A DNA stretch of 64,000 nucleotides from Oceanidesulfovibrio marinus. GTDB lineage: Bacteria; Desulfobacterota; Desulfovibrionia; Desulfovibrionales; Desulfovibrionaceae. The stretch is from contig NZ_CP039543.1 in the NCBI RefSeq assembly GCF_013085545.1, positions 4,123,322 through 4,187,321 of the forward strand, in the 5' to 3' direction. Numbering within the stretch: position 1 is the first letter of the stretch; each line of letters opens with the position of its first letter. The position numbers and the translations under genes are program-made. Below are positions 1 to 64,000 of the stretch, piece by piece. The notes beneath the pieces are model-generated. The model was not told where the DNA came from and ran no database searches. It was given only the letters and a program-made list of their open reading frames with translations.

Positions 1-474
1 GTAGGCCGCGATTTTTTTGAGAGCTTTGGGATCGGCCAGGTAGGCGGAGGTGTCTTTGACCAGTCCCTCTATCTGGGCGAAACGCTTGCCTGTGGCCGGC
101 GTGGAAAGTCGATTCTGGAATATCTCGCGCGTGATCCCGATGGAGGTCTGGTACCAGGCTGCGGCGCGGTCCTCCGGCGGGATGGTTTCGTCGTCCAGCA
201 GCTCGCCCAGATGGCTGCGCATGTACTCTTCATAAAATCCCTTCTCCTCGGCGCGGACGTAGACGCGCTCCACGCCCATCTCCAGCAGGCGCTGGCGGTG
301 CGCCTCGGTGAATATGTCCCCGCCCTTGGCGTAAAGCACAAGGCGATCGTTCTGGTTGAGCAGAACGGTGAAGCCGGAGCGGGTGGAGGGGAGGATGAAA
401 AGGGGCGAAAAGGGTATGAAGCGGGGCCCTTTGCCGGATTCTGTCTGTTCTTGCTGCTTGGGGGAAGGTTGCAT
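1..474 (-). CDS. HD-GYP-type phosphohydrolase, N-terminal part (runs off window)
   Basis: Only the first 158 codons lie in the window, and the frame is open to base 1. The ATG at 474 is the only plausible start, because no start codon precedes it in frame. The protein opens with a Gln-rich stretch and then FIPFSPLFILPST, GFTVLLNQNDRLVLYAKGG and a segment ending VERVYVRAEE. This resembles the N-terminal domain that precedes HD-GYP phosphodiesterase domains in Desulfovibrio proteins. The HD-GYP domain itself would lie beyond base 1, so the call is by resemblance only. If correct it would hydrolyse cyclic di-GMP. No clear Shine-Dalgarno sequence is seen. Confidence 0.6.
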   Translation of the reverse strand, partial: MQPSPKQQEQTESGKGPRFIPFSPLFILPSTRSGFTVLLNQNDRLVLYAKGGDIFTEAHRQRLLEMGVERVYVRAEEKGFYEEYMRSHLGELLDDETIPPEDRAAAWYQTSIGITREIFQNRLSTPATGKRFAQIEGLVKDTSAYLADPKALKKIAAY

Positions 475-741
475 GGAGTATCGTGTGGGGGAAAGAGGTG
501 AATGCGTGAACCAGCAATCACCATATATGGAATCGAACCCTGGATGCAAGACAGAGAACGCGATGTGACGAAAGGCCCGCCTGTCGTGCAATCATGCCCA
601 TAAACGGGCGGCCATGATCATCCGGGACGGCCCCATGCACGGAGGGCGTGCCCAGTCGTCGGAACGGGCGCAGGGATGCATTCCGGCGCCTGTCGGGTGA
701 TTACTCGGGGTGATTCACGTACGGCAAAGGGGCGCCAAGGA

Positions 742-1881
742 TCATTGCTCAACGCCGATCGTCTTGAGTATGTGCGCGTTGCGCTCCACAACCTCGAACA
801 TGAAGAGGTCGGGTTTGAAACTCTCCAGGAACGAGGAGGGGAGGACATCTTCGAACGTGGTTTTGTAAACGGCGTCTTCCAGCGCTATGCGATGTACCTC
901 GAACTGCAACTTCAGATAAGGCATGAGTCCCCAGGAGAAAGAGTCGCCAAAGAACAGCAGCTTGGGCTTCGGCCCCTCGCGCTTGGCGATGGGCTTGGGC
1001 TCGAAGGCCAGGTTGCGGTCGAGCTTCGGGTCGAAGTTCATGAGCATCCGGCCCAGGTCGCCCGAGGGATAGGGAACCAGCGTCCACTTGAAGTCGTCCC
1101 GTTCTGGAATCCTGAGGTTCCACTGCGGCAGCATGGTGGCGGCCGTTTTCATGAACTGCTGGTAGCCGAAGAACGCGCCGAGTGATGTCCAATGGGTGTC
1201 CGTGTGCAGGAAGAGCGGCTCTTTTTTGTGCTCCAGCAGAGCAGGGCACGGATTGACCACCGGGAACGTCGTATCCTTTTTGAGTGCATCGAGTATCTGG
1301 TCGGTTCTGTTGTAGTCCCGCACCTTCTTCACCTGTGGCGGCAGGTACTCCGGATAGATGGATTCCTTGTCCGGCGGGATCATCAGCAGCATCGGAACGC
1401 CCTTTTCCTTCATCCAGTCGTTCCATGAGTTGAGCACCTTGGTGTACAGCCTGAGCTCCCTGCCGGTCATCAGATTGGTGCCCATGTATGTGGCGATGGG
1501 ATCTCCATCGGGAGTCTCGTACTTGAAATAGAGCCACTTACCTTCGCCCAGAATGACCTTGTTGATCTGGGTGGCGTGCATCACGTCTTTCTTGAGCGTC
1601 ACGTAGCCGCGGATCATCACGTCGCGCAGGCCGAAGTGGTCGTTGAAGTATTCATTGAACCGCGTCGGAAAGCGGTAGATGTTCTTGTCTTGCAGGTTGA
1701 AGGGCGGGAACGTCGCTTTGGTACGCTTCTCGAAGTTGTCCGTGAAGAACTCGAGGCCCAACAGGTTGGCCGCCAGCGGGGCGAGCATGAACACGAAGAA
1801 GAGAATAAGGACGAGCCTCTCGCCGGGATAGCGTTTCGCCTCTGCGCGGGCCGCGTCGTATGCTTTGGGCTTTCCGGACAT
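742..1881 (-). CDS. AlgJ/AlgX-like SGNH-type polysaccharide O-acetylation protein
   Basis: 379 residues. One membrane segment lies near residues 22-42 (LVLILFFVFMLAPLAANLL), followed by an extracytoplasmic domain of the AlgJ/AlgX (DHHW/SGNH) type. The visible catalytic-type motifs are HTDTHWTSLGA and FFGDSFSWG, the latter carrying the nucleophile serine of the GDS block. In known systems such proteins move acetyl groups, delivered by the MBOAT partner AlgI, onto an exported polysaccharide. The gene starts 4 nt after the stop of the algI-like gene, so the two form an operon. Since no alginate polymerase genes are nearby, the polymer is unknown. Confidence 0.8.
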   Translation of the reverse strand: MSGKPKAYDAARAEAKRYPGERLVLILFFVFMLAPLAANLLGLEFFTDNFEKRTKATFPPFNLQDKNIYRFPTRFNEYFNDHFGLRDVMIRGYVTLKKDVMHATQINKVILGEGKWLYFKYETPDGDPIATYMGTNLMTGRELRLYTKVLNSWNDWMKEKGVPMLLMIPPDKESIYPEYLPPQVKKVRDYNRTDQILDALKKDTTFPVVNPCPALLEHKKEPLFLHTDTHWTSLGAFFGYQQFMKTAATMLPQWNLRIPERDDFKWTLVPYPSGDLGRMLMNFDPKLDRNLAFEPKPIAKREGPKPKLLFFGDSFSWGLMPYLKLQFEVHRIALEDAVYKTTFEDVLPSSFLESFKPDLFMFEVVERNAHILKTIGVEQ

Positions 1882-1885
1882 GGCG

Positions 1886-3322
1886 TTAGAAACGGAAGTA
1901 GATGAACGGGTTGTAGGTGGAGCTCGCGGTGTAGAACACGGCGATCATCAGCATCAGCACCATGAAAGCGCCCTGGACGCTGGCTACGACGGTCCGACCC
2001 GGACCGGAGCGCAGCATTTCGGCCTTGTTTTCCAGCCATGGGGCCACCGGCATGCTGAAGAGGAAGGCGAGGGCAAGGGTGATGACGAGCTCCGTGTTGA
2101 CGTAAATGCTGGTGTCGAACAGCGGCTTGGCGCTGTGCATGCCAAACATTGCGCCCACATAGCGCCAGGCTTCACCGATGTCATCGATGCGGAAGAAGAC
2201 CCAGCCGATGACGAAGACGAGTATGCAGTACACATGCGAGACCACGGCCGGCAGCCGCTCCAGCGCCTTTTTCAGGCCCAGCCGCTCGAAAATCAGGAAG
2301 AGGCCGTGGAACGCGCCCCAGAACAGGAAGTTCCAGCTCGCGCCGTGCCATATGCCCGTCAGGGTGAAAACGATGGCAATGTTCACGTATGTCCGCACGG
2401 AACCACGGCGACTGCCGCCCAAGGGAATATACAGATAGTCGCGGAACCACGTGGACAGGGTGATGTGCCAGCGTCGCCAGAACTCCTGGAGCGAGCGCGA
2501 GATGTACGGGTAGTTGAAGTTCTCCGGGAAGTGGAAGCCGAAGATGAGGCCCAGGCCGATGGCCATGTCCGAGTACCCGGCGAAGTCGTAGAAGATCTGC
2601 ATGGTGTAGCAGATGGCGCCGAGCCAGGCGAGGGACGTGGATATCTCGTTGGGCGGCAGAGTCATCACCTGGTCGGCCAGCGCGCCCATGGTGTTGGCGA
2701 TGAAGACCTTCTTGGCCAGGCCGATGACGAAGCGGCGCACGCCAACGGACCACATGGGCAGCGTCATCTCGCGGTGCTCCATCTCCGCGGCCACGTGCTC
2801 GTAGCGCACGATGGGCCCGGCGATGAGCTGCGGGAACATGGAGATGTACAGGCCGAGCTTGAGCGGGCTCTTCTGCGGTTGGGACAGTCCGCGGTATACG
2901 TCTATGAGATAAGAGACGGCCTGGAAGGTGAAGAAGGAGATGCCGATGGGCAGGTGGACCCTGTGATACTCCGTGATCCACGGCTCGGTGCCCAGGTCCG
3001 CCGCCAGCTGGTTCAGGTTTACAACGATGAAGTTGGCGTACTTGAAGTGCAGCAGCAGGAGCAGGTTGATGGCCACGCCGACGCCGAGGAGCAGCTTGCG
3101 GCGGGACTTGCCTGACTCCGGCGTGTCGATGAGCAGGCCGAATATGAAGTTGAGGCCGATGGAGGCGAGGAGCAGGCCGACGTGGAACGGCTCTCCCCAG
3201 GCGTAGAAGAAGATGCTCGCCGCAAAAAGGATGAAATTCCGCAGCTTCTTGCCGCCCAGCAGGTATATGCCGAGCACAAGGGGCAGGTAGAGAAACAGGA
3301 AAAGTGGCGAGCTGAATACCAT
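1886..3322 (-). CDS. algI: MBOAT-family O-acyltransferase, AlgI-like
   Basis: 478 residues, the usual AlgI length, starting with the family-typical MVFSSPLFLFLYLPL. It is a polytopic membrane protein. Visible family segments are PIGISFFTFQAVSYLIDVYRG, the RRWHITLSTWFRDY region and IWHGASWNF, which holds the MBOAT histidine. AlgI proteins carry acetyl groups across the inner membrane for acetylation of exopolysaccharide. It lies directly upstream of the AlgJ/AlgX-like gene and is probably translated from the same message. Which polysaccharide it modifies cannot be read from the window; a GT4 glycosyltransferase is encoded 1.5 kb away. Confidence 0.9.
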   Translation of the reverse strand: MVFSSPLFLFLYLPLVLGIYLLGGKKLRNFILFAASIFFYAWGEPFHVGLLLASIGLNFIFGLLIDTPESGKSRRKLLLGVGVAINLLLLLHFKYANFIVVNLNQLAADLGTEPWITEYHRVHLPIGISFFTFQAVSYLIDVYRGLSQPQKSPLKLGLYISMFPQLIAGPIVRYEHVAAEMEHREMTLPMWSVGVRRFVIGLAKKVFIANTMGALADQVMTLPPNEISTSLAWLGAICYTMQIFYDFAGYSDMAIGLGLIFGFHFPENFNYPYISRSLQEFWRRWHITLSTWFRDYLYIPLGGSRRGSVRTYVNIAIVFTLTGIWHGASWNFLFWGAFHGLFLIFERLGLKKALERLPAVVSHVYCILVFVIGWVFFRIDDIGEAWRYVGAMFGMHSAKPLFDTSIYVNTELVITLALAFLFSMPVAPWLENKAEMLRSGPGRTVVASVQGAFMVLMLMIAVFYTASSTYNPFIYFRF

Positions 3323-3655
3323 CGGTCAGAAAAACCCGAAGAGGGAAGGGGCAAAGGTTTGGAAAATCTGGTCCGCCGGGCGGACAACCTCATTGCGGAA
3401 ATGCCTCCTACTGCAAATGGCCGGGCTTGGCAATAAGTCGTTGTTGTTTTGGCCCGATTTGTAAAGAATATGTCATGATGGCCCGGAACGTATGTGGCGG
3501 TGATGCTTGACGCAAGGAGTCGTCACAGCCGATACATGCGCTTTCGGTACTTCGGAGAACCGGCAGCGGTATGGCCCGTCAGGATATCCGCTGCACAAAA
3601 ACGACCCAGGCGGCCACTCCAGCCCTTGGAACCATAAGAAAGGACGAACCCCGTT
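3323..3655. other. Divergent intergenic region, algI / GDT1-like
   Basis: No credible gene is seen. It holds an inverted repeat at 3371-3385 (gtccgccgggcggac) without a T-run. Upstream of the GDT1-like gene there are several short foldable segments, such as cagcgg (from 3565) pairing with ccgctg (to 3595). Because relatives of the downstream transporter are often under manganese riboswitch control, the leader was compared with that consensus. No convincing match was found. Confidence 0.5.
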
Positions 3656-3928
3656 ATGGATTGGAAGTTGCTCGCAACCACCTTCGGCACGTTGTTCGTG
3701 GCCGAGCTCGGCGACAAGACGCAGCTGGCGTGCATCCTGCTTACCGCAAAGACGGAAAAACCGTGGACCGTGCTCCTGGGCTCCTCCCTGGCCCTGGTGC
3801 TGGTCAGCGCACTGGGCGTGGCCTTTGCCTCGTTTATCTGTCAGTACATTCCCGCGGATGTCGTGAAGAAGGTCGCGGCCGTGGGCTTTGTGATCATCGG
3901 CGTGCTCATCTACTTCGACAAGCTCTGA
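3656..3928 (+). CDS. GDT1/TMEM165-family (UPF0016) cation transporter, single-repeat form
   Basis: 90 residues with three predicted membrane helices (about 5-25, 36-58 and 68-86). The family signature ELGDKTQLA sits in the first helix. GDT1-family proteins move Mn2+/Ca2+ out of the cytosol. Most have two copies of the motif domain in one chain, whereas this protein has one, so it should act as a dimer or with a partner. No second copy lies next to it. A short AAGGA lies about 10 nt before the ATG. Nothing downstream appears co-transcribed. Confidence 0.75.
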   Translation: MDWKLLATTFGTLFVAELGDKTQLACILLTAKTEKPWTVLLGSSLALVLVSALGVAFASFICQYIPADVVKKVAAVGFVIIGVLIYFDKL

Positions 3929-4079
3929 CAGGCTGTTGGAACTCTCCCGCTGGCTGTGTGCTGAAAACAAGTTCAAACCCGCGCGTCCCTTGTGAACGCG
4001 TCAGCCTCGAACTTTTCTTGCACTCTGCAAGCGTGGTCTCTGGACAGCCCGCCGTGGGAGGACTTTTGCAACAACCTTA

Positions 4080-4550
4080 CTAGGGTGTGCTCCCGCAGAG
4101 CTTGAGAATCCAGTCCGGCGTGTCGATGTGCTTCTCGTCGGGGCCGTACATGTCGCTGAACACGCCGTCGCCCTCGGGGTCCACCAGGGTGATCTCCATC
4201 GGGTACTTCAGGTCGGTGTCGATGAACATCGAGCTGACCTTGCCCTGAAGCGTGTTCACGGCCACGAGGACGAGATCGTCGCCGGATTTGATGCCGTACT
4301 TGGCGCGCGCCTCGTCCGGAAAGCGGAACCCGTTGACCATCCAAAGCGTCTGGACGTGCTCCCGCCCGGGGCAGCGCGAGACCAGATCCTTTTCCGTGGT
4401 GAATGCAGGCAGCTCCAACCCGTACGCCTTCACGTCCGGCACGAACCAGCCCGACTCGTTGACCTCCTCGGCATGGGCCGGATAGCCCGCGAAAAGGGTG
4501 ATGGCCACGGCGGCGAGGAGCGGTGCGATATTCCGGAAGAGATGTGTCAT
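4080..4550 (-). CDS. Exported protein of unknown function
   Basis: 156 residues beginning MTHLFRNIAPLLAAVAITL, with a signal peptide likely cut after AHA (about residue 27). The mature part has two cysteines (CPGREH, and LCGSTP at the C-terminus) that could form a disulfide, and a DPEGDGVFSDMYGPDE stretch. No family is recognised. The start overlaps the stop of the preceding lipoprotein gene by four bases (ATGA), so the two are translationally coupled and probably act together in the envelope. Confidence 0.7.
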   Translation of the reverse strand: MTHLFRNIAPLLAAVAITLFAGYPAHAEEVNESGWFVPDVKAYGLELPAFTTEKDLVSRCPGREHVQTLWMVNGFRFPDEARAKYGIKSGDDLVLVAVNTLQGKVSSMFIDTDLKYPMEITLVDPEGDGVFSDMYGPDEKHIDTPDWILKLCGSTP

Positions 4551-4813
4551 TGGGCCGTCTCCTTGGCTCTTGTGTCGATTGTCGTGTCGGTTGCCGCGCC
4601 GGCATTCTCGCTGGTGCCCCCGCTGGCGCTCCCGTCGATGCGCAGATAGGCGGGGTCCACGCCAAGAAGCGAGCTCAGCGCGTACCCGTGATCCGCATCC
4701 GGCGGCGGACCGCCGAGCGGTGCGGCGAGCATGCCGCCCGGGTCCTTGGGCGCGCAGCCTCCAAAAAGCATCGGAGCCAGGGCGATGCACAGCAGAAAAA
4801 AGCATGTTCGCAT
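4547..4813 (-). CDS. Small lipoprotein of unknown function
   Basis: 88 residues from the ATG at 4813. The N-terminus, MRTCFFLLCIALAPMLFGGC, is a lipoprotein signal peptide with lipobox LFGGC, and the mature chain would begin at that cysteine. The rest is Pro/Gly/Ala-rich and low in complexity, with a short LLGVDPAYLRIDG segment. A start 48 bases further upstream is possible but would place extra polar residues before the signal peptide. It lies between a glycosyltransferase gene and a coupled exported-protein gene, all on the same strand. Function unknown. Confidence 0.65.
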   Translation of the reverse strand: MRTCFFLLCIALAPMLFGGCAPKDPGGMLAAPLGGPPPDADHGYALSSLLGVDPAYLRIDGSASGGTSENAGAATDTTIDTRAKETAQ

Positions 4814-4861
4814 GGTGGATTTCCTGGGTTGACGGTTGCCTGCATCCATTACAAAACGCAT

Positions 4862-6094
4862 TCAGATGAACTCTGTCAACCCGCGGCCGGCGATGAGCGT
4901 ACGGTACAAAGCGGCGTAGCGGGCGGCCGACCGGTCCAGGCCGTACTCCAAGAGCGCGCGCTCCCTGGCCGCAGAGCCCAGCCCGCGGCGTTCTTCGTCC
5001 GGAAGCCGCAACACGGCGGCCATGGCCGAGGCCAGCGCTCCGGCGTCGCCAGGCGGCGCAACGAACCCCGTCTTCCCCACGGCGATGGCCGAGTCGCCCA
5101 CATCCGTCACCACGCACGCCACGCCGCAGGACATGGCCTCCAGCACGGCCATGGGCAGCGACTCCCCGCGCGAGCTGTTCACCGCAACATCCAATCCCGG
5201 TAACAGCGCCGGCAGATCACCGCGCACCCCCAGCAGGCGGATGGATTGTTTGAGCGGATGAGTATCCACCATGGCTGCGAGCTCGCGGTTCTCGCGGTTC
5301 AGCCCGGTTCCCATGAGCACTGCCCGCACGCGCGGGGTCATGTCTTCCGGCAGGGCGGCCAGAGCGGCCAGGAACCCAGGCACATCCTTCACCGGGTCCC
5401 AGCGGGAGACGAACCCCACGAGCAGAACGTCCGGATCGGCAATGCCGGCAGCATCCAAAAGGCGGGCCCGCGCCCCGGCATCCGGCCGGAAGCGGTCCGT
5501 GTCCACGCCGCTTGGAATCACGGCCAGCGTATTTGCGGCATAGCCGAGCTTGGCGTGTATGCGCACGGCCGTTTGCGACGGCGCGATAATCGCGGCGGGT
5601 CCGGAGCTGCGCCGGCGGGAGAGCAGGGCCAGCATCGTGATGACGCCGCGCGTGGAGAGCCGCACGGCGCCCTTGGAAACATAGGCGTTGCGCAAACCCC
5701 ACACCAGCGGTGGCTTCTTTCCCGGCCAATGGGCCAGGCGTATGGCTGCCGCGCCGGCGAGGTCGGCATGGTACATCCACGTCTGCACCAGGTCCGGCGG
5801 CCGGCTTTCCAGAAGGCGCGCCAGGCGGCGCATCGCCCCGGGCCATTTGTGCGGCGCGGAAAGGCCGCGGTCCATGCCCAGGCTGAAAACCGGAATGCGC
5901 CCAAGCTCCGCGGCCATGGCGCCGGGCTCCAGCAGGCTGATGACCTCGTTGTGGAAGCCGCCGGCTGCTGAACTCTGCCGGTCCCCGCCGTCCGCATCAT
6001 CCGGGCCGGCCTCCAGCCGGGAGAGCAGGGCGGCCAGATGCCGCTCCGCGCCGCCCACGTTGAGGCCGGTTATGATGTGACAGATTCTGTGCAT
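4862..6094 (-). CDS. GT4-family glycosyltransferase
   Basis: 410 residues from MHRICHIITGLNVGGAERHL, a typical GT-B fold start with the GGAERH loop. The C-terminal nucleotide-sugar site is recognisable from GVDTDRF, the SSRGESLPMAVLEAM motif with its EX7E glutamates, and VVTDVGDSA. It would transfer a sugar from an activated donor to a lipid or polysaccharide acceptor at the cytoplasmic face of the membrane. An upstream in-frame ATG (to 6154) would add a non-conserved Arg/His-rich extension and is rejected. It precedes the lipoprotein and exported-protein genes. Confidence 0.85.
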   Translation of the reverse strand: MHRICHIITGLNVGGAERHLAALLSRLEAGPDDADGGDRQSSAAGGFHNEVISLLEPGAMAAELGRIPVFSLGMDRGLSAPHKWPGAMRRLARLLESRPPDLVQTWMYHADLAGAAAIRLAHWPGKKPPLVWGLRNAYVSKGAVRLSTRGVITMLALLSRRRSSGPAAIIAPSQTAVRIHAKLGYAANTLAVIPSGVDTDRFRPDAGARARLLDAAGIADPDVLLVGFVSRWDPVKDVPGFLAALAALPEDMTPRVRAVLMGTGLNRENRELAAMVDTHPLKQSIRLLGVRGDLPALLPGLDVAVNSSRGESLPMAVLEAMSCGVACVVTDVGDSAIAVGKTGFVAPPGDAGALASAMAAVLRLPDEERRGLGSAARERALLEYGLDRSAARYAALYRTLIAGRGLTEFI

Positions 6095-6237
6095 GGTTTG
6101 GTGGTGCCGTTGTACGAGAAAATTACGCGTTGCACCATGCCGGCAACTCGCCATGTGCCCCTGGTCCGTCCCTGAAGCGCTTGGCCGAATGGGAGTGGCA
6201 AGGTACGCTACCTACCAGGTAGGATTTCGAGAACCTC

Positions 6238-6266
6238 TTGTTTATTTTCAGGGAATGCCATATACA
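6238..6266 (+). promoter_or_regulatory. Candidate promoter upstream of the receiver-like/TPR gene
   Basis: TTGTTT (6238-6243) and TATACA (6261-6266) are separated by 17 nt in an AT-rich stretch about 130 nt upstream of the ATG at 6396. The -10 box matches consensus at 4 of 6 positions and the -35 box at 3 of 6. It lies just downstream of the hairpin CCTACCAGGTAGG at 6211-6223. Confidence 0.35.
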
Positions 6267-6395
6267 ATCATTTAAAGTTTTAGTCTCACCAGGCTTGAGT
6301 GTCAGAGAGGGCAGGGGGCGCCGTCTCTATCGCTTGCTGTGGTGTCGTTGTGTCGTGACATTGGACCCCCCATGTCGCATCGAGGCGGCTGCGGT

Positions 6396-7910
6396 ATGAG
6401 TAACTCCTCAGGGTTCCGAGTCGTTATAGCGGATTCGGACCCGGTAATGGCAAAAATCGTGCTGAACCAGGTGGCCTGCACCGGCCACTTGGCGGAAGAT
6501 ATTGGAGAGTCCGGGACAAGCAAGCCCGGCGCCATTCCAGGCTGCCTCGATTTTGTCATAGCCCATTGGACCATTGCCTCCAAGAGCAACTTCGCCTTTC
6601 TCGAATCCCTGGAGAAGGCCGACCCGCCCATCCCTTACATTGTCATGCTTCGGGACAAGGACGGCTCGGCAAAGCAGCTGAAGCTGCAGCTCAAGGAGCG
6701 CGGCAGCCTCTTCAGCCTGAGCCAGCCTTTCTCCACAGACAAGCTCGAAGAGGTCATCGGCAAGGTCATCGCATCCCTGCCGGAGCCCGTGGCCGCGCAG
6801 TATCGCGAGCGCATGGGCAACGACTCCAGCAACCCCTTCGACATCGGAGGCGGCGTACCCACGGCCCAACCCGCCGCTCCCCAGCCGCAGAACAATCCCC
6901 CGACCCAGGCCGGCGACGGTCCTGTTGCCGCCAACCCGGACTCCAAGCCATTGGATGCACTGGGCAATACGCTTTTCGAGCTGGAAGAGACCCGGCCCGA
7001 GGAGGACAACAGGGAAGACGAGTCCCTCTCCGAAGAGGAACGCGCCGTTGTCAACTGGTTCGACGACCCGGAGTTCCTGGGCTCCACTCAACGGCTGCGC
7101 GACTCGATCCATTTCCGGGTCAGCTTCAACGAGAACGACAGCGCCTTTGCCGTGGAAAAGGCGCAGGAACCCTCGGCAGCGTATGGCGAAACGCCGCATT
7201 CCGATGCGGCAGTGGATACGCCGGATGCATCTGACGGCCAGACAGGGGGCAACGGCTCCGCGAAAAAGCAGCGCGACCACGCCGCCGAGACCGCCAAGGA
7301 GTCCACGGCTGTCACGGCTCGGCGCCACTTCTCCAAGGGCAAGGAGGCGCTCGCGGCCAAGGACTATACCCAGGCGATCCGCAACTTCACGGCCGTGCTG
7401 CAGCTCAAGCCCGGTTCTCCCCAGGCGTACAAGGGCTTGGCCGTCGCCTTCCGCGGCAAGGGGGACTGGAACCGTTCCTGCTACTTCCTGGGCCGCGCCT
7501 GCCAGAGCTTCATCTGGTGTGGCCGGTTCGAGGAAGGACTGGCCATGCACGAGGAGATGAAGCGGCGCGGCATCACCACGGTTCACCCCTTCGGCGCCGT
7601 GGCCCAGACTCTGGTGAAGCGCGGCCGGCTGGACAAGGCGCTGCGCCTGCTGGAGCAGGGGCGTAAGCTGGCTCCCAAGGACGCGGACCTGCTCTGGGCG
7701 TATGCGCTGCTCCTCTCATTCAAGGGCGACAACAAGTCCGCCATCCGCGCGCTGGACGACCTGCTCTCCTCCGCCGCCAAGCACAAGGACGCGCGCAACC
7801 TCCGCGCCAAGCTCTTGAGCAAGCCGCCAAAGCCGCCAAAGCCGGACAAGAACGGCAAGGGCGACGACTCCCAACAGTCCCACGATCTCGACTCGCTGTC
7901 CGACGAGTAG
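6396..7910 (+). CDS. Receiver-like domain plus TPR protein
   Basis: 504 residues from the ATG at 6396, preceded by GAGGCGG. Residues about 8-135 look like a response-regulator receiver fold (FRVVIADSDPVMAKIV, later PYIVMLRDKDG and SLSQPFSTDKLEEVI). The usual phosphoacceptor position reads FVIAHWT instead of an aspartate, so it is probably a pseudo-receiver. A long acidic, Pro/Ala-rich linker follows. The C-terminal about 170 residues form TPR repeats (FSKGKEALAAKDYTQAIRNF, GRLDKALRLLEQGRKLAPKD). It probably serves as a scaffold or signalling adaptor. A protein of the same design is encoded at 53474-55597. Confidence 0.65.
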   Translation: MSNSSGFRVVIADSDPVMAKIVLNQVACTGHLAEDIGESGTSKPGAIPGCLDFVIAHWTIASKSNFAFLESLEKADPPIPYIVMLRDKDGSAKQLKLQLKERGSLFSLSQPFSTDKLEEVIGKVIASLPEPVAAQYRERMGNDSSNPFDIGGGVPTAQPAAPQPQNNPPTQAGDGPVAANPDSKPLDALGNTLFELEETRPEEDNREDESLSEEERAVVNWFDDPEFLGSTQRLRDSIHFRVSFNENDSAFAVEKAQEPSAAYGETPHSDAAVDTPDASDGQTGGNGSAKKQRDHAAETAKESTAVTARRHFSKGKEALAAKDYTQAIRNFTAVLQLKPGSPQAYKGLAVAFRGKGDWNRSCYFLGRACQSFIWCGRFEEGLAMHEEMKRRGITTVHPFGAVAQTLVKRGRLDKALRLLEQGRKLAPKDADLLWAYALLLSFKGDNKSAIRALDDLLSSAAKHKDARNLRAKLLSKPPKPPKPDKNGKGDDSQQSHDLDSLSDE

Positions 7911-8116
7911 CGTCTCTCCATCCCTGAGAAGGCGATCCGCATGGCTTTTTTACGGCTATGCGGCGTAGCTCTGCATTTCCGGCGATGGCATGCTCGCCAT
8001 GTCGCTGCTTCGCGCTCTTTGGTTGTCGCTGGCGCTCAAGCTGTGATACCGTGGGAGGCAACATGGCGGAAACGCCGCGAAAAACCGGGAAAGCCGCGCT
8101 GCCACCAGGAGAGGAC

Positions 8117-9067
8117 ATGGCTACCATACTAGCGGCCGACATCGGCGGAACATCCAGCCGGTTCGGCCTGTTCACCATCGAGAGCGGCGGGACGCTCAGC
8201 CTGGAGCGGACCGATATCTTTGAGACGGCCGACGCCGAGTCATTCTCCGACCTGGTCTCCCGCGTTTCGGAGCTGGATATCGACATCGACAACGTGGACA
8301 CGGCCGTGTTCGCCGTGCCCGGGGCTGTGAACCGCGGCGTGTTCGTCTCCATGCCCAACGTTACCTGGAATATCGATCTGGAGAAGAGCAGCAACAAATT
8401 TTATCAAGAGAAGCTGACCCTTATCAATGATTTCAAAGCCCAGGCCTATGCCACCCGCACCGAGGCCATCCGCGACGCCAAAAAGATAAAAACGGGCCAG
8501 GCCGTGGAGGATGCCACGGTAGCCGTGGTCGGGGCCGGCACCGGTCTTGGCCATGCCGCGGTGACCATGGGCGCGCCGGGCCGGATAACGGCGGTTGCCT
8601 CGGAAATGGGCCATATTGCCTTTTCGTTCATCGGCGAGGAGGAAGAGGCGTTCCATGCATTTTTACGGAAGAAGCTCAGCATTCCATATGGATACGGAGA
8701 TCTTGTTGTTACCGGGCCGGGGCTCAGCCACATCCACGAGTTCCTGACCGGTGAACGGCTGGAGCCCAAGGAGGTTTCCGAGCGTGCCGAGCCCCGCGTG
8801 ATGGAGTGGTTCTCCCGGTTCTATGGCCGGGCCGCGCGCCATTACGCACTGGCCGTGGTGGCGCAGGGCGGGGTCTACATCGCTGGGGGCGTGGCCGCAA
8901 AGAACCCGTCATTCGTGGATTGTGACGCCTTCCGCAATGAGTTCGTCCTGTCTCCGACGTATGGGTACCTGCTGGAAAAGATTCCAGTGTGGCTCAACCG
9001 CAACGAAAAATCCGGCCTGTGGGGCGCTGGCTATCTCGGCGCGCAGAAGCTGGATTTGGTCAGCTGA
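8117..9067 (+). CDS. glk: Glucokinase
   Basis: 316 residues, close to the 321 of the E. coli enzyme. It phosphorylates glucose to glucose 6-phosphate with ATP. Visible features are the ATP-binding ADIGGTSSRFG near the start, the AGTGLG phosphate loop, ASEMGHIAF with the sugar-binding glutamate, and GGVYIAGGVA. The ATG at 8117 with AGGAG five bases upstream fits the family N-terminus. An in-frame ATG at 8063 also has a good GGGAGG and would add 18 residues. It opens a sugar operon with pgl and rpiA, 17 nt from pgl. Confidence 0.9.
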   Translation: MATILAADIGGTSSRFGLFTIESGGTLSLERTDIFETADAESFSDLVSRVSELDIDIDNVDTAVFAVPGAVNRGVFVSMPNVTWNIDLEKSSNKFYQEKLTLINDFKAQAYATRTEAIRDAKKIKTGQAVEDATVAVVGAGTGLGHAAVTMGAPGRITAVASEMGHIAFSFIGEEEEAFHAFLRKKLSIPYGYGDLVVTGPGLSHIHEFLTGERLEPKEVSERAEPRVMEWFSRFYGRAARHYALAVVAQGGVYIAGGVAAKNPSFVDCDAFRNEFVLSPTYGYLLEKIPVWLNRNEKSGLWGAGYLGAQKLDLVS

Positions 9068-9084
9068 GTCTGGCCGGAGATACC

Positions 9085-9819
9085 GTGGAAAAGTTTCTCA
9101 GATACTTCAAGGATGCCGACAGCTTCAATGATGCGGCGGCGCGCGAGATCGCGTCTTTGATTGTCGAGGCCGTGGAGGCGCGGGGCCGCGCAACACTGGC
9201 TCTGGCAGGCGGCAACACGCCCAAACCCGTGTACGAACGACTGGCTGCGTTGCCGGGGCTGCCCTGGGAGCAGGTCGATGTGTTCTTGGGCGACGAGCGC
9301 ATGGTGCCGCCCGACTCCGGGGACAGCAATCTGCACATGGCGCAGGAGCACCTGCTCGGCGCTCTGGACCATGCCCGGCCGCGGGTGCATCCCATAGAAA
9401 CCGTGGGCAAAAGTACGGCGGAAGCCGCGACGGCGTACGATGCCGAGCTGTCCAGAATTCTGGACGGAGACGGCTGCGCGGAAGGTCCGGGCCGCCTGGA
9501 TCTCGTGCTGCTCGGCATGGGCGGGGACGGCCACACGGCGTCGCTTTTTCCCAAGGCCGCGGCGCGGCAGGAAAACACGGCCCGAGTCGCCGCCGTGTCC
9601 GCCGCAGAGATGTCGGAGGGAATGGCGCCGCGGGTGGATCGCGTCACCCTGACGCCGCGGTCGTTGAACGAGTCCCGCTGCGTGCTCTTCATGCTGACCG
9701 GGAGCTCCAAGCTGCAGCTTTTCGAAGCCATGGAAAGCGGCGACCCCCAGGCTGCCATGCTGCCGGCCGCGGAGGTCCGGCCGCAGGACTGCCTGATTTG
9801 GTATCTCCTGAAACCATGA
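9085..9819 (+). CDS. pgl: 6-phosphogluconolactonase (DevB type)
   Basis: 244 residues. It hydrolyses 6-phosphogluconolactone in the oxidative pentose phosphate pathway. Family motifs are LALAGGNTPKPVYERL, FLGDERMVPPDSGDSN and LLGMGGDGHTASLFP. The GTG at 9085 is preceded by GGAGA with a 4-base spacer and gives a normal N-terminus; the longer frame from 8989 would overlap glk with unrelated sequence. It lies between glk and rpiA. No glucose-6-phosphate dehydrogenase gene is visible in the window. Confidence 0.9.
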   Translation: MEKFLRYFKDADSFNDAAAREIASLIVEAVEARGRATLALAGGNTPKPVYERLAALPGLPWEQVDVFLGDERMVPPDSGDSNLHMAQEHLLGALDHARPRVHPIETVGKSTAEAATAYDAELSRILDGDGCAEGPGRLDLVLLGMGGDGHTASLFPKAAARQENTARVAAVSAAEMSEGMAPRVDRVTLTPRSLNESRCVLFMLTGSSKLQLFEAMESGDPQAAMLPAAEVRPQDCLIWYLLKP

Positions 9820-9964
9820 GTCCATGCAGGAGGTTGCAGGAAAAACTTCAACATTTGTAGGTATCGGAGATGTTGTTGCGGAATCATCGCCCCGCGATGG
9901 CATTTTCCTTTTTGCACGCCGGATTGTTCCGCCCGGAAGTATCCTCAAACATTGCGAGCCATTC

Positions 9965-10660
9965 ATGAGCGAGTCACTGGATCAGTATAAGCGGGAGGCG
10001 GCGCTCGCCGCCGTGGCGGAGGTCAGGCCAGGTATGGTGGTGGGGTTGGGCCACGGCAGCACGGCCATCCACGCCATCCGCGAGATCGCCCGGTTGCTGG
10101 ACAGCGGCGAACTGCATGATATTCGAGGATTGCCGTGCTCCGAGCATGTGGCCAGGGAAGCCAGGAAAAAGGGCATGGGGGTGGTCAACCTGGGCGAGGT
10201 GGAGGGCGCGGACCTTACCATCGACGGGGCCGATGAGCTGACCGAGACGTGCGACGCGGTCAAGGGCGGCGGCGGGGCGCTGCTCTCCGAGAAGATCGTC
10301 CACCAGAACAGCAGGCGGATCATCCTGATTGTGGACTACACCAAGTTCGTGTCGCGGCTGGGCGAGAAGCGGGCGCTGCCGGTGGAGGTGGCCAAGTACG
10401 GCTGGCAGGCGCAGCAGCGATTCATCAAATCACTCGGCGCAATGTCTGCTGATCTGCGGCAGGACGACTCCGGCGAGCCGTTTACCACGGACCACGGCCA
10501 CTTCATTCTGGACTGCCGCTTCGACCCCATGGACGACCCCCACGCTTTGGCGCAGGCGTTGGAGTCGCGCGCCGGAATCATGGAGCACGGTCTGTTTCTG
10601 AACATGGCCCAGGAGGCGCGGGTGGCCGGTCCGGAGGGCCTGCGCACACTGCGCCGCTAG
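9965..10660 (+). CDS. rpiA: Ribose-5-phosphate isomerase A
   Basis: 231 residues. It interconverts ribose 5-phosphate and ribulose 5-phosphate. All three family blocks are present: GLGHGSTAIHAI, TIDGADELT and KGGGGALLSEKIV. The second block carries the catalytic aspartates. The ATG at 9965 matches the family start (M-S-E-S-L-D-Q-Y-K). The in-frame ATG at 9824 would add 47 residues unlike the family and is less likely, although no strong ribosome site is seen at 9965. It is the last gene of the glk-pgl-rpiA cluster. A GC hairpin follows at 10705-10721. Confidence 0.9.
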   Translation: MSESLDQYKREAALAAVAEVRPGMVVGLGHGSTAIHAIREIARLLDSGELHDIRGLPCSEHVAREARKKGMGVVNLGEVEGADLTIDGADELTETCDAVKGGGGALLSEKIVHQNSRRIILIVDYTKFVSRLGEKRALPVEVAKYGWQAQQRFIKSLGAMSADLRQDDSGEPFTTDHGHFILDCRFDPMDDPHALAQALESRAGIMEHGLFLNMAQEARVAGPEGLRTLRR

Positions 10661-10781
10661 GCAGCACGACGGGGCGGAGCTCCTTTGTTGTTTCCCGTTG
10701 CCTGCGCCAGCCGCGCTGGCGTGAGGGTCCTTTTATCCAGAGATAGAGGCAGGTTGCCTGTCAGATGCCAGGCTGCGGCGG

Positions 10782-13184
10782 CTAGCCCCGGCCTTTGTGT
10801 CTGCCGGTGATGAGCAGCGGGGTCTCCTCGCCCGACGCGCCGCGGGAGACGACCCCGGCGAGAATCCTGTCGAGGATGGCGAAGTCCACGGGCTTGGCCA
10901 CATAGTCGTCCATGCCGGCGGCCAGGAAGCGCTCTTTGTCCCCCTTGATGGCAAAGGCCGTCACCGCGATTATCGGAATGTCCGTCCTGACGCCGGCAAA
11001 GGAGCCGCTGCGGATGCGGCGGGTGGTCTCCAGGCCGTCCATGCCGGGCAGGCGGATGTCCATGAGCACGCAGTCGAAGCCGTTGTGGGAGAGCAGCTCC
11101 AGCGTTTCGCTGCCCGTGGTGGCGGTGACCACCTCGTGCCCCTTGGAGACAAGGGTGCGCGCCAGCATGCGGCGGCTGCCCTGGTCGTCGTCCACCACCA
11201 GGATGGAGAGCGGGCGTGTGGGCGCCATGTTCTGCTCGCGGGTGTAGGATGGCGCATCCATGGTCGCGCCGGGCAGACCGAAACGCGCGGTGAAATGGAA
11301 GACCGAGCCCTCGCCGACCTCGGATTCAGCCCAGATCATGCCGCCCAGCAGCGAGACAAGGCGCTTGCAGATGGCCAGCCCGAGTCCAGTTCCCTGGACA
11401 TTTTTCGCGGTGGATTCCAGTCGTGTGAAGGTGTCAAAAATTGTAGACAGCTTGTCGTGCGGAATCCCTACGCCCTGGTCGCGCACGGCAAAGTGAATGA
11501 GCGGGCCGTCCTGGTCTTCGTCGGCGCCGGCGGGTTCCACCCGGGCGCGAATTTCCCCCTGCCTGGAGAACTTGATGGCGTTGGAGATGATATTGGTGAG
11601 CACCTGGCGGAGTCGCGTCTGGTCGCCAATTACAAACTGCGGGGTGTCGCGATCGATGCGCAACGTCAGCGCCAGCTTTTTGGATGCAAGCTGCGGCTGG
11701 AACAGGTTGACCGTCTCGTCGATGATCGCGCGGATGGAGAAGACCTCCTGCATCAGGTCCACATGGCCGGCCTCGATCTTGGAGATGTCGAGGATATCGT
11801 TGATGATATCGAGGAGCTCCCGGGCCGAGGCGCGGATATAGCCCAGGCTCTCGCGCTGCTCGTCGCTGAGCTCGGAGTTGAGGGTCAGGGAGGTGAAGCC
11901 CAGGATGGAGTTGAGGGGCGTGCGTATCTCGTGGCTCATGTTGGCGAGGAAGGAGGACTTGGCCTCGTTGGCTGTTTCCGCCGCTTCGCGGGCGGTGCGC
12001 AGCTGGCCTTCCAGCTCCCTGGCCAGAGTCACGTTGCGCCCGGTCTCCCAGTTGGCCCAGCCTGGAATGGGGCACTCTTTGGAGATGTTGGTCCATGCCG
12101 TGACCAGGGGAGAGCCCTCTGCCGAGCGGATGACGACCTCGCGCTCCCGGTAGGTGCCTGGCAGGTCCGGCGGCGGGGCCGTGTCCGCCGAGGGGTAGAG
12201 CAGCGAAGCGGCGTCGTGGTTGCCCACTATGCGGCGGCTGGAATAGCCGGTCACGCGCTCGCACTCCTTGTTCCAGAAAATGTGCACGCCGTTTTCGTCA
12301 AAGGCGCGGATCATGAGCGGCAGGTTGTCCACCAGCAGCTCCAGGCGCTCGCGGGAGCGGATCAGCTCGCGTGTGCGCTCGTCCACCAGGCCTTCCAGTT
12401 CCTCGCGGACCATGGCCCGGTGGGTCACGTCTGTGGCCGTGACCAGCACGCCCCAGGTGGCCACGCGGTTCATGGAGATCTCCCAGCAGCGGTCGTAGGC
12501 GCGGACCTCTGCCGCGGGAACAGCGTTCAGCTGGGCCAGGGCGGCGTCGAAATCCTCATGGGCCGCAAAGGAGTCTGCTTTTGGGAAAAGATCTTCGCGG
12601 AAAAACGGTCCGCTGAAAGTATCGCCGGCGTGCAGGCCGAGCTGCTGGGCGCTGTCGTTGGCCTGCAGAATGAGCAGGCTGACCGGGTGCACCAGCAGGG
12701 CTGGCTGCTGCATGCCGTCGAGCATGGTTTCCGTGATCCGGCGGTACTCGGCAAGCTCACGGTGGCGCATGACCTGCCGGGCGGTGGCTTCGAGGGCCTT
12801 GTCGAGCACCTCGGGAGCGGAGTCGCCAGGCACAAACATGGCCGGTCCCAGGGCGGCGGCGTCCTCCAGGAATCCGGAATCCTCGCGGTCCATTAAATAG
12901 ATGACGGGGAGGGCAGGGGTCATGGAGCGCAGCGAGGCCGCCAGCGGCACGGCGCCGTCAGGCTCCAGGCCGGCGTCCACCACGGCGATCTCTGGTTTGT
13001 GCCGGGCCGCGGCAAGCAGGGCCTCGCGGCCGTTTTCCACACAGATGACGTTGTCGTACGAATCGCGCCTCGCCTCCATGGCCGCAACTGCATGCGGACC
13101 GGCGGCGAGCAACGTCGGGGCTCCACGTCCGACAGCACCGGACCAGCCAAGCCGGGGCGAAGAATCCTGTGCCTTCATGACCAT
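10782..13184 (-). CDS. Hybrid histidine kinase (REC-PAS-PAS-HisKA-HATPase-REC)
   Basis: 800 residues with no membrane segment, so it is cytoplasmic. Order: an N-terminal receiver-like domain (about 25-140, with VVDAG around Asp70), PAS-like regions (about 150-255 and 285-395), a HisKA domain with NMSHEIRTPLN (His418), an HATPase domain with NIISNAIKF, DQGVGI and GTGLGLAI, and a C-terminal receiver (ILVVDDD; CVLMDIRLPGMDG with Asp709). The ATG at 13184 has AGGA five bases upstream. The gene starts 10 nt after the stop of the HDOD/EAL-like gene, so the pair forms one transcription unit under the promoter at 14533-14561. Signal and output are unknown. Confidence 0.9.
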   Translation of the reverse strand: MVMKAQDSSPRLGWSGAVGRGAPTLLAAGPHAVAAMEARRDSYDNVICVENGREALLAAARHKPEIAVVDAGLEPDGAVPLAASLRSMTPALPVIYLMDREDSGFLEDAAALGPAMFVPGDSAPEVLDKALEATARQVMRHRELAEYRRITETMLDGMQQPALLVHPVSLLILQANDSAQQLGLHAGDTFSGPFFREDLFPKADSFAAHEDFDAALAQLNAVPAAEVRAYDRCWEISMNRVATWGVLVTATDVTHRAMVREELEGLVDERTRELIRSRERLELLVDNLPLMIRAFDENGVHIFWNKECERVTGYSSRRIVGNHDAASLLYPSADTAPPPDLPGTYREREVVIRSAEGSPLVTAWTNISKECPIPGWANWETGRNVTLARELEGQLRTAREAAETANEAKSSFLANMSHEIRTPLNSILGFTSLTLNSELSDEQRESLGYIRASARELLDIINDILDISKIEAGHVDLMQEVFSIRAIIDETVNLFQPQLASKKLALTLRIDRDTPQFVIGDQTRLRQVLTNIISNAIKFSRQGEIRARVEPAGADEDQDGPLIHFAVRDQGVGIPHDKLSTIFDTFTRLESTAKNVQGTGLGLAICKRLVSLLGGMIWAESEVGEGSVFHFTARFGLPGATMDAPSYTREQNMAPTRPLSILVVDDDQGSRRMLARTLVSKGHEVVTATTGSETLELLSHNGFDCVLMDIRLPGMDGLETTRRIRSGSFAGVRTDIPIIAVTAFAIKGDKERFLAAGMDDYVAKPVDFAILDRILAGVVSRGASGEETPLLITGRHKGRG

Positions 13185-13194
13185 GTGTTCCTGT

Positions 13195-14457
13195 CTATCG
13201 GCCGTCGTTGGACGGCATCTCCATCATCAGCATGGAGGTCCAATCCAGCGCCTCGGCATAGCTGCGCGCGATGACGGCAGGGTCGAGGTCCATGCTCTTG
13301 ACCGCGGCGTCCAGACCTTTCCAATCGCCCTTTTCAAAGGAGATGGCCAGACCGAGCCAGCGGGCAAACTCGTTGTTCTGTCCCAGCAGGGCCACGGCTA
13401 TCTCCGTGTCCAGGTTCATCGGGTCCACCAGCTCGTCCATGGGCGTGGCGAGCATGACGTCGAGCAGGGAGAAGAGGCCGAGCAGGAAGCGCGTCTTGGC
13501 CGCCTCCTCGTCAGAGCCCAGGGAGTGGGCCGCCAGCTCCAGGAAGCGGGCGCGCTGGACCGAGGCAAAGGCGAGCTCGCGGCCGGTATCGCCGACGGCA
13601 AAGTCGGCCAGGATGATGACGCGCAGCCAGTCCACAATTTGCCGCCAGCCCAGCAGCGTGACGGCCTGCTCCACCGAGCGGATGGTGTGGCGTATGCCGA
13701 AGAACGGGGAGTTGAGGTAGTTGATGAGACGGTAGCTCAGGCCTACGTCGGAGCGGATGGCCTCTGTCAGCTCCTCCAGCTCCAGATCGCCGCGCTGGAT
13801 TATTTTGAGCAGGCGCAGGCGGCCGGCCTCGTGGGAGCTCAGCGTCCGGTGGGCGACGATCTCCGGGTGCTTGAAAAAGTAGCCCTGGAACAGGGTGCAG
13901 CCCAGGGAGGCGGCGAGCTGCTGCGTGGTCACGTCCTCCACCTTCTTGGCCATGAGCGTCTTGCCGAAGGACTTGCCGGTGGTGACGATGTGGATGATCT
14001 CGCGCGGCTCGAAGCCGATGACGTCGATCAGCAGGAAGTCGCACAGGGAGACGAGCCACTCCGCACCGGTCCGCGCCTGGTAGTCGGCCACGGCTATCCG
14101 GTAGCCCTTTTCCGCCAGCCGGGTCAGCGCGGGCTTCAGCTCCGGGTCGAGGGCCTGCGCCTCCTGGACCTCCACGATGAGGTTCTCCGGCGGCAGGGCT
14201 TCCGGCACGCCGGAGATGATGCTCTTCGAGGAGAACGTGAGCGCGATGTGCAAGCCGCCCTTCAGGTCCGCTTCCGTGCACAGGCCGGCGGCGGCAGTGA
14301 CTGCCAGACTTGCCAGATCGCTGTCGGTGAACTGGGCGGAGGTGGCGTTGAGGTCGCCGCGGTAGAGCAGCTCGAAACCCCACAGGGAGCCGGCGTCATC
14401 AAAAACAGGCTGCTTGGCCAGGTAGACGTCGTGGTATGTGTGCGTGTCCTGCTGCAT
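13195..14457 (-). CDS. EAL-like/HDOD (YuxH-type) signalling protein
   Basis: 420 residues from the ATG at 14457; the TTG 12 nt upstream is weaker. The N-terminal half (AKQPVFDDAGSLWGFELLYRG) is an EAL-like fold that lacks the catalytic EAL signature and most metal ligands, so it is probably inactive. The C-terminal half is an HDOD domain (RLLKIIQRGDLELEELTEAI, LINYLNSPFFG). Proteins of this type act as c-di-GMP-related regulators of motility or signalling. It is co-transcribed with the hybrid kinase that follows, suggesting one regulatory module. Confidence 0.85.
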   Translation of the reverse strand: MQQDTHTYHDVYLAKQPVFDDAGSLWGFELLYRGDLNATSAQFTDSDLASLAVTAAAGLCTEADLKGGLHIALTFSSKSIISGVPEALPPENLIVEVQEAQALDPELKPALTRLAEKGYRIAVADYQARTGAEWLVSLCDFLLIDVIGFEPREIIHIVTTGKSFGKTLMAKKVEDVTTQQLAASLGCTLFQGYFFKHPEIVAHRTLSSHEAGRLRLLKIIQRGDLELEELTEAIRSDVGLSYRLINYLNSPFFGIRHTIRSVEQAVTLLGWRQIVDWLRVIILADFAVGDTGRELAFASVQRARFLELAAHSLGSDEEAAKTRFLLGLFSLLDVMLATPMDELVDPMNLDTEIAVALLGQNNEFARWLGLAISFEKGDWKGLDAAVKSMDLDPAVIARSYAEALDWTSMLMMEMPSNDGR

Positions 14458-14532
14458 GTGTCCGCTCAAGGCAATTTGGCAATGCGTGGGGGGGAGACTG
14501 GTGCACGCCGATGGTTCGACGATAAGCCTCTA

Positions 14533-14561
14533 ATAATAGAAGGCTCTGTTTTGAATGGCAA
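14533..14561 (-). promoter_or_regulatory. Promoter of the HDOD-kinase operon
   Basis: Read on the minus strand, TTGCCA (14561-14556) and TATTAT (14538-14533) are separated by exactly 17 nt. Each box matches the sigma-70-type consensus at 5 of 6 positions. It lies about 75 nt upstream of the ATG at 14457 in a locally AT-rich stretch. Confidence 0.65.
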
Positions 14562-14729
14562 GGGCGATTGTAACAATTGGCGAACAAATCTCCGAGGCCT
14601 CGAAATGACTATGGAAAAGCGTCAGACAGCCAGAGAACGGCACTGGAAAGGAACGCCCGATGCGGAATGCCTGCGGCCCTGTCGTTTGTCTGGAAGCAGC
14701 GTTGACCATGGTTTCCGGGAGGTTGCAGC

Positions 14730-15812
14730 TCAGGGCTGGCTGGCGTTCTGCCCGGGCGACGTTTCGGAATCAGGCTTGCCCCCTGAAGCATTTGCGGAAA
14801 CATTTCCGGAAGCATCCGCGGAAGAGTCGGCGGGAGCGCCAACCGGGGCATCGCCCACCACGGCGTCGATGTCCGGTATCTCCAGTGACTCGTCCAGCTC
14901 CTTGGCCGCGGCGAAGTCGCGCACGGCCTGGGCCGTGTTGCCCAGCCTGGACCAGGCAAAGCCGCGGCGCATGTACGCCTCGGCCAGGGTGGCGTTGATG
15001 GCCAGGGCCTTGGTGTAGTCGGCCACGGCGGCGCGGGCGTCGCCCTGTTCCATGGCGGTGTCGGCGCGCCGGGTGTAGGCCATGGCCATGTCCGGGGAAA
15101 GCTCCACGGCTTTGGAGAAGTCCGCGGCCGCGTTCTGGTCGGCGCCGATTTCGCGCCAGGCAAGGCCCCGGTAGTAGTATGTCCAGGCAAGGTTCTCGGG
15201 GTCCAGCTCGCCGGAGTCGATGGCGCGGGACATGAACTTGATGGCGTACTCCGGCCCGGCCGCGCGGATGGACTGCAGCAGCGGTGTGATGACGTAACGC
15301 TGGTCGATGCGGTGCGCCGCCGCGATGTCGGCCATGGCCGACTCGGCGTCTCCGGCCAGAGAGTACGCCAGCCCGCGCATGAAAAGCGCCCGGCCGTTGT
15401 TGGGATTGAGCTCCAGGGCCGAGGTGTAGTCGGCGATGGCCAGGTCATACTTGCCGAGCTCCTTGTACGCGGCGCCGCGCTTGACGAATGCTTCGAGGAA
15501 CCGCGGGTTGCGCTCGATGGCCGTGGTCAGATCCTCCAAGGCCTTGTCGTACTCCTCCAGATAGAACCAGGCGTTGCCGCGGTCGTAGTAGGCGATGGTG
15601 AGGTTCGTCTCCTCCAGATCGCCGGACTCGATGGCCCTGGTGAGCAGCTCCACGCCGCGTTCGTAATCGCCGTCCCGGACAGCGGCGAGGCCGTCGCGGG
15701 CGTCCTCGTACGGCGAGGCCAGCAGGGGCGGCGCGGCCACTGTCAGGAACAATGCGCAGAGCAGCACCACGCGGGCAGACATGCGCCAGGGAATGGATAA
15801 AGCGGTCATCAT
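14730..15812 (-). CDS. Exported TPR-repeat protein
   Basis: About 360 residues if read from the ATG pair at 15812. A signal peptide (core ARVVLLCALFLTVAAPPLLA, cut near ASP) leads into about seven TPR units, recognisable from repeated A-x-x-x-R-G...Y-x-x-A-x-x-D-x-x-x-A...P patterns such as YDKALEDLTTAIERNP and YDLAIADYTSALELNP. The last 45 residues are a Ser/Ala/Gly-rich tail. It is probably a periplasmic protein-interaction scaffold. The start is uncertain, as neither 15812, 15845 nor 15782 has a clear ribosome site. It lies 272 nt upstream of the HDOD operon and is probably separately transcribed. Confidence 0.75.
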   Translation of the reverse strand: MMTALSIPWRMSARVVLLCALFLTVAAPPLLASPYEDARDGLAAVRDGDYERGVELLTRAIESGDLEETNLTIAYYDRGNAWFYLEEYDKALEDLTTAIERNPRFLEAFVKRGAAYKELGKYDLAIADYTSALELNPNNGRALFMRGLAYSLAGDAESAMADIAAAHRIDQRYVITPLLQSIRAAGPEYAIKFMSRAIDSGELDPENLAWTYYYRGLAWREIGADQNAAADFSKAVELSPDMAMAYTRRADTAMEQGDARAAVADYTKALAINATLAEAYMRRGFAWSRLGNTAQAVRDFAAAKELDESLEIPDIDAVVGDAPVGAPADSSADASGNVSANASGGKPDSETSPGQNASQP

Positions 15813-16475
15813 ACAACCATAATACTGGAGGGGCTGTGGAATCATGCCTTGATGATAGCAGCACATGGGCCAGCTTTCCACCGCTTCGGGGATGCCCCGT
15901 CAGGGAAGGTTCGGGTTTTCGTCAGGGGGGGGCGCACCCCTGAGAAGAGTAGTGCGCGTGCTGGAGAAATATACCTGGCAGGGCGCGAGCAGGAGTTTGG
16001 AGCAACAGCGGTTGTGATGGCGCAGAAAAACTGGAGTACGGGCAAATTCGAGGGGGCACAATAGAGCGGTTGTGAGGGCGGGTATGCCGTATGGGCCGGG
16101 GATTGTCCCGGGCATTGCTGTGGGATGGGTGTCCATGGATTATTGTATGCGCCAAAGTGCTTGTATTCGGTGGAAAGAAAATGGTGCAGCAGGCATCGTG
16201 GCTTCAGGCCGCATGCATATTGGCCCGGATGCTAACGGAACAATACAATGTATTGCAGTAGGTAGTGTCTGTTACGATGATAGATGGTCGGACATACATG
16301 CGCATGTATGAGAACCGTTTCAGTCTAGATAAAATTGATGTTGAATTCGTTGGCGTCCATGCAAAATATGTTGTACGCCTGCCGGGAATGAAGCGTTGTG
16401 GTTTGGGTGAAGGTATAATTCCCACGAAAAAGGTTTGAAATAGAAGAGAGACACTGTAAAGAAGTGTCTGAGAGA

Positions 16476-16538
16476 TGCCTGCCGCACGCAGAAACCTCCT
16501 TGCGTGGTAGTAATTATTCCCTAGGTGGCAGGTAGGAT
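16476..16538 (+). repeat. Structured element, copy A (shared with the ycaO leader)
   Basis: TGCCTGCC (16476-16483) can pair with GGCAGGTA (16527-16534; 8 bp with one G-U). The enclosed CACGCA/TGCGTG forms an inner hairpin. The 15-mer ggtggcaggtaggat (16524-16538) is identical to 23303-23317 in the ycaO leader, where TGCCTGCC also precedes it. A shorter version (caggtaggat) is at 6216-6225. Confidence 0.5.
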
Positions 16539-16558
16539 TAAAATTGGCTTGATTCATG

Positions 16559-16582
16559 ACTACGCCTTACGTAAGGAGTAGT
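16559..16582. promoter_or_regulatory. 24-bp palindrome, candidate operator of the tmc operon
   Basis: ACTAC-G-CCTTACGTAAGG-A-GTAGT: a perfect 12-bp core palindrome (16565-16576) flanked by matching 5-bp arms, with a single non-complementary pair between. It abuts TTGACA (16583-16588) and lies 88 nt before the tmcD start, an operator-like position. The regulator is unknown, and the site does not look like the Rex or HcpR consensus. Confidence 0.5.
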
Positions 16583-16669
16583 TTGACAAAAAAAGGTATA
16601 TTGCTTGGCTGTGTTGGGCTGGGGGTTTTTCAACGTCTTATCAACGATCTCCTCGACAAGGAGGAAACC

Positions 16670-17941
16670 ATGAAGGACGCATCCCTCTGGGACTGGAACC
16701 CCGGAGAGAAGGAAATCGTTGCGTGCGATGCATGCTCGGGCGATTGCGAGTGGCTCGAAGAGCCCATCGCAAGCCCTGATGGCGAGAAGGTCGCCCGGGT
16801 TGCGAAAGTTCGCGACGATGAAGAGGCTATTTTCACCCTCGCCGTTAATGGGGAGCTGTGGGAATCTACTTTTGAGAAGTGCTGGTATCCGCGATTCACT
16901 CCTGACGGCAGGCTGACCGCGCTGTGTTCGGAGATGGCCGAGTGGACGCTGGTCGTGGACGGCGAGCCCTGGGAAGAAAAATACGGATTCATCTGGGATA
17001 CGCGCTTTGCCGCAGACGGCGACGCCATCTCGGTATCCGTTCAGCAGGACATGGAGTACGGCTACTCCATCAACGGAGAAGCCTGGGGCGACTTCTTCGA
17101 AAACACCAACCACCCGGTGCTCTCCCCGGACGGCACCAAGGTCGCTTCCGTTGTGCAGACGCGCAACATCCCGCAGGCGGACATCTTCACGTTCAAGGAA
17201 GGGTGCTTCAGCGTGGCCGTGAACGGCCAGCCCTGGGACACGACCTTCGTGAACTGCTGGGACACGGCGTTCGACGCTACGGGCGAACACGTGGCCGTCA
17301 CCGTGCGCACCTCGCTCTACGACTACACCATCGCCGTGGACGGCAAGGCCTGGTCCTCGCGCTATCAGTGCATGTGGGAGCCGCGCTTCAATCCCAAGGA
17401 CGGCTCCGTGGTCGCCGGCGCGCGCCAGGGCGGCAAGTGGGGCATGCTCAAGGACGACGCCTGGATCTGGAAACCCACCATGTTCCAGTGCTGGAAGCCC
17501 GCCTTCTCCGCGGACGGCGCCAACCTCTGGGCCGTTGTCTGCCCCGATTTCGGCAGATGGACTGCGGCTGTGAACGGAGATGTCTGGGGCGAGAAGTTCA
17601 AACAGGTCGTCAGCGACATGTCGGTGAGCCCGGACGGCAAGCGCGCCGCGATCATCGGCAAGACCGACGACCAGTGGGGCATCATCGTGGACGACACGCG
17701 CTGGGTCGGCTGGTTCGAGATGGCCTATCCGGCTGTCTTCAGCCCGGACTCCAAGCACGTGGGCTACGCCGTGGAGCGCAAGGGCGGCCAGATGACCATC
17801 ATCCTGGACGGCCACGCCTACCACAAGGACTTCGACAAGGTCTGGAGCCCGGTGTTCAGCCCCGATTCCCAAAAAGTCATGATCCGCTGCCTGGATGGCG
17901 GCGTGTACAAGCGGATTGTGGTCCCGATCTCTGACTTCTAA
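16670..17941 (+). CDS. tmcD: TmcD, tryptophan-rich subunit of the Tmc redox complex
   Basis: 423 residues from MKDASLWDWNPGEKEIV. The ATG at 16670 has an excellent AAGGAGG. The chain is built of repeated units with the pattern V-N-G-x-x-W...W-x-x-x-F-S-P-D-G (for example VNGQPWDTTFVNCWDTAFDA), giving a Trp-rich, beta-propeller-like protein without a signal peptide. In Desulfovibrio, TmcD is the cytoplasmic Trp-rich subunit of the TmcABCD complex. It opens the operon here and precedes tmcC by 14 nt. Its exact role in the complex is not established. Confidence 0.85.
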   Translation: MKDASLWDWNPGEKEIVACDACSGDCEWLEEPIASPDGEKVARVAKVRDDEEAIFTLAVNGELWESTFEKCWYPRFTPDGRLTALCSEMAEWTLVVDGEPWEEKYGFIWDTRFAADGDAISVSVQQDMEYGYSINGEAWGDFFENTNHPVLSPDGTKVASVVQTRNIPQADIFTFKEGCFSVAVNGQPWDTTFVNCWDTAFDATGEHVAVTVRTSLYDYTIAVDGKAWSSRYQCMWEPRFNPKDGSVVAGARQGGKWGMLKDDAWIWKPTMFQCWKPAFSADGANLWAVVCPDFGRWTAAVNGDVWGEKFKQVVSDMSVSPDGKRAAIIGKTDDQWGIIVDDTRWVGWFEMAYPAVFSPDSKHVGYAVERKGGQMTIILDGHAYHKDFDKVWSPVFSPDSQKVMIRCLDGGVYKRIVVPISDF

Positions 17942-17955
17942 CCGTGGAGGGAGCC

Positions 17956-18618
17956 ATGCACGATATCTATGCTTTCCTGGTAGGCCCCCTCATGTGGGCC
18001 GTCATGATTGTCTTCATCGGTGGCTTGGTGTGGCGCTTTGTGGCCATGACCCGGCTGGCGAGGAAGAAAGACCCGTACGTAATGCATTACCTGAAGGCCA
18101 AGTGGACCCTGCGCTCGTGGGGCGCCTGGCTCGTCCCGTTCCTGCCCCGCAGCATGCGCCTGCATCCGTGGGTCACGGTGTTCGGGTACATCTTCCACAT
18201 CGGGCTCATCCTCACGCCCATCTTCCTGCTCGCGCACGTGATGCTCTGGCAGGAGGGCGCCCTGGGAATCTCGATATGGACCTTGCCGGAGTGGGTGTCG
18301 GACCTTCTGACTATCGGCGTGCTCGCTGGTTGCGTGTTCTTCGCCCTGCGCCGGATGATGGTGAAGGAAGTCAACTACGTCACGGACTGGACGGACTACG
18401 CCCTGCTCGTGGTGGTGGCGCTGCCTTTCCTCACCGGCATTCTGGCCCACTATCAGGTATTTGACTACAAATTCTTGATAATCTTCCACATACTTGCCGG
18501 TCAGGCCGCCCTGGTCATCGTGCCTTTCAGCAGGTTCGCGCACATGATCTTCGGCCCGATGGTGCGCGCCTACCTGGGCTCTGAGTTCGGCGGCGTACGC
18601 CACGCCAAGGACTGGTAA
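17956..18618 (+). CDS. tmcC: TmcC, membrane cytochrome b subunit
   Basis: 220 residues with five or so membrane helices and conserved-looking histidines (LHPWVTVFGYIFHIG, LLAHVMLW, LIIFHILAGQ) suited to bind b haems, as in the NarI/DsrM-type membrane subunit of this complex. It would carry electrons across the cytoplasmic membrane between TmcA outside and TmcB inside. The ATG at 17956 follows GGAGGGA; the GTG at 17944 is less likely. It lies 14 nt after tmcD and 17 nt before tmcB. Confidence 0.9.
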   Translation: MHDIYAFLVGPLMWAVMIVFIGGLVWRFVAMTRLARKKDPYVMHYLKAKWTLRSWGAWLVPFLPRSMRLHPWVTVFGYIFHIGLILTPIFLLAHVMLWQEGALGISIWTLPEWVSDLLTIGVLAGCVFFALRRMMVKEVNYVTDWTDYALLVVVALPFLTGILAHYQVFDYKFLIIFHILAGQAALVIVPFSRFAHMIFGPMVRAYLGSEFGGVRHAKDW

Positions 18619-18635
18619 CGTCTCAGGAGATAGAC

Positions 18636-19991
18636 ATGTCTGATACCGCAACAGCGACGAACGATAAGGAAAAGGACCTCCTCAAGCCGGTCTATGACGA
18701 TCCGGGCATTATGAAAGGCCTGGAAAAGCTGGACGAGGCGACCATCGAGCGCGTGATCAACGAAACGCTCGAGGCGGAGGGCGGCGCCCGGCTCAAGATC
18801 CTCGTGGACACCTGTGTGCACTGCGGATTGTGCTCCGACGCCTGCCATTTCTTCCTGTCCCACGACCGCGATCCCATCTACTCGCCCGTGGGCAAGGTAA
18901 AACAAACCATCTGGGAGATGCTGGACAAGAAGGGCAAGGTTTCCAAGGAGTTCCTCATGCGCGCCGTGCAGGTGGCGCATACGGAGTGCAACCTCTGCCG
19001 CCGCTGCGTCCAGTACTGCCCCTTCGGCATCGACACCGCGCACCTCATTGCCCTGACGCGGCGCATCTGCCACAAGCTGGGCATCACGCCCCAGTATCTG
19101 CAGGATACGGCGCACAGCCACTCCGCCACCTACAACCAGATGTGGGTCAAGGAAGATGAGTGGGTGGACAGCCTGTTCTGGCAGGAGGACGAGGCCCGCG
19201 ACGAGCTGCCGACCCTGCGCATCCCCGTGGAGAAAGAGGGCGCGGACATCTACTACTCGGTCATCGCGCCCGAGCCCAAGTTCCGCACGCAGCTCATCTA
19301 CCAGGCCGCGGCGATCATGCACGAGGCCGGCGCGGACTGGACCATGTCCTCCCTGGCCGGTTGGGACAACTCCGACATGTGCATGTACTCCGGCGACTCG
19401 GAGATGATGGGCCGGCTCAAGCGCAAGCACTTCGAGGACGCCATGCGCCTCAAGGTCAAGCGCATCGTCATGGGCGAGTGCGGCCACGCCTTCCGCTCCA
19501 TCTACGACACGGGCAACCGCTGGGACGGCTGGGAAGGCCTGCCGGTCCAGGTGCAGCACTCCGTGGACTTCTTCGAGGAGCTTCTGCGGCTCGGCAAGAT
19601 CAAGGTCGCCAGCAAGATCCACGAGAAGGTCACCATCCACGACCCCTGCAACATCGTCCGCGGACGCGGCCTGCAGGAAAAGCTGCGCACCGTGGTGCAC
19701 GCCTTCTGCGACAACGTGGTGGAGATGTACCCCAACAAGGAGCACAACTACTGCTGCTCCGCCGGCGGTGGTGTGATTAACTGCGGTCCGCCGCACAAGA
19801 ACACCCGCGTGGTGGGCAACCGGGTCAAGGCCGAGCAGATGCAGGCCACCGGCGCCTCCATCGTGGTGGCTCCGTGCCACAACTGCCACGGCGGTCTGGA
19901 AGACATCATCCACAAGTACAATCTCGGGATGGAGCTCAAGTTCCTGGGCGATATCATCTACGAGCACATGGAAAAGCCTGACGCCATTTAA
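18636..19991 (+). CDS. tmcB: TmcB, CCG-domain [4Fe-4S] protein
   Basis: 451 residues, cytoplasmic and related to HdrD/DsrK. Two ferredoxin-type clusters are bound by CVHCGLCSDAC (Cys60, 63, 66, 70) and CNLCRRCVQYC (Cys118, 121, 124, 128). CCG-type motifs follow (DPCNIVRGRG, NYCCSAGGGVINCG, APCHNCHGG), which in the family bind a catalytic iron-sulfur centre for disulfide/thiol chemistry. The substrate is not established. The ATG at 18636 follows AGGAGA. It is the third gene of the operon. Confidence 0.92.
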   Translation: MSDTATATNDKEKDLLKPVYDDPGIMKGLEKLDEATIERVINETLEAEGGARLKILVDTCVHCGLCSDACHFFLSHDRDPIYSPVGKVKQTIWEMLDKKGKVSKEFLMRAVQVAHTECNLCRRCVQYCPFGIDTAHLIALTRRICHKLGITPQYLQDTAHSHSATYNQMWVKEDEWVDSLFWQEDEARDELPTLRIPVEKEGADIYYSVIAPEPKFRTQLIYQAAAIMHEAGADWTMSSLAGWDNSDMCMYSGDSEMMGRLKRKHFEDAMRLKVKRIVMGECGHAFRSIYDTGNRWDGWEGLPVQVQHSVDFFEELLRLGKIKVASKIHEKVTIHDPCNIVRGRGLQEKLRTVVHAFCDNVVEMYPNKEHNYCCSAGGGVINCGPPHKNTRVVGNRVKAEQMQATGASIVVAPCHNCHGGLEDIIHKYNLGMELKFLGDIIYEHMEKPDAI

Positions 19992-20015
19992 CCGCCGAGA
20001 ATAACGAGGAAAGCC

Positions 20016-20423
20016 ATGCAAACTATGAAGAATTGCCTCCGCATGTACAGGAGGCTCGCTCTGGTGGCCGTGTCGCTCGTTTTCGTGGCGGTCGCGCCCG
20101 GCCTGGTCCACTCTCAGGGAGATATCGAATTCCTGGCCGATCCGGCGTTCGAGAATCCCCAGCGGCCGCCGGCAGTCTTCCACCACGACGAGCACAACGC
20201 CAACGCCGCCCTCGAGGACCAGTGCTGGTACTGTCACCATATGGACGGTTCCAACCCCAGTCCGGACGAGGATTCCATCGGCATTCCGTGTTCCGACTGC
20301 CACGCCGTGGACGCCGATGACGGCTCCACCTCTCTCCTGATGGCCTACCACATCCAGTGCCAGCGCTGTCACACCAAGGAGAAGAAAGGCCCCATCACCT
20401 GCGGCGAGTGCCACGTGCGCTAG
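20016..20423 (+). CDS. tmcA: TmcA, periplasmic tetrahaem cytochrome c3 (type II)
   Basis: 135 residues. A signal peptide (RRLALVAVSLVFVAVAPGLVHS) is cut near residue 33, giving a periplasmic protein. Four CxxCH haem sites are present: CWYCH (70-74), CSDCH (92-96), CQRCH (115-119) and CGECH (129-133). Extra histidines (HHDEH, MAYHIQC) can serve as distal ligands. The acidic, tetrahaem, operon-linked character matches type II c3 (TmcA), which takes electrons from hydrogenase-reduced type I c3. It ends the operon 25 nt before an intrinsic terminator. Confidence 0.92.
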   Translation: MQTMKNCLRMYRRLALVAVSLVFVAVAPGLVHSQGDIEFLADPAFENPQRPPAVFHHDEHNANAALEDQCWYCHHMDGSNPSPDEDSIGIPCSDCHAVDADDGSTSLLMAYHIQCQRCHTKEKKGPITCGECHVR

Positions 20424-20447
20424 ACCGTAGCTGAACTCACGCAAAAC

Positions 20448-20490
20448 AAGGCCCGGCAGCCCCCGTATCGAGGTGGGTGCCGGGCCTTTT
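20448..20490 (+). terminator. Intrinsic terminator of tmcDCBA
   Basis: AAGGCCCGGCA (20448-20458) pairs perfectly with TGCCGGGCCTT (20478-20488), an 11-bp stem with a 19-nt loop running into TTTT. It begins 25 nt after the tmcA stop. Confidence 0.85.
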
Positions 20491-20522
20491 CTTGGACACG
20501 GAAACAGACGAAGACCAAGACC

Positions 20523-21350
20523 ATGTCCATGCACGCAGACAGATTGCGCTTCGCCGTCTTTGCCACGGTCCTGCTCGTCCTGGTGGTGGCCGGCTGCATC
20601 GGTTTCATGCTCTTGGAGGGCCTGAATGCGGTGGACGCGCTCTATTTCACCATTGTTACCATGTCCACCGTGGGCTACGGCGACATCCACCCGATCTCTC
20701 AGGCAGGCAAACTCCTCGCTGTGGTCATGATCCTGGCCGGCGGCGGCGCGTTCATTGGCGTGGGCGCCTCGGCCGCCGAGATGATCCTCACCCGCCACGA
20801 GCGCAAAAGCCGCATGGACAAGCTGAACATGGTCATCGGCGTGTTCTTCAGCGAGATAGGCAGCGAGCTCCTGGCCCGGCTGGAGGCGATGGACCCCGAC
20901 CGCGAGGGCCTGGAGCGGGACATTGCCGTGGACGGAAGCTGGAGCGTTCGCGACTTCCGCAAGGCCAGAGGCAGGGTGGAGGGGCTGGGCAGAGGCCTCA
21001 AGCCGAGCTGCGACGATCTGGCCGTGCTCAACGATTTACTCACCGCCAAGCGCGACTTCATGCTGCAGCTTCTGGAGAACCCCACCCTTCTGGAGCACGA
21101 GTCCTTTACCGAGATGCTCCGCGCCGTGTTCCACCTGGCCGAGGAGCTGACCCTGCGCGGCGATTTCACCTGCCTGCCGGAGTCCGACTGCGCCCACCTG
21201 GCCGGCGACGTACGCCGCGTCTACCCGCTGCTGGCGGCGCGCTGGCTCGACTACATGCTCCACCTCAAGACCAGCTACCCCTACCTCTTCTCCCTGGCCC
21301 TGCGCACCAGTCCCTTTGCACGCGACCGCAGCGTTGTGGTCCTGGACTGA
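20523..21350 (+). CDS. Two-helix potassium channel protein
   Basis: 275 residues. Helix 1 (about 10-32), a pore loop with the K+ selectivity filter TVGYGD (49-54) and helix 2 (about 62-84) make an ion_trans_2-type channel. The cytoplasmic part (85-275) is helical and charged and shows no RCK/TrkA_N nucleotide-binding signature, so its gating domain is unusual. It would assemble as a tetramer in the inner membrane. It follows the tmc terminator and stands alone on its strand before fbaB. Confidence 0.85.
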   Translation: MSMHADRLRFAVFATVLLVLVVAGCIGFMLLEGLNAVDALYFTIVTMSTVGYGDIHPISQAGKLLAVVMILAGGGAFIGVGASAAEMILTRHERKSRMDKLNMVIGVFFSEIGSELLARLEAMDPDREGLERDIAVDGSWSVRDFRKARGRVEGLGRGLKPSCDDLAVLNDLLTAKRDFMLQLLENPTLLEHESFTEMLRAVFHLAEELTLRGDFTCLPESDCAHLAGDVRRVYPLLAARWLDYMLHLKTSYPYLFSLALRTSPFARDRSVVVLD

Positions 21351-21643
21351 CCTTGGTGGATTGATCTCGGTGACTGATCTCGGCGACTGATCCTCCGGTC
21401 GCCTGAATGCACCATTCTGCCAGAGCAGGGGCGGCACCCCCGGACAGCGCGCGGTTCCCCGTCGCAAGAATGCCACATTGCCCGCCAGCAAGCGGAGGAT
21501 GCGCCGCTCCGACGCGGTTTGCGTGCGCATTTTCAGGATTTCATGGAGCAGGGGCTTACACTCCTTCATATCCTGTGCTATACGCAAGGCAGTATTCCAT
21601 TTTCTACGAATTCTCCGCACCAACCCCCATTCGGAGGGCGACC

Positions 21644-22696
21644 ATGACCGATTACGCCAAGCTCCTCGGCGAAGAGACCGCGCAGCAACTGTTGGGACAT
21701 TCCTGCAAAACCATTGACAAATCCAAGCTCCACCTGCCCGGACCGGACTATGTGGACCAGAACTTCCTGCAGACCGACCGGCCCATCCCGGTCATCCGCA
21801 ACCTGCAGACCATGTTCGACCACGGACGCCTGGGCGGCACCGGTTTTCTCTCCATCCTGCCGGTGGACCAGGGCATCGAGCACACGGCCGGCGCATCCTT
21901 CGCGCCCAATCCCATCTACTTCGACCCCGAGTCCATCGTGCAGCTCGCCATCGAGGCCGGCTGCAACGCCGTGGCCTCCACCCTGGGCGTGCTCGCCTCC
22001 GTGGCGCGCAAGTACGCGCACAAGATCCCGTTCATGCTCAAGATCAACCACAACGAGCTGATGACCTACCCCAACACGTACGACCAGATCATGTTCGCCA
22101 CCGTGGAGCAGGCCTACGAGATGGGCGCGGTCGCTGTGGGCGCCACCATCTACTTCGGCCACGAGACCTCCGACCGTCAGATCATCGAGGTCTCCCGCGC
22201 CTTTGAGGCGGCCCACGCCATGGGCATGGCCACCGTGCTCTGGGCCTACACCCGCAACGACGGCTTCAAGAAGGACGGCGTGGACTACCACACCGCGGCC
22301 GACCTCACCGGCCAGGCCAACCACCTGGCCGTGACCATCAAGGCCGACATTGTGAAGCAGAAGCAGGCCACCAACAACGGCGGCTTCAAGGCCGTGGGCT
22401 TCGCCAAGACGGACGAGAAGGTCTACACCGAGCTGACCAGCGACAACCCCATCGACCTGACGCGCTACCAGGTGGCCAACTGCTACATGGGGCGCATCGG
22501 GCTCATCAACTCCGGCGGCGGCTCCGGCAAGAACGACCACGCCGACGCCGTGCGCACGGCCATCATCAACAAACGCGCCGGCGGCATGGGCCTGATCATG
22601 GGCCGCAAAGCCTTCCAGCGTCCCATGGACGAAGGCGTCAAGCTCATCCAGTCCGTGCAGGACGTGTACCTGGATAAGGCCGTAACCGTGGCGTAG
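21644..22696 (+). CDS. fbaB: Class I fructose-bisphosphate aldolase (FbaB/DhnA type)
   Basis: 350 residues, the same length as E. coli FbaB, and similar to it throughout: [68 protein letters not shown] and [11 protein letters not shown]. It splits fructose 1,6-bisphosphate through a Schiff-base lysine and serves glycolysis/gluconeogenesis. The ATG at 21644 follows CGGAGGG; the longer frame to 21407 is not coding-like. It is the last GC-rich gene before the AT-rich cassette. Confidence 0.95.
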
Positions 22697-22798
22697 CGGC
22701 TTAGTCTTAAGTTGAGCGAAGTATTTAATTGTATGGCTTTGGTTTGTTGGCTGTGTCGGTTTGGTTTGACAGGCAAATAAAACCAAAAGGAGGATGTC

Positions 22799-23251
22799 AT
22801 GCCTGGGAATAGGACCATGCAGTTGAATGAATTTTTGGAGGGGCAAAATCGTGGTGAGCAACAGCTCTTTGGAGTTTACCAGTCGCAAGCAATGAAAAGT
22901 GAGGGAAAAGTAAGGTTATTCTTATGGATGGAAGGGTATAATTGCTTTCATCGCGTATTCATTGATGTCCCAACAAAGGCGATAGAGTCCGTAAAAACAG
23001 TGGGACCAAAAGTCAGATATGAAGGCGAAGTTCTAGAGTTAGTTGAGATAAATTTTGCAGAGGGAGTTGATGGATTGTTCACCATACATGATCTCTTTAG
23101 GCACTTATCTGATAACTGCATTATCATCCCTGGATACACGGAGGCCGATAATAAATCCAGGAAGGCTGATCTTGTCGATAAGGCTGTTCCTAGGCAGCAA
23201 GGCATGGAACGAAAAGGTGGGCTTGAGCCTTTTTCACGCCCAGTGTTATGA
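22799..23251 (+). CDS. Unknown 150-residue protein of the AT-rich cassette
   Basis: 150 residues, no signal peptide or membrane helix; no family recognised. The ATG at 22799 has a near-perfect AGGAGG five bases upstream, so translation is likely. The chain looks like an alpha/beta protein (LFGVYQSQAMKSEGKVRLFLWM, FIDVPTKAIESVKTVG) with a polar, probably disordered tail. Codon use is AT-rich, unlike fbaB before it and like ycaO after it. It lies 86 nt upstream of ycaO on the same strand, which suggests a shared job, perhaps as partner or substrate of the YcaO enzyme; this is inference. Confidence 0.6.
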   Translation: MPGNRTMQLNEFLEGQNRGEQQLFGVYQSQAMKSEGKVRLFLWMEGYNCFHRVFIDVPTKAIESVKTVGPKVRYEGEVLELVEINFAEGVDGLFTIHDLFRHLSDNCIIIPGYTEADNKSRKADLVDKAVPRQQGMERKGGLEPFSRPVL

Positions 23252-23372
23252 CGCATGCTGTAAACTGCCTGCCTGCTGCTGCTATAATTTGTGGGAAAAC
23301 GCGGTGGCAGGTAGGATATATTATGTCAGGATGAACGGTGTGGCTAATGTTCAATATAAAAAGAAAGTATAA
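23217..23372 (+). CDS. Possible Cys-rich 51-residue peptide overlapping two genes
   Basis: In the third frame, a GTG at 23217 opens a 51-codon frame that overlaps the end of the preceding gene and the start of ycaO. It contains CYDACCKLPACCCYNLW, six cysteines within 13 residues, directly upstream of a YcaO gene. Cys-rich cores next to YcaO enzymes are a hallmark of azoline-type RiPP precursors. Against it: no strong ribosome site, a TGC-triplet run that could be chance, and overlap with the structured element at 23266-23317. No leader-peptide family is recognised. Confidence 0.2.
   Translation: MGLSLFHAQCYDACCKLPACCCYNLWENAVAGRIYYVRMNGVANVQYKKKV
23266..23317 (+). repeat. Structured element, copy B (ycaO leader)
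   Basis: TGCCTGCC (23266-23273) followed by ggtggcaggtaggat (23303-23317), the same pair of elements as at 16476-16538. The arms can pair as an 8-bp stem enclosing a shorter loop than copy A. CTGTAAA precedes both copies. It ends 20 nt before the ycaO start. Confidence 0.5.
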
Positions 23373-25260
23373 AGAGAAAAGACCATTAGAAACAATCAAT
23401 CTTATAAGAGGATTATTGTCAAGCTATGGTGTGTTTACGCGAGAAGACTATTGGGGGAATCCATATGAGAACATATGTTCCGTATCAATAGTATCTGGTG
23501 ATGAATTTGGTCAATTTAGAACGAACGGGAAATCTCAAAGCCAAGAGTATTGTCTGGCGAGCGCCTATGGTGAATTCATGGAAAGAATTCAAAATAACAT
23601 GCATGTCTTGAATGTATCGCACATTAACTTGATGGATTTAAAAAATAAATCTGGGGTGTATGCGTATCCGGATGAAGAACTGTTGGGATTAGAAGATATT
23701 CTAAATCTGCCTGAAAATGTTTTGCAGGACCTGTTCGGAAGAAGCGACTATGTGGTAGAGGCTGAAGAATATGTTAACATTGCAAAATCAAGAACAGGTA
23801 AAGGCTGCGTCTGCGTCCCTTATTATTGTGTAAACTCACAAGAAGTTTTATATCTACCTTATAATCTTCTCCTGTCGTCAGTAGGATCAAACGGAATGGC
23901 TGCGGGCAACACTCTCGAAGAAGCACTGTGTCAAGGGTTATTCGAGGTCATAGAAAGGCTTGCAGCATCACTAATTTTTTATAACCAGCTTACTCCGCCA
24001 GATATACCATCCAGCTACTTACAACAATTTCCGAGGGAGTTTGGCATTATTAAGCAGCTTGAGTCTGATTCTTTTCAGGTTGTAATGAAAGACTTTTCGT
24101 GTGGGATCGGGCTGCCTGCGCTAGGGGCTTTACTCGTTGAGCCGTCAGAAAATACATATTTTTTAAATGTTGGGTGTGACTCCTCATTTCAAGTCGCTTT
24201 GAGTAGGTGCCTGACGGAACTGTATCAGGGTGTTTCCAATCCCAGAGAAATGCGGTTGCGAATGATGCGCTTGCCGTCTGAAAACCCTTGGTATTTCGAG
24301 AAGGAGGGAGTTCATTCAGGGGCAAAGAGAGAAAGTGTCTTTTGTCAATATACTGTGAATGGTTGTGGTAAATTCCCAAAGGAGCTGTTTGGGCATGCCC
24401 CCACATATTCTTTTAAGGATTCCGTGTTCGCTACCAGTACTACCTATGCCTCCGAAGTGAAGTATTGGATACAATTCTTGATGGAGTTGGGTTACACTGT
24501 TCTCGTTCGAAATGTATCTTTTTTGGGTTTCCCATCGATCCATGTTTATATCCCTCAGGTGTCTAGTGTTGGCTTGAGAGCTACTAAAAAAAATTATGAT
24601 TTCCAGCTACTAAGGGCAATAGACCTTTGTCTTGAAGCTTGCTGCTCTCGGAAAGAGTTGAATAAAGAAGAATATGCAGAGATTGCAAACAATCTCGCAA
24701 CCATGTCGGTAGATATGACAATATTCGATTTGTTTTCATTGCAAATGAAAGGCGATCCTGATGTCCCAGTAAAGTATGTTGGTATGCTCGAGTTGTTGTG
24801 TTGGGTGTTTGCTCGTAATGTTAGTGTAGCTAGAGAGAGGACGCATATAAGAATAAATGAAACTGAATCAAGTGATTGCCACGCTCAGTTGTTAATAATG
24901 TTAGATGCTCTTGATAAAGACAGTTTTTATGAGAATGTCGGTGGAAATTTAGGGTATTATGGCAAGGTTTTGTCGAAGACGCTGGAAGGAAATGATGTTG
25001 TTCTTGAAGAAGTAATGGGGGCCGCCATGCTTCCGACTTGTCCGCTCTGTGGCAAATGCCCGGTCAACGATCATTGTTTGACGCAGGGAAAATTAAAATT
25101 GGCGGCAACGCTGATGCCTAAATACAGTTTGGATCACCGTTCATTATTGGTTGATCAAATCACTCATTCCTCAACACAGGCCATGCCGGTTTCGACAGCG
25201 CGTGCCGCACGCCGAACAGGCCCAGCGCGAGGGTGGCCAGCACGCCGCCGCAGAGGATGA
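23338..25260 (+). CDS. ycaO: YcaO-family ATP-dependent cyclodehydratase-like protein
   Basis: 640 codons; the first about 606 resemble E. coli YcaO (586 aa). ATP-site motifs of the family are all present: RTNGK...LASAYGEFMERI (61-84), SNGMAAGNTLEEALCQGLFEVIER (184-207), LSRCLTELYQG (288-298) and SIHVYIPQVS (400-409). YcaO enzymes activate peptide amides with ATP; the E. coli protein assists RimO in beta-methylthiolation of ribosomal protein S12, and others make azolines or thioamides. The C-terminal part differs, carrying CPLCGKCPVNDHC (568-580), a possible metal site. GTG 23338 has AGGA upstream; ATG 23347 is an alternative. The last about 30 codons read through antisense permease sequence. 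Confidence 0.85.
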   Translation: MWLMFNIKRKYKEKRPLETINLIRGLLSSYGVFTREDYWGNPYENICSVSIVSGDEFGQFRTNGKSQSQEYCLASAYGEFMERIQNNMHVLNVSHINLMDLKNKSGVYAYPDEELLGLEDILNLPENVLQDLFGRSDYVVEAEEYVNIAKSRTGKGCVCVPYYCVNSQEVLYLPYNLLLSSVGSNGMAAGNTLEEALCQGLFEVIERLAASLIFYNQLTPPDIPSSYLQQFPREFGIIKQLESDSFQVVMKDFSCGIGLPALGALLVEPSENTYFLNVGCDSSFQVALSRCLTELYQGVSNPREMRLRMMRLPSENPWYFEKEGVHSGAKRESVFCQYTVNGCGKFPKELFGHAPTYSFKDSVFATSTTYASEVKYWIQFLMELGYTVLVRNVSFLGFPSIHVYIPQVSSVGLRATKKNYDFQLLRAIDLCLEACCSRKELNKEEYAEIANNLATMSVDMTIFDLFSLQMKGDPDVPVKYVGMLELLCWVFARNVSVARERTHIRINETESSDCHAQLLIMLDALDKDSFYENVGGNLGYYGKVLSKTLEGNDVVLEEVMGAAMLPTCPLCGKCPVNDHCLTQGKLKLAATLMPKYSLDHRSLLVDQITHSSTQAMPVSTARAARRTGPARGWPARRRRG

Positions 25261-27745
25261 GCGCCAGCGGCCCCATCAGCGGCGCATACTGCGTCATCAG
25301 GAACGCGTTCACAAACGCCCAGGCCAGGCCGCAGCCGGCCAGCGCGGCCACGGCCGCGGTCACCGCGCCCAGCAGCAGGAACTCCAGGGCCAGTGTGACG
25401 AGGATATCCCGCCGCGTGGCCCCCAGCACCTTGAACACAACCGCATCATAGTACCGCTGCTCCAGGTTGGCGGCCAGGGTCTGCGCCAGCACCAGCAGCC
25501 CGGCCAGCAGCGTTACCGCCGCGGTCAGCCGGATCGCCATCCCGATATTCCGGACAATGGCGTCCACGTCCTGCAGCACGTCGCGCACATAGATAGCCAC
25601 CACGCTGGGCAGCTGCGTCGTCACTGTCTCGAAAAGCGCGTCATCGGCCTGCTTCGAGTCTGTATACGCCGTGGCGATCCAGCTGTGCGGCGCGTTGTCC
25701 AGCACGCCGGGCGAGAACACGAACGTGTGGTTGAGCGACAGCGTGGACCACTCGATCTCTCGCGTGCAGGCAATGGTCGGCGTGAACGCCTGCCCCAGGA
25801 TGGACACGGTGATGGTGTCGCCCGGCCCCACGCCGAAGCCCTCTGCCAGGCCGGAGTCCAGGCAGATGAGCGGTTTGCCGTGGTAATCCGCCGGCCACCA
25901 CTGGCCGGAGACGATTTTCGTTCCCTTGGGCGGCGTGGCCGCGTACGTCATGCCGCGATCCCCGCGCAAGGCCCAGCGCACGTCGTCCGCCACCTGGGCC
26001 TGCTCCACAGGCACGCCGTTGATGGCCGTGATCCGCCCGCGAATGGAAGGCTGCGCCTCCATCCGGGTAATGCCCCTGGTGACGGCCACGATGTCGCGGA
26101 AGGTGTCGATCTGCGCGTTCTGAATGTCGAGGAAGAAGTACGACGGCGCGTCCTTGGGCAGCTGCTCCGAAATGGACCGCTGCAGCGTGCTGTCCACCTG
26201 GCTTACGGTGACGAGGATGGTCAGCCCAAGCCCCAGCGAGAAGAGCACGGCCGGCGTGGCCGCGCCCGGCCGGTGGATGTTGGCGATGGCGTGGCGCAGC
26301 CGGGGTTTTCGGGGCCTGGGCAGCCGCGCCGCCACGCGCATGACCACCACGGCGGCGATGCGGAAGAAGGCCATGGCCGCGAGGACGCCGCCGGCAAAGC
26401 CCAGGGCAAGGCGGGCGTTGTGCGCGTAAAGCAGGGTGAGGACGATGAGCCCGGCCCCGCAGCAAGCCGAGGCCATGGCTGCCTGCCAGGACGGCCGTCG
26501 CGGACCGGCTTCCCCATACCCGCGGAAGAGCCGCGCCGGAGAGATGGTGCCGGCCGCCGAGAGCGGCCACAGCGCAAAGGCCATGGCCGTGAGCAAGCCA
26601 TACATCAGCGCCAGGGCCAGCGGCTTGAAAGCCGGGGTGATGGCCACGGGCACGGTGAGCAGTTGGGCCAACAGCGGCGCGGCCAAGAAGGCCGAGCCCA
26701 CGCCGAGGGCCACGCCGAGAACGCTGCCCAGCAGGGCCAGGGCCATGGTCTGCGCCAGGTACGTCCAGACCACGAGCCGCCGCGTTGCGCCCAAACATTT
26801 GAGCGAGGCGATGGCCTCGTACTTTTTCTCCAGGGACGCGCGCACGCCGTTGGCCACGCCGATGCCGCCCACGAGCAGCGCCGCCAGACCGACCAGCGTG
26901 AGGTACACGGCAAGGTTGTCAAAAAATCTGGACAGTCCGGGGCTGGAGCTTTTGTAGTCGCGTACCTGCCAGCCTGGCTCGCGCACGGCCTGCAGCCGCT
27001 CCTTGGCCTGCTCGATGGAGACGCCGGGTTCGAGCCCCAGGGCGTAGACGTATCTGACCACGCTGCCGGGCCGGAGCAGGCCCGTGCTCTTGATCGCGTC
27101 CAGGGAGAGCAGTACCCGCGGGCCCAACCCGAAGAAGTTGGAGGGCCGGTCCGGTTCACGCACGACCTCCGCGCGAATCCGCAGAACGCTTTGCCCCACG
27201 CGGAGGTCGTCGCCCACGGCAAGGCCCAACCGCATCAGCAGGCTCTTCTCCACGGCCGCACCGTACACGCCGTCCTTTTCGGCCAGGACGTCGGCCAGCG
27301 GCAGGGCTGGCTCCAGCGTGACCGCGCCGAACAGTGGGTAGTTGGGCCCCACGGCCTTGAGCTCCACCAGGGAGGAGCGCCGCTTCTCCGGGGCGTTCTC
27401 TGCCACGCCGTTGGTCGCGTTCCCTTGCGGTGCCTGCGTTTCAGGCGGCCGGGCCATGGAGCGCATGCTGACCATACGCATCACGCGGCCCATGCTCTCC
27501 ATCGCCGTTATCGCCTCGTCCGAGGCCGGCACGTGGGTCTGGCGGATCTGGATGTCCCCGCCCATGAGCGCCTTGGCGTCGCGGGAAAGGGCCGTGTCCA
27601 CCGAGGATGAGACCGTGCCCACGGCCGCCACTGCGCCCACGCCCAGGGCCAGGCATGCCAGGAAGATGCCGAAGCCGCGTACGCCGCCGCGCAGCTCCCG
27701 CCGGGCAAACCGCAAGGCCAGCTTCAGCTCGGAGAAGAACGCCAT
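25160..27745 (-). CDS. ybbP: ABC exporter permease, FtsX-like (YbbP type)
   Basis: 861 residues. Large two-half permease with an N-terminal helix (about 22-45), an extracytoplasmic MacB-type domain, FtsX helix blocks (about 275-400 and the C-terminal 120 residues) and central helices around 430-480. It resembles E. coli YbbP (804 aa), a predicted exporter subunit of unknown substrate. The ATPase partner gene ends immediately upstream. Its stop codon at 25160-25162 sits exactly at the boundary with the AT-rich ycaO cassette, and the final codons (LRNE) may derive from that junction. Confidence 0.85.
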   Translation of the reverse strand: MAFFSELKLALRFARRELRGGVRGFGIFLACLALGVGAVAAVGTVSSSVDTALSRDAKALMGGDIQIRQTHVPASDEAITAMESMGRVMRMVSMRSMARPPETQAPQGNATNGVAENAPEKRRSSLVELKAVGPNYPLFGAVTLEPALPLADVLAEKDGVYGAAVEKSLLMRLGLAVGDDLRVGQSVLRIRAEVVREPDRPSNFFGLGPRVLLSLDAIKSTGLLRPGSVVRYVYALGLEPGVSIEQAKERLQAVREPGWQVRDYKSSSPGLSRFFDNLAVYLTLVGLAALLVGGIGVANGVRASLEKKYEAIASLKCLGATRRLVVWTYLAQTMALALLGSVLGVALGVGSAFLAAPLLAQLLTVPVAITPAFKPLALALMYGLLTAMAFALWPLSAAGTISPARLFRGYGEAGPRRPSWQAAMASACCGAGLIVLTLLYAHNARLALGFAGGVLAAMAFFRIAAVVVMRVAARLPRPRKPRLRHAIANIHRPGAATPAVLFSLGLGLTILVTVSQVDSTLQRSISEQLPKDAPSYFFLDIQNAQIDTFRDIVAVTRGITRMEAQPSIRGRITAINGVPVEQAQVADDVRWALRGDRGMTYAATPPKGTKIVSGQWWPADYHGKPLICLDSGLAEGFGVGPGDTITVSILGQAFTPTIACTREIEWSTLSLNHTFVFSPGVLDNAPHSWIATAYTDSKQADDALFETVTTQLPSVVAIYVRDVLQDVDAIVRNIGMAIRLTAAVTLLAGLLVLAQTLAANLEQRYYDAVVFKVLGATRRDILVTLALEFLLLGAVTAAVAALAGCGLAWAFVNAFLMTQYAPLMGPLALILCGGVLATLALGLFGVRHALSKPAWPVLRNE

Positions 27746-28475
<730 letters not shown>

Positions 28476-28489
<14 letters not shown>

Positions 28490-29240
28490 CAGAATCTCCT
28501 CGTCAGCATCACAATCTTCGACGCTGTGGCGTCGTACGGTCCAGCGGCGAGTTTACCTTGTTTTTTGCCTCGTGCAAGCGGCGTTTCTGTGCTGCGCGCC
28601 GTCCGTGTTTTCCCAAACCACTCTATCTACCGACCAACAAAGCGAGACCAGCGCCATGGGCGACCCTGTGACCATACTCGCCTTCGGTGACAGCCTGACC
28701 GCCGGATACGGGCTGAACCCGGGCGAGTCCGTGCCCGATATCCTCCAGACCATGTTGCATGACAACGGCTACAACGTGACCATCGTCAATGCCGGGTACT
28801 CCGGCGACACCACTACCGGCGGCCTGGCGCGTCTGCCCTGGACCCTGGACCGGAGCCAGCCGGACGCCGCCATCCTGGAGCTCGGCGCCAACGACGGCCT
28901 TCAGGGCCAGGACCCGACCCAGATGGAAGCCAACCTCAACGCCATGCTCGACCTCTTTCAGCAGCACTCCATCCCCGTGCTCTTTACCGGCATGCAGGCC
29001 ATGCCCAACCTCGGCGAGGCGTACGCCCAGGAGTTCGCCGCCGTGTTCCCCCGGATCGCCGAGCAGCGCGACCTCCTCTTCTACCCATTCTTCCTCGAAG
29101 GCGTGGGCGGCATCCCCGCCCTCAACCAGGGCGACGGCATTCACCCCAACGCCGAAGGCGCCCGCCTCATCGCGAAAAATCTCTACCCGTACGTGGTGCA
29201 GCTCATCGAAAAGGCGCAGCGGCTCCAGGAAGCCGGGTAG
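28476..29240 (+). CDS. tesA: Arylesterase/lysophospholipase, TesA-like SGNH hydrolase
   Basis: 254 residues with a signal peptide (VYLVFCLVQAAFLCCAPSVFS) cut near residue 47, so periplasmic. SGNH blocks: block I FGDSLTAGYG (Ser), block II NAGYSGDTT (Gly), block III LGANDGL (Asn) and block V DGIHPNAEGA (Asp, His). TesA hydrolyses fatty acyl esters and thioesters and lysophospholipids. The ATG at 28476 is preceded by GGAG. An internal start at 28656 would remove the signal peptide. It is divergent from ybbA and overlaps its start. Confidence 0.9.
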
Positions 29241-29447
29241 GAACAGGAACGTATAGCCCGGATGGGGCGCCGCCCCCTCCGGACCACCCCCGGCAGGGAG
29301 CACGGCCCCTGCGCCCCGGAATGATTTTTCAGATCATGTTCCATAGGGAGCATAGTTCCCTGTACCCAGAAAAGGGGTCCGGGAATCAGTGTTCCCCGAG
29401 CAGGGGCGTGGGGGACAGCGTCCCCCGCTTCCTACCGTGGGAGTCCG
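29241..29447. other. Convergent intergenic region rich in G/C hairpins
   Basis: No gene. It carries several inverted repeats, including GGGGGAC-AGC-GTCCCCC near 29411-29428 and a GGGA/TCCC hairpin near 29347-29361, between convergent tesA and the C_GCAxxG gene. The style resembles 50880-50990, another convergent gap. They may act as bidirectional terminators or be REP-like repeats. Confidence 0.4.
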
Positions 29448-29936
29448 TTATGCGCCGCTGGCGTCGAGCAGCTCCAGCGCCTTGGTCACGGCAAAGGCGA
29501 TGACGTGCTCGCAGCGAGTGGTCCAGAGATTCTGGCGGCGGAACTCGGCCAAGCCTTCGGGGTCGGCGATGTTGATGCCGGCGACGTCTATGCAGTCGCG
29601 GCCGCCGAACTCGGTGCGGAACTCCTCCACGAGCTCTTCCACTGCGTTATAGCAAGGTTCCAGCGATTCTTCGGGCGCGGTCCGGCCCAGGCCGAAGCCC
29701 AGGGCGAGAATGGCACCGGACAGGGCGCCGCACTGGCCGCATGTACGGGAGACGCCGCTGCACAGGCCGGTGGCAAGGGACGTGGGCCGGGGGATGTCCC
29801 AGCCTTTGGCGCGTACAAGGGAGGCAAAGACGCTTTCCGCGCAGAGGAACTTGGAGCGCGCCATGGCGCGCGCGTGTTCGGCCGGGTCTTCGGGCGTGGG
29901 CTGGGTGTCAGTGTGTTCCGGGGGCGAGGCGTCCAT
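29448..29936 (-). CDS. C_GCAxxG_C_C family protein (putative redox protein)
   Basis: 162 residues. The family signature is CGQCGALSGAILALGFGLGR, preceded by a cysteine in GLCSGVSRTCG and followed by lone cysteines (EPCYNAVEE, RDCIDVAG, TTRCEHV). This cysteine pattern suggests metal or Fe-S binding; the biochemical role of the family is not established. The ATG at 29936 has AGGAG six bases upstream; the ATG at 29942 would leave no spacer. It follows the PAS kinase gene by 26 nt and is probably co-transcribed. Confidence 0.85.
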   Translation of the reverse strand: MDASPPEHTDTQPTPEDPAEHARAMARSKFLCAESVFASLVRAKGWDIPRPTSLATGLCSGVSRTCGQCGALSGAILALGFGLGRTAPEESLEPCYNAVEELVEEFRTEFGGRDCIDVAGINIADPEGLAEFRRQNLWTTRCEHVIAFAVTKALELLDASGA

Positions 29937-29962
29937 TGGCATCTCCTGATTTCGTTATGGGA

Positions 29963-31081
29963 TCAGGCGATGTCGTCCTGCAGTTCCGTGTCTTCGTCAA
30001 GGGTTATGAGCACGCTGCCTGGCTCGCGGCGGTGCACGGTGATGTCCAGGCCGAGCTCGGCGGCCATGCGCCGCACCCGCGCCAGGCCCATGCCCACCTT
30101 GTCCGGCATGGTGGTGAAGAAGGGGTCGAAGACAAAGGGCAGGATATCCGCCGCAATGCCGGGGCCGGTGTCGGCCACCTCGTAGCGCAGGCCGTCCTCC
30201 ATGCCGGCGCCCAGGTACACCTCACCGGGCGGCGCGTCCTCGCTGGGGGGCATGGAGGCGATGGCCTCCAGGGAGTTGCAGACCAGCTCGGTCAGCAGCG
30301 CCACGGTCAGGTCGGCGTCCACGGTAACGGCCGTTTCCTCCACATCCAGGAGCAGGGGGATGGCGCGCCACGACTCCGGCCCGCGGGCATAGGCCTCGTC
30401 CGCCACGCGCGCGGCAATTTCCGGCAGCAGGATGTGCCGCGGCTCGGCAGTGCGGATGGCGTTGTAGGATGTCACGGCCTGGACAATGGCTTCCAGCCGG
30501 ACGCTCTCATCCAGGATGCCTTCGAGATACTCGTGCAGCGCCTGGTCGGACTTGCGCAGGGCGATGCGCGCAAAGCCGGCGATGGCCATGGCCGGGTTGC
30601 GCAGCTGGTGGGCCACGGCGTCGGAGAGGGTGCGCAGACTTCTGGTGCGCGCCAGCTCCATGGCGTGGCGTTCCTCCAGGAACCGCCGCTGCCTGGCGTG
30701 CATGGCGTAGATGTGCGTGACGTCGGTCATGGAGAGCAGGATGCCGAAGATCTTGCCGTACTCCACGAGCAGGGAGGTGGTGAGGGAGAGGCGCAGGCGG
30801 TCGCCGTCCAGGGTGATGTAGACGGCTTCGAGCGCTTCCCGCCGGCCTTTCTGGTTGCGCGCGTCCGCCATGTACCGGCGGAAGGTGTCGGGCTCTTCGA
30901 TGCCGGGCAGGAACTCGTCCCAGAGCAGGCCTTTGAAGTCTTCCTCGTCGATGATGCCGAGCATCTCGCGGGCGTGGCGGTTGCAGGCGTAGGCGTAGCC
31001 GTCGGTATTGAAGATGGCCACGCTCTCCGGATAGCCGTCCAGGAGGTTCTGGAAGTAGGCGGACTGGATGAATGGCAGCAC
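29963..31081 (-). CDS. PAS-domain sensor histidine kinase
   Basis: 372 residues, cytoplasmic. A PAS domain (about 10-130; ESVAIFNTDGYAYACNRHAREML) leads to a dimerisation/phosphoacceptor helix with SDAVAHQLRNPAMAI and an HATPase domain (ELVCNSLEAI, DTGPGI, GMGLARVRRM). The GTG at 31081 has GAGG six bases upstream and begins just after the previous gene's stop; an ATG at 31141 would instead overlap that gene by 44 nt. No receiver partner lies next to it. The operon order is Cys-protein, kinase, C_GCAxxG protein. Confidence 0.85.
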   Translation of the reverse strand: MLPFIQSAYFQNLLDGYPESVAIFNTDGYAYACNRHAREMLGIIDEEDFKGLLWDEFLPGIEEPDTFRRYMADARNQKGRREALEAVYITLDGDRLRLSLTTSLLVEYGKIFGILLSMTDVTHIYAMHARQRRFLEERHAMELARTRSLRTLSDAVAHQLRNPAMAIAGFARIALRKSDQALHEYLEGILDESVRLEAIVQAVTSYNAIRTAEPRHILLPEIAARVADEAYARGPESWRAIPLLLDVEETAVTVDADLTVALLTELVCNSLEAIASMPPSEDAPPGEVYLGAGMEDGLRYEVADTGPGIAADILPFVFDPFFTTMPDKVGMGLARVRRMAAELGLDITVHRREPGSVLITLDEDTELQDDIA

Positions 31082-31097
31082 GGCAGGCCTCGTTGCG

Positions 31098-31550
31098 TCA
31101 GGCGCCGTTGGATCGCGCACCCGGAGGCGCGGCGTCGGCATCGCCGTTTTCGACGTCCTCGCCGCCGGGCAGGGAGAACAGCGGCCGGACGTGGAAGGTG
31201 CGGATGTGCAGCAGGGGATAGAACACGGCCTCGCCCGTCACGGTGATGGCCAAAAGGTCGGTCTTTTCCATCACCTCGTAGTTGAGGCACTGGATGGTGC
31301 GGCGGCCGCCGTCCAGGAAGTCAATCTCCACCTCGTACCCGGCGGGCGCGGAGTTCTGCTCCGGCGTATGGACCATGGCCCGCCGGGCTTCCTCCTCCAT
31401 GAGACGCACCCACTGCCGGCGGACGATGCGGCGGTTCTCCAGCGTATCGTGCTTGGGGCACAGGCCCAGCTTTTGGCGGTCCGGCGCCGGGGGAATGCCG
31501 TATATCCAGCCAGAGGCGGCGTTCTCGCCGCAAACTTGACACGGAACCAT
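31098..31550 (-). CDS. Unknown protein with an N-terminal zinc-finger-like motif
   Basis: 150 residues from MVPCQVCGENAASGWIYG. A Cys pair (CQVC, residues 4-7) is followed by CPKH about 25 residues later, a possible treble-clef or zinc-ribbon site. The rest is alpha/beta with an RRQWVRLMEEEARRAM helix and strands LLAITVTGEAVFYPL. No family is recognised. The same frame stays open upstream to 34112, but that is the shadow of the GGDDF-EAL gene. It precedes the PAS kinase by 16 nt. Confidence 0.6.
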   Translation of the reverse strand: MVPCQVCGENAASGWIYGIPPAPDRQKLGLCPKHDTLENRRIVRRQWVRLMEEEARRAMVHTPEQNSAPAGYEVEIDFLDGGRRTIQCLNYEVMEKTDLLAITVTGEAVFYPLLHIRTFHVRPLFSLPGGEDVENGDADAAPPGARSNGA

Positions 31551-31762
31551 GAGGGCCTCGCAGGCCGGGCGCTTGCATGGCAAGGCGCACGGCGCGGATG
31601 ATGGAAGGACGATCTGCGCCGCAGGATAGCCGAACTTCAGGCGCGATGCAAAAACGCCAGGGTGCTCGGGCTGGGACGCGGATGCGCCGTAGGCCGGCCG
31701 GTCCGTGGGCCTGGAAGGGATGTGGGGCCTGGGGGCGTGCATCGTTCCTGTTCCGGCCTGCG

Positions 31763-34099
31763 TCATGCCGCGGACATGGGTTTTTGCTCGCCGTTGCTGC
31801 CGAAGGGGCCGAAGGCCAGGTCCTCCGCATCGAGCAGGAAGGACTCCAGGGAGGAGAAGGCCATGGGTTTGGCAAAGAGGTAGCCCTGGGCATGGGCGCA
31901 GCCCATGGCGTGCAGCGCCTCCTTCTGGAAGGCGGTTTCGATGCCCTCGGCCACCACGCCCATGCCCATGGACTCGGCCAGGGCCAGGATGGTGCGCACG
32001 ATGGAGTTGCGGCCGTTGCGCGCCGTGAAGTGCTCCTCGCGCATGGCGCGGACGAACGCCTGGTCGATCTTGAGCGTGTCGAAAGGGTAGTTGTGCAGCG
32101 AGCTCAGTGACGAGTAGCCGGTGCCGAAGTCGTCGATGGCTATGGACGCGCCGATCTCCTTCATCTGCCGCAGAATGCCGCGTGTGCGGGCGGGGTCTTC
32201 CATGACCAGGCTTTCCGTGACCTCCAGGCAGAGCGACCCGGCCGGAACCCGCGCCATGGAGAGGGCGGACTCCACCGTATCGGCCAGGCGCTTGTTGCGG
32301 AACTGTCTGGCCGAGAGGTTCACGCTCATGGTCAGGGGGCCGGCCTTGGGCGAGAGCAGGCCCGAGAGGTGGGCCAGGGTTTCGCAGGCCGTGCGCAGCA
32401 CCCATTCGCCCAGGGGCACGATGATGCCCGTCTCCTCGGCCACGGGGATGAACTCCAGCGGCGGCACCATGCCGCGCCTGGGATGTTGCCAGCGCAGCAG
32501 CGCCTCGAAGCCGGAGATATGCATGGAGGGCAGGTGCACGATGGGCTGGAAGTGCAGCTCGAACTCGTTGCGGTCCAGGGCGTGACGCATGTCGGTTTCC
32601 AGCTTCAAGGTCTGCACGGCCTGGGTGTGCATCTGGTGGTGGAAAACCTTGTAGCCGTCGTCCGTGGTGCCCTTGGCGCGGTGCATGGCGGTTTCGGCGT
32701 CGCGGATGATCTGCTCCGGCTCGGTGTAGCAGTCCATATGGTAGGCGATGCCGATGGAGGCGGAGGTGAAGACCTCCATGGAGTCGATGACGTGCGCGTC
32801 GCTGAGGGCCTCCTTGATGCGTTCGGCCACGCGGATGGCCTCCATCTCGTCCTCCATGTCGTCCAGGAGCACGATGAAGTCGTCGCCGCCGAGCCTGGCC
32901 ATGGTGTCCACCTTGCGCAGGCAGGAGGAGACGCGCCGGGCGATGGACTGCAGGAGCTTGTCGCCCACGCTGTGGCCCAGGCTCTCGTTGATGATCTTGA
33001 AGCGGTCCAGGTCCACGAAGAGCACGGCGAAGCGGTACGTCTCGTGCCGCAGCACGCGGGCCATGGCGTGGCGGAGCCGGTCCATGAACAGGGCGCGGTT
33101 GGGCAGCCGGGTCAGGGGATCGAGAAAAACGTGGCGCTGGAGCTCTTCCTCGAAGGCCTTGCGCTGGGTAACGTCGTGGGCGTTGATGACCAGGCCGTTG
33201 ACGGCCTCGTCGCTCATGAGATTGGCTGCCTGCGCATCCAGCACCACCCAGGAGCCGTCGGCGCGTTTGCGCCGCATCTCGAAGGAGGCGCTGTCCAGGC
33301 CGTTGCGCACCATGCTGGAGAACCGCTCCTTGATGATCACGGCGTCCTGGGGATGGATGGAGCTGAAGAAGTCCTCGCAGCCGGAGCGGTCGTTGATGGC
33401 GCAGGAGAAAGCAGCGGCCGAGGGGCTCTCGAAGATGACCCGGCCGTCTGGCTGGACCACGCTGATGACGTCGCGGGTGTTCTGGATGAGCGCGGTGTAG
33501 AACCGCTGCTTGCTCATGACCTCTTTTTGCGCGCTTTTGAGGCTGGTTATCTCGCGCGCCACCATGAGCATGGATTGCCTGGTGAGGGATGAAAACGTAA
33601 CGAGCAGCCACGTGGGGCTGCCCGGAACCTTGAACTCGAACTCGCGCGAGATGATCTCGTCCTGGTTGGACGCGGCTCGCACCTCGCGGATTCCTTCCAT
33701 GAGCATGGCCCCGATGCTGCGGGAGTAGACCGACTCCAGGTGCAGCCCCTCCACGCCGTCGGGATACGATTCTTTCGGGTCGAAGCGCGTGGGCAGGATG
33801 CGTTTGACGTAGCCGTTGTCCGTGACCTCGGCGACCATGCTGGACATGGACGTGAACACGGCGCGGAGCTGCGACGCGGACTCGCGCATGTCGCGGTTGG
33901 CGAGCTCCAGATCCCACACCGTGCAGCGGATGCGGCGGCGCAGGCGCAACGCCCAGACCAGAAATAGCGCGCCGGCCAGAACCGCGGCGCAGGCGATGAC
34001 GGCGAGCAATGCGTTTATATTGCCGCCGGCTGAAGCAAGAAGATGGGGCGGTTCCGCTCCGAACGGATGACCGCCCCCGAGAGCGAGTAACGAAGGCAA
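31763..34099 (-). CDS. Membrane PAS-GGDDF-EAL protein (c-di-GMP signalling)
   Basis: 778 residues. One membrane helix (about 31-51), PAS-like regions (about 65-190 and 195-310), a GGDEF domain whose signature reads GGDDF, and a full EAL domain with EALLRW, the VTESLV segment and DDFGTGYSSL. The altered GGDDF suggests the cyclase half may be regulatory, leaving c-di-GMP phosphodiesterase activity; this is inference. The start is TTG at 34099 with GGAGGG five bases upstream; the nearby ATG at 34103 is in another frame with no spacer. Confidence 0.85.
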   Translation of the reverse strand: MPSLLALGGGHPFGAEPPHLLASAGGNINALLAVIACAAVLAGALFLVWALRLRRRIRCTVWDLELANRDMRESASQLRAVFTSMSSMVAEVTDNGYVKRILPTRFDPKESYPDGVEGLHLESVYSRSIGAMLMEGIREVRAASNQDEIISREFEFKVPGSPTWLLVTFSSLTRQSMLMVAREITSLKSAQKEVMSKQRFYTALIQNTRDVISVVQPDGRVIFESPSAAAFSCAINDRSGCEDFFSSIHPQDAVIIKERFSSMVRNGLDSASFEMRRKRADGSWVVLDAQAANLMSDEAVNGLVINAHDVTQRKAFEEELQRHVFLDPLTRLPNRALFMDRLRHAMARVLRHETYRFAVLFVDLDRFKIINESLGHSVGDKLLQSIARRVSSCLRKVDTMARLGGDDFIVLLDDMEDEMEAIRVAERIKEALSDAHVIDSMEVFTSASIGIAYHMDCYTEPEQIIRDAETAMHRAKGTTDDGYKVFHHQMHTQAVQTLKLETDMRHALDRNEFELHFQPIVHLPSMHISGFEALLRWQHPRRGMVPPLEFIPVAEETGIIVPLGEWVLRTACETLAHLSGLLSPKAGPLTMSVNLSARQFRNKRLADTVESALSMARVPAGSLCLEVTESLVMEDPARTRGILRQMKEIGASIAIDDFGTGYSSLSSLHNYPFDTLKIDQAFVRAMREEHFTARNGRNSIVRTILALAESMGMGVVAEGIETAFQKEALHAMGCAHAQGYLFAKPMAFSSLESFLLDAEDLAFGPFGSNGEQKPMSAA

Positions 34100-34231
34100 G
34101 CATACCCTCCAAGTATGATATCGGCCACCTGGGGAGGCCAGCCGCCAGAGGTACGCCCTTTGTGTTTCAGAGGCGTGACGGCGGCAGAGCGGCGGCGTTA
34201 CGGGAGGGTACGGGTTCAGTACGGAAGCGGG

Positions 34232-34816
34232 CTAGAGCTGCTGCTCCCGTTCGATCCACTTGTTGGTGCGCGGGGGCACGTATCCCTCGAAGCCCTCAAG
34301 CAGGGTCTCCGGCTTCTGGGAGGCGTAGAGGATGGAGCGGTGGGACTGATTGAGGAATCCCTGGGCCACGGCGTTGTCCAGCATGTCCAGGAAGCAGTCG
34401 TAGTAGCCGCCCACGTTGAGCAGGCCGCAGGGCTTGTCGTGGAAGCCGAGCTGCGACCAGGTGAAGACCTCGCAGATCTCCTCGAAGGTGCCGATGCCGC
34501 CGGGCAGGGCGATGAAGCCGTCGGAAAGCTCGGCCATCAGGGCCTTGCGCTCGTGCATGGACTCCACGACGTGCAGCTCGGTCAGGCCGGGGTGGGCGAG
34601 CTCCTTTTCGGACAAGGCGCGCGGCAGAACGCCGATGACCTCGGCGCCGCCGGCCAGCGCGGCGTCCGCGGTCCGGCCCATCAGGCCCACGGCCGCACCG
34701 CCGTACACCATGCCGAGGCCGCGATCGGCCAGTGCCTTGCCCATGGCCTGGGCCATGGTTGTATACGAAGGGTCGTTTCCGGGATTGGAGCCGCAAAAAA
34801 TACAGATGCGTCGCAT
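34232..34816 (-). CDS. LOG-family (TIGR00730) nucleotide 5'-phosphoribohydrolase-like protein
   Basis: 194 residues from MRRICIFCGSNPG. The Rossmann-like fold carries GMVYGGAAVGLMG and the PGGIGTFEE motif that defines the LOG family, with ESMHERKALM upstream. Family members cleave cytokinin ribotides or related nucleotide monophosphates; some were misannotated as lysine decarboxylases. The ATG at 34816 follows AGGAG. It is a single gene, with an AT-rich 180-nt gap before the divergent YgjP-like gene. Confidence 0.9.
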   Translation of the reverse strand: MRRICIFCGSNPGNDPSYTTMAQAMGKALADRGLGMVYGGAAVGLMGRTADAALAGGAEVIGVLPRALSEKELAHPGLTELHVVESMHERKALMAELSDGFIALPGGIGTFEEICEVFTWSQLGFHDKPCGLLNVGGYYDCFLDMLDNAVAQGFLNQSHRSILYASQKPETLLEGFEGYVPPRTNKWIEREQQL

Positions 34817-34996
34817 GAGAACTCCTGAATGGAATAGACAGTGATTCAAAGAGTACAGCTACTAATCCTGGCGTGATGAAAGGTCAATGTGGCGCAATGC
34901 ATGTATTGCCAATTGCAAGAGAAAATGTAACAACAATCTCAATCTGAACAGCTGTTCAGATTAGTGCCCGAATAATTTTTCACTCCGGAGCCCTTT

Positions 34997-35695
34997 GTGT
35001 CCGAGCTGCCGCCGTACCGTGTGCGCGAGAACCCCAGAGCGCGCCGCGTCATCCTCAAGGTTATCCCCCGCGTGGGGTTGACCGTCACCGTGCCCAAGGG
35101 GTTCGACCACAGCCGTCTGCCTGGTCTGTTGCGTTCTCGCAAGGAGTGGATAGACACGGCCCTGCGTGACATGGAAGCGCGCGGCAAGGGGCCGCAGCCA
35201 CCGGTTCTGCCCGACGCGGTGGATCTCGCCGCGGTGGAGCGCCGCGTGAGCGTGGCCTACGAGACCGGCGCAGAAAAGCACGGCTGGCGGGAGGAGGGCG
35301 ACTCCGTAGTCATCGCCACGTGCGACTCCTGCGTGTACGACCGACTGGTGCTTATCGAGGACTGGCTCAAGGCGCGCGGCAGGCGCCATCTCACGCCCTG
35401 GTGCACGGAGCTGGCCGCTCAGTTCGGCGTCTACCCAAAGTCCTTCCAGATCCGCCTGCAGAAGAGCCGCTGGGGAAGCTGCTCCCGCCGCGGCACGCTC
35501 AGCCTCAACGCCAAGCTTCTGCTCATTCCCCGGTCAGCGGCACGCTACGTGCTGCTCCACGAGCTGTGCCACCTGGTGCACCCGGACCACTCGCCGCGGT
35601 TCTGGACGCTCCTGCAGGAGTGGGAGCCCGAGGCGCGGTCGCAGGACCGATACATCGATGCCTGCTGGCGCGATCTGCCGGCGTGGCTGCCGTAG
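34997..35695 (+). CDS. YgjP-like (M48-related) metallopeptidase domain protein
   Basis: 232 residues. The N-terminal part (YRVRENPRARRVILKV, LTVTVPKGF) and KSRWGSCSRRGTLSLNAKLLLIP are typical of the DUF45/YgjP family. The zinc site is HELCHLVHPDHSPRFW, with HExxH-like HELCH and a downstream His. Its physiological substrate is unknown. The start is GTG at 34997 with CGGAG six bases upstream. It is convergent with the small protein gene at 35720. Confidence 0.85.
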   Translation: MSELPPYRVRENPRARRVILKVIPRVGLTVTVPKGFDHSRLPGLLRSRKEWIDTALRDMEARGKGPQPPVLPDAVDLAAVERRVSVAYETGAEKHGWREEGDSVVIATCDSCVYDRLVLIEDWLKARGRRHLTPWCTELAAQFGVYPKSFQIRLQKSRWGSCSRRGTLSLNAKLLLIPRSAARYVLLHELCHLVHPDHSPRFWTLLQEWEPEARSQDRYIDACWRDLPAWLP

Positions 35696-35719
35696 CTGCG
35701 GATTCCTGGCGTTCCTGTC

Positions 35720-36055
35720 TTACTGATTCAGCGCCGATCCCGTGTCCACGATCTCGATGGGCATGAGCGTACGCGCGTCCTCGATAAAGGCGCGGGCCTC
35801 GCGGCTCTGGTCCGGAGAGTGGATGAAGACCAGAAGCCCGGTGGCGCGGTCCAGGGTGCTGAGGTAGCCGAGGTTGTCGTCGGCCTCCAGCAGGAAGCGC
35901 GCCAGGGCCATGTTCGCCGGGGCGATGCGCAGGTAGAGCCGCGCCGACCATGTGGGCGGTTCGCGCCGTGGCCGGCGTTTGCGCGGAGATTTCTTCTCAG
36001 GGGCCCCGCTGTCCGGAACCCCTGTCTCGATCTCGTGATTGTCCGCCGTGCTCAC
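35720..36055 (-). CDS. Small protein, tentatively DUF4911-like
   Basis: 111 residues. A disordered basic N-terminus (PEKKSPRKRRPRREPP) is followed by one compact domain (ARLYLRIAPANMALARFLLEA, TGLLVFIHSPDQ, ARTLMPIEIVD). It resembles a small regulatory domain of unknown function found in Desulfovibrio; the DUF4911 assignment is from memory and tentative. The GTG start at 36055 overlaps the TGA of the upstream peptidase gene (GTGA), so translation is coupled. It is the third gene of the mutase-peptidase operon. Confidence 0.6.
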   Translation of the reverse strand: MSTADNHEIETGVPDSGAPEKKSPRKRRPRREPPTWSARLYLRIAPANMALARFLLEADDNLGYLSTLDRATGLLVFIHSPDQSREARAFIEDARTLMPIEIVDTGSALNQ

Positions 36056-37131
36056 AGAACCTCGCAACCGTTGTCCGTGACCAGGACCATGTACTCCCAG
36101 CGCACGCCGCCCCACTCCGGGTAGTAGAGGCCCGGCTCCACCGTGACGACCATGCCGGACTTGAATTCGCCCTTGGAGCGGGTGGAGATGCTGGGCGCCT
36201 CGTGGGTCTCCAGGCCAACGCCGTGGCCCAGACCGTGGGTGAAGTACTCGGCCACGCCGTTCTTTTCAAAGTAGTCGCGGGCGGTGTTGTAGGCATCGAT
36301 CATGGGCACGCCGGGCTTGATCATCTCGATGGCCAGCGCCTGGGCCTCCTGCACCAGCTCCAGGGTGCGCTTGAACTCGTCGGTGGGCTTGTCGCCGGCC
36401 CAGAAGGTGCGGGTCTGGTCGGAGCAGTAGTTGTCCAGCCGGCAGCCCATGTCCACCAGCACCGGGCAGTTGTCCAGCACCTGGTCCTCGCCGGGCACGG
36501 CGTGGGGCAGGGCCGCGTTGGGGCCCACGGCCGCGATGGTATTGAAAGACAGCTCCGAGGCGCCGTGCTCGCGGAAGAGCTTCTCCAGCTCCCAGGCCAG
36601 CTCGGCCTCGGTCGTGCCCGGAATCAACAGCTCCGGAACCTTGGAGAACACGGCGTGGTTCAGCCCGCAGGAGCGGCGCATGGCCTCGATCTCCACCGGG
36701 TCCTTGATCAGGCGCATCTCCTCCACATGGCCGTCGGCCGGCTGCAGCTTCACGGTCTCGGAGAAGAAGCCGTAGTCGTCCATGCACATGGCCTTGGACT
36801 CGAAGCCCAGGGGGCCGGAGGAAGTATCCACGGTCTTTTCCAGGAACTCGCGGATGGCCTCGCGCGCGCCACCGGTGTAGATGAAGAGGTTCTCCTCGGG
36901 CCAGAGCCGCAGGGCCGCGTCCTTGTAGCGCGGGTCGGTGAGCAGGTAGTCCTCGCCGGCCGCCGTGATGAGCAGCAGGCCGGAGGACTCGTTGCACTGG
37001 GCGTCGTGCAGCTCGAAGCCGGTGAGGTAGTAGCGATTTGCCGCGTGGCTGACGAGAAGACCGGCCAGACCGGCCTCGGAGATTCGTTGCCTGAGTCGTG
37101 CGCGCCGTGCGCGAAGTCGTGCTTGCATCAT
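36052..37131 (-). CDS. M24-family Xaa-Pro peptidase
   Basis: 359 residues. The creatinase-like N-terminal domain (LLVSHAANRYYLTGFE) is followed by the pita-bread domain with metal ligands in VDMGCRLDNYCSDQTRTF (two Asp), GLGHGVGLETHE (His) and VTVEPGLYYP (Glu). It removes residues N-terminal to proline. The start ATG at 37131 overlaps the TAA of the mutase gene by one base (TAATG), so the two are coupled; the longer frame to 37287 is rejected for that reason. Confidence 0.9.
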   Translation of the reverse strand: MMQARLRARRARLRQRISEAGLAGLLVSHAANRYYLTGFELHDAQCNESSGLLLITAAGEDYLLTDPRYKDAALRLWPEENLFIYTGGAREAIREFLEKTVDTSSGPLGFESKAMCMDDYGFFSETVKLQPADGHVEEMRLIKDPVEIEAMRRSCGLNHAVFSKVPELLIPGTTEAELAWELEKLFREHGASELSFNTIAAVGPNAALPHAVPGEDQVLDNCPVLVDMGCRLDNYCSDQTRTFWAGDKPTDEFKRTLELVQEAQALAIEMIKPGVPMIDAYNTARDYFEKNGVAEYFTHGLGHGVGLETHEAPSISTRSKGEFKSGMVVTVEPGLYYPEWGGVRWEYMVLVTDNGCEVL

Positions 37132-38501
37132 TATTTCGATGGTGTGGTGTAGGTTTGTTCGGTGTCGCCGCGGGTCACGCGGTCGGCCCATTCCTTGCCC
37201 TGCATTACGGAGTGGTCCATGTTCGCGACCTCGTACCGCCAGCCGCCGAAACGGCCGCGGGAGCAGATGCCGCGTTCTTCCAACCATGGCTGGATGGCGG
37301 CCAGGGCGCGGTCGCGGTCCAGGGTGGGAACGGGGTAGCCGTATGGCAGAACCGTCTCCCAGCGTGTGAGTATAGCACGCTTCTCATCGTTTTCCATCAG
37401 TGCGGAAGCGACCAGACCGTCCACGGTGCGGTCCATGAGCGCGGCCGTGTCCTCCTTCTTGTATGCGGAAAAGGAAGTCTCGGCCATGAGCGCCCGGGCC
37501 GACACGCCGGCCGGCACGTTGCGCGGGGAGTAGTTGTGGAAGTTCGTTGTGCGGTAGAAGGGGCTGTTGTCCTCGGGAAAGTACATCCAGCACGTGTCGT
37601 CGTCGCGCGTTCCGGCCACGCCCACCCCGGCTACGAACACGGAGTTGTGCTCCAGCAGCGTTGCCGCCTCGCGCAGGCTGTCCGGCGCGTCGCTTACAAG
37701 CTTCCCGGCAAAGAGATCCAGTGGCGACGTGTTCAGCAGGTTCTCGTAGGTGATGGTCTGGCCATCTGCCGTGCGTATGGTCCTGGACTCGGCGTCTACG
37801 CCGGCCACTGGCGTTTCCAGGCGGATGCGGTCCATGTAGGGCTGGGCCAGCCGCGTGTAGATGGCGCCGGTGCCGCCTTCCAGGGGAAAGCGGAACGTGT
37901 TGTTCGGGCCCCAGGAGACGTCCTCCTTCTCAAGGATGATGTTCTCCAGCACGCGGCGCAGGTCCACCACGGAGACGCGCTCGCCGATCCAGCCGGCCTG
38001 CATGCGCTCCGGCGGTGTGGCCCAGACCTTGAAGTTGTACGGCCGCATGAACAGCCGGGCGATGCCCGCGCCGAAGACGCGGTCGATCCACTCGGCAAAG
38101 TCCGCTGCCGGAGCCGATTCCCGAGCCGCGCGGTCGTGCGCCTCCACCAGGCCGTCCACACACTCCCAGACCAGCTCTTTGGGCAGGTGGCGGATGTTGT
38201 TCTGAAAGGGGTAGGGCACCCACGACCCGGCGATGCGCACGCGGGCGATGCGCTGGTGTTGCAGGGCGTCTTCGCCCAGCAGGGAGTCGAGCAGCGCATC
38301 AAAGTACTCGTAGTGGGAAAAAACCACGTGGCCGCCCAGGTCCCAGGTGAAGCCCGCATCGTCCCGGAAGCTGGCCGAGAGCCCGCCCACGTGGCCGTCG
38401 CGCTCCAGCACGACGAAGTCGTCCTCGCCCAGCTCGGCCAGGCGGTGGGCGGCGCCCAGGCCGGTGGGGCCGGCGCCTATGATGCAGTTCTTCACGTGCA
38501 T
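37131..38501 (-). CDS. glf: UDP-galactopyranose mutase-like FAD protein, eukaryotic-type
   Basis: 456 residues. FAD/Rossmann start IIGAGPTGLGAA (residues 7-18), then the mutase-like WDLGGHVVFSHYEYFD, WVPYPFQNNIRHLP and RPYNFKVWATPPERM. These segments look closer to fungal/protozoan mutases than to the shorter bacterial Glf. The enzyme would make UDP-galactofuranose for surface glycans. FAD-dependent amine-oxidase relatives share the fold, so substrate remains inference. It is first in an operon with an M24 peptidase and a small protein. Confidence 0.75.
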   Translation of the reverse strand: MHVKNCIIGAGPTGLGAAHRLAELGEDDFVVLERDGHVGGLSASFRDDAGFTWDLGGHVVFSHYEYFDALLDSLLGEDALQHQRIARVRIAGSWVPYPFQNNIRHLPKELVWECVDGLVEAHDRAARESAPAADFAEWIDRVFGAGIARLFMRPYNFKVWATPPERMQAGWIGERVSVVDLRRVLENIILEKEDVSWGPNNTFRFPLEGGTGAIYTRLAQPYMDRIRLETPVAGVDAESRTIRTADGQTITYENLLNTSPLDLFAGKLVSDAPDSLREAATLLEHNSVFVAGVGVAGTRDDDTCWMYFPEDNSPFYRTTNFHNYSPRNVPAGVSARALMAETSFSAYKKEDTAALMDRTVDGLVASALMENDEKRAILTRWETVLPYGYPVPTLDRDRALAAIQPWLEERGICSRGRFGGWRYEVANMDHSVMQGKEWADRVTRGDTEQTYTTPSK

Positions 38502-38592
38502 GCGGTTTCTGTTCCGTCTGAAGGAGTGTTCCAGTAACGACTACCGCTTGCGGGTACCATAGCGGCGTTGCGAAGGAAAGCGGCCCCCAGTT

Positions 38593-38624
38593 TGGTGGTT
38601 CGGTGGTCTGGTGGTTCGGTGGTT
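38593..38624 (+). repeat. Tandem 16-bp repeat, G-rich
   Basis: Two adjacent copies of tggtggttcggtggt(c/t), 38593-38608 and 38609-38624, 15 of 16 identical, followed by a partial TGGT. It lies in the divergent gap between glf and the AIM24-like gene. The regularly spaced GG pairs on the plus strand could favour a weak two-layer quadruplex. Confidence 0.7.
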
Positions 38625-38705
38625 TGGTAGACCGGAATTGTGTGGGCTGTTAATAGCCGATCTGACGATTCCAAGCCACGCACGCATCACACAGGAGGAT
38701 GACCG

Positions 38706-39713
38706 ATGACAGGCTGGTACCTGAGCTACGACGGCGGCCAGGAAGGCCCCATGGACGAGATGGAGGCCCGCGCCCGGGCCCAGGCCAATCCCGAAGGCTT
38801 TGCCTGGCGGCAGGGTTTTTTCAACTGGACCCCCATCGCCCAGGTGCCGGAGCTGATGCAAAGCGGGCTGGCAGGACCCGGCGCCGCACCGACGCCACCA
38901 CCACCTTCCGCCATGCAGGCGCACGACATCGACTACCGCATCCTGGGCCAGGAGATGCAGTTTGTGGAAGTGGAGCTGGACCCGGGCGAAAGCGCCGTGG
39001 CCGAGGCCGGGGCCATGATGTACAAGGACCCCGAGGTGGCTATGGAGACCATCTTCGGCGACGGCTCGGCCCGTCACGCCTCCAGCGGCTTCATGGGCAA
39101 GCTCATGGGCGCCGGCAAACGCATGCTTACGGGCGAGAGCCTGTTCATGACCGTGTTCACCCAGACCGGCGGGGCCAAGGGCCACGTGGCCTTTGCCGCA
39201 CCGTATCCCGGCAACATCATTCCGGTCCTGCTCACGGACCTCAACGGCTACCTGGTCTGCCAGAAGGACTGCTTCCTCTGCGCCGCCAAGGGCGTGTCCA
39301 TGGGCATCGAGTTCCAGAAGCGCATCCTCACCGGTCTGTTCGGCGGCGAAGGATTCATCATGCAAAAGCTGGAAGGCGACGGCCTCGTGTTCGTGCACGC
39401 CGGCGGCACCGTGATGGAGCGCACCCTGGGACCAGGCGAAGAGGTGCACGTGGACACGGGCTGCGTCGTGGCCTTCGAGTCGCGCGTGGACTTCGATATC
39501 CGCCAGGTCGGCGGCATCAAGACATCGCTTTTCGGCGGAGAAGGGCTGTTCCTGGCCCAGCTGCGCGGACCGGGCAAGATCTGGCTGCAATCCCTGCCGT
39601 TCTCGCGCGTGGCCGGCCGGATGCTGCAGGCAGCTCCCCAGGGCGGCGGCCGCCGCCAGGGCGAAGGCTCCATCCTGGGCACCCTGGGCGATCTGCTTGA
39701 CGGCGATAACTAG
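38706..39713 (+). CDS. GYF_2 plus TIGR00266/AIM24-family protein
   Basis: 335 residues. An N-terminal GYF_2-type domain (GWYLSYDGGQEGPM...FFNWTPIAQVPEL, 1-55) is joined by a Pro-rich linker to a double-stranded beta-helix domain of the AIM24/TIGR00266 family (75-320; DPGESAVAEAGAMMY, GEEVHVDTGCVVAFE, GGEGLFLAQLRGPG). AIM24 relatives are tied to membrane organisation in mitochondria; the bacterial role is unknown. The ATG at 38706 follows AGGAGG with a 7-base spacer. Confidence 0.85.
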   Translation: MTGWYLSYDGGQEGPMDEMEARARAQANPEGFAWRQGFFNWTPIAQVPELMQSGLAGPGAAPTPPPPSAMQAHDIDYRILGQEMQFVEVELDPGESAVAEAGAMMYKDPEVAMETIFGDGSARHASSGFMGKLMGAGKRMLTGESLFMTVFTQTGGAKGHVAFAAPYPGNIIPVLLTDLNGYLVCQKDCFLCAAKGVSMGIEFQKRILTGLFGGEGFIMQKLEGDGLVFVHAGGTVMERTLGPGEEVHVDTGCVVAFESRVDFDIRQVGGIKTSLFGGEGLFLAQLRGPGKIWLQSLPFSRVAGRMLQAAPQGGGRRQGEGSILGTLGDLLDGDN

Positions 39714-39942
39714 TATTTTTGCAGGATTCTGAACGGGGGCAAACCTTTCTGAAAGGGATGTTCAACATTGGCCCCAGCCCCCTTGCCAAAGACTTTTAGC
39801 TGGTCTTTATGCAATAATTCAGGATGCTTTTACATGTGCGAATGTCAATAAAATCCCAGCTGAAAAGTTGTCGCGTCTTATTTAAAGGGTGTCCCGCGCG
39901 CAGTTTTTTTCGGTTTTTTTTATGTCCCGGCCGATTTGGTCC

Positions 39943-39970
39943 TGGACAATCGGCGCAGCGGTCTTATCGT
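39943..39970 (+). promoter_or_regulatory. Candidate promoter of an orphan transcript
   Basis: TGGACA (39943-39948, 5 of 6) and TATCGT (39965-39970, 4 of 6) with a 16-nt spacer. It would start a transcript near 39978 that meets the strong terminator at 40199-40239. Confidence 0.4.
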
Positions 39971-39977
39971 ATGAGTG

Positions 39978-40239
39978 AGGCAAGAGGTAATATGTTCAAC
40001 CGCGACGGAGGGTGACATCGAATAATGAATCAGCTCATCCATAGCGGCGCGCCGAGGCGCCCGGACCTCGATGCCGAGTGCATCGAGTAAAAGGCCACGC
40101 AGGGAGTTCCGACACACCAGGAACCGGAAAATACTGATGACACAGTGAGCGTGGCCGCTCCTCTTGAGACAGCAGTTTTTTATACAGGCCCACAACAAAA
40201 GCGCCGTCGGGAACATCCCGGCGGCGCTTCGTTATTTTT
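39978..40239 (+). ncRNA. Candidate small RNA or decayed leader
   Basis: About 260 nt bounded by a promoter-like pair and a strong intrinsic terminator, with no frame longer than about 21 codons that has a plausible ribosome site. It contains GGCGC/GCGCC (40046-40061) and the 8-bp CTCGATGC/GCATCGAG (40067-40087) hairpins. It does not match the consensus of tmRNA, RNase P or 6S RNA that I can recall. It could be a regulatory RNA, or the leader of a deleted gene. Confidence 0.35.
40199..40239 (+). terminator. Intrinsic terminator of the orphan unit
   Basis: AAGCGCCGTCGGGA (40199-40212) pairs with TCCCGGCGGCGCTT (40216-40229), 14 bp with one G-U, loop of three to four bases, followed by CGTTATTTTT. 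Confidence 0.75.
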
Positions 40240-40617
40240 GGGGGATGGCGGCGGAGATCGCAACGCCCGTCCGCGTCTCCTGATACGGCGAAGTGTCCTG
40301 ATGACCGCTCCCGACTATGGTCCGAAATCTCACGCACGGTGATTGCCCACACCTTCCACATTTACAGAACCACGCCAATATGCGGGAGAAACCGCAGCCT
40401 TGATGCGTCCGGTTGTTGCGCTCCGAGCCATCCGGGATCATGCAGCGCGTTTGCAGGAGCCCGGCGCCGTGGTAGTGTACGCACCAACCAATTGCGCTGG
40501 AGAGTGGAAACAAGTCAGATGCGAGAAGAAAATTTCTCCAGAAATATCGGTAGAGTGTTGTCTCTCTATCAGCGATCATGCTGAAAGATGATGTAGGACT
40601 CGAAAAAGGAGAGCGCT

Positions 40618-40899
40618 ATGGCTTACCTCGAAATTACACTGAAAGTATCGGCCGCGAATCGTGCTGCCGCTGCTGGAGTGTACAAGAAGTACAAGGACCC
40701 CTTCCTGAAGCAGATCAAGGGTGCGAAGTCCAAAGAACTGCTCATTCGCGACGAGGACGTGCAGGTTTTGCACGGCTTTGCCAGCGTGGCTGATGCCAGC
40801 GCCTACCTTGAGAGTGATTTCTTTACACAGGACGTTGTCAACGAGCTTCAGCCCTATCTTGACGGTGCCCCGGACGTGAGAATTTATGACGTCGCCTGA
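40618..40899 (+). CDS. Small alpha/beta protein, ABM/dimeric-barrel-like
   Basis: 93 residues, cytoplasmic. The ATG at 40618 follows AAAGGAG. Strand-helix pattern: AYLEITLKVS, a helix with VYKKYKDPFLKQIKGAKS, KELLIRDEDVQVLHGFAS, a helix with DASAYLESDFFTQDVVNEL, and PDVRIYDVA. This fits a dimeric alpha/beta-barrel (ABM-like) fold of the kind seen in small monooxygenases and stress proteins. No catalytic residues can be named. It is monocistronic, ending 53 bases before a strong terminator. Confidence 0.7.
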   Translation: MAYLEITLKVSAANRAAAAGVYKKYKDPFLKQIKGAKSKELLIRDEDVQVLHGFASVADASAYLESDFFTQDVVNELQPYLDGAPDVRIYDVA

Positions 40900-40951
40900 C
40901 CTGAAAGAGCACGTAGAGATTTTAGAAGCCCTGAATCTCCATGCGCGAAAA

Positions 40952-40996
40952 GGCCTTCACGACCTCAATTTTGGGTCGTGAAGGCCAAAATTTTTT
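40952..40996 (+). terminator. Intrinsic terminator after the small alpha/beta gene
   Basis: GGCCTTCACGACC (40952-40964) pairs perfectly with GGTCGTGAAGGCC (40974-40986), 13 bp, loop of nine bases, followed by AAAATTTTTT. The A-run upstream may also let it serve the convergent GspE-type gene. Confidence 0.9.
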
Positions 40997-41108
40997 CAGT
41001 GCTGAAAAAGCGCCTGCGTATCAAATTTTGGGGCAGAAAATCGGCGGCGGTTAGTACAATGGTCGCGACGCAGAGCGGCAGTGAACAGCAGATGGAAGCA
41101 GCAGGCGA

Positions 41109-42812
41109 TCAGAACGCCACAGTGGTGAACTCGTCGAAGGTGGTGAGGCCCTGGAAGACCTTGAAGGCCGCGTCCATCTTCAGGGTGTTGAGCTTTTTGG
41201 AGGCGATGGCCGCGCGTTTGATCTCCACGGACGATGCCTTGCGCAGGATGAGGTCCTGGACCTGGTCGTCGATTTCGAGGACCTCGTACACGCCCAGGCG
41301 GCCGCGGTAGCCGGTGTTGCTGCACTTGATGCAGCCCTTGCCGCGGAAGAAGTGCATCTTCTGTTGCGCCGAGACGCCCATGGCGCGCAGGGCCTGGGGC
41401 GGGGCCTCGTAGGGTTCGATGCAGTCCGGGCAGATGCGCCGCACGAGCCGCTGAGCCACCACCACGAGCAGGGTGGAGGCGATGAGGAAGGGCTCGATCT
41501 CCATCTCGATGAACCGGGTGACGGCGCCAGCCGCGTCGTTGGTGTGCAGGGTGGAGAAAACCTGGTGGCCGGTCATGGCGGATTCGATGCCGATGTTCGC
41601 CGTTTCGCGGTCTCGAATCTCGCCGACCATGATGACGTCCGGGTCCTGGCGCAGGATGGAGCGCAGGCCCGAGGCAAAGGTCATGCCCGCCTTGGTGTTG
41701 AGCTGCACCTGCGTGATGCCGGGCAGGCGCGTTTCCACCGGGTCTTCGAGGGTGACTATGTTGATGTTCGGCTTGGAAATTTTGTGCAGGAGCGAGTAGA
41801 GCAGGGTTGTTTTACCGCTGCCGGTGGGGCCCGTGGCCAGGATCATGCCGTGGGGCTTGAGGCTGGCCGCCTCGATCTTCTGCCGCTCGCGATCGCTCAT
41901 GCCCAGTTCGTGCAGCTCCAGGTTGCGCTTGGACTGCACGTGCAGACGCATGACCACCTTTTCGCCGTAGATGGTGGGCAGGGTGGAGGTACGCACGCTG
42001 ATTTCCCGCTCCTGGACGCGGTAGGTGAAGCGGCCGTCCTGGGGAATGCGCGTGACGGAGATGTCGAGGTTGGAGAGCAGCTTGATGCGCGAGACCATGG
42101 CCGTGAACAGCTTTCTGGGCGGGGAAGGCTGGTCGTGCAGATCGCCGTCCACGCGGTAGCGCAGGATGACGCGGTCCGGTCCCTGGCTCAGATGTATGTC
42201 GCTCGCGCGTTTCTGCAGTGCCTGGATGAGGATGGTGTTGATGATTTTGACGACAGGCGCGTCCTCGGCCTGCGACTGCAAGGAGCCGATGGAGAGGTCA
42301 CCTTCATCGTCATCATCCTCGTCCACGTAGACGTCATCGGCGATTTCCTCGAAGGACTGCTCCACGTCCAGCTTGGCGTCATAAATCGCCTGGCCGATGG
42401 CGTTGAGTTCTTCGCGGTTGCAGATCACGGTTTCCACTTCGAGACGCGTGAACTGCATGACGCCGTCGAGGGCGGAGATGTCGGTGGGGTCCTGCACGGC
42501 GACCCAGAGGACAGAGCCCTGCCTGGAGAGGGGGACGACCTTGTGGCGCTGCGCGATCTCAAAGGGAACGATCTCGGCCAGCTCCGGGTTGGGCACGAAG
42601 GAGTCGTAGTCGAGCCGCCTGATCTGGAGCTGCTTGCTGAGGACCTCGATGATGCGCGCCTCATCGAGGACGCCGGTCTCGATAAGGTACTCGCCGAGCC
42701 GCAAGCCCTTGCGCTTGTGCTTTGACAGCGCGTCCTGAAGCTGCTCCTCGGTCAGGGCTTCAGCTTCGACGAGCATCTCCCCGAGTCTTTTGCGTGTCTT
42801 CCGCTTCTGCAT
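41109..42812 (-). CDS. GspE/PilB-type secretion or pilus assembly ATPase
   Basis: 567 residues. N-terminal T2SSE_N-type domain (RLGEMLVEAEALTEEQL, 10-150), an unusual acidic linker (VDEDDDDEGD, 163-172), then the ATPase core: Walker A GPTGSGKTT (328-336), Asp box EDPVE, Walker B VIMVGEIRD (393-401), His box STLHTNDA, and the zinc tetracysteine C461/C464/C494/C497. It drives type II secretion or type IV pilus/MSHA assembly. No pilin or secretin genes lie nearby, so the system cannot be fixed. ATG 42812 has GGAG upstream. It ends a three-gene minus-strand run. Confidence 0.92.
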   Translation of the reverse strand: MQKRKTRKRLGEMLVEAEALTEEQLQDALSKHKRKGLRLGEYLIETGVLDEARIIEVLSKQLQIRRLDYDSFVPNPELAEIVPFEIAQRHKVVPLSRQGSVLWVAVQDPTDISALDGVMQFTRLEVETVICNREELNAIGQAIYDAKLDVEQSFEEIADDVYVDEDDDDEGDLSIGSLQSQAEDAPVVKIINTILIQALQKRASDIHLSQGPDRVILRYRVDGDLHDQPSPPRKLFTAMVSRIKLLSNLDISVTRIPQDGRFTYRVQEREISVRTSTLPTIYGEKVVMRLHVQSKRNLELHELGMSDRERQKIEAASLKPHGMILATGPTGSGKTTLLYSLLHKISKPNINIVTLEDPVETRLPGITQVQLNTKAGMTFASGLRSILRQDPDVIMVGEIRDRETANIGIESAMTGHQVFSTLHTNDAAGAVTRFIEMEIEPFLIASTLLVVVAQRLVRRICPDCIEPYEAPPQALRAMGVSAQQKMHFFRGKGCIKCSNTGYRGRLGVYEVLEIDDQVQDLILRKASSVEIKRAAIASKKLNTLKMDAAFKVFQGLTTFDEFTTVAF

Positions 42813-42848
42813 GGTACTCCCGCAAAGAATACGGTCTCGAGGAAGTGG

Positions 42849-43316
42849 CTAGTCGTTCAGGCCGTCCTGCAGCGATTTGAGCAGCTCGATGTTCTTGCGC
42901 ACATAGTCGTCGATATTGGAATCGTGTGACATGTGGATGTCGTCGAACTCGGGCGTGGCCACTATGTCGCGCAGCTTCCGGAGCTTGCGCAGGATGTGGA
43001 AGACGAAGGCGAGCAGGATAAGCGAGAAGATCGACCAGAAGATCATGTGGTCAAGGTGCGCGTAGCTGTAGCCCAGGCGCTGGCGGAAGATGTAGTCGCC
43101 GAGGAGCGTGATGATGACGCAGACCGCGATGCCGACCACGGACTTGAGCCAGACCCCGAAGTACTGCTTGCTCCAGATACGTTCCTTGATGAGGCCGTAG
43201 GCGCTCACCGCGATGCTCAGGACGAAGATGGAGAACTGAACGGCGAGAAAGCCGGCGGCTCCTCCGAGGATAATCGAGCCGACGATGGCGAACATTGTGT
43301 CGTCGGGATTAAACAT
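42849..43316 (-). CDS. Unknown inner-membrane protein
   Basis: 155 residues with about four membrane helices (10-30, 26-42, 57-75 and 88-108) and a cytoplasmic tail carrying IVATPEFDDIHMSHDSNIDDYVRKN. No family is recognised. The ATG at 43316 has AAGGAG eight bases upstream. It lies 36 nt before the GspE/PilB-type ATPase gene and 69 nt after the next gene, so it may be an accessory protein of that ATPase; this is inference from position. Confidence 0.65.
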   Translation of the reverse strand: MFNPDDTMFAIVGSIILGGAAGFLAVQFSIFVLSIAVSAYGLIKERIWSKQYFGVWLKSVVGIAVCVIITLLGDYIFRQRLGYSYAHLDHMIFWSIFSLILLAFVFHILRKLRKLRDIVATPEFDDIHMSHDSNIDDYVRKNIELLKSLQDGLND

Positions 43317-43385
43317 CTGAGTGCTCCTTCACGTTTTCGATACGGGCGTTTGCATGGTGCAAGATGGCCATCACCGGTGAAGACA

Positions 43386-43826
43386 TCACGAAGAAAAAAC
43401 GTCGGGCTCGAACGCAGGATCGGGCGTATCGGGCGCAGCCAGCCTCAGCTGCTTCCACATGTCGGTGGCGAGCTGCCTGAACTCGTCTGCTTCCTTGCTG
43501 TTTTTGGCGATGGCGTTGGCGGCACGCAATGTATACAGCCAGACATGCGCCGCTTCAATGTCGAGTTCGTCGGCCGTCTTGCTCATGTCGCGCACGAAGT
43601 CTTCCATGCGCGTCATAATGGCAGGTTTTTCAGTGAGATACTCGACAGGTTCGCCAACCCGTATGTTCTTGCTTTCAAACAGGGTCCGGTAGCCGGCGAC
43701 CTTCGCGGCAAGTGGGACGAGATCTTCTGTGTCGCTTTCAACGTACTGATCCACAAATGCTTTCAGCTCGTTAAGCTGTCGTCGGGGGCTAACGATTCCC
43801 ACCATCCGGTAGAACTTGTCCAGCAT
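43386..43826 (-). CDS. Unknown soluble helical protein
   Basis: 146 residues, highly helical and charged (LNELKAFVDQYVESDTEDLV, EDFVRDMSKTADELDIEAAHVWLY, EADEFRQLATDMWKQLRL). There is no signal peptide or membrane helix, and no family is recognised. The ATG at 43826 has AAGGGG six bases upstream. It is first in the run of three minus-strand genes leading to the GspE/PilB-type ATPase. Confidence 0.65.
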   Translation of the reverse strand: MLDKFYRMVGIVSPRRQLNELKAFVDQYVESDTEDLVPLAAKVAGYRTLFESKNIRVGEPVEYLTEKPAIMTRMEDFVRDMSKTADELDIEAAHVWLYTLRAANAIAKNSKEADEFRQLATDMWKQLRLAAPDTPDPAFEPDVFSS

Positions 43827-44049
43827 ACGACACCCCTTCGTTGTTTAGGGTTCGCACGGCGACTTGGGATCATGCAAAGGAAGTGCCGACAAATTGTTTG
43901 CCGAAGCTGCGTGCAGCAAGACGCAACCGACGCAACTGCCGGGTCTCTTGCCTCAATAATGTCGTCATATTTATTGTCTTTTAAGGCGAAGTGCAAGGAC
44001 GAATTTGGGTTTCGGGTACTCGAAAAGGGGAAAATTGTGAATTAGCGGG
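43827..44049. other. Divergent intergenic region upstream of the PHP-GT leader
   Basis: No gene seen. The middle part (about 43955-44045) is AT-rich and should contain the promoter of the minus-strand operon, but no well-spaced pair was found on that strand. Confidence 0.4.
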
Positions 44050-44078
44050 TAGCCATGTGATTCCGGAATTGGTATAAT
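44050..44078 (+). promoter_or_regulatory. Promoter of the PHP-glycosyltransferase leader
   Basis: TAGCCA (44050-44055, 4 of 6) and a perfect TATAAT (44073-44078) with a 17-nt spacer; TG two bases before the -10 makes it an extended -10 promoter. Transcription should start near 44085, 425 nt before the coding start. Confidence 0.6.
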
Positions 44079-44084
44079 TGTATG

Positions 44085-44510
44085 TTTTGCCATGCGGAGT
44101 GTCCGGTTGCCCGACTCGCTGCCTTTCCCCGCGCTGGGGTTTCTTTGGGTATCGTGTCACAGAAATTGGCGCTGGACGTCATCACTCCGTCACGAGTGCG
44201 ATGTAGACGTCTTGAAACACAGGACGCGGCCGGCGCACAGACACTGCCCGGCACGCCGGGGACTGTCCCGGCTTCCTGTTCATTCACCGCATGGATGATG
44301 TATGATTGTTTCAAAGACACATTCAATCGGGAGCTTCCCGAAAGCGCAGACTGTGAGTATCGGATCGGCCGAGGCCGAATCCGCGGGGAGGTGGCGCGTC
44401 AGCCATCTCCGGGGCGGCGCCTGCCGCCGTTTGCGTTCAAGGGCTTCTTCCGCAGGAGCCCTTTTTTTCTGCGTAAGCAAAACGGGGTTGGAGAAAAGCG
44501 AGGTCAGGCC
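44085..44510 (+). promoter_or_regulatory. Long structured leader, possible attenuator or riboswitch
   Basis: After the promoter, 425 nt precede the ATG. It holds a series of hairpins: CGGGA-GCT-TCCCG (44328-44340), nested CGGAT-CGGCC/GGCCG-ATCCG (44361-44383), GGCGGC-GCCT-GCCGCC (44413-44428), and the terminator hairpin at 44441-44468. This order suggests conditional termination, or a separate small RNA ending at 44468. No known riboswitch consensus was recognised. The frame of the downstream gene stays open through the leader to 44082, so an N-terminal extension cannot be fully excluded. Confidence 0.45.
44441..44468 (+). terminator. Intrinsic terminator within the leader
   Basis: GGGCTTC (44441-44447) pairs with GGAGCCC (44455-44461; one G-U), followed by seven T. 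It sits 43 nt upstream of the PHP-GT start codon, so full-length transcription must pass it. Confidence 0.6.
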
Positions 44511-46919
44511 ATGAAAATCGATCTGCATGTGCATTCAAAGTTTTCATCGAGGCCTTCCCAGTGGATTTTGCGGAAGATGAACTGCCCGGAGAGCTTTGTG
44601 GAGCCGGCGACAATTTACCGCACCTGCCGGGACCAGGGCATGGACATGGTCACTATCACAGACCACAACGTCATCGACGGTTCGCTCTCCATCGCGCACC
44701 TGCCGCACACGTTCATCAGCGAGGAGATCACCGCGCATTTTCCCGAGGATGGCTGCAAGGTGCACGTCCTGGCCTGGAATATCGACGAGCAGGTACACGA
44801 CGAGATCCAGGCGCTGCGCCGGAACATCTACGAGCTCACGGACTACCTGCGCCGGATGGACGTGGCCCACGCCCTGGCCCATCCCCTGTTCGCCGTCAAC
44901 GATAAGCTCACCCTGGACCACTTCGAGAAGCTGCTGCTGCTCTTTGACGTTTTCGAGTCCAACGGCACGCGCGACAGCGTGCAGAACAACTCCCTGCGCC
45001 GCATCCTGAACATGCTCACCCAGGCCGTGATAGACGACCTCGCCAACAAGCACGATATGGAGCCCAAGTCCGAGACGCCGTGGCGCAAGTCCATGACCGG
45101 CGGCTCCGACGACCACAGCGGCCTGCACATCGCCCGCATGCACACCGAGGTGACCGGCGCGCGCAACCTCAACGCATTCCTGGAAGGTGTGGCCAGAGGC
45201 GACTCCGAACCCCGCGGCAGACACGCCTCGCCCAAGGCCTTCGGCCATATCCTCTACGGCATCGCCTACCAGTTCTACCGCGAGCGCTACGGCCTGTCCC
45301 GCTATGTGAACACCGACAGCTTCTGCACCTTCCTCGATCGCTCCCTTTCTCCGGATTCGCCCAAGCCGACCTGCCTGGACAAGATCAAGGCCGCGATCCA
45401 CAACACCGGAGTCCTGCGCTGCCTCCGCTCCCGCAAGGAGCCGGAAGAGCTGCGCTCCATCCTCAAAACCATGGCCCAGCAGGAGTTCGAATCGCGCCGC
45501 AGCGCCGACCCGGACTCCATGCGCAAGGCCGCGGACGAGAGCGAGTGGTTCGACTTTGCCAACGCCACGGCCAACCGTGTGCTGGCCCACTACGGCGACC
45601 GGCTCATGGAGCGGGTGGTCAACGCGGACTTCTTCAACATCTATAAGGAGCTGGCCTCGGCAGGCGTGCTCTACACGCTGCTCTCGCCGTTCTTCGTAGG
45701 CTTCTCCGTGTTCACCAAGGACCGCGCCTTCTGCAAGCAGGCCCTCTCCCGGTTCCTGGACTTCCACCCCGGGCTGCAGCGTCCGCGCAAGCGCGTGAAG
45801 ATCGCCCACTTCACCGACACCTTTTTCGAGACCAACGGCGTGGCCAAGACCCTGCAGGAGCATGTGGACCTGGCCCGCGCCAGCAACAAGGAGTACGCCA
45901 TCGTCACCTGCGACGACGGCTCCAGCCGCGACCTGCCCGGCGTGCTCAACTTCAAGCCGGTGGGCCGCTACGAGCTGCCCGAGTACCCGGAGCTCTCGCT
46001 TTTCTACCCGCCGTTCCTGCAGATGCTCACTGCCATCTACGACCAGGGCTTCACGCACATCCACTCGGCCACGCCCGGCCCCATCGGCCTGGCCGCGCTG
46101 GGCATCGCCCGCGCTCTCAAGCTGCCCATTTCCGGCACCTACCACACGGCTCTGCCACAGTACGCCCTGCACCTTACGGGCGACGAGGCCATGGAAGAGT
46201 TCATGTGGAAGGCCATGGTCTGGTACTACAACCAGATGGACTACGTGTACGTGCCGTCCGACGCCGTGGGTCAGGAGCTGCGCTCCAAGGGCATGAACCC
46301 TGACAAGATCCGCCTCTACCCCCGCGGCGTGGACGTGGACCGCTTCACCCCGCAGAAGCGCAACGGCTTCTTCAAGCAGTTCAGCCTGAACGGCTCCAGA
46401 AAGCTGCTCTACGTGGGCCGCATCTCCAGGGAGAAGAATCTGCACATCCTGGAGCAGGCCTACATGGAGCTCTGCAGCCAGTACGCGGGCAAGCTGGACT
46501 TCGTGGTGGTGGGCGACGGCCCCTACCGCCAGGAGATGGAAGCCAACCTGGACGGCACGGGCGCCGTGTTCACCGGCAAGCTGGAAGGAGACGACCTGGC
46601 CGCGGCCTATGCCTCCAGCGACCTCTTCGTCTTCCCCTCCACCACGGACACCTTTGGCCGCGTGGTGCTGGAGGCCCAGGCCTCGGGTCTGCCGGTGGTG
46701 GTCACGAACCAGGGCGGACCGCAGGAGAACCTCCTGCCCGGCCAGACAGGCGTCGTGGTGGAAGGCGGCAACTCCGCCGCGCTCAAGGACGCCATCCTCT
46801 CCCTCATCGGCGACGGCCCCCGGCTGCAGGCCATGGGCAAGAGCGCCCGCGAGTACATGGAAACCCGCTCCCTCTCTCGCTGCTTCGACCAGACCTGGTC
46901 GATGTACGCCGGCAACTGA
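44511..46919 (+). CDS. PHP-domain / GT4 glycosyltransferase fusion
   Basis: 802 residues from MKIDLHVHS. The N-terminal PHP phosphoesterase domain (1-240) shows its metal ligands: HVH (6-8), TDHN (50-53), the ALAHPLF histidine and GSDDHS (198-203). A helical middle (250-420) leads to a GT4 domain (425-802) starting VKIAHFTDTFFETNGVAKT with RGVDVDRF, LLYVGRISREKN and FPSTTDTFGRVVLEAQ. The GT part resembles SqdX/mannosyltransferase enzymes. The fusion suggests a glycan or glycolipid made and a phosphate removed by one chain; this is inference. It follows a long leader and ends at a strong terminator. Confidence 0.88.
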   Translation: MKIDLHVHSKFSSRPSQWILRKMNCPESFVEPATIYRTCRDQGMDMVTITDHNVIDGSLSIAHLPHTFISEEITAHFPEDGCKVHVLAWNIDEQVHDEIQALRRNIYELTDYLRRMDVAHALAHPLFAVNDKLTLDHFEKLLLLFDVFESNGTRDSVQNNSLRRILNMLTQAVIDDLANKHDMEPKSETPWRKSMTGGSDDHSGLHIARMHTEVTGARNLNAFLEGVARGDSEPRGRHASPKAFGHILYGIAYQFYRERYGLSRYVNTDSFCTFLDRSLSPDSPKPTCLDKIKAAIHNTGVLRCLRSRKEPEELRSILKTMAQQEFESRRSADPDSMRKAADESEWFDFANATANRVLAHYGDRLMERVVNADFFNIYKELASAGVLYTLLSPFFVGFSVFTKDRAFCKQALSRFLDFHPGLQRPRKRVKIAHFTDTFFETNGVAKTLQEHVDLARASNKEYAIVTCDDGSSRDLPGVLNFKPVGRYELPEYPELSLFYPPFLQMLTAIYDQGFTHIHSATPGPIGLAALGIARALKLPISGTYHTALPQYALHLTGDEAMEEFMWKAMVWYYNQMDYVYVPSDAVGQELRSKGMNPDKIRLYPRGVDVDRFTPQKRNGFFKQFSLNGSRKLLYVGRISREKNLHILEQAYMELCSQYAGKLDFVVVGDGPYRQEMEANLDGTGAVFTGKLEGDDLAAAYASSDLFVFPSTTDTFGRVVLEAQASGLPVVVTNQGGPQENLLPGQTGVVVEGGNSAALKDAILSLIGDGPRLQAMGKSAREYMETRSLSRCFDQTWSMYAGN

Positions 46920-46941
46920 GGCCCGACCGCATACCCTCTCC

Positions 46942-46972
46942 AACGGGGTCCATCCGGGCCCCGTTTTTTTTT
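46942..46972 (+). terminator. Intrinsic terminator of the PHP-GT gene
   Basis: AACGGGG (46942-46948) pairs with CCCCGTT (46959-46965), extendable by further pairs, and is followed by a run of nine T. It starts 23 bases after the stop codon. Confidence 0.85.
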
Positions 46973-46980
46973 GTTGCCTC

Positions 46981-47009
46981 AAGACGGTCTCCAACTTATT
47001 GTCTATAAT
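46981..47009 (+). promoter_or_regulatory. Candidate promoter of the chemoreceptor gene
   Basis: A perfect TATAAT (47004-47009) lies 17 nt after AAGACG (46981-46986, 3 of 6), just downstream of the PHP-GT terminator and 72 nt before the ATG at 47082. Confidence 0.45.
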
Positions 47010-47081
47010 GGAATTACCATTGCGGGGCGTGGTCCGGCATGGAGTCCGTGGAGGTGAAGATCTGATGGAGGGGAGGCTAGT

Positions 47082-49385
47082 ATGGATCGGACGCGGCGTG
47101 GAGTCCTGCACTCCATAGGCAATCGTGCAACCCTTGTCGTCATCTGCATTCTGTTTGTCATGGGGGGGCTGGGAACCGGCCTGAGCGTTCTGCGGCTCCT
47201 GGAGCTTTCGGAGCACAACGTCGCGGACACCTACGACCTGGTCCTTTCGCGGGCAAAGGACGCCATCCGCAACCAGACCCATCTGCCGTACCAGGTGGTG
47301 CGCCGCCATGCGGAGATGGTGCGCGATCCGGAGCCCATCGAGATTCCGTTGCGCGTGGTGGCCGGGCAGGTGCAGGCCGCCCTCCAGGAGAACCTGCCTC
47401 CGGATGAGCTGCGGGAGCATATCCTGGAGCTCGTGGCCGACGCCGGCCATACGGCCGTCTACGACATCTGGGCCAGCGACGGGACGAGCATGGCCTTCAA
47501 CACCGACGTGGGGCTTATGGGAGCCGCAATCGACGATCCTTCCCTGTTCGCCGATGCGACAGGCGCGCTCTACCTTGTCCAGGCCATGGAAAGCAGCCGC
47601 ACCGCCGCGAACGGCGCCGCCGTGTATGAGTACGCCCGGAAGGGGGAGGGCGGCTCCGCCCTCGGCGTGGTGGTGCACATCCCGGACTCGGACTGGTTCG
47701 TGGGCTCGGAAGCGCCCATCGATGCGCTGATCCGCATCCGCCAGCAGCAGGCCCTGGACGAGCTCAAGGCCATGCGCCTGCAGGACGGCAACTACTTCTG
47801 GGTTAACGACACCAGCGAGCCGCTGCCGCACATGATCATGCATCCCACCAGCCCCTCCCTGGACGGGAAGGCCCTGGCTAACCCGAAGTTCGACTGCGCC
47901 GTGAAGATGCAGGCCGGCCAGGACGGCGAGATCGTTCCCCTGGACAACAAGAACCTCTTCGTCGCCATGGTGGATGTGGTCAAGCACGCCGGCGAAGGTT
48001 TTGTCTGGTACCAGTGGACCAAACCCACCGAGGACGGCGGCGCTACCAAGGAGCTCTATCCCAAGCTTTCCTACGTGATCCTCTATGAACCGTGGGGCTG
48101 GGTTATCGGCAACGGTATCTACATCGACGATATCCAGGCCATCGTGTCCGAGCGCCAGCAGGTATTCGAACAGCATATCAGCGCCATGATGATCAAGATC
48201 GCGGTCATCAGCCTGGTGCTTCTGCTGTTCGTTGTCGTGGGGCTGCTGTGGTACTTCCGCCGGCTCATCACCCGCCCCATCGGCAAGCTTGCGGCGTTTT
48301 CCGAGGACATCACCCGAGGCGACCTCGACGCGCAGCTCAGCGGCTATTTCCCGGGCGAGACCAAGGATCTCAAAGACTCCATGGAGATCATGGTGGGCTC
48401 CCTGAAGCAGGCCGTGCAGGACGCCGAGGACAAAGGCCGCGAGGCAGAGGCCGAGGCCGAACGAACCAGGCAGGCGCTGGACGAAGCCAGGGAGGCCGGG
48501 GAGCGGGCCATGGAGGCGCGCAAGGATGGCCTGCGCGAGGCGGCCGGCAAGCTGGAAGATCTCGTGGACACGCTGCGCAACGCGGCAGACGATCTGGCCT
48601 CCCGCGTTGCAGACGCCACGAGCGTTGCCGAGAATCAGCGGGAGCAGGTGAGCGAGGCCGCCATGTCCATGGGCGAGATGAACACCGCCGTGATGGACGT
48701 GGCCGAGAACGCATCCCGCGCCTCCAAAAGCGCGGACGCTGCGCGAGAGAAAGCCGGCATGGGCAAGACCGTGGTGACCGAGGTGGTGGGCTCTATCCAC
48801 ACTGTGGCCGACACCACCACGGCCATGCAGACGAGCCTGAAGGATCTGGCCGAGCAGGCCGAGGCCATTGGCCGGGTGATGACGGTGATCAACGACATTG
48901 CCGACCAGACCAACCTGCTGGCCCTGAACGCGGCCATCGAGGCGGCGCGCGCAGGCGACGCCGGCCGGGGGTTCGCCGTGGTGGCCGACGAGGTCCGCAA
49001 GCTGGCCGAGAAGACCATGCAGGCCACGGACGAGGTGGGCCGCGCCGTGAGCTCCATCCAGTCCGGCGTGGCCGGGGCTGGCCGGCACATGGATGAATCG
49101 GCCGACGCCGTGCGGCAATCCAGCGACCTGGCCGGCCAGGCAGGCTCCGCCCTGGAGGATATCGTGCGCATGGTGGACGAGGCCACGGACCAGGTTCGGG
49201 CCATCGCCACAGCCTCGGAAGAGCAGTCCGCATCCAGCGAGACCATCAGCCGGACCATGGGCTCCGTAAGCGAGCTCTCCGACGCCACGGCGCAGAACAT
49301 GGACGAGGCCGTGGAGGCCATCGGCAAGCTCACGGCCCTGGCCGCGCAGCTCACCGAGCTCATGGACTCGTTACGCAACGGGTAG
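47082..49385 (+). CDS. Methyl-accepting chemotaxis protein with Cache sensor domain
   Basis: 767 residues. Helix 1 (about 16-38), a periplasmic Cache region (40-365) with NYFWVND and [13 protein letters not shown] typical of Cache_2-type modules, helix 2 (about 367-390), HAMP ([16 protein letters not shown]), then the signalling domain with [20 protein letters not shown] and [16 protein letters not shown]. No C-terminal CheR-binding pentapeptide is seen. It would report a small ligand to CheA/CheW. ATG 47082 follows GGGAGG; monocistronic by its own promoter. Confidence 0.92.
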
Positions 49386-49432
49386 GAGGACGACACGTAT
49401 TTGCCACACGAGGATGGTAGCTCTCGGCATCT

Positions 49433-50863
49433 ATGATACTGTACACGAGAATGAAAGACATGGAGGAGGGCTTGGCGGACGTCGAAAACGACGCAGAAAC
49501 CGGAACTGACGCCGGGTCCTCCCCTGACAAGAAGCCGATCCCTGCCATGAAGCCTCGCCACCCGTTGTTCCAGCTCGCCACCTGGAAGCGCCTTGCGGCC
49601 AACCGCATCCCCGGCCAGGTGGTCATCCAGTACACGGACCGCTGCAACGCGGCCTGCGCCCAGTGCGGCATGCGCCGCACCAGCACCTTCGAGCGCAGCT
49701 CCATGGACATGCAGCAGGCCAGGATGCTCATAGACGCCGTGGCCGAGCGCGGCGTGCAGTCCATCTCCTTTACCGGCGGCGAACCCCTGCTCCACCTCGA
49801 CGAGATTGCCCTGCTCATGGAGCACGCCGGCCGCGCCGGCATTCCCTTTGTCCGCACCGGCACCAACGGCTTCATCTTCCGCGGCCACGAATCACCCGGC
49901 TGGGAGGACAAGATCAAGCGCATGGCGGAGCGCTTCGCCGCCACGCCGCTGAATACCTTCTGGATCAGCGTGGACTCGGCCGACGCCGAGGTGCACGAGA
50001 AAAACCGCGGCTTCTCCGGCATCGTGGCGGGCATGGAAAAGGCGCTGCCCATCTTCCACGAGGCAGGCATCTACCCGGCGGCCAACCTGGGCATCAACCG
50101 CCTCACCGGCGGCGACGGCCCGCACCGCCTGCCGAGCTACACAGGCCCGGCCACGGACGATCCCAACACCAGCGCGGCTGCCTGGGCGTTCTACGCCGCA
50201 GCGCGCACGGCCTTCCGCCGCTTCTACCGCATGGTGCACGACCTCGGCTTCACCATGGCCAACGCCTGCTACCCCATGAGCTTCGAGGACGAGGGCGACG
50301 CGGTCTACGCCGCCACCTCGGAGGACGACTTCATCTCTTTCCGGCCGGCCGAGAAGGCGCTGCTCTTCCGCGCGCTGTACGAGACCATTCCGGAGTTCCG
50401 GGGCGAGCTGCGCATCTTCTCCCCGCGCAGCTCCCTGCGCGCGCTGGTGCGCTCCTACGCAACGGGAGAGCCTCAGGGCTACCCCTGCCGCGGCGGCGTG
50501 GACTTCTTCTTTGTGGACTGCAAGGACATGAATACCTACCCGTGCGGCTACCGCGGCTCCGAAAACCTGGGCAAGTTCTGGGATCTGGACCTCGGCGCGC
50601 TGCCGGCGCCGGACTGCCGGCGTTGCGACTGGGAGTGCTTCCGCGATCCTTCCGAGATGCTGGGGCCGGTGATGCAGGCGCTGCGCAATCCCCTGGCCCT
50701 GGCGCGTTCCATCCGCCGCGACACCGAGGCGTTCAAGGTCTGGGCCGTGGACGCAGCCTATTACCGCGCCTGCGGCTTTTTCGACGGCCGCAAGCCCCCG
50801 CAGTACGAACGCATGGCCCGGTTCGCGAAGACGGACAGCCTGGCCGAGCCCATTCAGACATAA
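49433..50863 (+). CDS. Radical SAM protein with SPASM-like C-terminus
   Basis: 476 residues. The [4Fe-4S]/SAM cluster motif is CNAACAQC (Cys71, 75, 78), followed by FTGGEPLLH, which holds the GGE motif. The C-terminus has further cysteines (GYPCRGG, VDCKD, YPCGYRG, CRRCDWEC) that fit an auxiliary-cluster SPASM-like domain. Such enzymes modify peptides or other macromolecules, but there is no candidate substrate next to it. Starts at 49433, 49451 and 49460 are all possible; none has a strong ribosome site. It lies 47 nt after the chemoreceptor gene. Confidence 0.85.
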   Translation: MILYTRMKDMEEGLADVENDAETGTDAGSSPDKKPIPAMKPRHPLFQLATWKRLAANRIPGQVVIQYTDRCNAACAQCGMRRTSTFERSSMDMQQARMLIDAVAERGVQSISFTGGEPLLHLDEIALLMEHAGRAGIPFVRTGTNGFIFRGHESPGWEDKIKRMAERFAATPLNTFWISVDSADAEVHEKNRGFSGIVAGMEKALPIFHEAGIYPAANLGINRLTGGDGPHRLPSYTGPATDDPNTSAAAWAFYAAARTAFRRFYRMVHDLGFTMANACYPMSFEDEGDAVYAATSEDDFISFRPAEKALLFRALYETIPEFRGELRIFSPRSSLRALVRSYATGEPQGYPCRGGVDFFFVDCKDMNTYPCGYRGSENLGKFWDLDLGALPAPDCRRCDWECFRDPSEMLGPVMQALRNPLALARSIRRDTEAFKVWAVDAAYYRACGFFDGRKPPQYERMARFAKTDSLAEPIQT

Positions 50864-51084
50864 CGAAATTTAAGACCCGGTTGCATGGAGGGACTCTGTC
50901 CCCCCGCCCCTGTCGGGGACCACTGGGTCCGGAATCCCGATTATCAGGACTCAGGGGGGCTCTCAGGAGGGAGCTCTGCGATCATGCAGCGCACGGAATG
51001 GAGTTGCCGGCATGGCTCGCATGGGCGAAAAACGTGGACGCCCCCAATCCGCCGTGGCGCTATGACCGGTTTTGTCAGCGGCTC
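50864..51084. other. Convergent intergenic region with G/C repeats
   Basis: No gene. G/C-rich imperfect inverted repeats (gggactctgtcccc, cccctgtcgggg) resemble those at 29241-29447, also between convergent genes. Confidence 0.4.
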
Positions 51085-51825
51085 TCAGTTCTCAAAGATG
51101 GTGATGACGCCGGAGTCATCCTTTTTCATCTGCAGGGAGCGCTTGGGCATGGACTGGAAGGAGTCGCCGCCCGTGGGGTTGCCCAGAAGCTTGTGGATGT
51201 AGAGCGCAGGCTGGGCAAAGTTCAGGTTCTGGCCCTGCAAGACGTGGAAGCTGGTGACGCCCAGGACCTGGCCGTCGGTGTTGAGCACCGGGCCGCCGCT
51301 GGAGCCAGGGGAAATGGGCGCGGTGATCTGGTAGACCAGGGAGTTGCCGTCCATGCGCCGCAGCCCGCTGATCACGCCGGTGGAGAGGGTCTTCTCCAGC
51401 CCCTTGGGGTTGCCGATGGCCAGGATCTCTTCACCGACCTCGGGGTCGCCGGAGTGCAGGGGCAGGGGCTGGCCCTTGCCTTCGGACGGCATCTCCAGAA
51501 TGGCGATATCGTGCTTTTTGTCCACAGCCTTCACCCGTAGCGCCGAGACCAGGTCGCCCCCGGGCGTCTTGACGCGGACCTCGGACGAGCCCTTGATGAC
51601 GTGGTAATTGGTAACGATCTCGCGGCCGTCCTTGATATAGAAGCCGGAGCCCTGAGAGATGGGTCTGCTGTAGGCGTCCACGGATACGATCATCACAATG
51701 GAGTCCTTGGCGTTCCTGAAAAGCTGCTGGGCGTCGAGAGCCGCGGCGGGTCGCGGCGCGCATACAAGGGCGAGCAGAGCAAGGCAGGCTAGGCGCAGCA
51801 CGGGGGGAACCGATCGCGTCGTCAT
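51085..51825 (-). CDS. Exported trypsin-like (S1C, DegP-related) serine protease
   Basis: 246 residues. A signal peptide (RLACLALLALVCAPRPAAA) is cut near residue 29. The catalytic triad is visible: His in VTNYHVI, Asp in KKHDIAIL, Ser in SPGSSGGPVL. It lacks the PDZ domains of DegP/DegS, making it a minimal periplasmic protease or peptide-binding pseudo-chaperone. The C-terminal tail (SMPKRSLQMKKDDSGVITIFEN) is short and charged. No strong ribosome site is visible at 51825, but the signal peptide supports that start. Confidence 0.85.
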   Translation of the reverse strand: MTTRSVPPVLRLACLALLALVCAPRPAAALDAQQLFRNAKDSIVMIVSVDAYSRPISQGSGFYIKDGREIVTNYHVIKGSSEVRVKTPGGDLVSALRVKAVDKKHDIAILEMPSEGKGQPLPLHSGDPEVGEEILAIGNPKGLEKTLSTGVISGLRRMDGNSLVYQITAPISPGSSGGPVLNTDGQVLGVTSFHVLQGQNLNFAQPALYIHKLLGNPTGGDSFQSMPKRSLQMKKDDSGVITIFEN

Positions 51826-52033
51826 GGCGGAATCTCCGGAGTTTCGCGGTGGCGGGTGCAGGGCTCGAAAAAATCGACAACAGGATACGGGAAAGCGGTC
51901 GGTGCATCAAGTTGCGCAAGGCGTGCTCCGCACCTCTTTTTGAACCATATCATTTTGTGCTACGTAACAATTTCTATGGAGCCGCTCACTTGGCGAAGCA
52001 ACTCTGATCATCTTCGGCGTGGAGGGTAACGTC

Positions 52034-52276
52034 TTGAAATACAAAATTATCAAAGCATCATCGGATCATGAGCTCGAAGAGGAAGTGCGCAAGCACCTCA
52101 TGGACGGGTGGCGTCCGCTTGGCGGCGTATCCATTGTCCAGGCGGAAATGGCCTTTTCCAAAGTGCTGAAGTTCTACCAGGCCGTGGAAAAGGAGACGCG
52201 CGAGGACAGGCGCCGCTACCTGGAGCTGGAAGACGAGGAACGCGAACAGGTCGATCTGGAACGCCGTCTGCGTTAG
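52034..52276 (+). CDS. Small protein with DUF1737-like domain
   Basis: 80 residues. TTG at 52034 with GGAGGG seven bases upstream gives LKYKIIKASSDHELEEEVRKHLMDGWRPLGGVSIV, matching the DUF1737 pattern of a beta-helix-beta unit with G-W-x-P-x-G-G-V. The C-terminal half is a charged helix (ETREDRRRYLELEDEEREQV). The function of the family is unknown. It is probably monocistronic, with a terminator about 95 bases after the stop. Confidence 0.75.
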   Translation: MKYKIIKASSDHELEEEVRKHLMDGWRPLGGVSIVQAEMAFSKVLKFYQAVEKETREDRRRYLELEDEEREQVDLERRLR

Positions 52277-52612
52277 GCGGAGCGCATCCACGAGCTTAGG
52301 CGCTACGCAGCCGCGCACATGTCCCTATGCAGCGGCGCGGCCGGCGTTCGCCAGGATAGATGGATTACTGGCGCGGCGGTCTGGAACAGGCCGCCGCGTT
52401 TTCTCGTTTCTGAAAGCCGTCGCACAGGGTGACCGTCGGATCAGGAACGCTCCGGCCGGGCGCATATCCGCGCAGGATGCGCCTCCCGCGTGCAATATGC
52501 AGCCAGGGGCTACCCAACTGCGAAGAATTACACTAAATAAGGAACGTGAAACCAACCCACGTGGCGGACGCCACGCGCAAACACAGGCAGATCTTCTGCA
52601 CAAGCGACTACA
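52277..52612. other. Intergenic region before panB
   Basis: No gene. It contains the terminator at 52372-52403; the rest should hold the panB promoter. AATTACACTAAATAAGG near 52526-52542 is the only AT-rich stretch, and no clean -35/-10 pair was found. Confidence 0.4.
52372..52403 (+). terminator. Intrinsic terminator after the DUF1737-like gene
   Basis: CGCGGCGG (52372-52379) pairs with CCGCCGCG (52391-52398), extendable inward to 11 bp with one G-U, and is followed by TTTTC. Confidence 0.75.
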
Positions 52613-53443
52613 ATGGCCAAGAGAATTACTGCACCGGATATCAGGGCGAGCAAGGGACAGCGCAAGATCACCATGCTGACGGCCTATGACTATCCTTTTG
52701 CGAAAATAGTGGACGAGGCGGGAATCGACATGATCCTGGTGGGCGATTCCCTGGGTATGGCCGTGCTGGGCTACGACGACACCATTCCCGTCACCATGGA
52801 CGAGATGGTGCACCACTGCAGCGCCGTCACCCGCGGGGCGTCGCACGCCCTGGTGGTGGGCGACATGCCGTTTCTGAGCTACGAGGCCGGGCCGGAGCAG
52901 GCACTGGCCAGCGCGGGCAGGCTCTTCAAGGAAGGCGGCGTGCGCGCCGTGAAGCTGGAGGGCGGCCGCGAGGTGGCGCCGCAGACCAAGGCGCTGGTCC
53001 AGGCCGGCATACCGGTGGTGGGCCACGTGGGGCTCACGCCGCAGCGCGTGGCCGGCATCGGCGGGTTCAAGGTGCAGGGCAAGACGGCCGACGCCGCGCG
53101 GATCATATTGGAGGACGCCAAGGCCCTGCAGGAGGCCGGCTGCTTCGCCATCATTCTGGAGGCCGTGCCGGCGGCCATGGGCCGCTACATCACCGAGGCC
53201 CTGGAGATTCCCACCATCGGCATCGGCGGCGGCGCACACTGCGACGGCCAGGTGCTGGTGATCCACGACGTGCTTGGCCTGTTCGAGCGGTTTACGCCAA
53301 AGTTCGTCAAGAAGTACGCGAATATGGCTGCGGATGTGCGCGAGGCTGTCACGCAGTACAAGAACGAGGTGGAGTCGGGCGTTTTTCCCGACGCCGAGCA
53401 CTCTTTTTCCATGGATCCCGACGAGGAGAAAAAGCTCTCCTGA
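52613..53443 (+). CDS. panB: 3-methyl-2-oxobutanoate hydroxymethyltransferase
   Basis: 276 residues. First committed step of pantothenate (coenzyme A) synthesis: it adds a hydroxymethyl group from methylene-THF to 2-oxoisovalerate. Family segments: MLTAYDYPFAKIVDEAGID, LVGDSLGMAVLGYDDT, VKLEGG, PVVGHVGLTPQ and IGIGGGAHCDGQVLVIHD. Length is normal. No ribosome site is obvious before the ATG at 52613. The TPR gene follows 30 nt later. No panC or panD gene is in the window. Confidence 0.95.
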   Translation: MAKRITAPDIRASKGQRKITMLTAYDYPFAKIVDEAGIDMILVGDSLGMAVLGYDDTIPVTMDEMVHHCSAVTRGASHALVVGDMPFLSYEAGPEQALASAGRLFKEGGVRAVKLEGGREVAPQTKALVQAGIPVVGHVGLTPQRVAGIGGFKVQGKTADAARIILEDAKALQEAGCFAIILEAVPAAMGRYITEALEIPTIGIGGGAHCDGQVLVIHDVLGLFERFTPKFVKKYANMAADVREAVTQYKNEVESGVFPDAEHSFSMDPDEEKKLS

Positions 53444-53473
53444 TTTGGGACAGCGTATTTTCGCGGAACACAG

Positions 53474-55597
53474 ATGGGCGAAGCGACGCAGCATACCACC
53501 GGCAAAGCGGACGCCGCGGAGCCGACCGCCGACGTCCTGGCGTCGTATCGCGACAAGCCGTTCCACATCTACGTGATAGACCGGGTGCTGCGCGACCAGC
53601 TCAAGGTCATCCTGGAAGCGCTCAAGTTCTCCAACGTCACCGTCCACAAGACGCCGCTCGCCTACTTTGAAAACGCCCGCGCCCTGGGCCAGCTTCTGCT
53701 CACGCGGGAGGGCGTCTTCCTGATCAACCCGCCCTCCCACGCCGTCTCGCCCGGCAGCAAGACGCGCATCCCCAAGGAGCTGCCGGAGTACTTCGAGACC
53801 GTGAAGCTCGTGGTGGGCAACACCCGCCGCGACGTGATGCAGACCCTCGCCAAGTGCGTGCCCGTGTTCACGGACATCCACTTCTCCCAGAAGCGCGAGA
53901 ACACGCTTATCACCCTGGCGCAGTATGGCGTGTCCGGCGCGTTCATCCTCCAGAAGCTCGAATCGCTCTCCGGCCTGGCGCCCAAGATGCGCGAGATCCG
54001 CGCCAAGGAGCAGCTCATGGAGCGCTACCGCGAGGTGCGCGACTACCTGGCGGAGTACCTGCCGCACAAGGAGGGCCGGCTGGAGGAGCTCAAGGAGCGG
54101 CAGGAGGAGCGCGAGCTTTCCGAGCGCAAGGCCGAGGCCGACAAGTGGATGCGCGCCGGCCACGAGGCCAGAGCCGGCGGCGACTGGGAACGCGCTGTGC
54201 AGTGCTTCTCCAAAGCCATCGAAATCTACCCCAGGGACCCGGCGGCGTATATGGAGAGCGGCAGGACGTATGTGCGGCTGAAGCGCTACCCCAAGGCGCT
54301 GATGCGTTTCGCCCAGGCAGAGGAGGTGGCCGAGGGTAGCCCGGAGCCGAACAAGGAGATCGGCATGGTCCGGGTGCTGCAGGCCCAGGAGCGGCTGCGG
54401 TCCGGGGATTCGCCCAACGAGCCTGAGGTGATGCAGCTTCTGAACGACGCCATGACCAACTTCCAGCGCGCTTTGGACAAGGCGGCGGCCATCAAGCCCC
54501 TGGACGAGGAGGACAGCCGGCAGCGGGATGTGGAGGCCGTGACGCGCATTGCCGGCGAGCTGATGAAGGTCGACCTCAAGAGCACGTTGGGCAAGGGCCA
54601 TCCGACGGTAAAGCAGCTTGGCGCCATGGCCAGAGAGGCGTTCAACAGGGTGGCCAACACGGAGATGGACGAGCTGCCTGCCGGACAGCTCATTTTCCTG
54701 GGGCTGGCGGCCATCGACGAGCGCAACTTCACCGAGGCCGAGCGGTTGCTGTTCAAGGCCGCGCGGGACGAGGGCCACTTTGCCGAGGCGTGCAACGAGA
54801 TCATCTACATGGGCACGCTGGTGCGCAAGCTGGAGGGGCCGCTCAGAGCCATCGACATCTACAACCGGCTGCTGGAACTGGACCCGCCCAACAAGGCCGC
54901 GGTGAACTTCAACCTGGCCGTGGCCTACGCCGTGGAGCACAAGGATCTGGAAAGCGCCGGCGCCATTGTGCGCGGGCTGATGCTGGAGCCGAGCCTGGCG
55001 CAGAACGAGATGTTCTACAAGAACCACCAGCTCTACCAGGTGCTGGAGACAGTGGTGGACATCTTCGACACCGTGGCCGCCATGCAGAAACGGACCACCG
55101 TGCCGGAGCTGGCCAGGCGGACGGTCCACTTCCAGGAGCGGCTGGAGCGGCACATCGCGGCCGGGCAGAACAAGGACGCCCTGGTCCTGGCCTATAACCT
55201 GGCGCGCAAGATACCGGAGTTCTTCGACAACGAAGCCATACTCGCCGACAAGACCATTGCCGAGTTCCTGCAGTCGCGCGTGACCATGTGCCGGAGCGCA
55301 GGCAAGGAGAGCCTGACCTGGCTCGCCGGCTTCCTGGAGGAGTTTCTGGAGCGGCGCAAGAGCGCCGGCTACTCCAAGCGGCTTATCGCCTTCTCACGCT
55401 TCAAGATGGAGGCGCTCAAGGTGCTGGAGCGGGGCGGCGAGTCCAACGAGGCGGCGTTCTTTTTCACCAAGGCCGTGATGGCCCACCCGGAGTACACACA
55501 GGCCGTGGAGCTTTACGCGAGCGAGGAGTCCATGCGCCTCGCCCGCGAAGTTCACGATGCGCTGCGGTATGTGGATGTGGGCAAGGTCCGCGGGTAG
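53474..55597 (+). CDS. Receiver-like domain plus TPR protein (second of its kind)
   Basis: 707 residues. The N-terminal about 150 residues look like a receiver fold (FHIYVIDRVLRDQLKVILEALKFSNVTVHKT, EYFETVKLVVGNTRRDVMQTLAKCVPVFTDI) without a clear phosphoacceptor aspartate. A charged coiled-coil (about 185-225, LEELKERQEERELSERK) leads to TPR units (AVQCFSKAIEIYPRDPAAYME) and long helical repeats to the end. Same layout as the protein encoded at 6396-7910, but longer. It follows panB by 30 nt, probably with readthrough. Function unknown; probably a signalling scaffold. Confidence 0.65.
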   Translation: MGEATQHTTGKADAAEPTADVLASYRDKPFHIYVIDRVLRDQLKVILEALKFSNVTVHKTPLAYFENARALGQLLLTREGVFLINPPSHAVSPGSKTRIPKELPEYFETVKLVVGNTRRDVMQTLAKCVPVFTDIHFSQKRENTLITLAQYGVSGAFILQKLESLSGLAPKMREIRAKEQLMERYREVRDYLAEYLPHKEGRLEELKERQEERELSERKAEADKWMRAGHEARAGGDWERAVQCFSKAIEIYPRDPAAYMESGRTYVRLKRYPKALMRFAQAEEVAEGSPEPNKEIGMVRVLQAQERLRSGDSPNEPEVMQLLNDAMTNFQRALDKAAAIKPLDEEDSRQRDVEAVTRIAGELMKVDLKSTLGKGHPTVKQLGAMAREAFNRVANTEMDELPAGQLIFLGLAAIDERNFTEAERLLFKAARDEGHFAEACNEIIYMGTLVRKLEGPLRAIDIYNRLLELDPPNKAAVNFNLAVAYAVEHKDLESAGAIVRGLMLEPSLAQNEMFYKNHQLYQVLETVVDIFDTVAAMQKRTTVPELARRTVHFQERLERHIAAGQNKDALVLAYNLARKIPEFFDNEAILADKTIAEFLQSRVTMCRSAGKESLTWLAGFLEEFLERRKSAGYSKRLIAFSRFKMEALKVLERGGESNEAAFFFTKAVMAHPEYTQAVELYASEESMRLAREVHDALRYVDVGKVRG

Positions 55598-55606
55598 CGT
55601 ATTTTT

Positions 55607-55653
55607 GTCTTGAAACAAGACTTTCATCTGAAACATGCTGCTTTTGTTTCAGA
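55607..55653. terminator. Paired hairpins between convergent genes
   Basis: GTCTTG-AAA-CAAGAC (55607-55621) followed by TTTC, and TCTGAAAC/GTTTCAGA (55627-55634 with 55646-55653). They lie between the convergent TPR and gltA genes and may end both transcripts, though T-runs are short. Confidence 0.45.
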
Positions 55654-55726
55654 GAAATGCATAAGAGCATCAACACCTTTTCAAGGTTAGCTCTATACCC
55701 CGCCCATCCAACAAATCAGGCTGTCC

Positions 55727-57055
55727 CTAGCGATCGTCCAGGGGCAGATAATCGCGCAGCCGTTCGCCCATGTAGAGCTGCCGCGGGCGGTGGATGCGCA
55801 TGGGCTGGCAGTACTCCTCGTACCAGTGGGCGATCCAGCCGGGCATGCGGCCGATGGCGAACATGACCGGGAACATGTTCACCGGAATGCCCAGGGCGCG
55901 CAGGATGATGCCGGAGTAGAAGTCCACGTTGGGATAGAGCTGGCGTTCCTTGAAGAACTCGTCTTCCAGGGCGGCCTGCTCCAGCTCCTGGGCGATGGCC
56001 AGCAGCTCGTCGTCGGTCTGACCCATGTTCAGCAACAGCTCGTGGGCCGCGCCTTTAAGGATGCGCGCGCGGGGATCGAAGTTCTTGTAGATGCGGTGGC
56101 CGAAGCCCATGAGCCGGAACTCCTTCCGCTTCACCTTCTCCAGATAATCCGACACCTTGATGTTGTTGTCGTGGATATCCTGCAGCATCTGGATGACCGC
56201 GGCGTTGGCGCCGCCGTGCAGCTTGCCCCACAGGGCACAGATGCCGGCCGAGACCGAGGCGAAGAGGTTGGCCTGGGTGGAGCCCACCATGCGCACCGTG
56301 GATGTGGAGCAGTTCTGCTCGTGGTCGGCGTGCACGATAAGGAAGAGTGACAGCGCGCGCACCGCGCCCAGCGGCGGCTCGTAGATCTTGTACGGCACCG
56401 AGAACATCATGTGCAGGAAGTTGGCGCAGTAGCTCTTGTTCGGGTTGGGGTACATGAAGGGCCGGCCGATGGACTTGCGGAAGGCAAAGGCCGCGATGGT
56501 GCGCACCTTGCTCATGATCTTGGCGCAGGCCCTGCGGAACTGGTACTCGTCCTTGAACTCGTAGAGATCCGGGTGGTAGCTGCCCAGGGAGTTGATGACC
56601 GCGGAAAGGATGGCCATGGGCTCGCCGTTGGGCGGGAAGCCGTCGAAGTGGTGCAGCAGGTCCTCGTGCAGCAGCTCCTGCTCGCGCAGCATGCCGCGGA
56701 AGTTGTCGAGCTCGTCCATGGAAGGCAGCTCGCCGAAGATCAGCAGCATGGCCTGTTCCACAAAAGAGCTCTTTTCCGCGAGCTGTTCGATGGGATAGCC
56801 GCGGTGGCGGAGGATGCCCTTCTCGCCGTCCACATAAGTAATGCTGCTTTTGCACGATCCGGTGTTGGCGTACCCGGGGTCGAAGGTGATGACGCCGGTT
56901 TCGCTTCGCAGATTCTTGATGTCGATGGCGAGCTCGCCTTCGGAGCTTTCCAGCACGGGGAGGGTGTAGGTCTTGCCGCGGACCGAGAGCGTCGCGGTCT
57001 CCTGCGTGGTGTCAGGCCGTTTTTCGGCCATGGACAGTTCGATTGTCTTGGTCAT
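55727..57055 (-). CDS. gltA: Citrate synthase (hexameric type)
   Basis: 442 residues. It condenses oxaloacetate and acetyl-CoA. Catalytic segments: HADHEQNCSTSTVR (His), MGFGHRIYKNFDPRA (His) and NVDFYSG (Asp). Start TVRMVGSTQANLFASVSAG and CALWGKLHGGAN are also canonical. The N-terminal extension (about 45 residues) is typical of the Gram-negative long type that can be NADH-sensitive. It has its own promoter at 57196-57225 and a 130-nt leader with direct repeats. Confidence 0.95.
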   Translation of the reverse strand: MTKTIELSMAEKRPDTTQETATLSVRGKTYTLPVLESSEGELAIDIKNLRSETGVITFDPGYANTGSCKSSITYVDGEKGILRHRGYPIEQLAEKSSFVEQAMLLIFGELPSMDELDNFRGMLREQELLHEDLLHHFDGFPPNGEPMAILSAVINSLGSYHPDLYEFKDEYQFRRACAKIMSKVRTIAAFAFRKSIGRPFMYPNPNKSYCANFLHMMFSVPYKIYEPPLGAVRALSLFLIVHADHEQNCSTSTVRMVGSTQANLFASVSAGICALWGKLHGGANAAVIQMLQDIHDNNIKVSDYLEKVKRKEFRLMGFGHRIYKNFDPRARILKGAAHELLLNMGQTDDELLAIAQELEQAALEDEFFKERQLYPNVDFYSGIILRALGIPVNMFPVMFAIGRMPGWIAHWYEEYCQPMRIHRPRQLYMGERLRDYLPLDDR

Positions 57056-57150
57056 TACGTCTCTCCGTCTCGTATTCGGCGCGAGTGGCGAAGATCGCCT
57101 GGCCGGGGAAGATGGTGGGCGAACCGTAGAGAATTCGGCGCGCCGGTGGT

Positions 57151-57179
57151 CAGATCGTCTGGGAGTTCAGATCGTCTGG
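57151..57179. repeat. 12-bp direct repeat in the gltA leader
   Basis: cagatcgtctgg occurs at 57151-57162 and again at 57168-57179, with a 17-base period. It lies roughly 10-40 nt downstream of the predicted gltA transcription start, where a repressor dimer could bind. Confidence 0.6.
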
Positions 57180-57195
57180 AGGTCGAGAAGAGATG

Positions 57196-57225
57196 TGTAT
57201 ACTTCGATGAGACGACTTTTGTCCA
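57196..57225 (-). promoter_or_regulatory. Promoter of gltA
   Basis: On the minus strand TGGACA (57225-57220, 5 of 6) and TATACA (57201-57196, 4 of 6) are separated by 18 nt. The predicted start is near 57189, 134 nt upstream of the gltA ATG. Confidence 0.5.
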
Positions 57226-57383
57226 GTCAAGCTGCTTTTTGTTACATTTATGGGTACTTGTGAGTTGATTTTTGGCAAATCCCGGCAGAATCGGGCCGGG
57301 GTATGCCGTCTTTGAGCCGGTTGCCGGTCGCTTCGGAGGGCGAAGATTGTTCGGCGGTCATGCCGCAAACGCCACGGCCGGGC

Positions 57384-58844
57384 TCAGCGTGAGGCTGCGC
57401 TGTCCCCATGCGCTGCGGCCGCTGGACCCTTGTCCCTGGTGACCACGCGGACAGGCGAGATGGTGTGGGGCTGCTGGTCCGGAGCCGGCCCCTGGCGGCT
57501 GGTGTCGAAGTCCACCAGCACCATGCCGCAGAAGGTGTCGCTGTCCTCGCGGTACACCTCCACGCGATAGACCGAGCCGTCGGTATCCACGGAGTAGTGC
57601 TCCATGATGTCGGCGCGGCGGATGGGGATGCCGCACTCGTTGTCCACGCCGGCCTGGGTGAAGCCGATGACGTTGACGCGGTAGCCCTTTCTGGGGGCCA
57701 CGCTGAAGGAGTCGGCCACCTGCACCCGTCTGCCCATGGGCACGTCCATGGAGCGGCCGTCCACGTTCAGCGTCACCACCTGGGGCGATGTCTCGTAGTC
57801 GAAGTACTGCGGGTGCATGTTGGTGATGAGCCGGTTGCCGTAGTAGACGTCGTAGTTGCTGCCTTGCCCGACCACGGTGACCAGCGGGTTGGTGGAGGCG
57901 AAGGCGAGCTGGGCGTTCTTCTTCAGCGGCACGTAGCGCAGGGTGCTGCGCACGTCGCGCAGGTCCAGGAAGATGCGGTTGTCATAGAGCGCCACGGCCG
58001 CGTCCGTGTCGATGGTCTTGCGCACATCGGCCACGTTGAGCTCGAAGTCCCGCGTGTACTCGATGCCCATGAGGTCCATGAACGCTTCAAGGGCTTGGAG
58101 ATGGTAGTAGGTGCGCAGGCTGGTGGGGAAGTCCTTGGACGCCTCGATGCCAAAGGCCGCCTTGCCCTGGTTGATGGCGAAGTAGGTCAGGGTCTTCTCC
58201 ATCTCGTGGTCGCCCAGGCGCGTCTCGGTGTTCTTCACATGATAGGCGTGCTCCGGATCGCGCAGCGCCTTGTTCACGCGTTCCACAACCTGGCTGGCCA
58301 TGCCCATCAGCTGGCCGTAGGGGGCGTCGATGCTCTCCTGGTCGATGATCACGCTCTGGCCCCAGCGGTGCGGGGAGTGCATGGCGTCGGTGTACTCGGG
58401 CCGGTAAAAACCGCTGCCGTCGTGCAGGTTGAGCACCAGGTTCACGGAGTCCGTATCGATGATGGACTTGATCTTCTTGATGACGGAGTACTCGGGGTCG
58501 CTGCTTCTCAGCAGGGCGAACTTGCGGTTCAGGTCGCCGTACACGCCGCGGTTGCGGCGGATGATGGAGATGAAGTTCAGGTTGGGCACGATCCAGACGT
58601 TGCCGCGCAGGATCGTGTAATGCGTCACGAGCAGGGAGGCGGCGTTGAAGCCGCCTGGCTCGTCGCCCTGGATGCCGCCGATCACGAGCAGGGTGGGGCC
58701 GTCCTCGGCTCCCTGGTGCTGGTGCAGCGAGAAATCCAGGTTGTTCATGACCTGGTCTGCGCGGACCGCGGACGCAGAAATCATGACCACGGCAATGCAG
58801 ACGGAAAACAGAACGGCTGTGAGCGGAAAACGGATGGAGCGCAT
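57384..58844 (-). CDS. M99-family (Csd4-like) peptidoglycan carboxypeptidase
   Basis: 486 residues with a signal peptide (about 1-29), so periplasmic. The catalytic domain resembles Helicobacter Csd4 and Campylobacter Pgp1: the zinc site reads GGIQGDEPGG (Gln59, Glu62) in place of the usual His-x-x-Glu, His141 in LNLHDGSGF, and the catalytic-type Glu234 in GIEASKD. Csd4 trims the muropeptide tripeptide to a dipeptide and sets helical cell shape. The C-terminal about 200 residues form beta-rich domains. This would fit a curved cell. It is a single gene, divergent from the hybrid kinase. Confidence 0.85.
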   Translation of the reverse strand: MRSIRFPLTAVLFSVCIAVVMISASAVRADQVMNNLDFSLHQHQGAEDGPTLLVIGGIQGDEPGGFNAASLLVTHYTILRGNVWIVPNLNFISIIRRNRGVYGDLNRKFALLRSSDPEYSVIKKIKSIIDTDSVNLVLNLHDGSGFYRPEYTDAMHSPHRWGQSVIIDQESIDAPYGQLMGMASQVVERVNKALRDPEHAYHVKNTETRLGDHEMEKTLTYFAINQGKAAFGIEASKDFPTSLRTYYHLQALEAFMDLMGIEYTRDFELNVADVRKTIDTDAAVALYDNRIFLDLRDVRSTLRYVPLKKNAQLAFASTNPLVTVVGQGSNYDVYYGNRLITNMHPQYFDYETSPQVVTLNVDGRSMDVPMGRRVQVADSFSVAPRKGYRVNVIGFTQAGVDNECGIPIRRADIMEHYSVDTDGSVYRVEVYREDSDTFCGMVLVDFDTSRQGPAPDQQPHTISPVRVVTRDKGPAAAAHGDSAASR

Positions 58845-59165
58845 CGTCAGGACGGCCTCATTTGCGGCGCAGGGCCGCGATGGGTGAAAGGAACGAAATC
58901 ACGTCGCGGCGCATCCGGCGGCACGGCGCGCCGGGTAACGCGTGTCCCATGCAATACGCGTTGATTCCTATCAAAGAACGTCTGTCATTGAAAGGGCCGG
59001 CGCCGGGTTGATGCAACACCTTTGTTCGATTCCGCATTGATTTTACTCCGACTTTTGCTACACAGTAAGATGTCCGTGCGCATGCTGCAACGGCGCATTC
59101 CGTCTGCGGCTGTGCGGGCGGACGAAAAACCTCGGAGCGGCATACATCTATATGCGTTACTGCTA
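58845..59165. other. Divergent region, M99 peptidase / hybrid kinase
   Basis: No gene assigned. The kinase frame is open upstream to a TTG at 59022 (48 extra codons), but that extension shows no domain. TTGATT near 59037 could be a -35 box, with no good -10 found. Confidence 0.4.
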
Positions 59166-62021
59166 ATGAATTCGTCCAGCAAATATCCTTTTGGCACGGA
59201 GCTTTTCTGCCAGGCCATGTTCGAGACCTCCGAGGAGGCCGTCTTCGTCCTGGACGAGAACGCCGTGGTGCTCGCAGCCAACGACGTGGCCGCCAATACC
59301 TTCGGCCTGGGCGACAAGGGCTCCCTGGTGGGGCGGCCGGTGCTCTCCCTGTTGGAGTCCGAGATGCTCGCCAGCTACGGCAGTGCGCTGCGCAAGGTCC
59401 TGGACCATGGCGGGCAAGTCCGTTTCGAGGGCGACATCCTGGGCCGGACCCAGCGTGTCTCCATGGCGCTGGTGGACGGGGAGACGGAGCGCCACGTGCT
59501 GGTGTTTTCGCGCGATGTGACGGACGCCCGGCGGGTGGACGAAAGCCTGCGGCGGGAGCAGCAGCGCCAGATATTTTACATGGAATCCCTGCCGGGGTTC
59601 GTGGCCATCGTAGACCGCGGCTACGCCATCCGCTACGCCAACCGCGCCTTCCGGCAGCTCTTCGGCCGGCCGGGCAGAAGCGCCCTGCGCAGACTCATAG
59701 CCGCCTGCGAGGATGGGGGCAACCGCTGCCAGATGACGGAGGTTCTGGATTTCGAGCGCTCCGGACAGTGGGAATGGCCCATGCCGGACGGGCGGACCTA
59801 CCAGGTGGTGGCGCACCCCATGACTGATGTGGACGGCAGCCTGGTGGCCATGCTCCTGGGGTTCGACATCACGGAGCACCGCACGGCCGAGCGAGCGCTG
59901 CTCCAAGCCCAGGAGCTTCAGCGCGCCATCCTGGACAACGTGCCCGCACTTGTTTGGCTCAAGGACAAGGACGCCAGGTTCCGGCAGACGAACAGCGCCT
60001 TCGAGGCGGCAAGCGGGCGCTCCTCCCAGGAGCTGGCCGGCCTTACCGAGGTGGAGATATGGGGCGAGGAGCAGGGCGCCTTTTACCTGCAACAGGACCT
60101 CGACACCATCCGGACCGGAGAGAAGCGCGTCTTTGACGTGGAGTTCACCGACTCGGAGGGCCGGAAGCATTGGGTGGAGTCCAGCCGTGTGCCCCTGTTC
60201 GGCGAGGAGGGCGATGTCATCGGCCTGGCCGGCATCGCCTACGACGTCACCCACCGCAAGGAGGCGCAGAACAAGCTCCAGTACTCCCATGACGAGCTGG
60301 AACGCCGCGTGGCCACGCGCACGCAGGAGCTGGAGGAGGCCAACGAGGCCCTGCGCAAAGAAGGCCGGGAGCACCGCCTGACCGCGGAGAAGCTGCAGCG
60401 CGCCAAGAAGCGCACCGAGAGCCTGAACCGCGCCAAGTCCAACTTTCTGGCCAATGTGAGCCACGAGATACGCACACCGCTGAACGCCATACTGGGCGCG
60501 GCCGAGCTGGCCAAACTGGCGGACAGCGCCGATGAGACGCAGCGCTATCTCGAAATAATCCGCCTCTCCGGCAAGGCGCTCTCCAACCTGGTCAACGATA
60601 TTCTCGATTTCTCCAAGATGGAGTCCCACAGGCTCCGGCTGGAGCACGTGCCCTTTGATCTGCACGCCCTGCTGGCCAGCGTGCGCAATGCCATGGGCGT
60701 GGTCGCCGAGGATGGCGACCTGGAGGTGGCCCTGGATATCAACCCCCAGCTGCCGAGCTGGGTCAAGGGCGATCCGGTCAGGCTGCGCCAGATACTGGAC
60801 AACCTGGTGGGCAACGCCATCAAGTTCACGCCCAGGGGCGTCGTGCTCATCAAGGCAGGCCCTGCGCCCGGCGACAACAGCGCCGAGGGTTCCCAGCGCA
60901 TCCTCGTCTCTGTCAGCGACACGGGCATCGGCATCCCCCAGGACAAGCAGTCCATCATCTTCAAGGACTTCGAGCAGGCCGACGCCTCCATCTCCAGGGA
61001 GTACGGCGGCACAGGTCTGGGGCTGGCCATCTCGCGCAAGCTGGTGGAGGTGATGGGCGGCACCATCGCCGTGTCCAGCGAGGTGGACAAGGGCTCCACC
61101 TTCTCCTTCACAGTGCCGGTGGGACTGCTGAACCCCGAGGAGAAGGAGCTGTTCCTCCCCGAGGTCGAGACCGGCGGCAGGCCGGGCAGCGAGGTGCTGC
61201 AGGGAGACATCCTGGTGGTGGACGACAACGCCATGAACCAGGAGCTTATGCGCATGGCCCTGGGCAACCGGGGGTATACGATACACAGCGTGTACAGCGG
61301 CGAGGAGGCGTTGCGGTTCCTGTCGGAAAATGTCGTGGACCTGGTGCTCATGGACATCCAGATGCCCGAGATGGATGGCCTGACCGCGGTGCGCAAGGTG
61401 CGTCGGGAGCCGTTGGCCGTGCCGTCGAATGTGCCCGTCATCGCCATGACAGCCCACGCCCTGCCCGGAGACAGGGAGCGGATGATAGCCGCCGGCTGCG
61501 ACGACTACCTGGCCAAGCCCGTGGACATGCAGGAGCTCTTCGCGCTCATCGGGCAATACATGGCCGCCAGTCGTGGGGCGTCGGGGAAAGCTGGCGCGTC
61601 CCAGCCCGAAGAATCCGCCACCACGGAGCCGCCTTCCGATGCCAGGCAACACGGCGGCGACCCACGGATGCCGGAAGATGTGCGTCAGGCGTTGTCTCTT
61701 CTGGGCAACAGGCCGGATCTGTTGCGCCGGCTCGAAAGGGTTTATGCGCTGCAAGGGCCCAAGGACGTGGCCGCCATGCGGGCGGCGCTGGCGACCGGAG
61801 CGCGCGGCGAGCTCAAGCGACTCGTGCACCTGTTCAAGAGCACGGCGGCGACCATAGGCGACAAGGCCACAAGCGAGCTGGCCAGAATCACCGAGCCATT
61901 GGTGGAAGAGGCGGGCAGCGCCGAACTCGCCACGATGATAGAGCGTATCGCGGAGTCGTCGGCCAGAATGGGGGAGTGGCTGGAACGTACTGGCGACGGT
62001 GTTGACGCAGAAAGATCATGA
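59166..62021 (+). CDS. Hybrid histidine kinase (PAS-PAS-PAS-HisKA-HATPase-REC-HPt)
   Basis: 951 residues from the ATG at 59166; starts at 59070 or TTG 59022 are possible. No membrane helix. Order: three PAS-like domains (about 12-122, 137-237 and 249-362), a coiled-coil, HisKA with NVSHEIRTPLN (His433), HATPase with NLVGNAIKF, DTGIGI and GTGLGLAI, a receiver (ILVVDDN, LVLMDIQMPEMDG) and a C-terminal HPt domain with HLFKSTAATIG. It contains a complete phosphorelay in one chain. The lone response regulator 50 nt downstream is its likely target. Confidence 0.92.
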   Translation: MNSSSKYPFGTELFCQAMFETSEEAVFVLDENAVVLAANDVAANTFGLGDKGSLVGRPVLSLLESEMLASYGSALRKVLDHGGQVRFEGDILGRTQRVSMALVDGETERHVLVFSRDVTDARRVDESLRREQQRQIFYMESLPGFVAIVDRGYAIRYANRAFRQLFGRPGRSALRRLIAACEDGGNRCQMTEVLDFERSGQWEWPMPDGRTYQVVAHPMTDVDGSLVAMLLGFDITEHRTAERALLQAQELQRAILDNVPALVWLKDKDARFRQTNSAFEAASGRSSQELAGLTEVEIWGEEQGAFYLQQDLDTIRTGEKRVFDVEFTDSEGRKHWVESSRVPLFGEEGDVIGLAGIAYDVTHRKEAQNKLQYSHDELERRVATRTQELEEANEALRKEGREHRLTAEKLQRAKKRTESLNRAKSNFLANVSHEIRTPLNAILGAAELAKLADSADETQRYLEIIRLSGKALSNLVNDILDFSKMESHRLRLEHVPFDLHALLASVRNAMGVVAEDGDLEVALDINPQLPSWVKGDPVRLRQILDNLVGNAIKFTPRGVVLIKAGPAPGDNSAEGSQRILVSVSDTGIGIPQDKQSIIFKDFEQADASISREYGGTGLGLAISRKLVEVMGGTIAVSSEVDKGSTFSFTVPVGLLNPEEKELFLPEVETGGRPGSEVLQGDILVVDDNAMNQELMRMALGNRGYTIHSVYSGEEALRFLSENVVDLVLMDIQMPEMDGLTAVRKVRREPLAVPSNVPVIAMTAHALPGDRERMIAAGCDDYLAKPVDMQELFALIGQYMAASRGASGKAGASQPEESATTEPPSDARQHGGDPRMPEDVRQALSLLGNRPDLLRRLERVYALQGPKDVAAMRAALATGARGELKRLVHLFKSTAATIGDKATSELARITEPLVEEAGSAELATMIERIAESSARMGEWLERTGDGVDAERS

Positions 62022-62071
62022 AAAATGTCGAGCCCCCTCGACAAAACGGGATGGTTGAGGAATAAAACGCA

Positions 62072-62551
62072 ATGACTGTAATATCCGCCATGCGAATTGC
62101 AGGAAAAAGAAAGTATGACCAAGCTGGTGATATTGTGAAACAAACAGTTCTTGTTGTAGACGATGCCGTACTTATCAGGGAGTTGTTGCGGGACGTGCTC
62201 GAAGAGGAAGGGTACAATGTGATCGAGGCGTCCGACGGCGAGGAGGCCCTGCGGGTGGCGGATCGGCAGACCCCGGACCTCTGCATCGTCGACATCTTTC
62301 TGCCCAAGCGCGGCGGCCTGTCCGTGATGAGCGAGCTTGCCAGCCGGATCGGGGCCGGACGCATCATCGCCATCACCGGCGGTGAGAACTTCGATGCCCA
62401 GACCGTGCTGGAGCTGGCCCAGCCCCTTGATGTGGCTGACGCTTTGGCCAAGCCCATCGACACGAACAAGCTCATCGCCACCGTGCGGCGTATCCTGCCC
62501 AACTCGCGCAACGGCTCCGGCTCCAACGGCGACAGCGCGGCGAATTCGTAG
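62072..62551 (+). CDS. Single-domain response regulator
   Basis: 159 residues from the ATG at 62072 (GAGGA about 10 bases upstream); GTG at 62135 would give the compact start VKQTVLVVDDAVLI. Receiver domain with VVDD, phosphoacceptor Asp in CIVDIFLPKRGG, Thr in IAITGG and the conserved Lys in ALAKPID. A Ser/Asn/Gly-rich tail follows, with no output domain. It is coupled by position to the large hybrid kinase and precedes an HD-GYP gene with its own promoter. Confidence 0.88.
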   Translation: MTVISAMRIAGKRKYDQAGDIVKQTVLVVDDAVLIRELLRDVLEEEGYNVIEASDGEEALRVADRQTPDLCIVDIFLPKRGGLSVMSELASRIGAGRIIAITGGENFDAQTVLELAQPLDVADALAKPIDTNKLIATVRRILPNSRNGSGSNGDSAANS

Positions 62552-62647
62552 CTCCCGCCGCCCGCACAGACGCGCTCCCCCGGCGAGGCCGTTCTGGCCA
62601 AGCCGCCGTCCCGTCATCGCTCCTTCCGCCCTTTGTGTTGACTCACG

Positions 62648-62665
62648 CCGGGCCGTGAGGCCCGG
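62648..62665. other. Perfect GC hairpin between regulator and HD-GYP gene
   Basis: CCGGGCC-GTGA-GGCCCGG, a 7-bp stem with a tetraloop but no T-run. It may slow or end transcription from the kinase-regulator operon. Confidence 0.4.
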
Positions 62666-62721
62666 AGTCGATCGATAAACAGTCGCGCGCAGTCTGCGCC
62701 GCCCCCTTTTGTATGAGATGC

Positions 62722-62751
62722 TTGACCAATTTATGGTGATTTTTGCATTAT
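62722..62751 (+). promoter_or_regulatory. Promoter of the HD-GYP gene
   Basis: TTGACC (62722-62727, 5 of 6) and CATTAT (62746-62751, 4 of 6) with an 18-nt spacer, 50 nt before the ATG at 62802. Confidence 0.55.
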
Positions 62752-62801
62752 CCGCCTGAACTTGAAGGCGCTGTGCTTGGGCTTTTGGGAAAAGAGGGGG
62801 C

Positions 62802-64000
62802 ATGAAGAAGATTGCGGCCGCGCAATTGAAGGTCGGCATGTTCGTCGTCAATGCCGGTCTGTCCTGGATGGACTACCCGTACCTCTATCAGGAGGAGGGT
62901 GAGCTCACGTCCAGCGAACAGATCGATGCGATCCTTGAGGGCGGCTACGCAGAGGTCTTCGTCGATCCCGGTCGGGGCAGCTACCTCGGCCTGAAGGACG
63001 AGGGGCCCCTTGAGGATTCGCTGCTGGGGCATGCGGACTCCCTGTCCGGAACCCAGCTCAAGAAGATCAACCTCGTGGAGGAGATGGGCCGTGCGCGTAA
63101 GATCTACGCAGACTCTCTGCAGTTTGCGCGGGAGTTTCTGCAAGGCGCGCGCATGGGCTACCTCGTGGACTACACCCAGTCCGAGAGGCTGGTGGAGTCC
63201 GTTATCGACAGCGTGGTGCGCAACGAAGACGCCATGGTCAGCCTGACCAAGCTGCGCTCCTTTGACGAGTACTCCTACACCCACTCCATAAACGTCGCGG
63301 TGCTGGCCGTGGCCTTTGGCAAGAACCTGGGCCTGCCGCGCGATCGCCTGCGCGCTCTGGGCTCGGCCGGCATATTCCACGACCTGGGCAAGTCCAGAAT
63401 TCCCGAGGCCATCCTCAACAAGCCGGGCAAGCTGACCGCCGAGGAGTTCGAGGTCATGAAGTCGCACCCCAGGTTCGGCTTCGAGCTTTTGGTGCAGCAG
63501 GGCAGCGCGTCTGATCAGGTCCTGCTCGGCGTGCTCCAGCACCATGAGAAGTTCAACGGCAAGGGCTACCCGGGCGGTGTGTCCGGCAACGCCATTTCGC
63601 TGCTGGCGCGGATCATTGCAGTGGCCGACGTATACGACGCCCTGACCAGCGAGCGCGTCTACAAGAAGGGCATGATGCCGTACAAGGCACTGTCGCTCAT
63701 GTACACCATGCGCGGCGAGGACTTCCACATCGGCTACGTGGAGCGGTTCATCAAGTCCATGGGCATCTACCCGGTGGGCAGCTTCGTGCGGCTCTCCACG
63801 CGGGAGTACGCCGTGGTCACCGGCTCCAACATGGCGGCGCCGCTCTTCCCGCAGGTGACGGTGGTGCTTACGCCGGGCCAGCGCGGCTGCCCACCCCGCG
63901 AGCTCGATCTCGACGCCGCCCGCAATGGAGGCGAGACCATCGAGATCATCGAGTGCCTGAACCCCAGGGATTTCAAGATAGACCCGGCCGCGTACCTGAT
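62802..64000 (+). CDS. HD-GYP cyclic di-GMP phosphodiesterase (runs off window)
   Basis: At least 399 residues; the frame is open at base 64000. The ATG at 62802 follows AAGAGGGGG. A DUF3391-type N-terminal domain (KKIAAAQLKVGMFVVNAGLSW, 1-110) precedes the HD-GYP domain with the HD pair in GIFHDLGKSRIP and the family signature HHEKFNGKGYPGG, plus VADVYDALTSERVYK. It hydrolyses c-di-GMP to GMP. The window also begins inside a related gene on the opposite strand. Confidence 0.93.
   Translation, partial: MKKIAAAQLKVGMFVVNAGLSWMDYPYLYQEEGELTSSEQIDAILEGGYAEVFVDPGRGSYLGLKDEGPLEDSLLGHADSLSGTQLKKINLVEEMGRARKIYADSLQFAREFLQGARMGYLVDYTQSERLVESVIDSVVRNEDAMVSLTKLRSFDEYSYTHSINVAVLAVAFGKNLGLPRDRLRALGSAGIFHDLGKSRIPEAILNKPGKLTAEEFEVMKSHPRFGFELLVQQGSASDQVLLGVLQHHEKFNGKGYPGGVSGNAISLLARIIAVADVYDALTSERVYKKGMMPYKALSLMYTMRGEDFHIGYVERFIKSMGIYPVGSFVRLSTREYAVVTGSNMAAPLFPQVTVVLTPGQRGCPPRELDLDAARNGGETIEIIECLNPRDFKIDPAAYL

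Follow-up and report, generated by a model that had tools for sequence, protein, structure and literature searches.

Within the 64-kb stretch of DNA analysed here ('the window'), an AT-rich island lies between an fbaB-like gene and a convergently oriented permease gene. This island appears to have been acquired horizontally, and it probably represents a 'substrate' along with its 'modifier', that is, a unit in which a YcaO enzyme modifies the region of an Arg-Pro-Val-Leu (RPVL) tail found at the end of a 150-residue protein. That protein most likely is the substrate of the YcaO, as marked by its C-terminal tail, and the case for this role, which is built upon sequence comparison, is a strong one. 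Particularly, the comparison is with two loci carrying YcaOs of the same clade, one from an Alistipes metagenome-assembled genome (MAG; locus L049) and the other from an Acidobacteria MAG (locus L050).

The Island and Its Borders

The island extends over positions 22697–25165, between the stop codons of its two flanking genes, both of which are outside of the unit. These are the fbaB-like gene on the left (21407–22696, + strand, with its stop at 22696) and the permease gene on the right (25160–27745, − strand, with its stop at 25160). Across approximately 22,700 to 25,165 the GC content drops from about 60–70% to 39–47%. Upon sliding one-kb frames along the 64 kb (step 250), just 8 of 253 have a GC content under 50%, each of them overlapping the island. 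Third-position GC is 0.42 for the gene of the 150-residue protein and 0.40 for ycaO, versus 0.86 for fbaB and 0.89 for the permease gene. A CAI-like index gives 0.24 and 0.23 for the same two genes versus 0.61–0.76 for five neighbouring genes, with these latter values flattered since the index was trained on those same five. The original prediction of an AT-rich, two-gene island with foreign codon use thus is borne out. A second, shallower AT-rich dip is seen at 16000–16750 (GC 0.46–0.49 in 500-base frames), i.e., before and into an ORF at 16556–17941.

Gene content consists of two + strand genes, the 150-residue ORF (22799–23251) and the YcaO frame (23338–25260). Each, as had been proposed, possesses its own ribosome site: AGGAGG at 22788–22793 (+ strand), 5 bases upstream of the 150-residue ORF, and AGGA at 23328, before ycaO. 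Neither promoter-like sites (1 versus 5.4 expected) nor terminators (0 versus 2.4 expected) are in excess in the island, and no tRNA is found within 15000–30000. The ycaO start may be the GTG at 23338, which the AGGA suits better, or instead the ATG at 23347, which resembles the MFN start of the L050 homologue.

The cassette had been given as 22697–25165. The right edge of the island stands, but the YcaO frame does not stop there, reaching instead to 25260 inside the permease gene, whose 3' end it overlaps by about 100 bases, i.e., by approximately its 31 last codons. The permease of G001, the sole further genome of this genus that our searches found, ends almost identically (...PAWPVLRND-stop versus ...PAWPVLRNE-stop in the window). 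The permease C-terminus therefore looks original, and the YcaO in turn seems to be without a stop of its own, with approximately 31 final codons seemingly borrowed from the permease region after loss of that stop.

This apparent loss of a stop also is a point in favour of viewing the island as a remnant of a larger RiPP cluster, one whose exporter and protease were left behind and whose ycaO end was cut at insertion, such that the unit may be inactive. The island contains no exporter, protease, or radical SAM gene. That counts against a substrate-plus-modifier unit generally and, with regard to exporter and protease, unlike the situation at L050, is consistent with a remnant particularly. Both frames nevertheless are intact across their full homologous length, the YcaO core is invariant, the four cysteines described below are all present, and a ribosome site as well as the tail have been retained. 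A remnant consequently is seen as unlikely.

Acquisition and Distribution

In G001, fbaB and the permease gene occur in the same order as in the window, with their proteins 77% and 82% identical, respectively, to those of the window. The gap between them is occupied there by an unrelated 263-residue ORF (L045, 3048–3839; GC 0.41) which possesses a HARE-HTH domain. The fbaB–permease gap thus looks like an exchange spot, with one sister genome displaying the exchange. It is foreign composition, together with the different gene occupying this site in G001, that identifies the island as horizontally acquired.

The original prediction of a transferred pair is supported also by distribution. The 150-residue protein is without a copy in 58 relatives. 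A profile of the YcaO clade, at 1e-40, matched among 288 genomes of the family (host included) only the host and G031, and the G031 enzymes fall within another clade of the YcaO tree, so that none of the 287 other family genomes holds a close copy of the window YcaO. Descent from the host's other YcaO (L002, the second match in the host genome) was considered and rejected, as L002 groups with the TPR-type YcaOs of relatives, a separate clade. Over the genomes searched, no relative was seen to carry the pair within sequence of normal composition, nor was the YcaO placed inside of vertically inherited Desulfovibrio sequences.

Elsewhere, the phylum of the Alistipes genome (395 genomes, 1e-50) provided matches in that genome itself (G690) and, distantly, in G896, a Bacteroidota genome whose locus (L142) has no RPVL-ending ORF. 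The family of the Alistipes genome (268 genomes, 1e-45) provided that genome alone, as too did the phylum of the Acidobacteria genome (396 genomes, 1e-45; G691, the Acidobacteria genome itself). Among plasmids there are YcaO relatives of less than 60% identity only. Viral contigs scanned with the L049 and L050 proteins returned nothing and, scanned with profile A3, returned only seven distant loci. At L049, GC is 0.29–0.32 for ycaO, an ABC ATPase gene, and a neighbour gene, and 0.45 for the peptide gene, with a left flank of 0.57 and a right end that is intermediate (0.37–0.42). Such sporadic spread, along with composition, fits with horizontal transfer.

Sporadic occurrence is also what might be expected of defence or conflict cargo, for which the gap would be a site of exchange and the modified protein would act as an effector or in the manner of an antitoxin. 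The HARE-HTH protein in the same gap of the sister genome adds to that idea. Neither island protein has a PADLOC or PHROGs match of note, however, and exchange is seen in just one other genome, making this a quite unlikely explanation.

The YcaO Enzyme

The enzyme carries a YcaO domain (PF02624, E 4.2e-47, Pfam). Nine residues, E76, E79, R80, E200, E203, R204, R287, E291, and Q294, are invariant in 25 homologue rows, and this Glu/Arg/Gln core we take to serve an ATP/Mg role. A model based on that 25-row alignment (pLDDT 82, pTM 0.84) aligns with E. coli YcaO from model residue 5 to residue 598 (Z 42.6, rmsd 3.6, 541 aligned). Methanogen and cyclodehydratase YcaOs align with the model only up to about residue 415–417. 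What had been described as an E. coli YcaO-like layout with a different C-terminus accordingly holds, in terms of both this full-length fold match and a four-cysteine C-terminus that E. coli-like rows lack.

The YcaO tree covers 58 of 99 rows and 400 columns, with the C-terminal part left out, and was built using a quick method. Among the 41 rows not included, none has the four-cysteine pattern. One set of relatives consists of 80 out of at least 578 matches listed, and L007 and L018 were set aside, the ORFs chosen for them having been wrong. The window YcaO together with those of L049 and L050 forms one clade (SH-aLRT 99). Fourteen E. coli-like rows are separated from the remainder, the window YcaO included, by a branch with support of 100. 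Nine TPR-type rows, including L002 of the host and L027 of G001, group with support of 98, as do five rows of G031, G339, and G044 with support of 100. The window YcaO, that is, belongs neither to the E. coli-type clade nor to the one that includes L002 of the host.

A RimO helper had been suggested as one possible role, and might be extended to a uL16-modifying, E. coli-type YcaO with the small gene as a chance neighbour. The overall fold is alike, and the E. coli-type model for S12-associated YcaOs (NF040716) indeed provides the best equivalog score. That score nevertheless is 192.9 bits, below a cut-off of 700, and the clade is a separate one. The pI of the 606-residue YcaO part, 5.17, is only modestly above the range of 4.35–4.92 seen for 14 E. 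coli-like rows, and hence provides a weak argument (5.74 with the borrowed, Arg-rich end included). An RPVL-ending neighbour, furthermore, is common to three loci. PMC13063428 reports that the E. coli enzyme itself thioamidates uL16, and calls its role in modifying S12 unclear. The helper claim thus is not supported, and an E. coli-type role of either sort is highly improbable.

The 150-Residue Protein and Its Tail

The window ORF ends in LEPFSRPVL, with the RPVL tail encoded at 23237–23248 (+ strand). At L049 the ORF just upstream of ycaO encodes 45 residues and ends in PKEFARPVL, and its counterpart at L050, which is cut by the contig end, ends in FGETGRPVL. From the stop of the tail-bearing ORF to ycaO there are 92 bases at L049, 150 at L050, and 86–95 in the window. 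The residue preceding RPVL thus is S, A, or G, and the sequences before the tail are not recognisably related among these three ORFs. All four RPVL codons vary synonymously across the loci, implying that it is the peptide rather than the DNA which has been kept. Given one tail, found beside YcaOs of one clade, on bodies without recognisable relation, and specified by synonymous codons, the 150-residue protein therefore is most likely the substrate.

Elsewhere such tails are rare. Among 47,022 stop-ended segments (of at least 15 residues, duplicates included), RPVL ends are seen with the window ORF (plus five copies), with L049 and L050, and with a single L069 ORF that is more than 5 kb from the L069 ycaO; repeating the count with later loci adds only L049 and L050 copies. 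Segments ending no more than 300 bases upstream of ycaO number ten at L049 and six at L050 (where only 226 bases are present). The chance of both upstream matches would be approximately 3e-8, given a background near 1 in 47,000 and a motif length that was picked after seeing it. Counting against a substrate is that the tail is present at three loci only, two of these being MAG contigs, with the L050 ORF cut.

The suggestion that the small protein serves as partner or substrate nonetheless gains from its RPVL-ending counterparts at L049 and L050, i.e., from co-occurrence of an RPVL-tailed ORF with the same YcaO clade in two distant bacterial phyla. The protein had been described also as lacking homologues, which is true of its body but not of its tail. 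No Pfam or NCBIfam family matches at E 1, including NHase_alpha-like or Nif11 leaders, nor does anything in PHROGs or PADLOC, and plasmids, phages, and viral contigs hold no relatives. A PDB search returned four matches (best E 0.44), and the single-sequence model is poor (pLDDT 51). A search of the host genome for TIGR03793 (NHLP precursor) found no match and carries little weight, with 0 of 14 controls matching either. As a different candidate precursor, a Cys-rich frame at 23055–23372 was rejected, having one PHROGs match at E 0.35 and no shared tail.

A hairpin separates the tail gene and ycaO at all three loci (z −2.83, −5.87, and −3.32). In the window it is of 15 bp (23268–23315, + strand), is without a subsequent T-run, and receives a negative terminator call. 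Such a hairpin would fit with the substrate being made in greater amounts than the enzyme. An ABC exporter adjoins ycaO at L050 and an ABC ATPase does so at L049.

The Four-Cysteine Motif

The C-terminal cysteine sequence noted originally, CPLCGKCPVNDHC (25039–25077, + strand), is present and may be a metal or Fe-S site. It is a family feature, with the four-cysteine pattern found in 23 of 99 YcaO rows (18 loci plus the window), whereas of 4600 tails generated from those 23 rows by shuffling, 2 have it. Of the 23, 18 are spaced as C-x2-C-x2-C-x5-C, and the other five, which are rows of G031, G044, and G339, as C-x5-C-x2-C-x5-C. None of the tree's E. coli-like or TPR rows has the pattern. As it is missing or incomplete as well in 12 of the 58 tree rows which are neither E. 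coli-like nor TPR-type, the motif probably has been gained or lost more than once. An endonuclease III Fe-S model (Pfam) touches the motif at E 0.07, i.e., below cut-off. That the site holds a metal or Fe-S cluster can be suggested with moderate confidence.

Leaving the window aside, 5 of 18 loci have leader peptides adjoining the four-cysteine YcaO, among the chosen neighbours that were checked: NHase_alpha-like (NHLP) peptides at L024, L025, and L046 and Nif11 ones at L051 and L055. The YcaO at L046 also has an M50 peptidase beside it, and that at L075 a PqqD-rSAM-SPASM protein. In G031, three four-cysteine YcaO genes are accompanied by a radical SAM protein and by several genes for NHLP precursors (L024, 7448–12600, and L025, 11600–15750), with a PAAR-like gene close by (L024, 12895). 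The NHLP peptides there (L024, 9302–10113; L025, 13508–13780) finish with short runs of hydrophobic residues (...SSVIG, ...FSATF), one of them terminating in Thr-Phe, like ItfA. G339 possesses a compact cluster of YcaO, NHLP peptide, and M50 peptidase (L046, 8629–12731) which, by ORF reading, has transposase-like ORFs on both sides. Clostridium four-cysteine YcaOs have long, same-strand Gly-Met-x repeat ORFs upstream (L052, 6213–6872; L053, 6285–6797), possibly multi-site substrates. Directly 5' of a Butyrivibrio YcaO are three small ORFs with Gly/Ala-rich C-termini (L058, 6399–6915).

A Possible Reaction

The YcaO would bind the 150-residue protein by its flexible tail at the C-terminus, [S/A/G]-Arg-Pro-Val-Leu-COOH, and there is good reason to propose that RPVL is what it would recognise. 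ATP then would be spent on activating a backbone amide in or beside the tail, with the amide oxygen exchanged for an external nucleophile. The C-terminal four-cysteine site would meanwhile hold its metal or Fe-S cluster. An azoline is unlikely as a common product because RPVL lacks Cys, Ser, and Thr, it is preceded by S, A, or G, and the enzyme shows no PxPxP, with P.P.P not found over the final 60 residues of the 606-residue YcaO part. An external nucleophile therefore is left, either ammonia, giving an amidine, or sulfide, giving a thioamide. A backbone amidine near the C-terminus would be the first choice, since a cysteine-bearing YcaO and a conserved C-terminus follow the same logic as ItfB, though that analogy suggests amidine chemistry just weakly.

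As second choice, the same substrate and tail might instead receive a backbone thioamide, installed by the YcaO using cellular sulfide. The full-length fold is common to the window and E. coli YcaOs, and the E. coli enzyme is reported (PMC13063428) to thioamidate uL16 without TfuA. The window YcaO nevertheless is outside of the E. coli-like clade, and the nearest described logic, as portrayed in PMC10352776 and PMC11002830, yields an amidine. A thioamide thus is somewhat unlikely. A YcaO-TfuA thioamide system, with its adjacent tfuA gene, is not seen within the island, TfuA being absent by Pfam from both island genes.

A broader proposal, which is tentative and to be doubted more than believed, is of a mobile tail-editing pair, with the YcaO reading only [S/A/G]RPVL, on otherwise unrelated proteins, and rewriting a backbone amide. 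If so, then the 150-residue protein, instead of a short peptide, would be the working product, and RPVL would serve as a tag that can be carried between proteins to direct modification of the backbone. Were the tail alone to suffice, this would supply a short tag for putting an amidine or thioamide into a protein backbone.

Comparison with Known Systems

For methanogen YcaOs the target site is inside McrA. Like the reading preferred here, i.e., of a substrate plus its modifier, McrA thioamidation has a whole protein as target, and the core fold is alike (PDB 6PE3, 6CI7; Z 26.6–27.9), with the match limited to approximately the first 415 residues of the window YcaO model. E. coli YcaO (NF040716, annotated as an S12 methylthiotransferase accessory factor; PDB 4Q84–4Q86) is similar in its ATP-binding core and in fold along its full length. 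The differences lie with the 14 E. coli-like rows, which are without the four cysteines, are somewhat more acidic, and form their own clade. The NHLP- and Nif11-associated YcaOs of G031, G339, and Bacillota loci share the C-terminal four-cysteine motif and an adjoining small peptide gene, but their precursors are leader-type and no RPVL-ending ORF lies beside them.

YcaOs generally activate a backbone amide using ATP, with a nucleophile then replacing the oxygen, as outlined in PMC13063428. DapY of daptides is another YcaO acting at a C-terminus, as stated in PMC12338566, and a study of NHLP-YcaO engagement (PMC12455567) involves an enzyme with an RRE domain binding a leader. The open-access literature searched yielded nothing linking a YcaO with RPVL, nor a YcaO with Desulfovibrio and a precursor peptide.

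The closest precedent is ItfB/ItfA of Bacteroides thetaiotaomicron, a backbone-amidine RiPP (Clark and Seyedsayamdost 2022, as relayed in PMC10352776 and PMC11002830). By description, which is how the enzymes are compared here, ItfB is a YcaO to which a domain of [Fe-S] type has been added, a domain that the four-cysteine motif of the window YcaO may parallel, and its precursor likewise has a conserved C-terminal motif. The ItfA tail as given there is Ile-Thr-Phe rather than Arg-Pro-Val-Leu, and the ItfB cluster includes a radical SAM enzyme and an ABC transporter/C39 peptidase, unlike the window island. Two ITF-ending ORFs (L068, L092) were rejected as ItfA-like tails, since both fall within the ycaO stretch, at loci that are E. 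coli-like.

ItfB may be the sole member of the four-cysteine YcaO group with a known reaction. The suggestion of a new peptide-modification system is upheld in terms of substrate and tail, but not in terms of precedent. That is, ItfB-like enzymes and NHLP/Nif11 precursors are known, and what is new is the RPVL tail, its 150-residue bearer, and the two-gene form. A YcaO substrate seldom can be named from sequence, and here three genomes allow one to be read off together with a tail of four residues that probably serves in recognition. A search rule may be suggested accordingly, namely to seek a conserved C-terminus beside the enzyme, in addition to a conserved leader.
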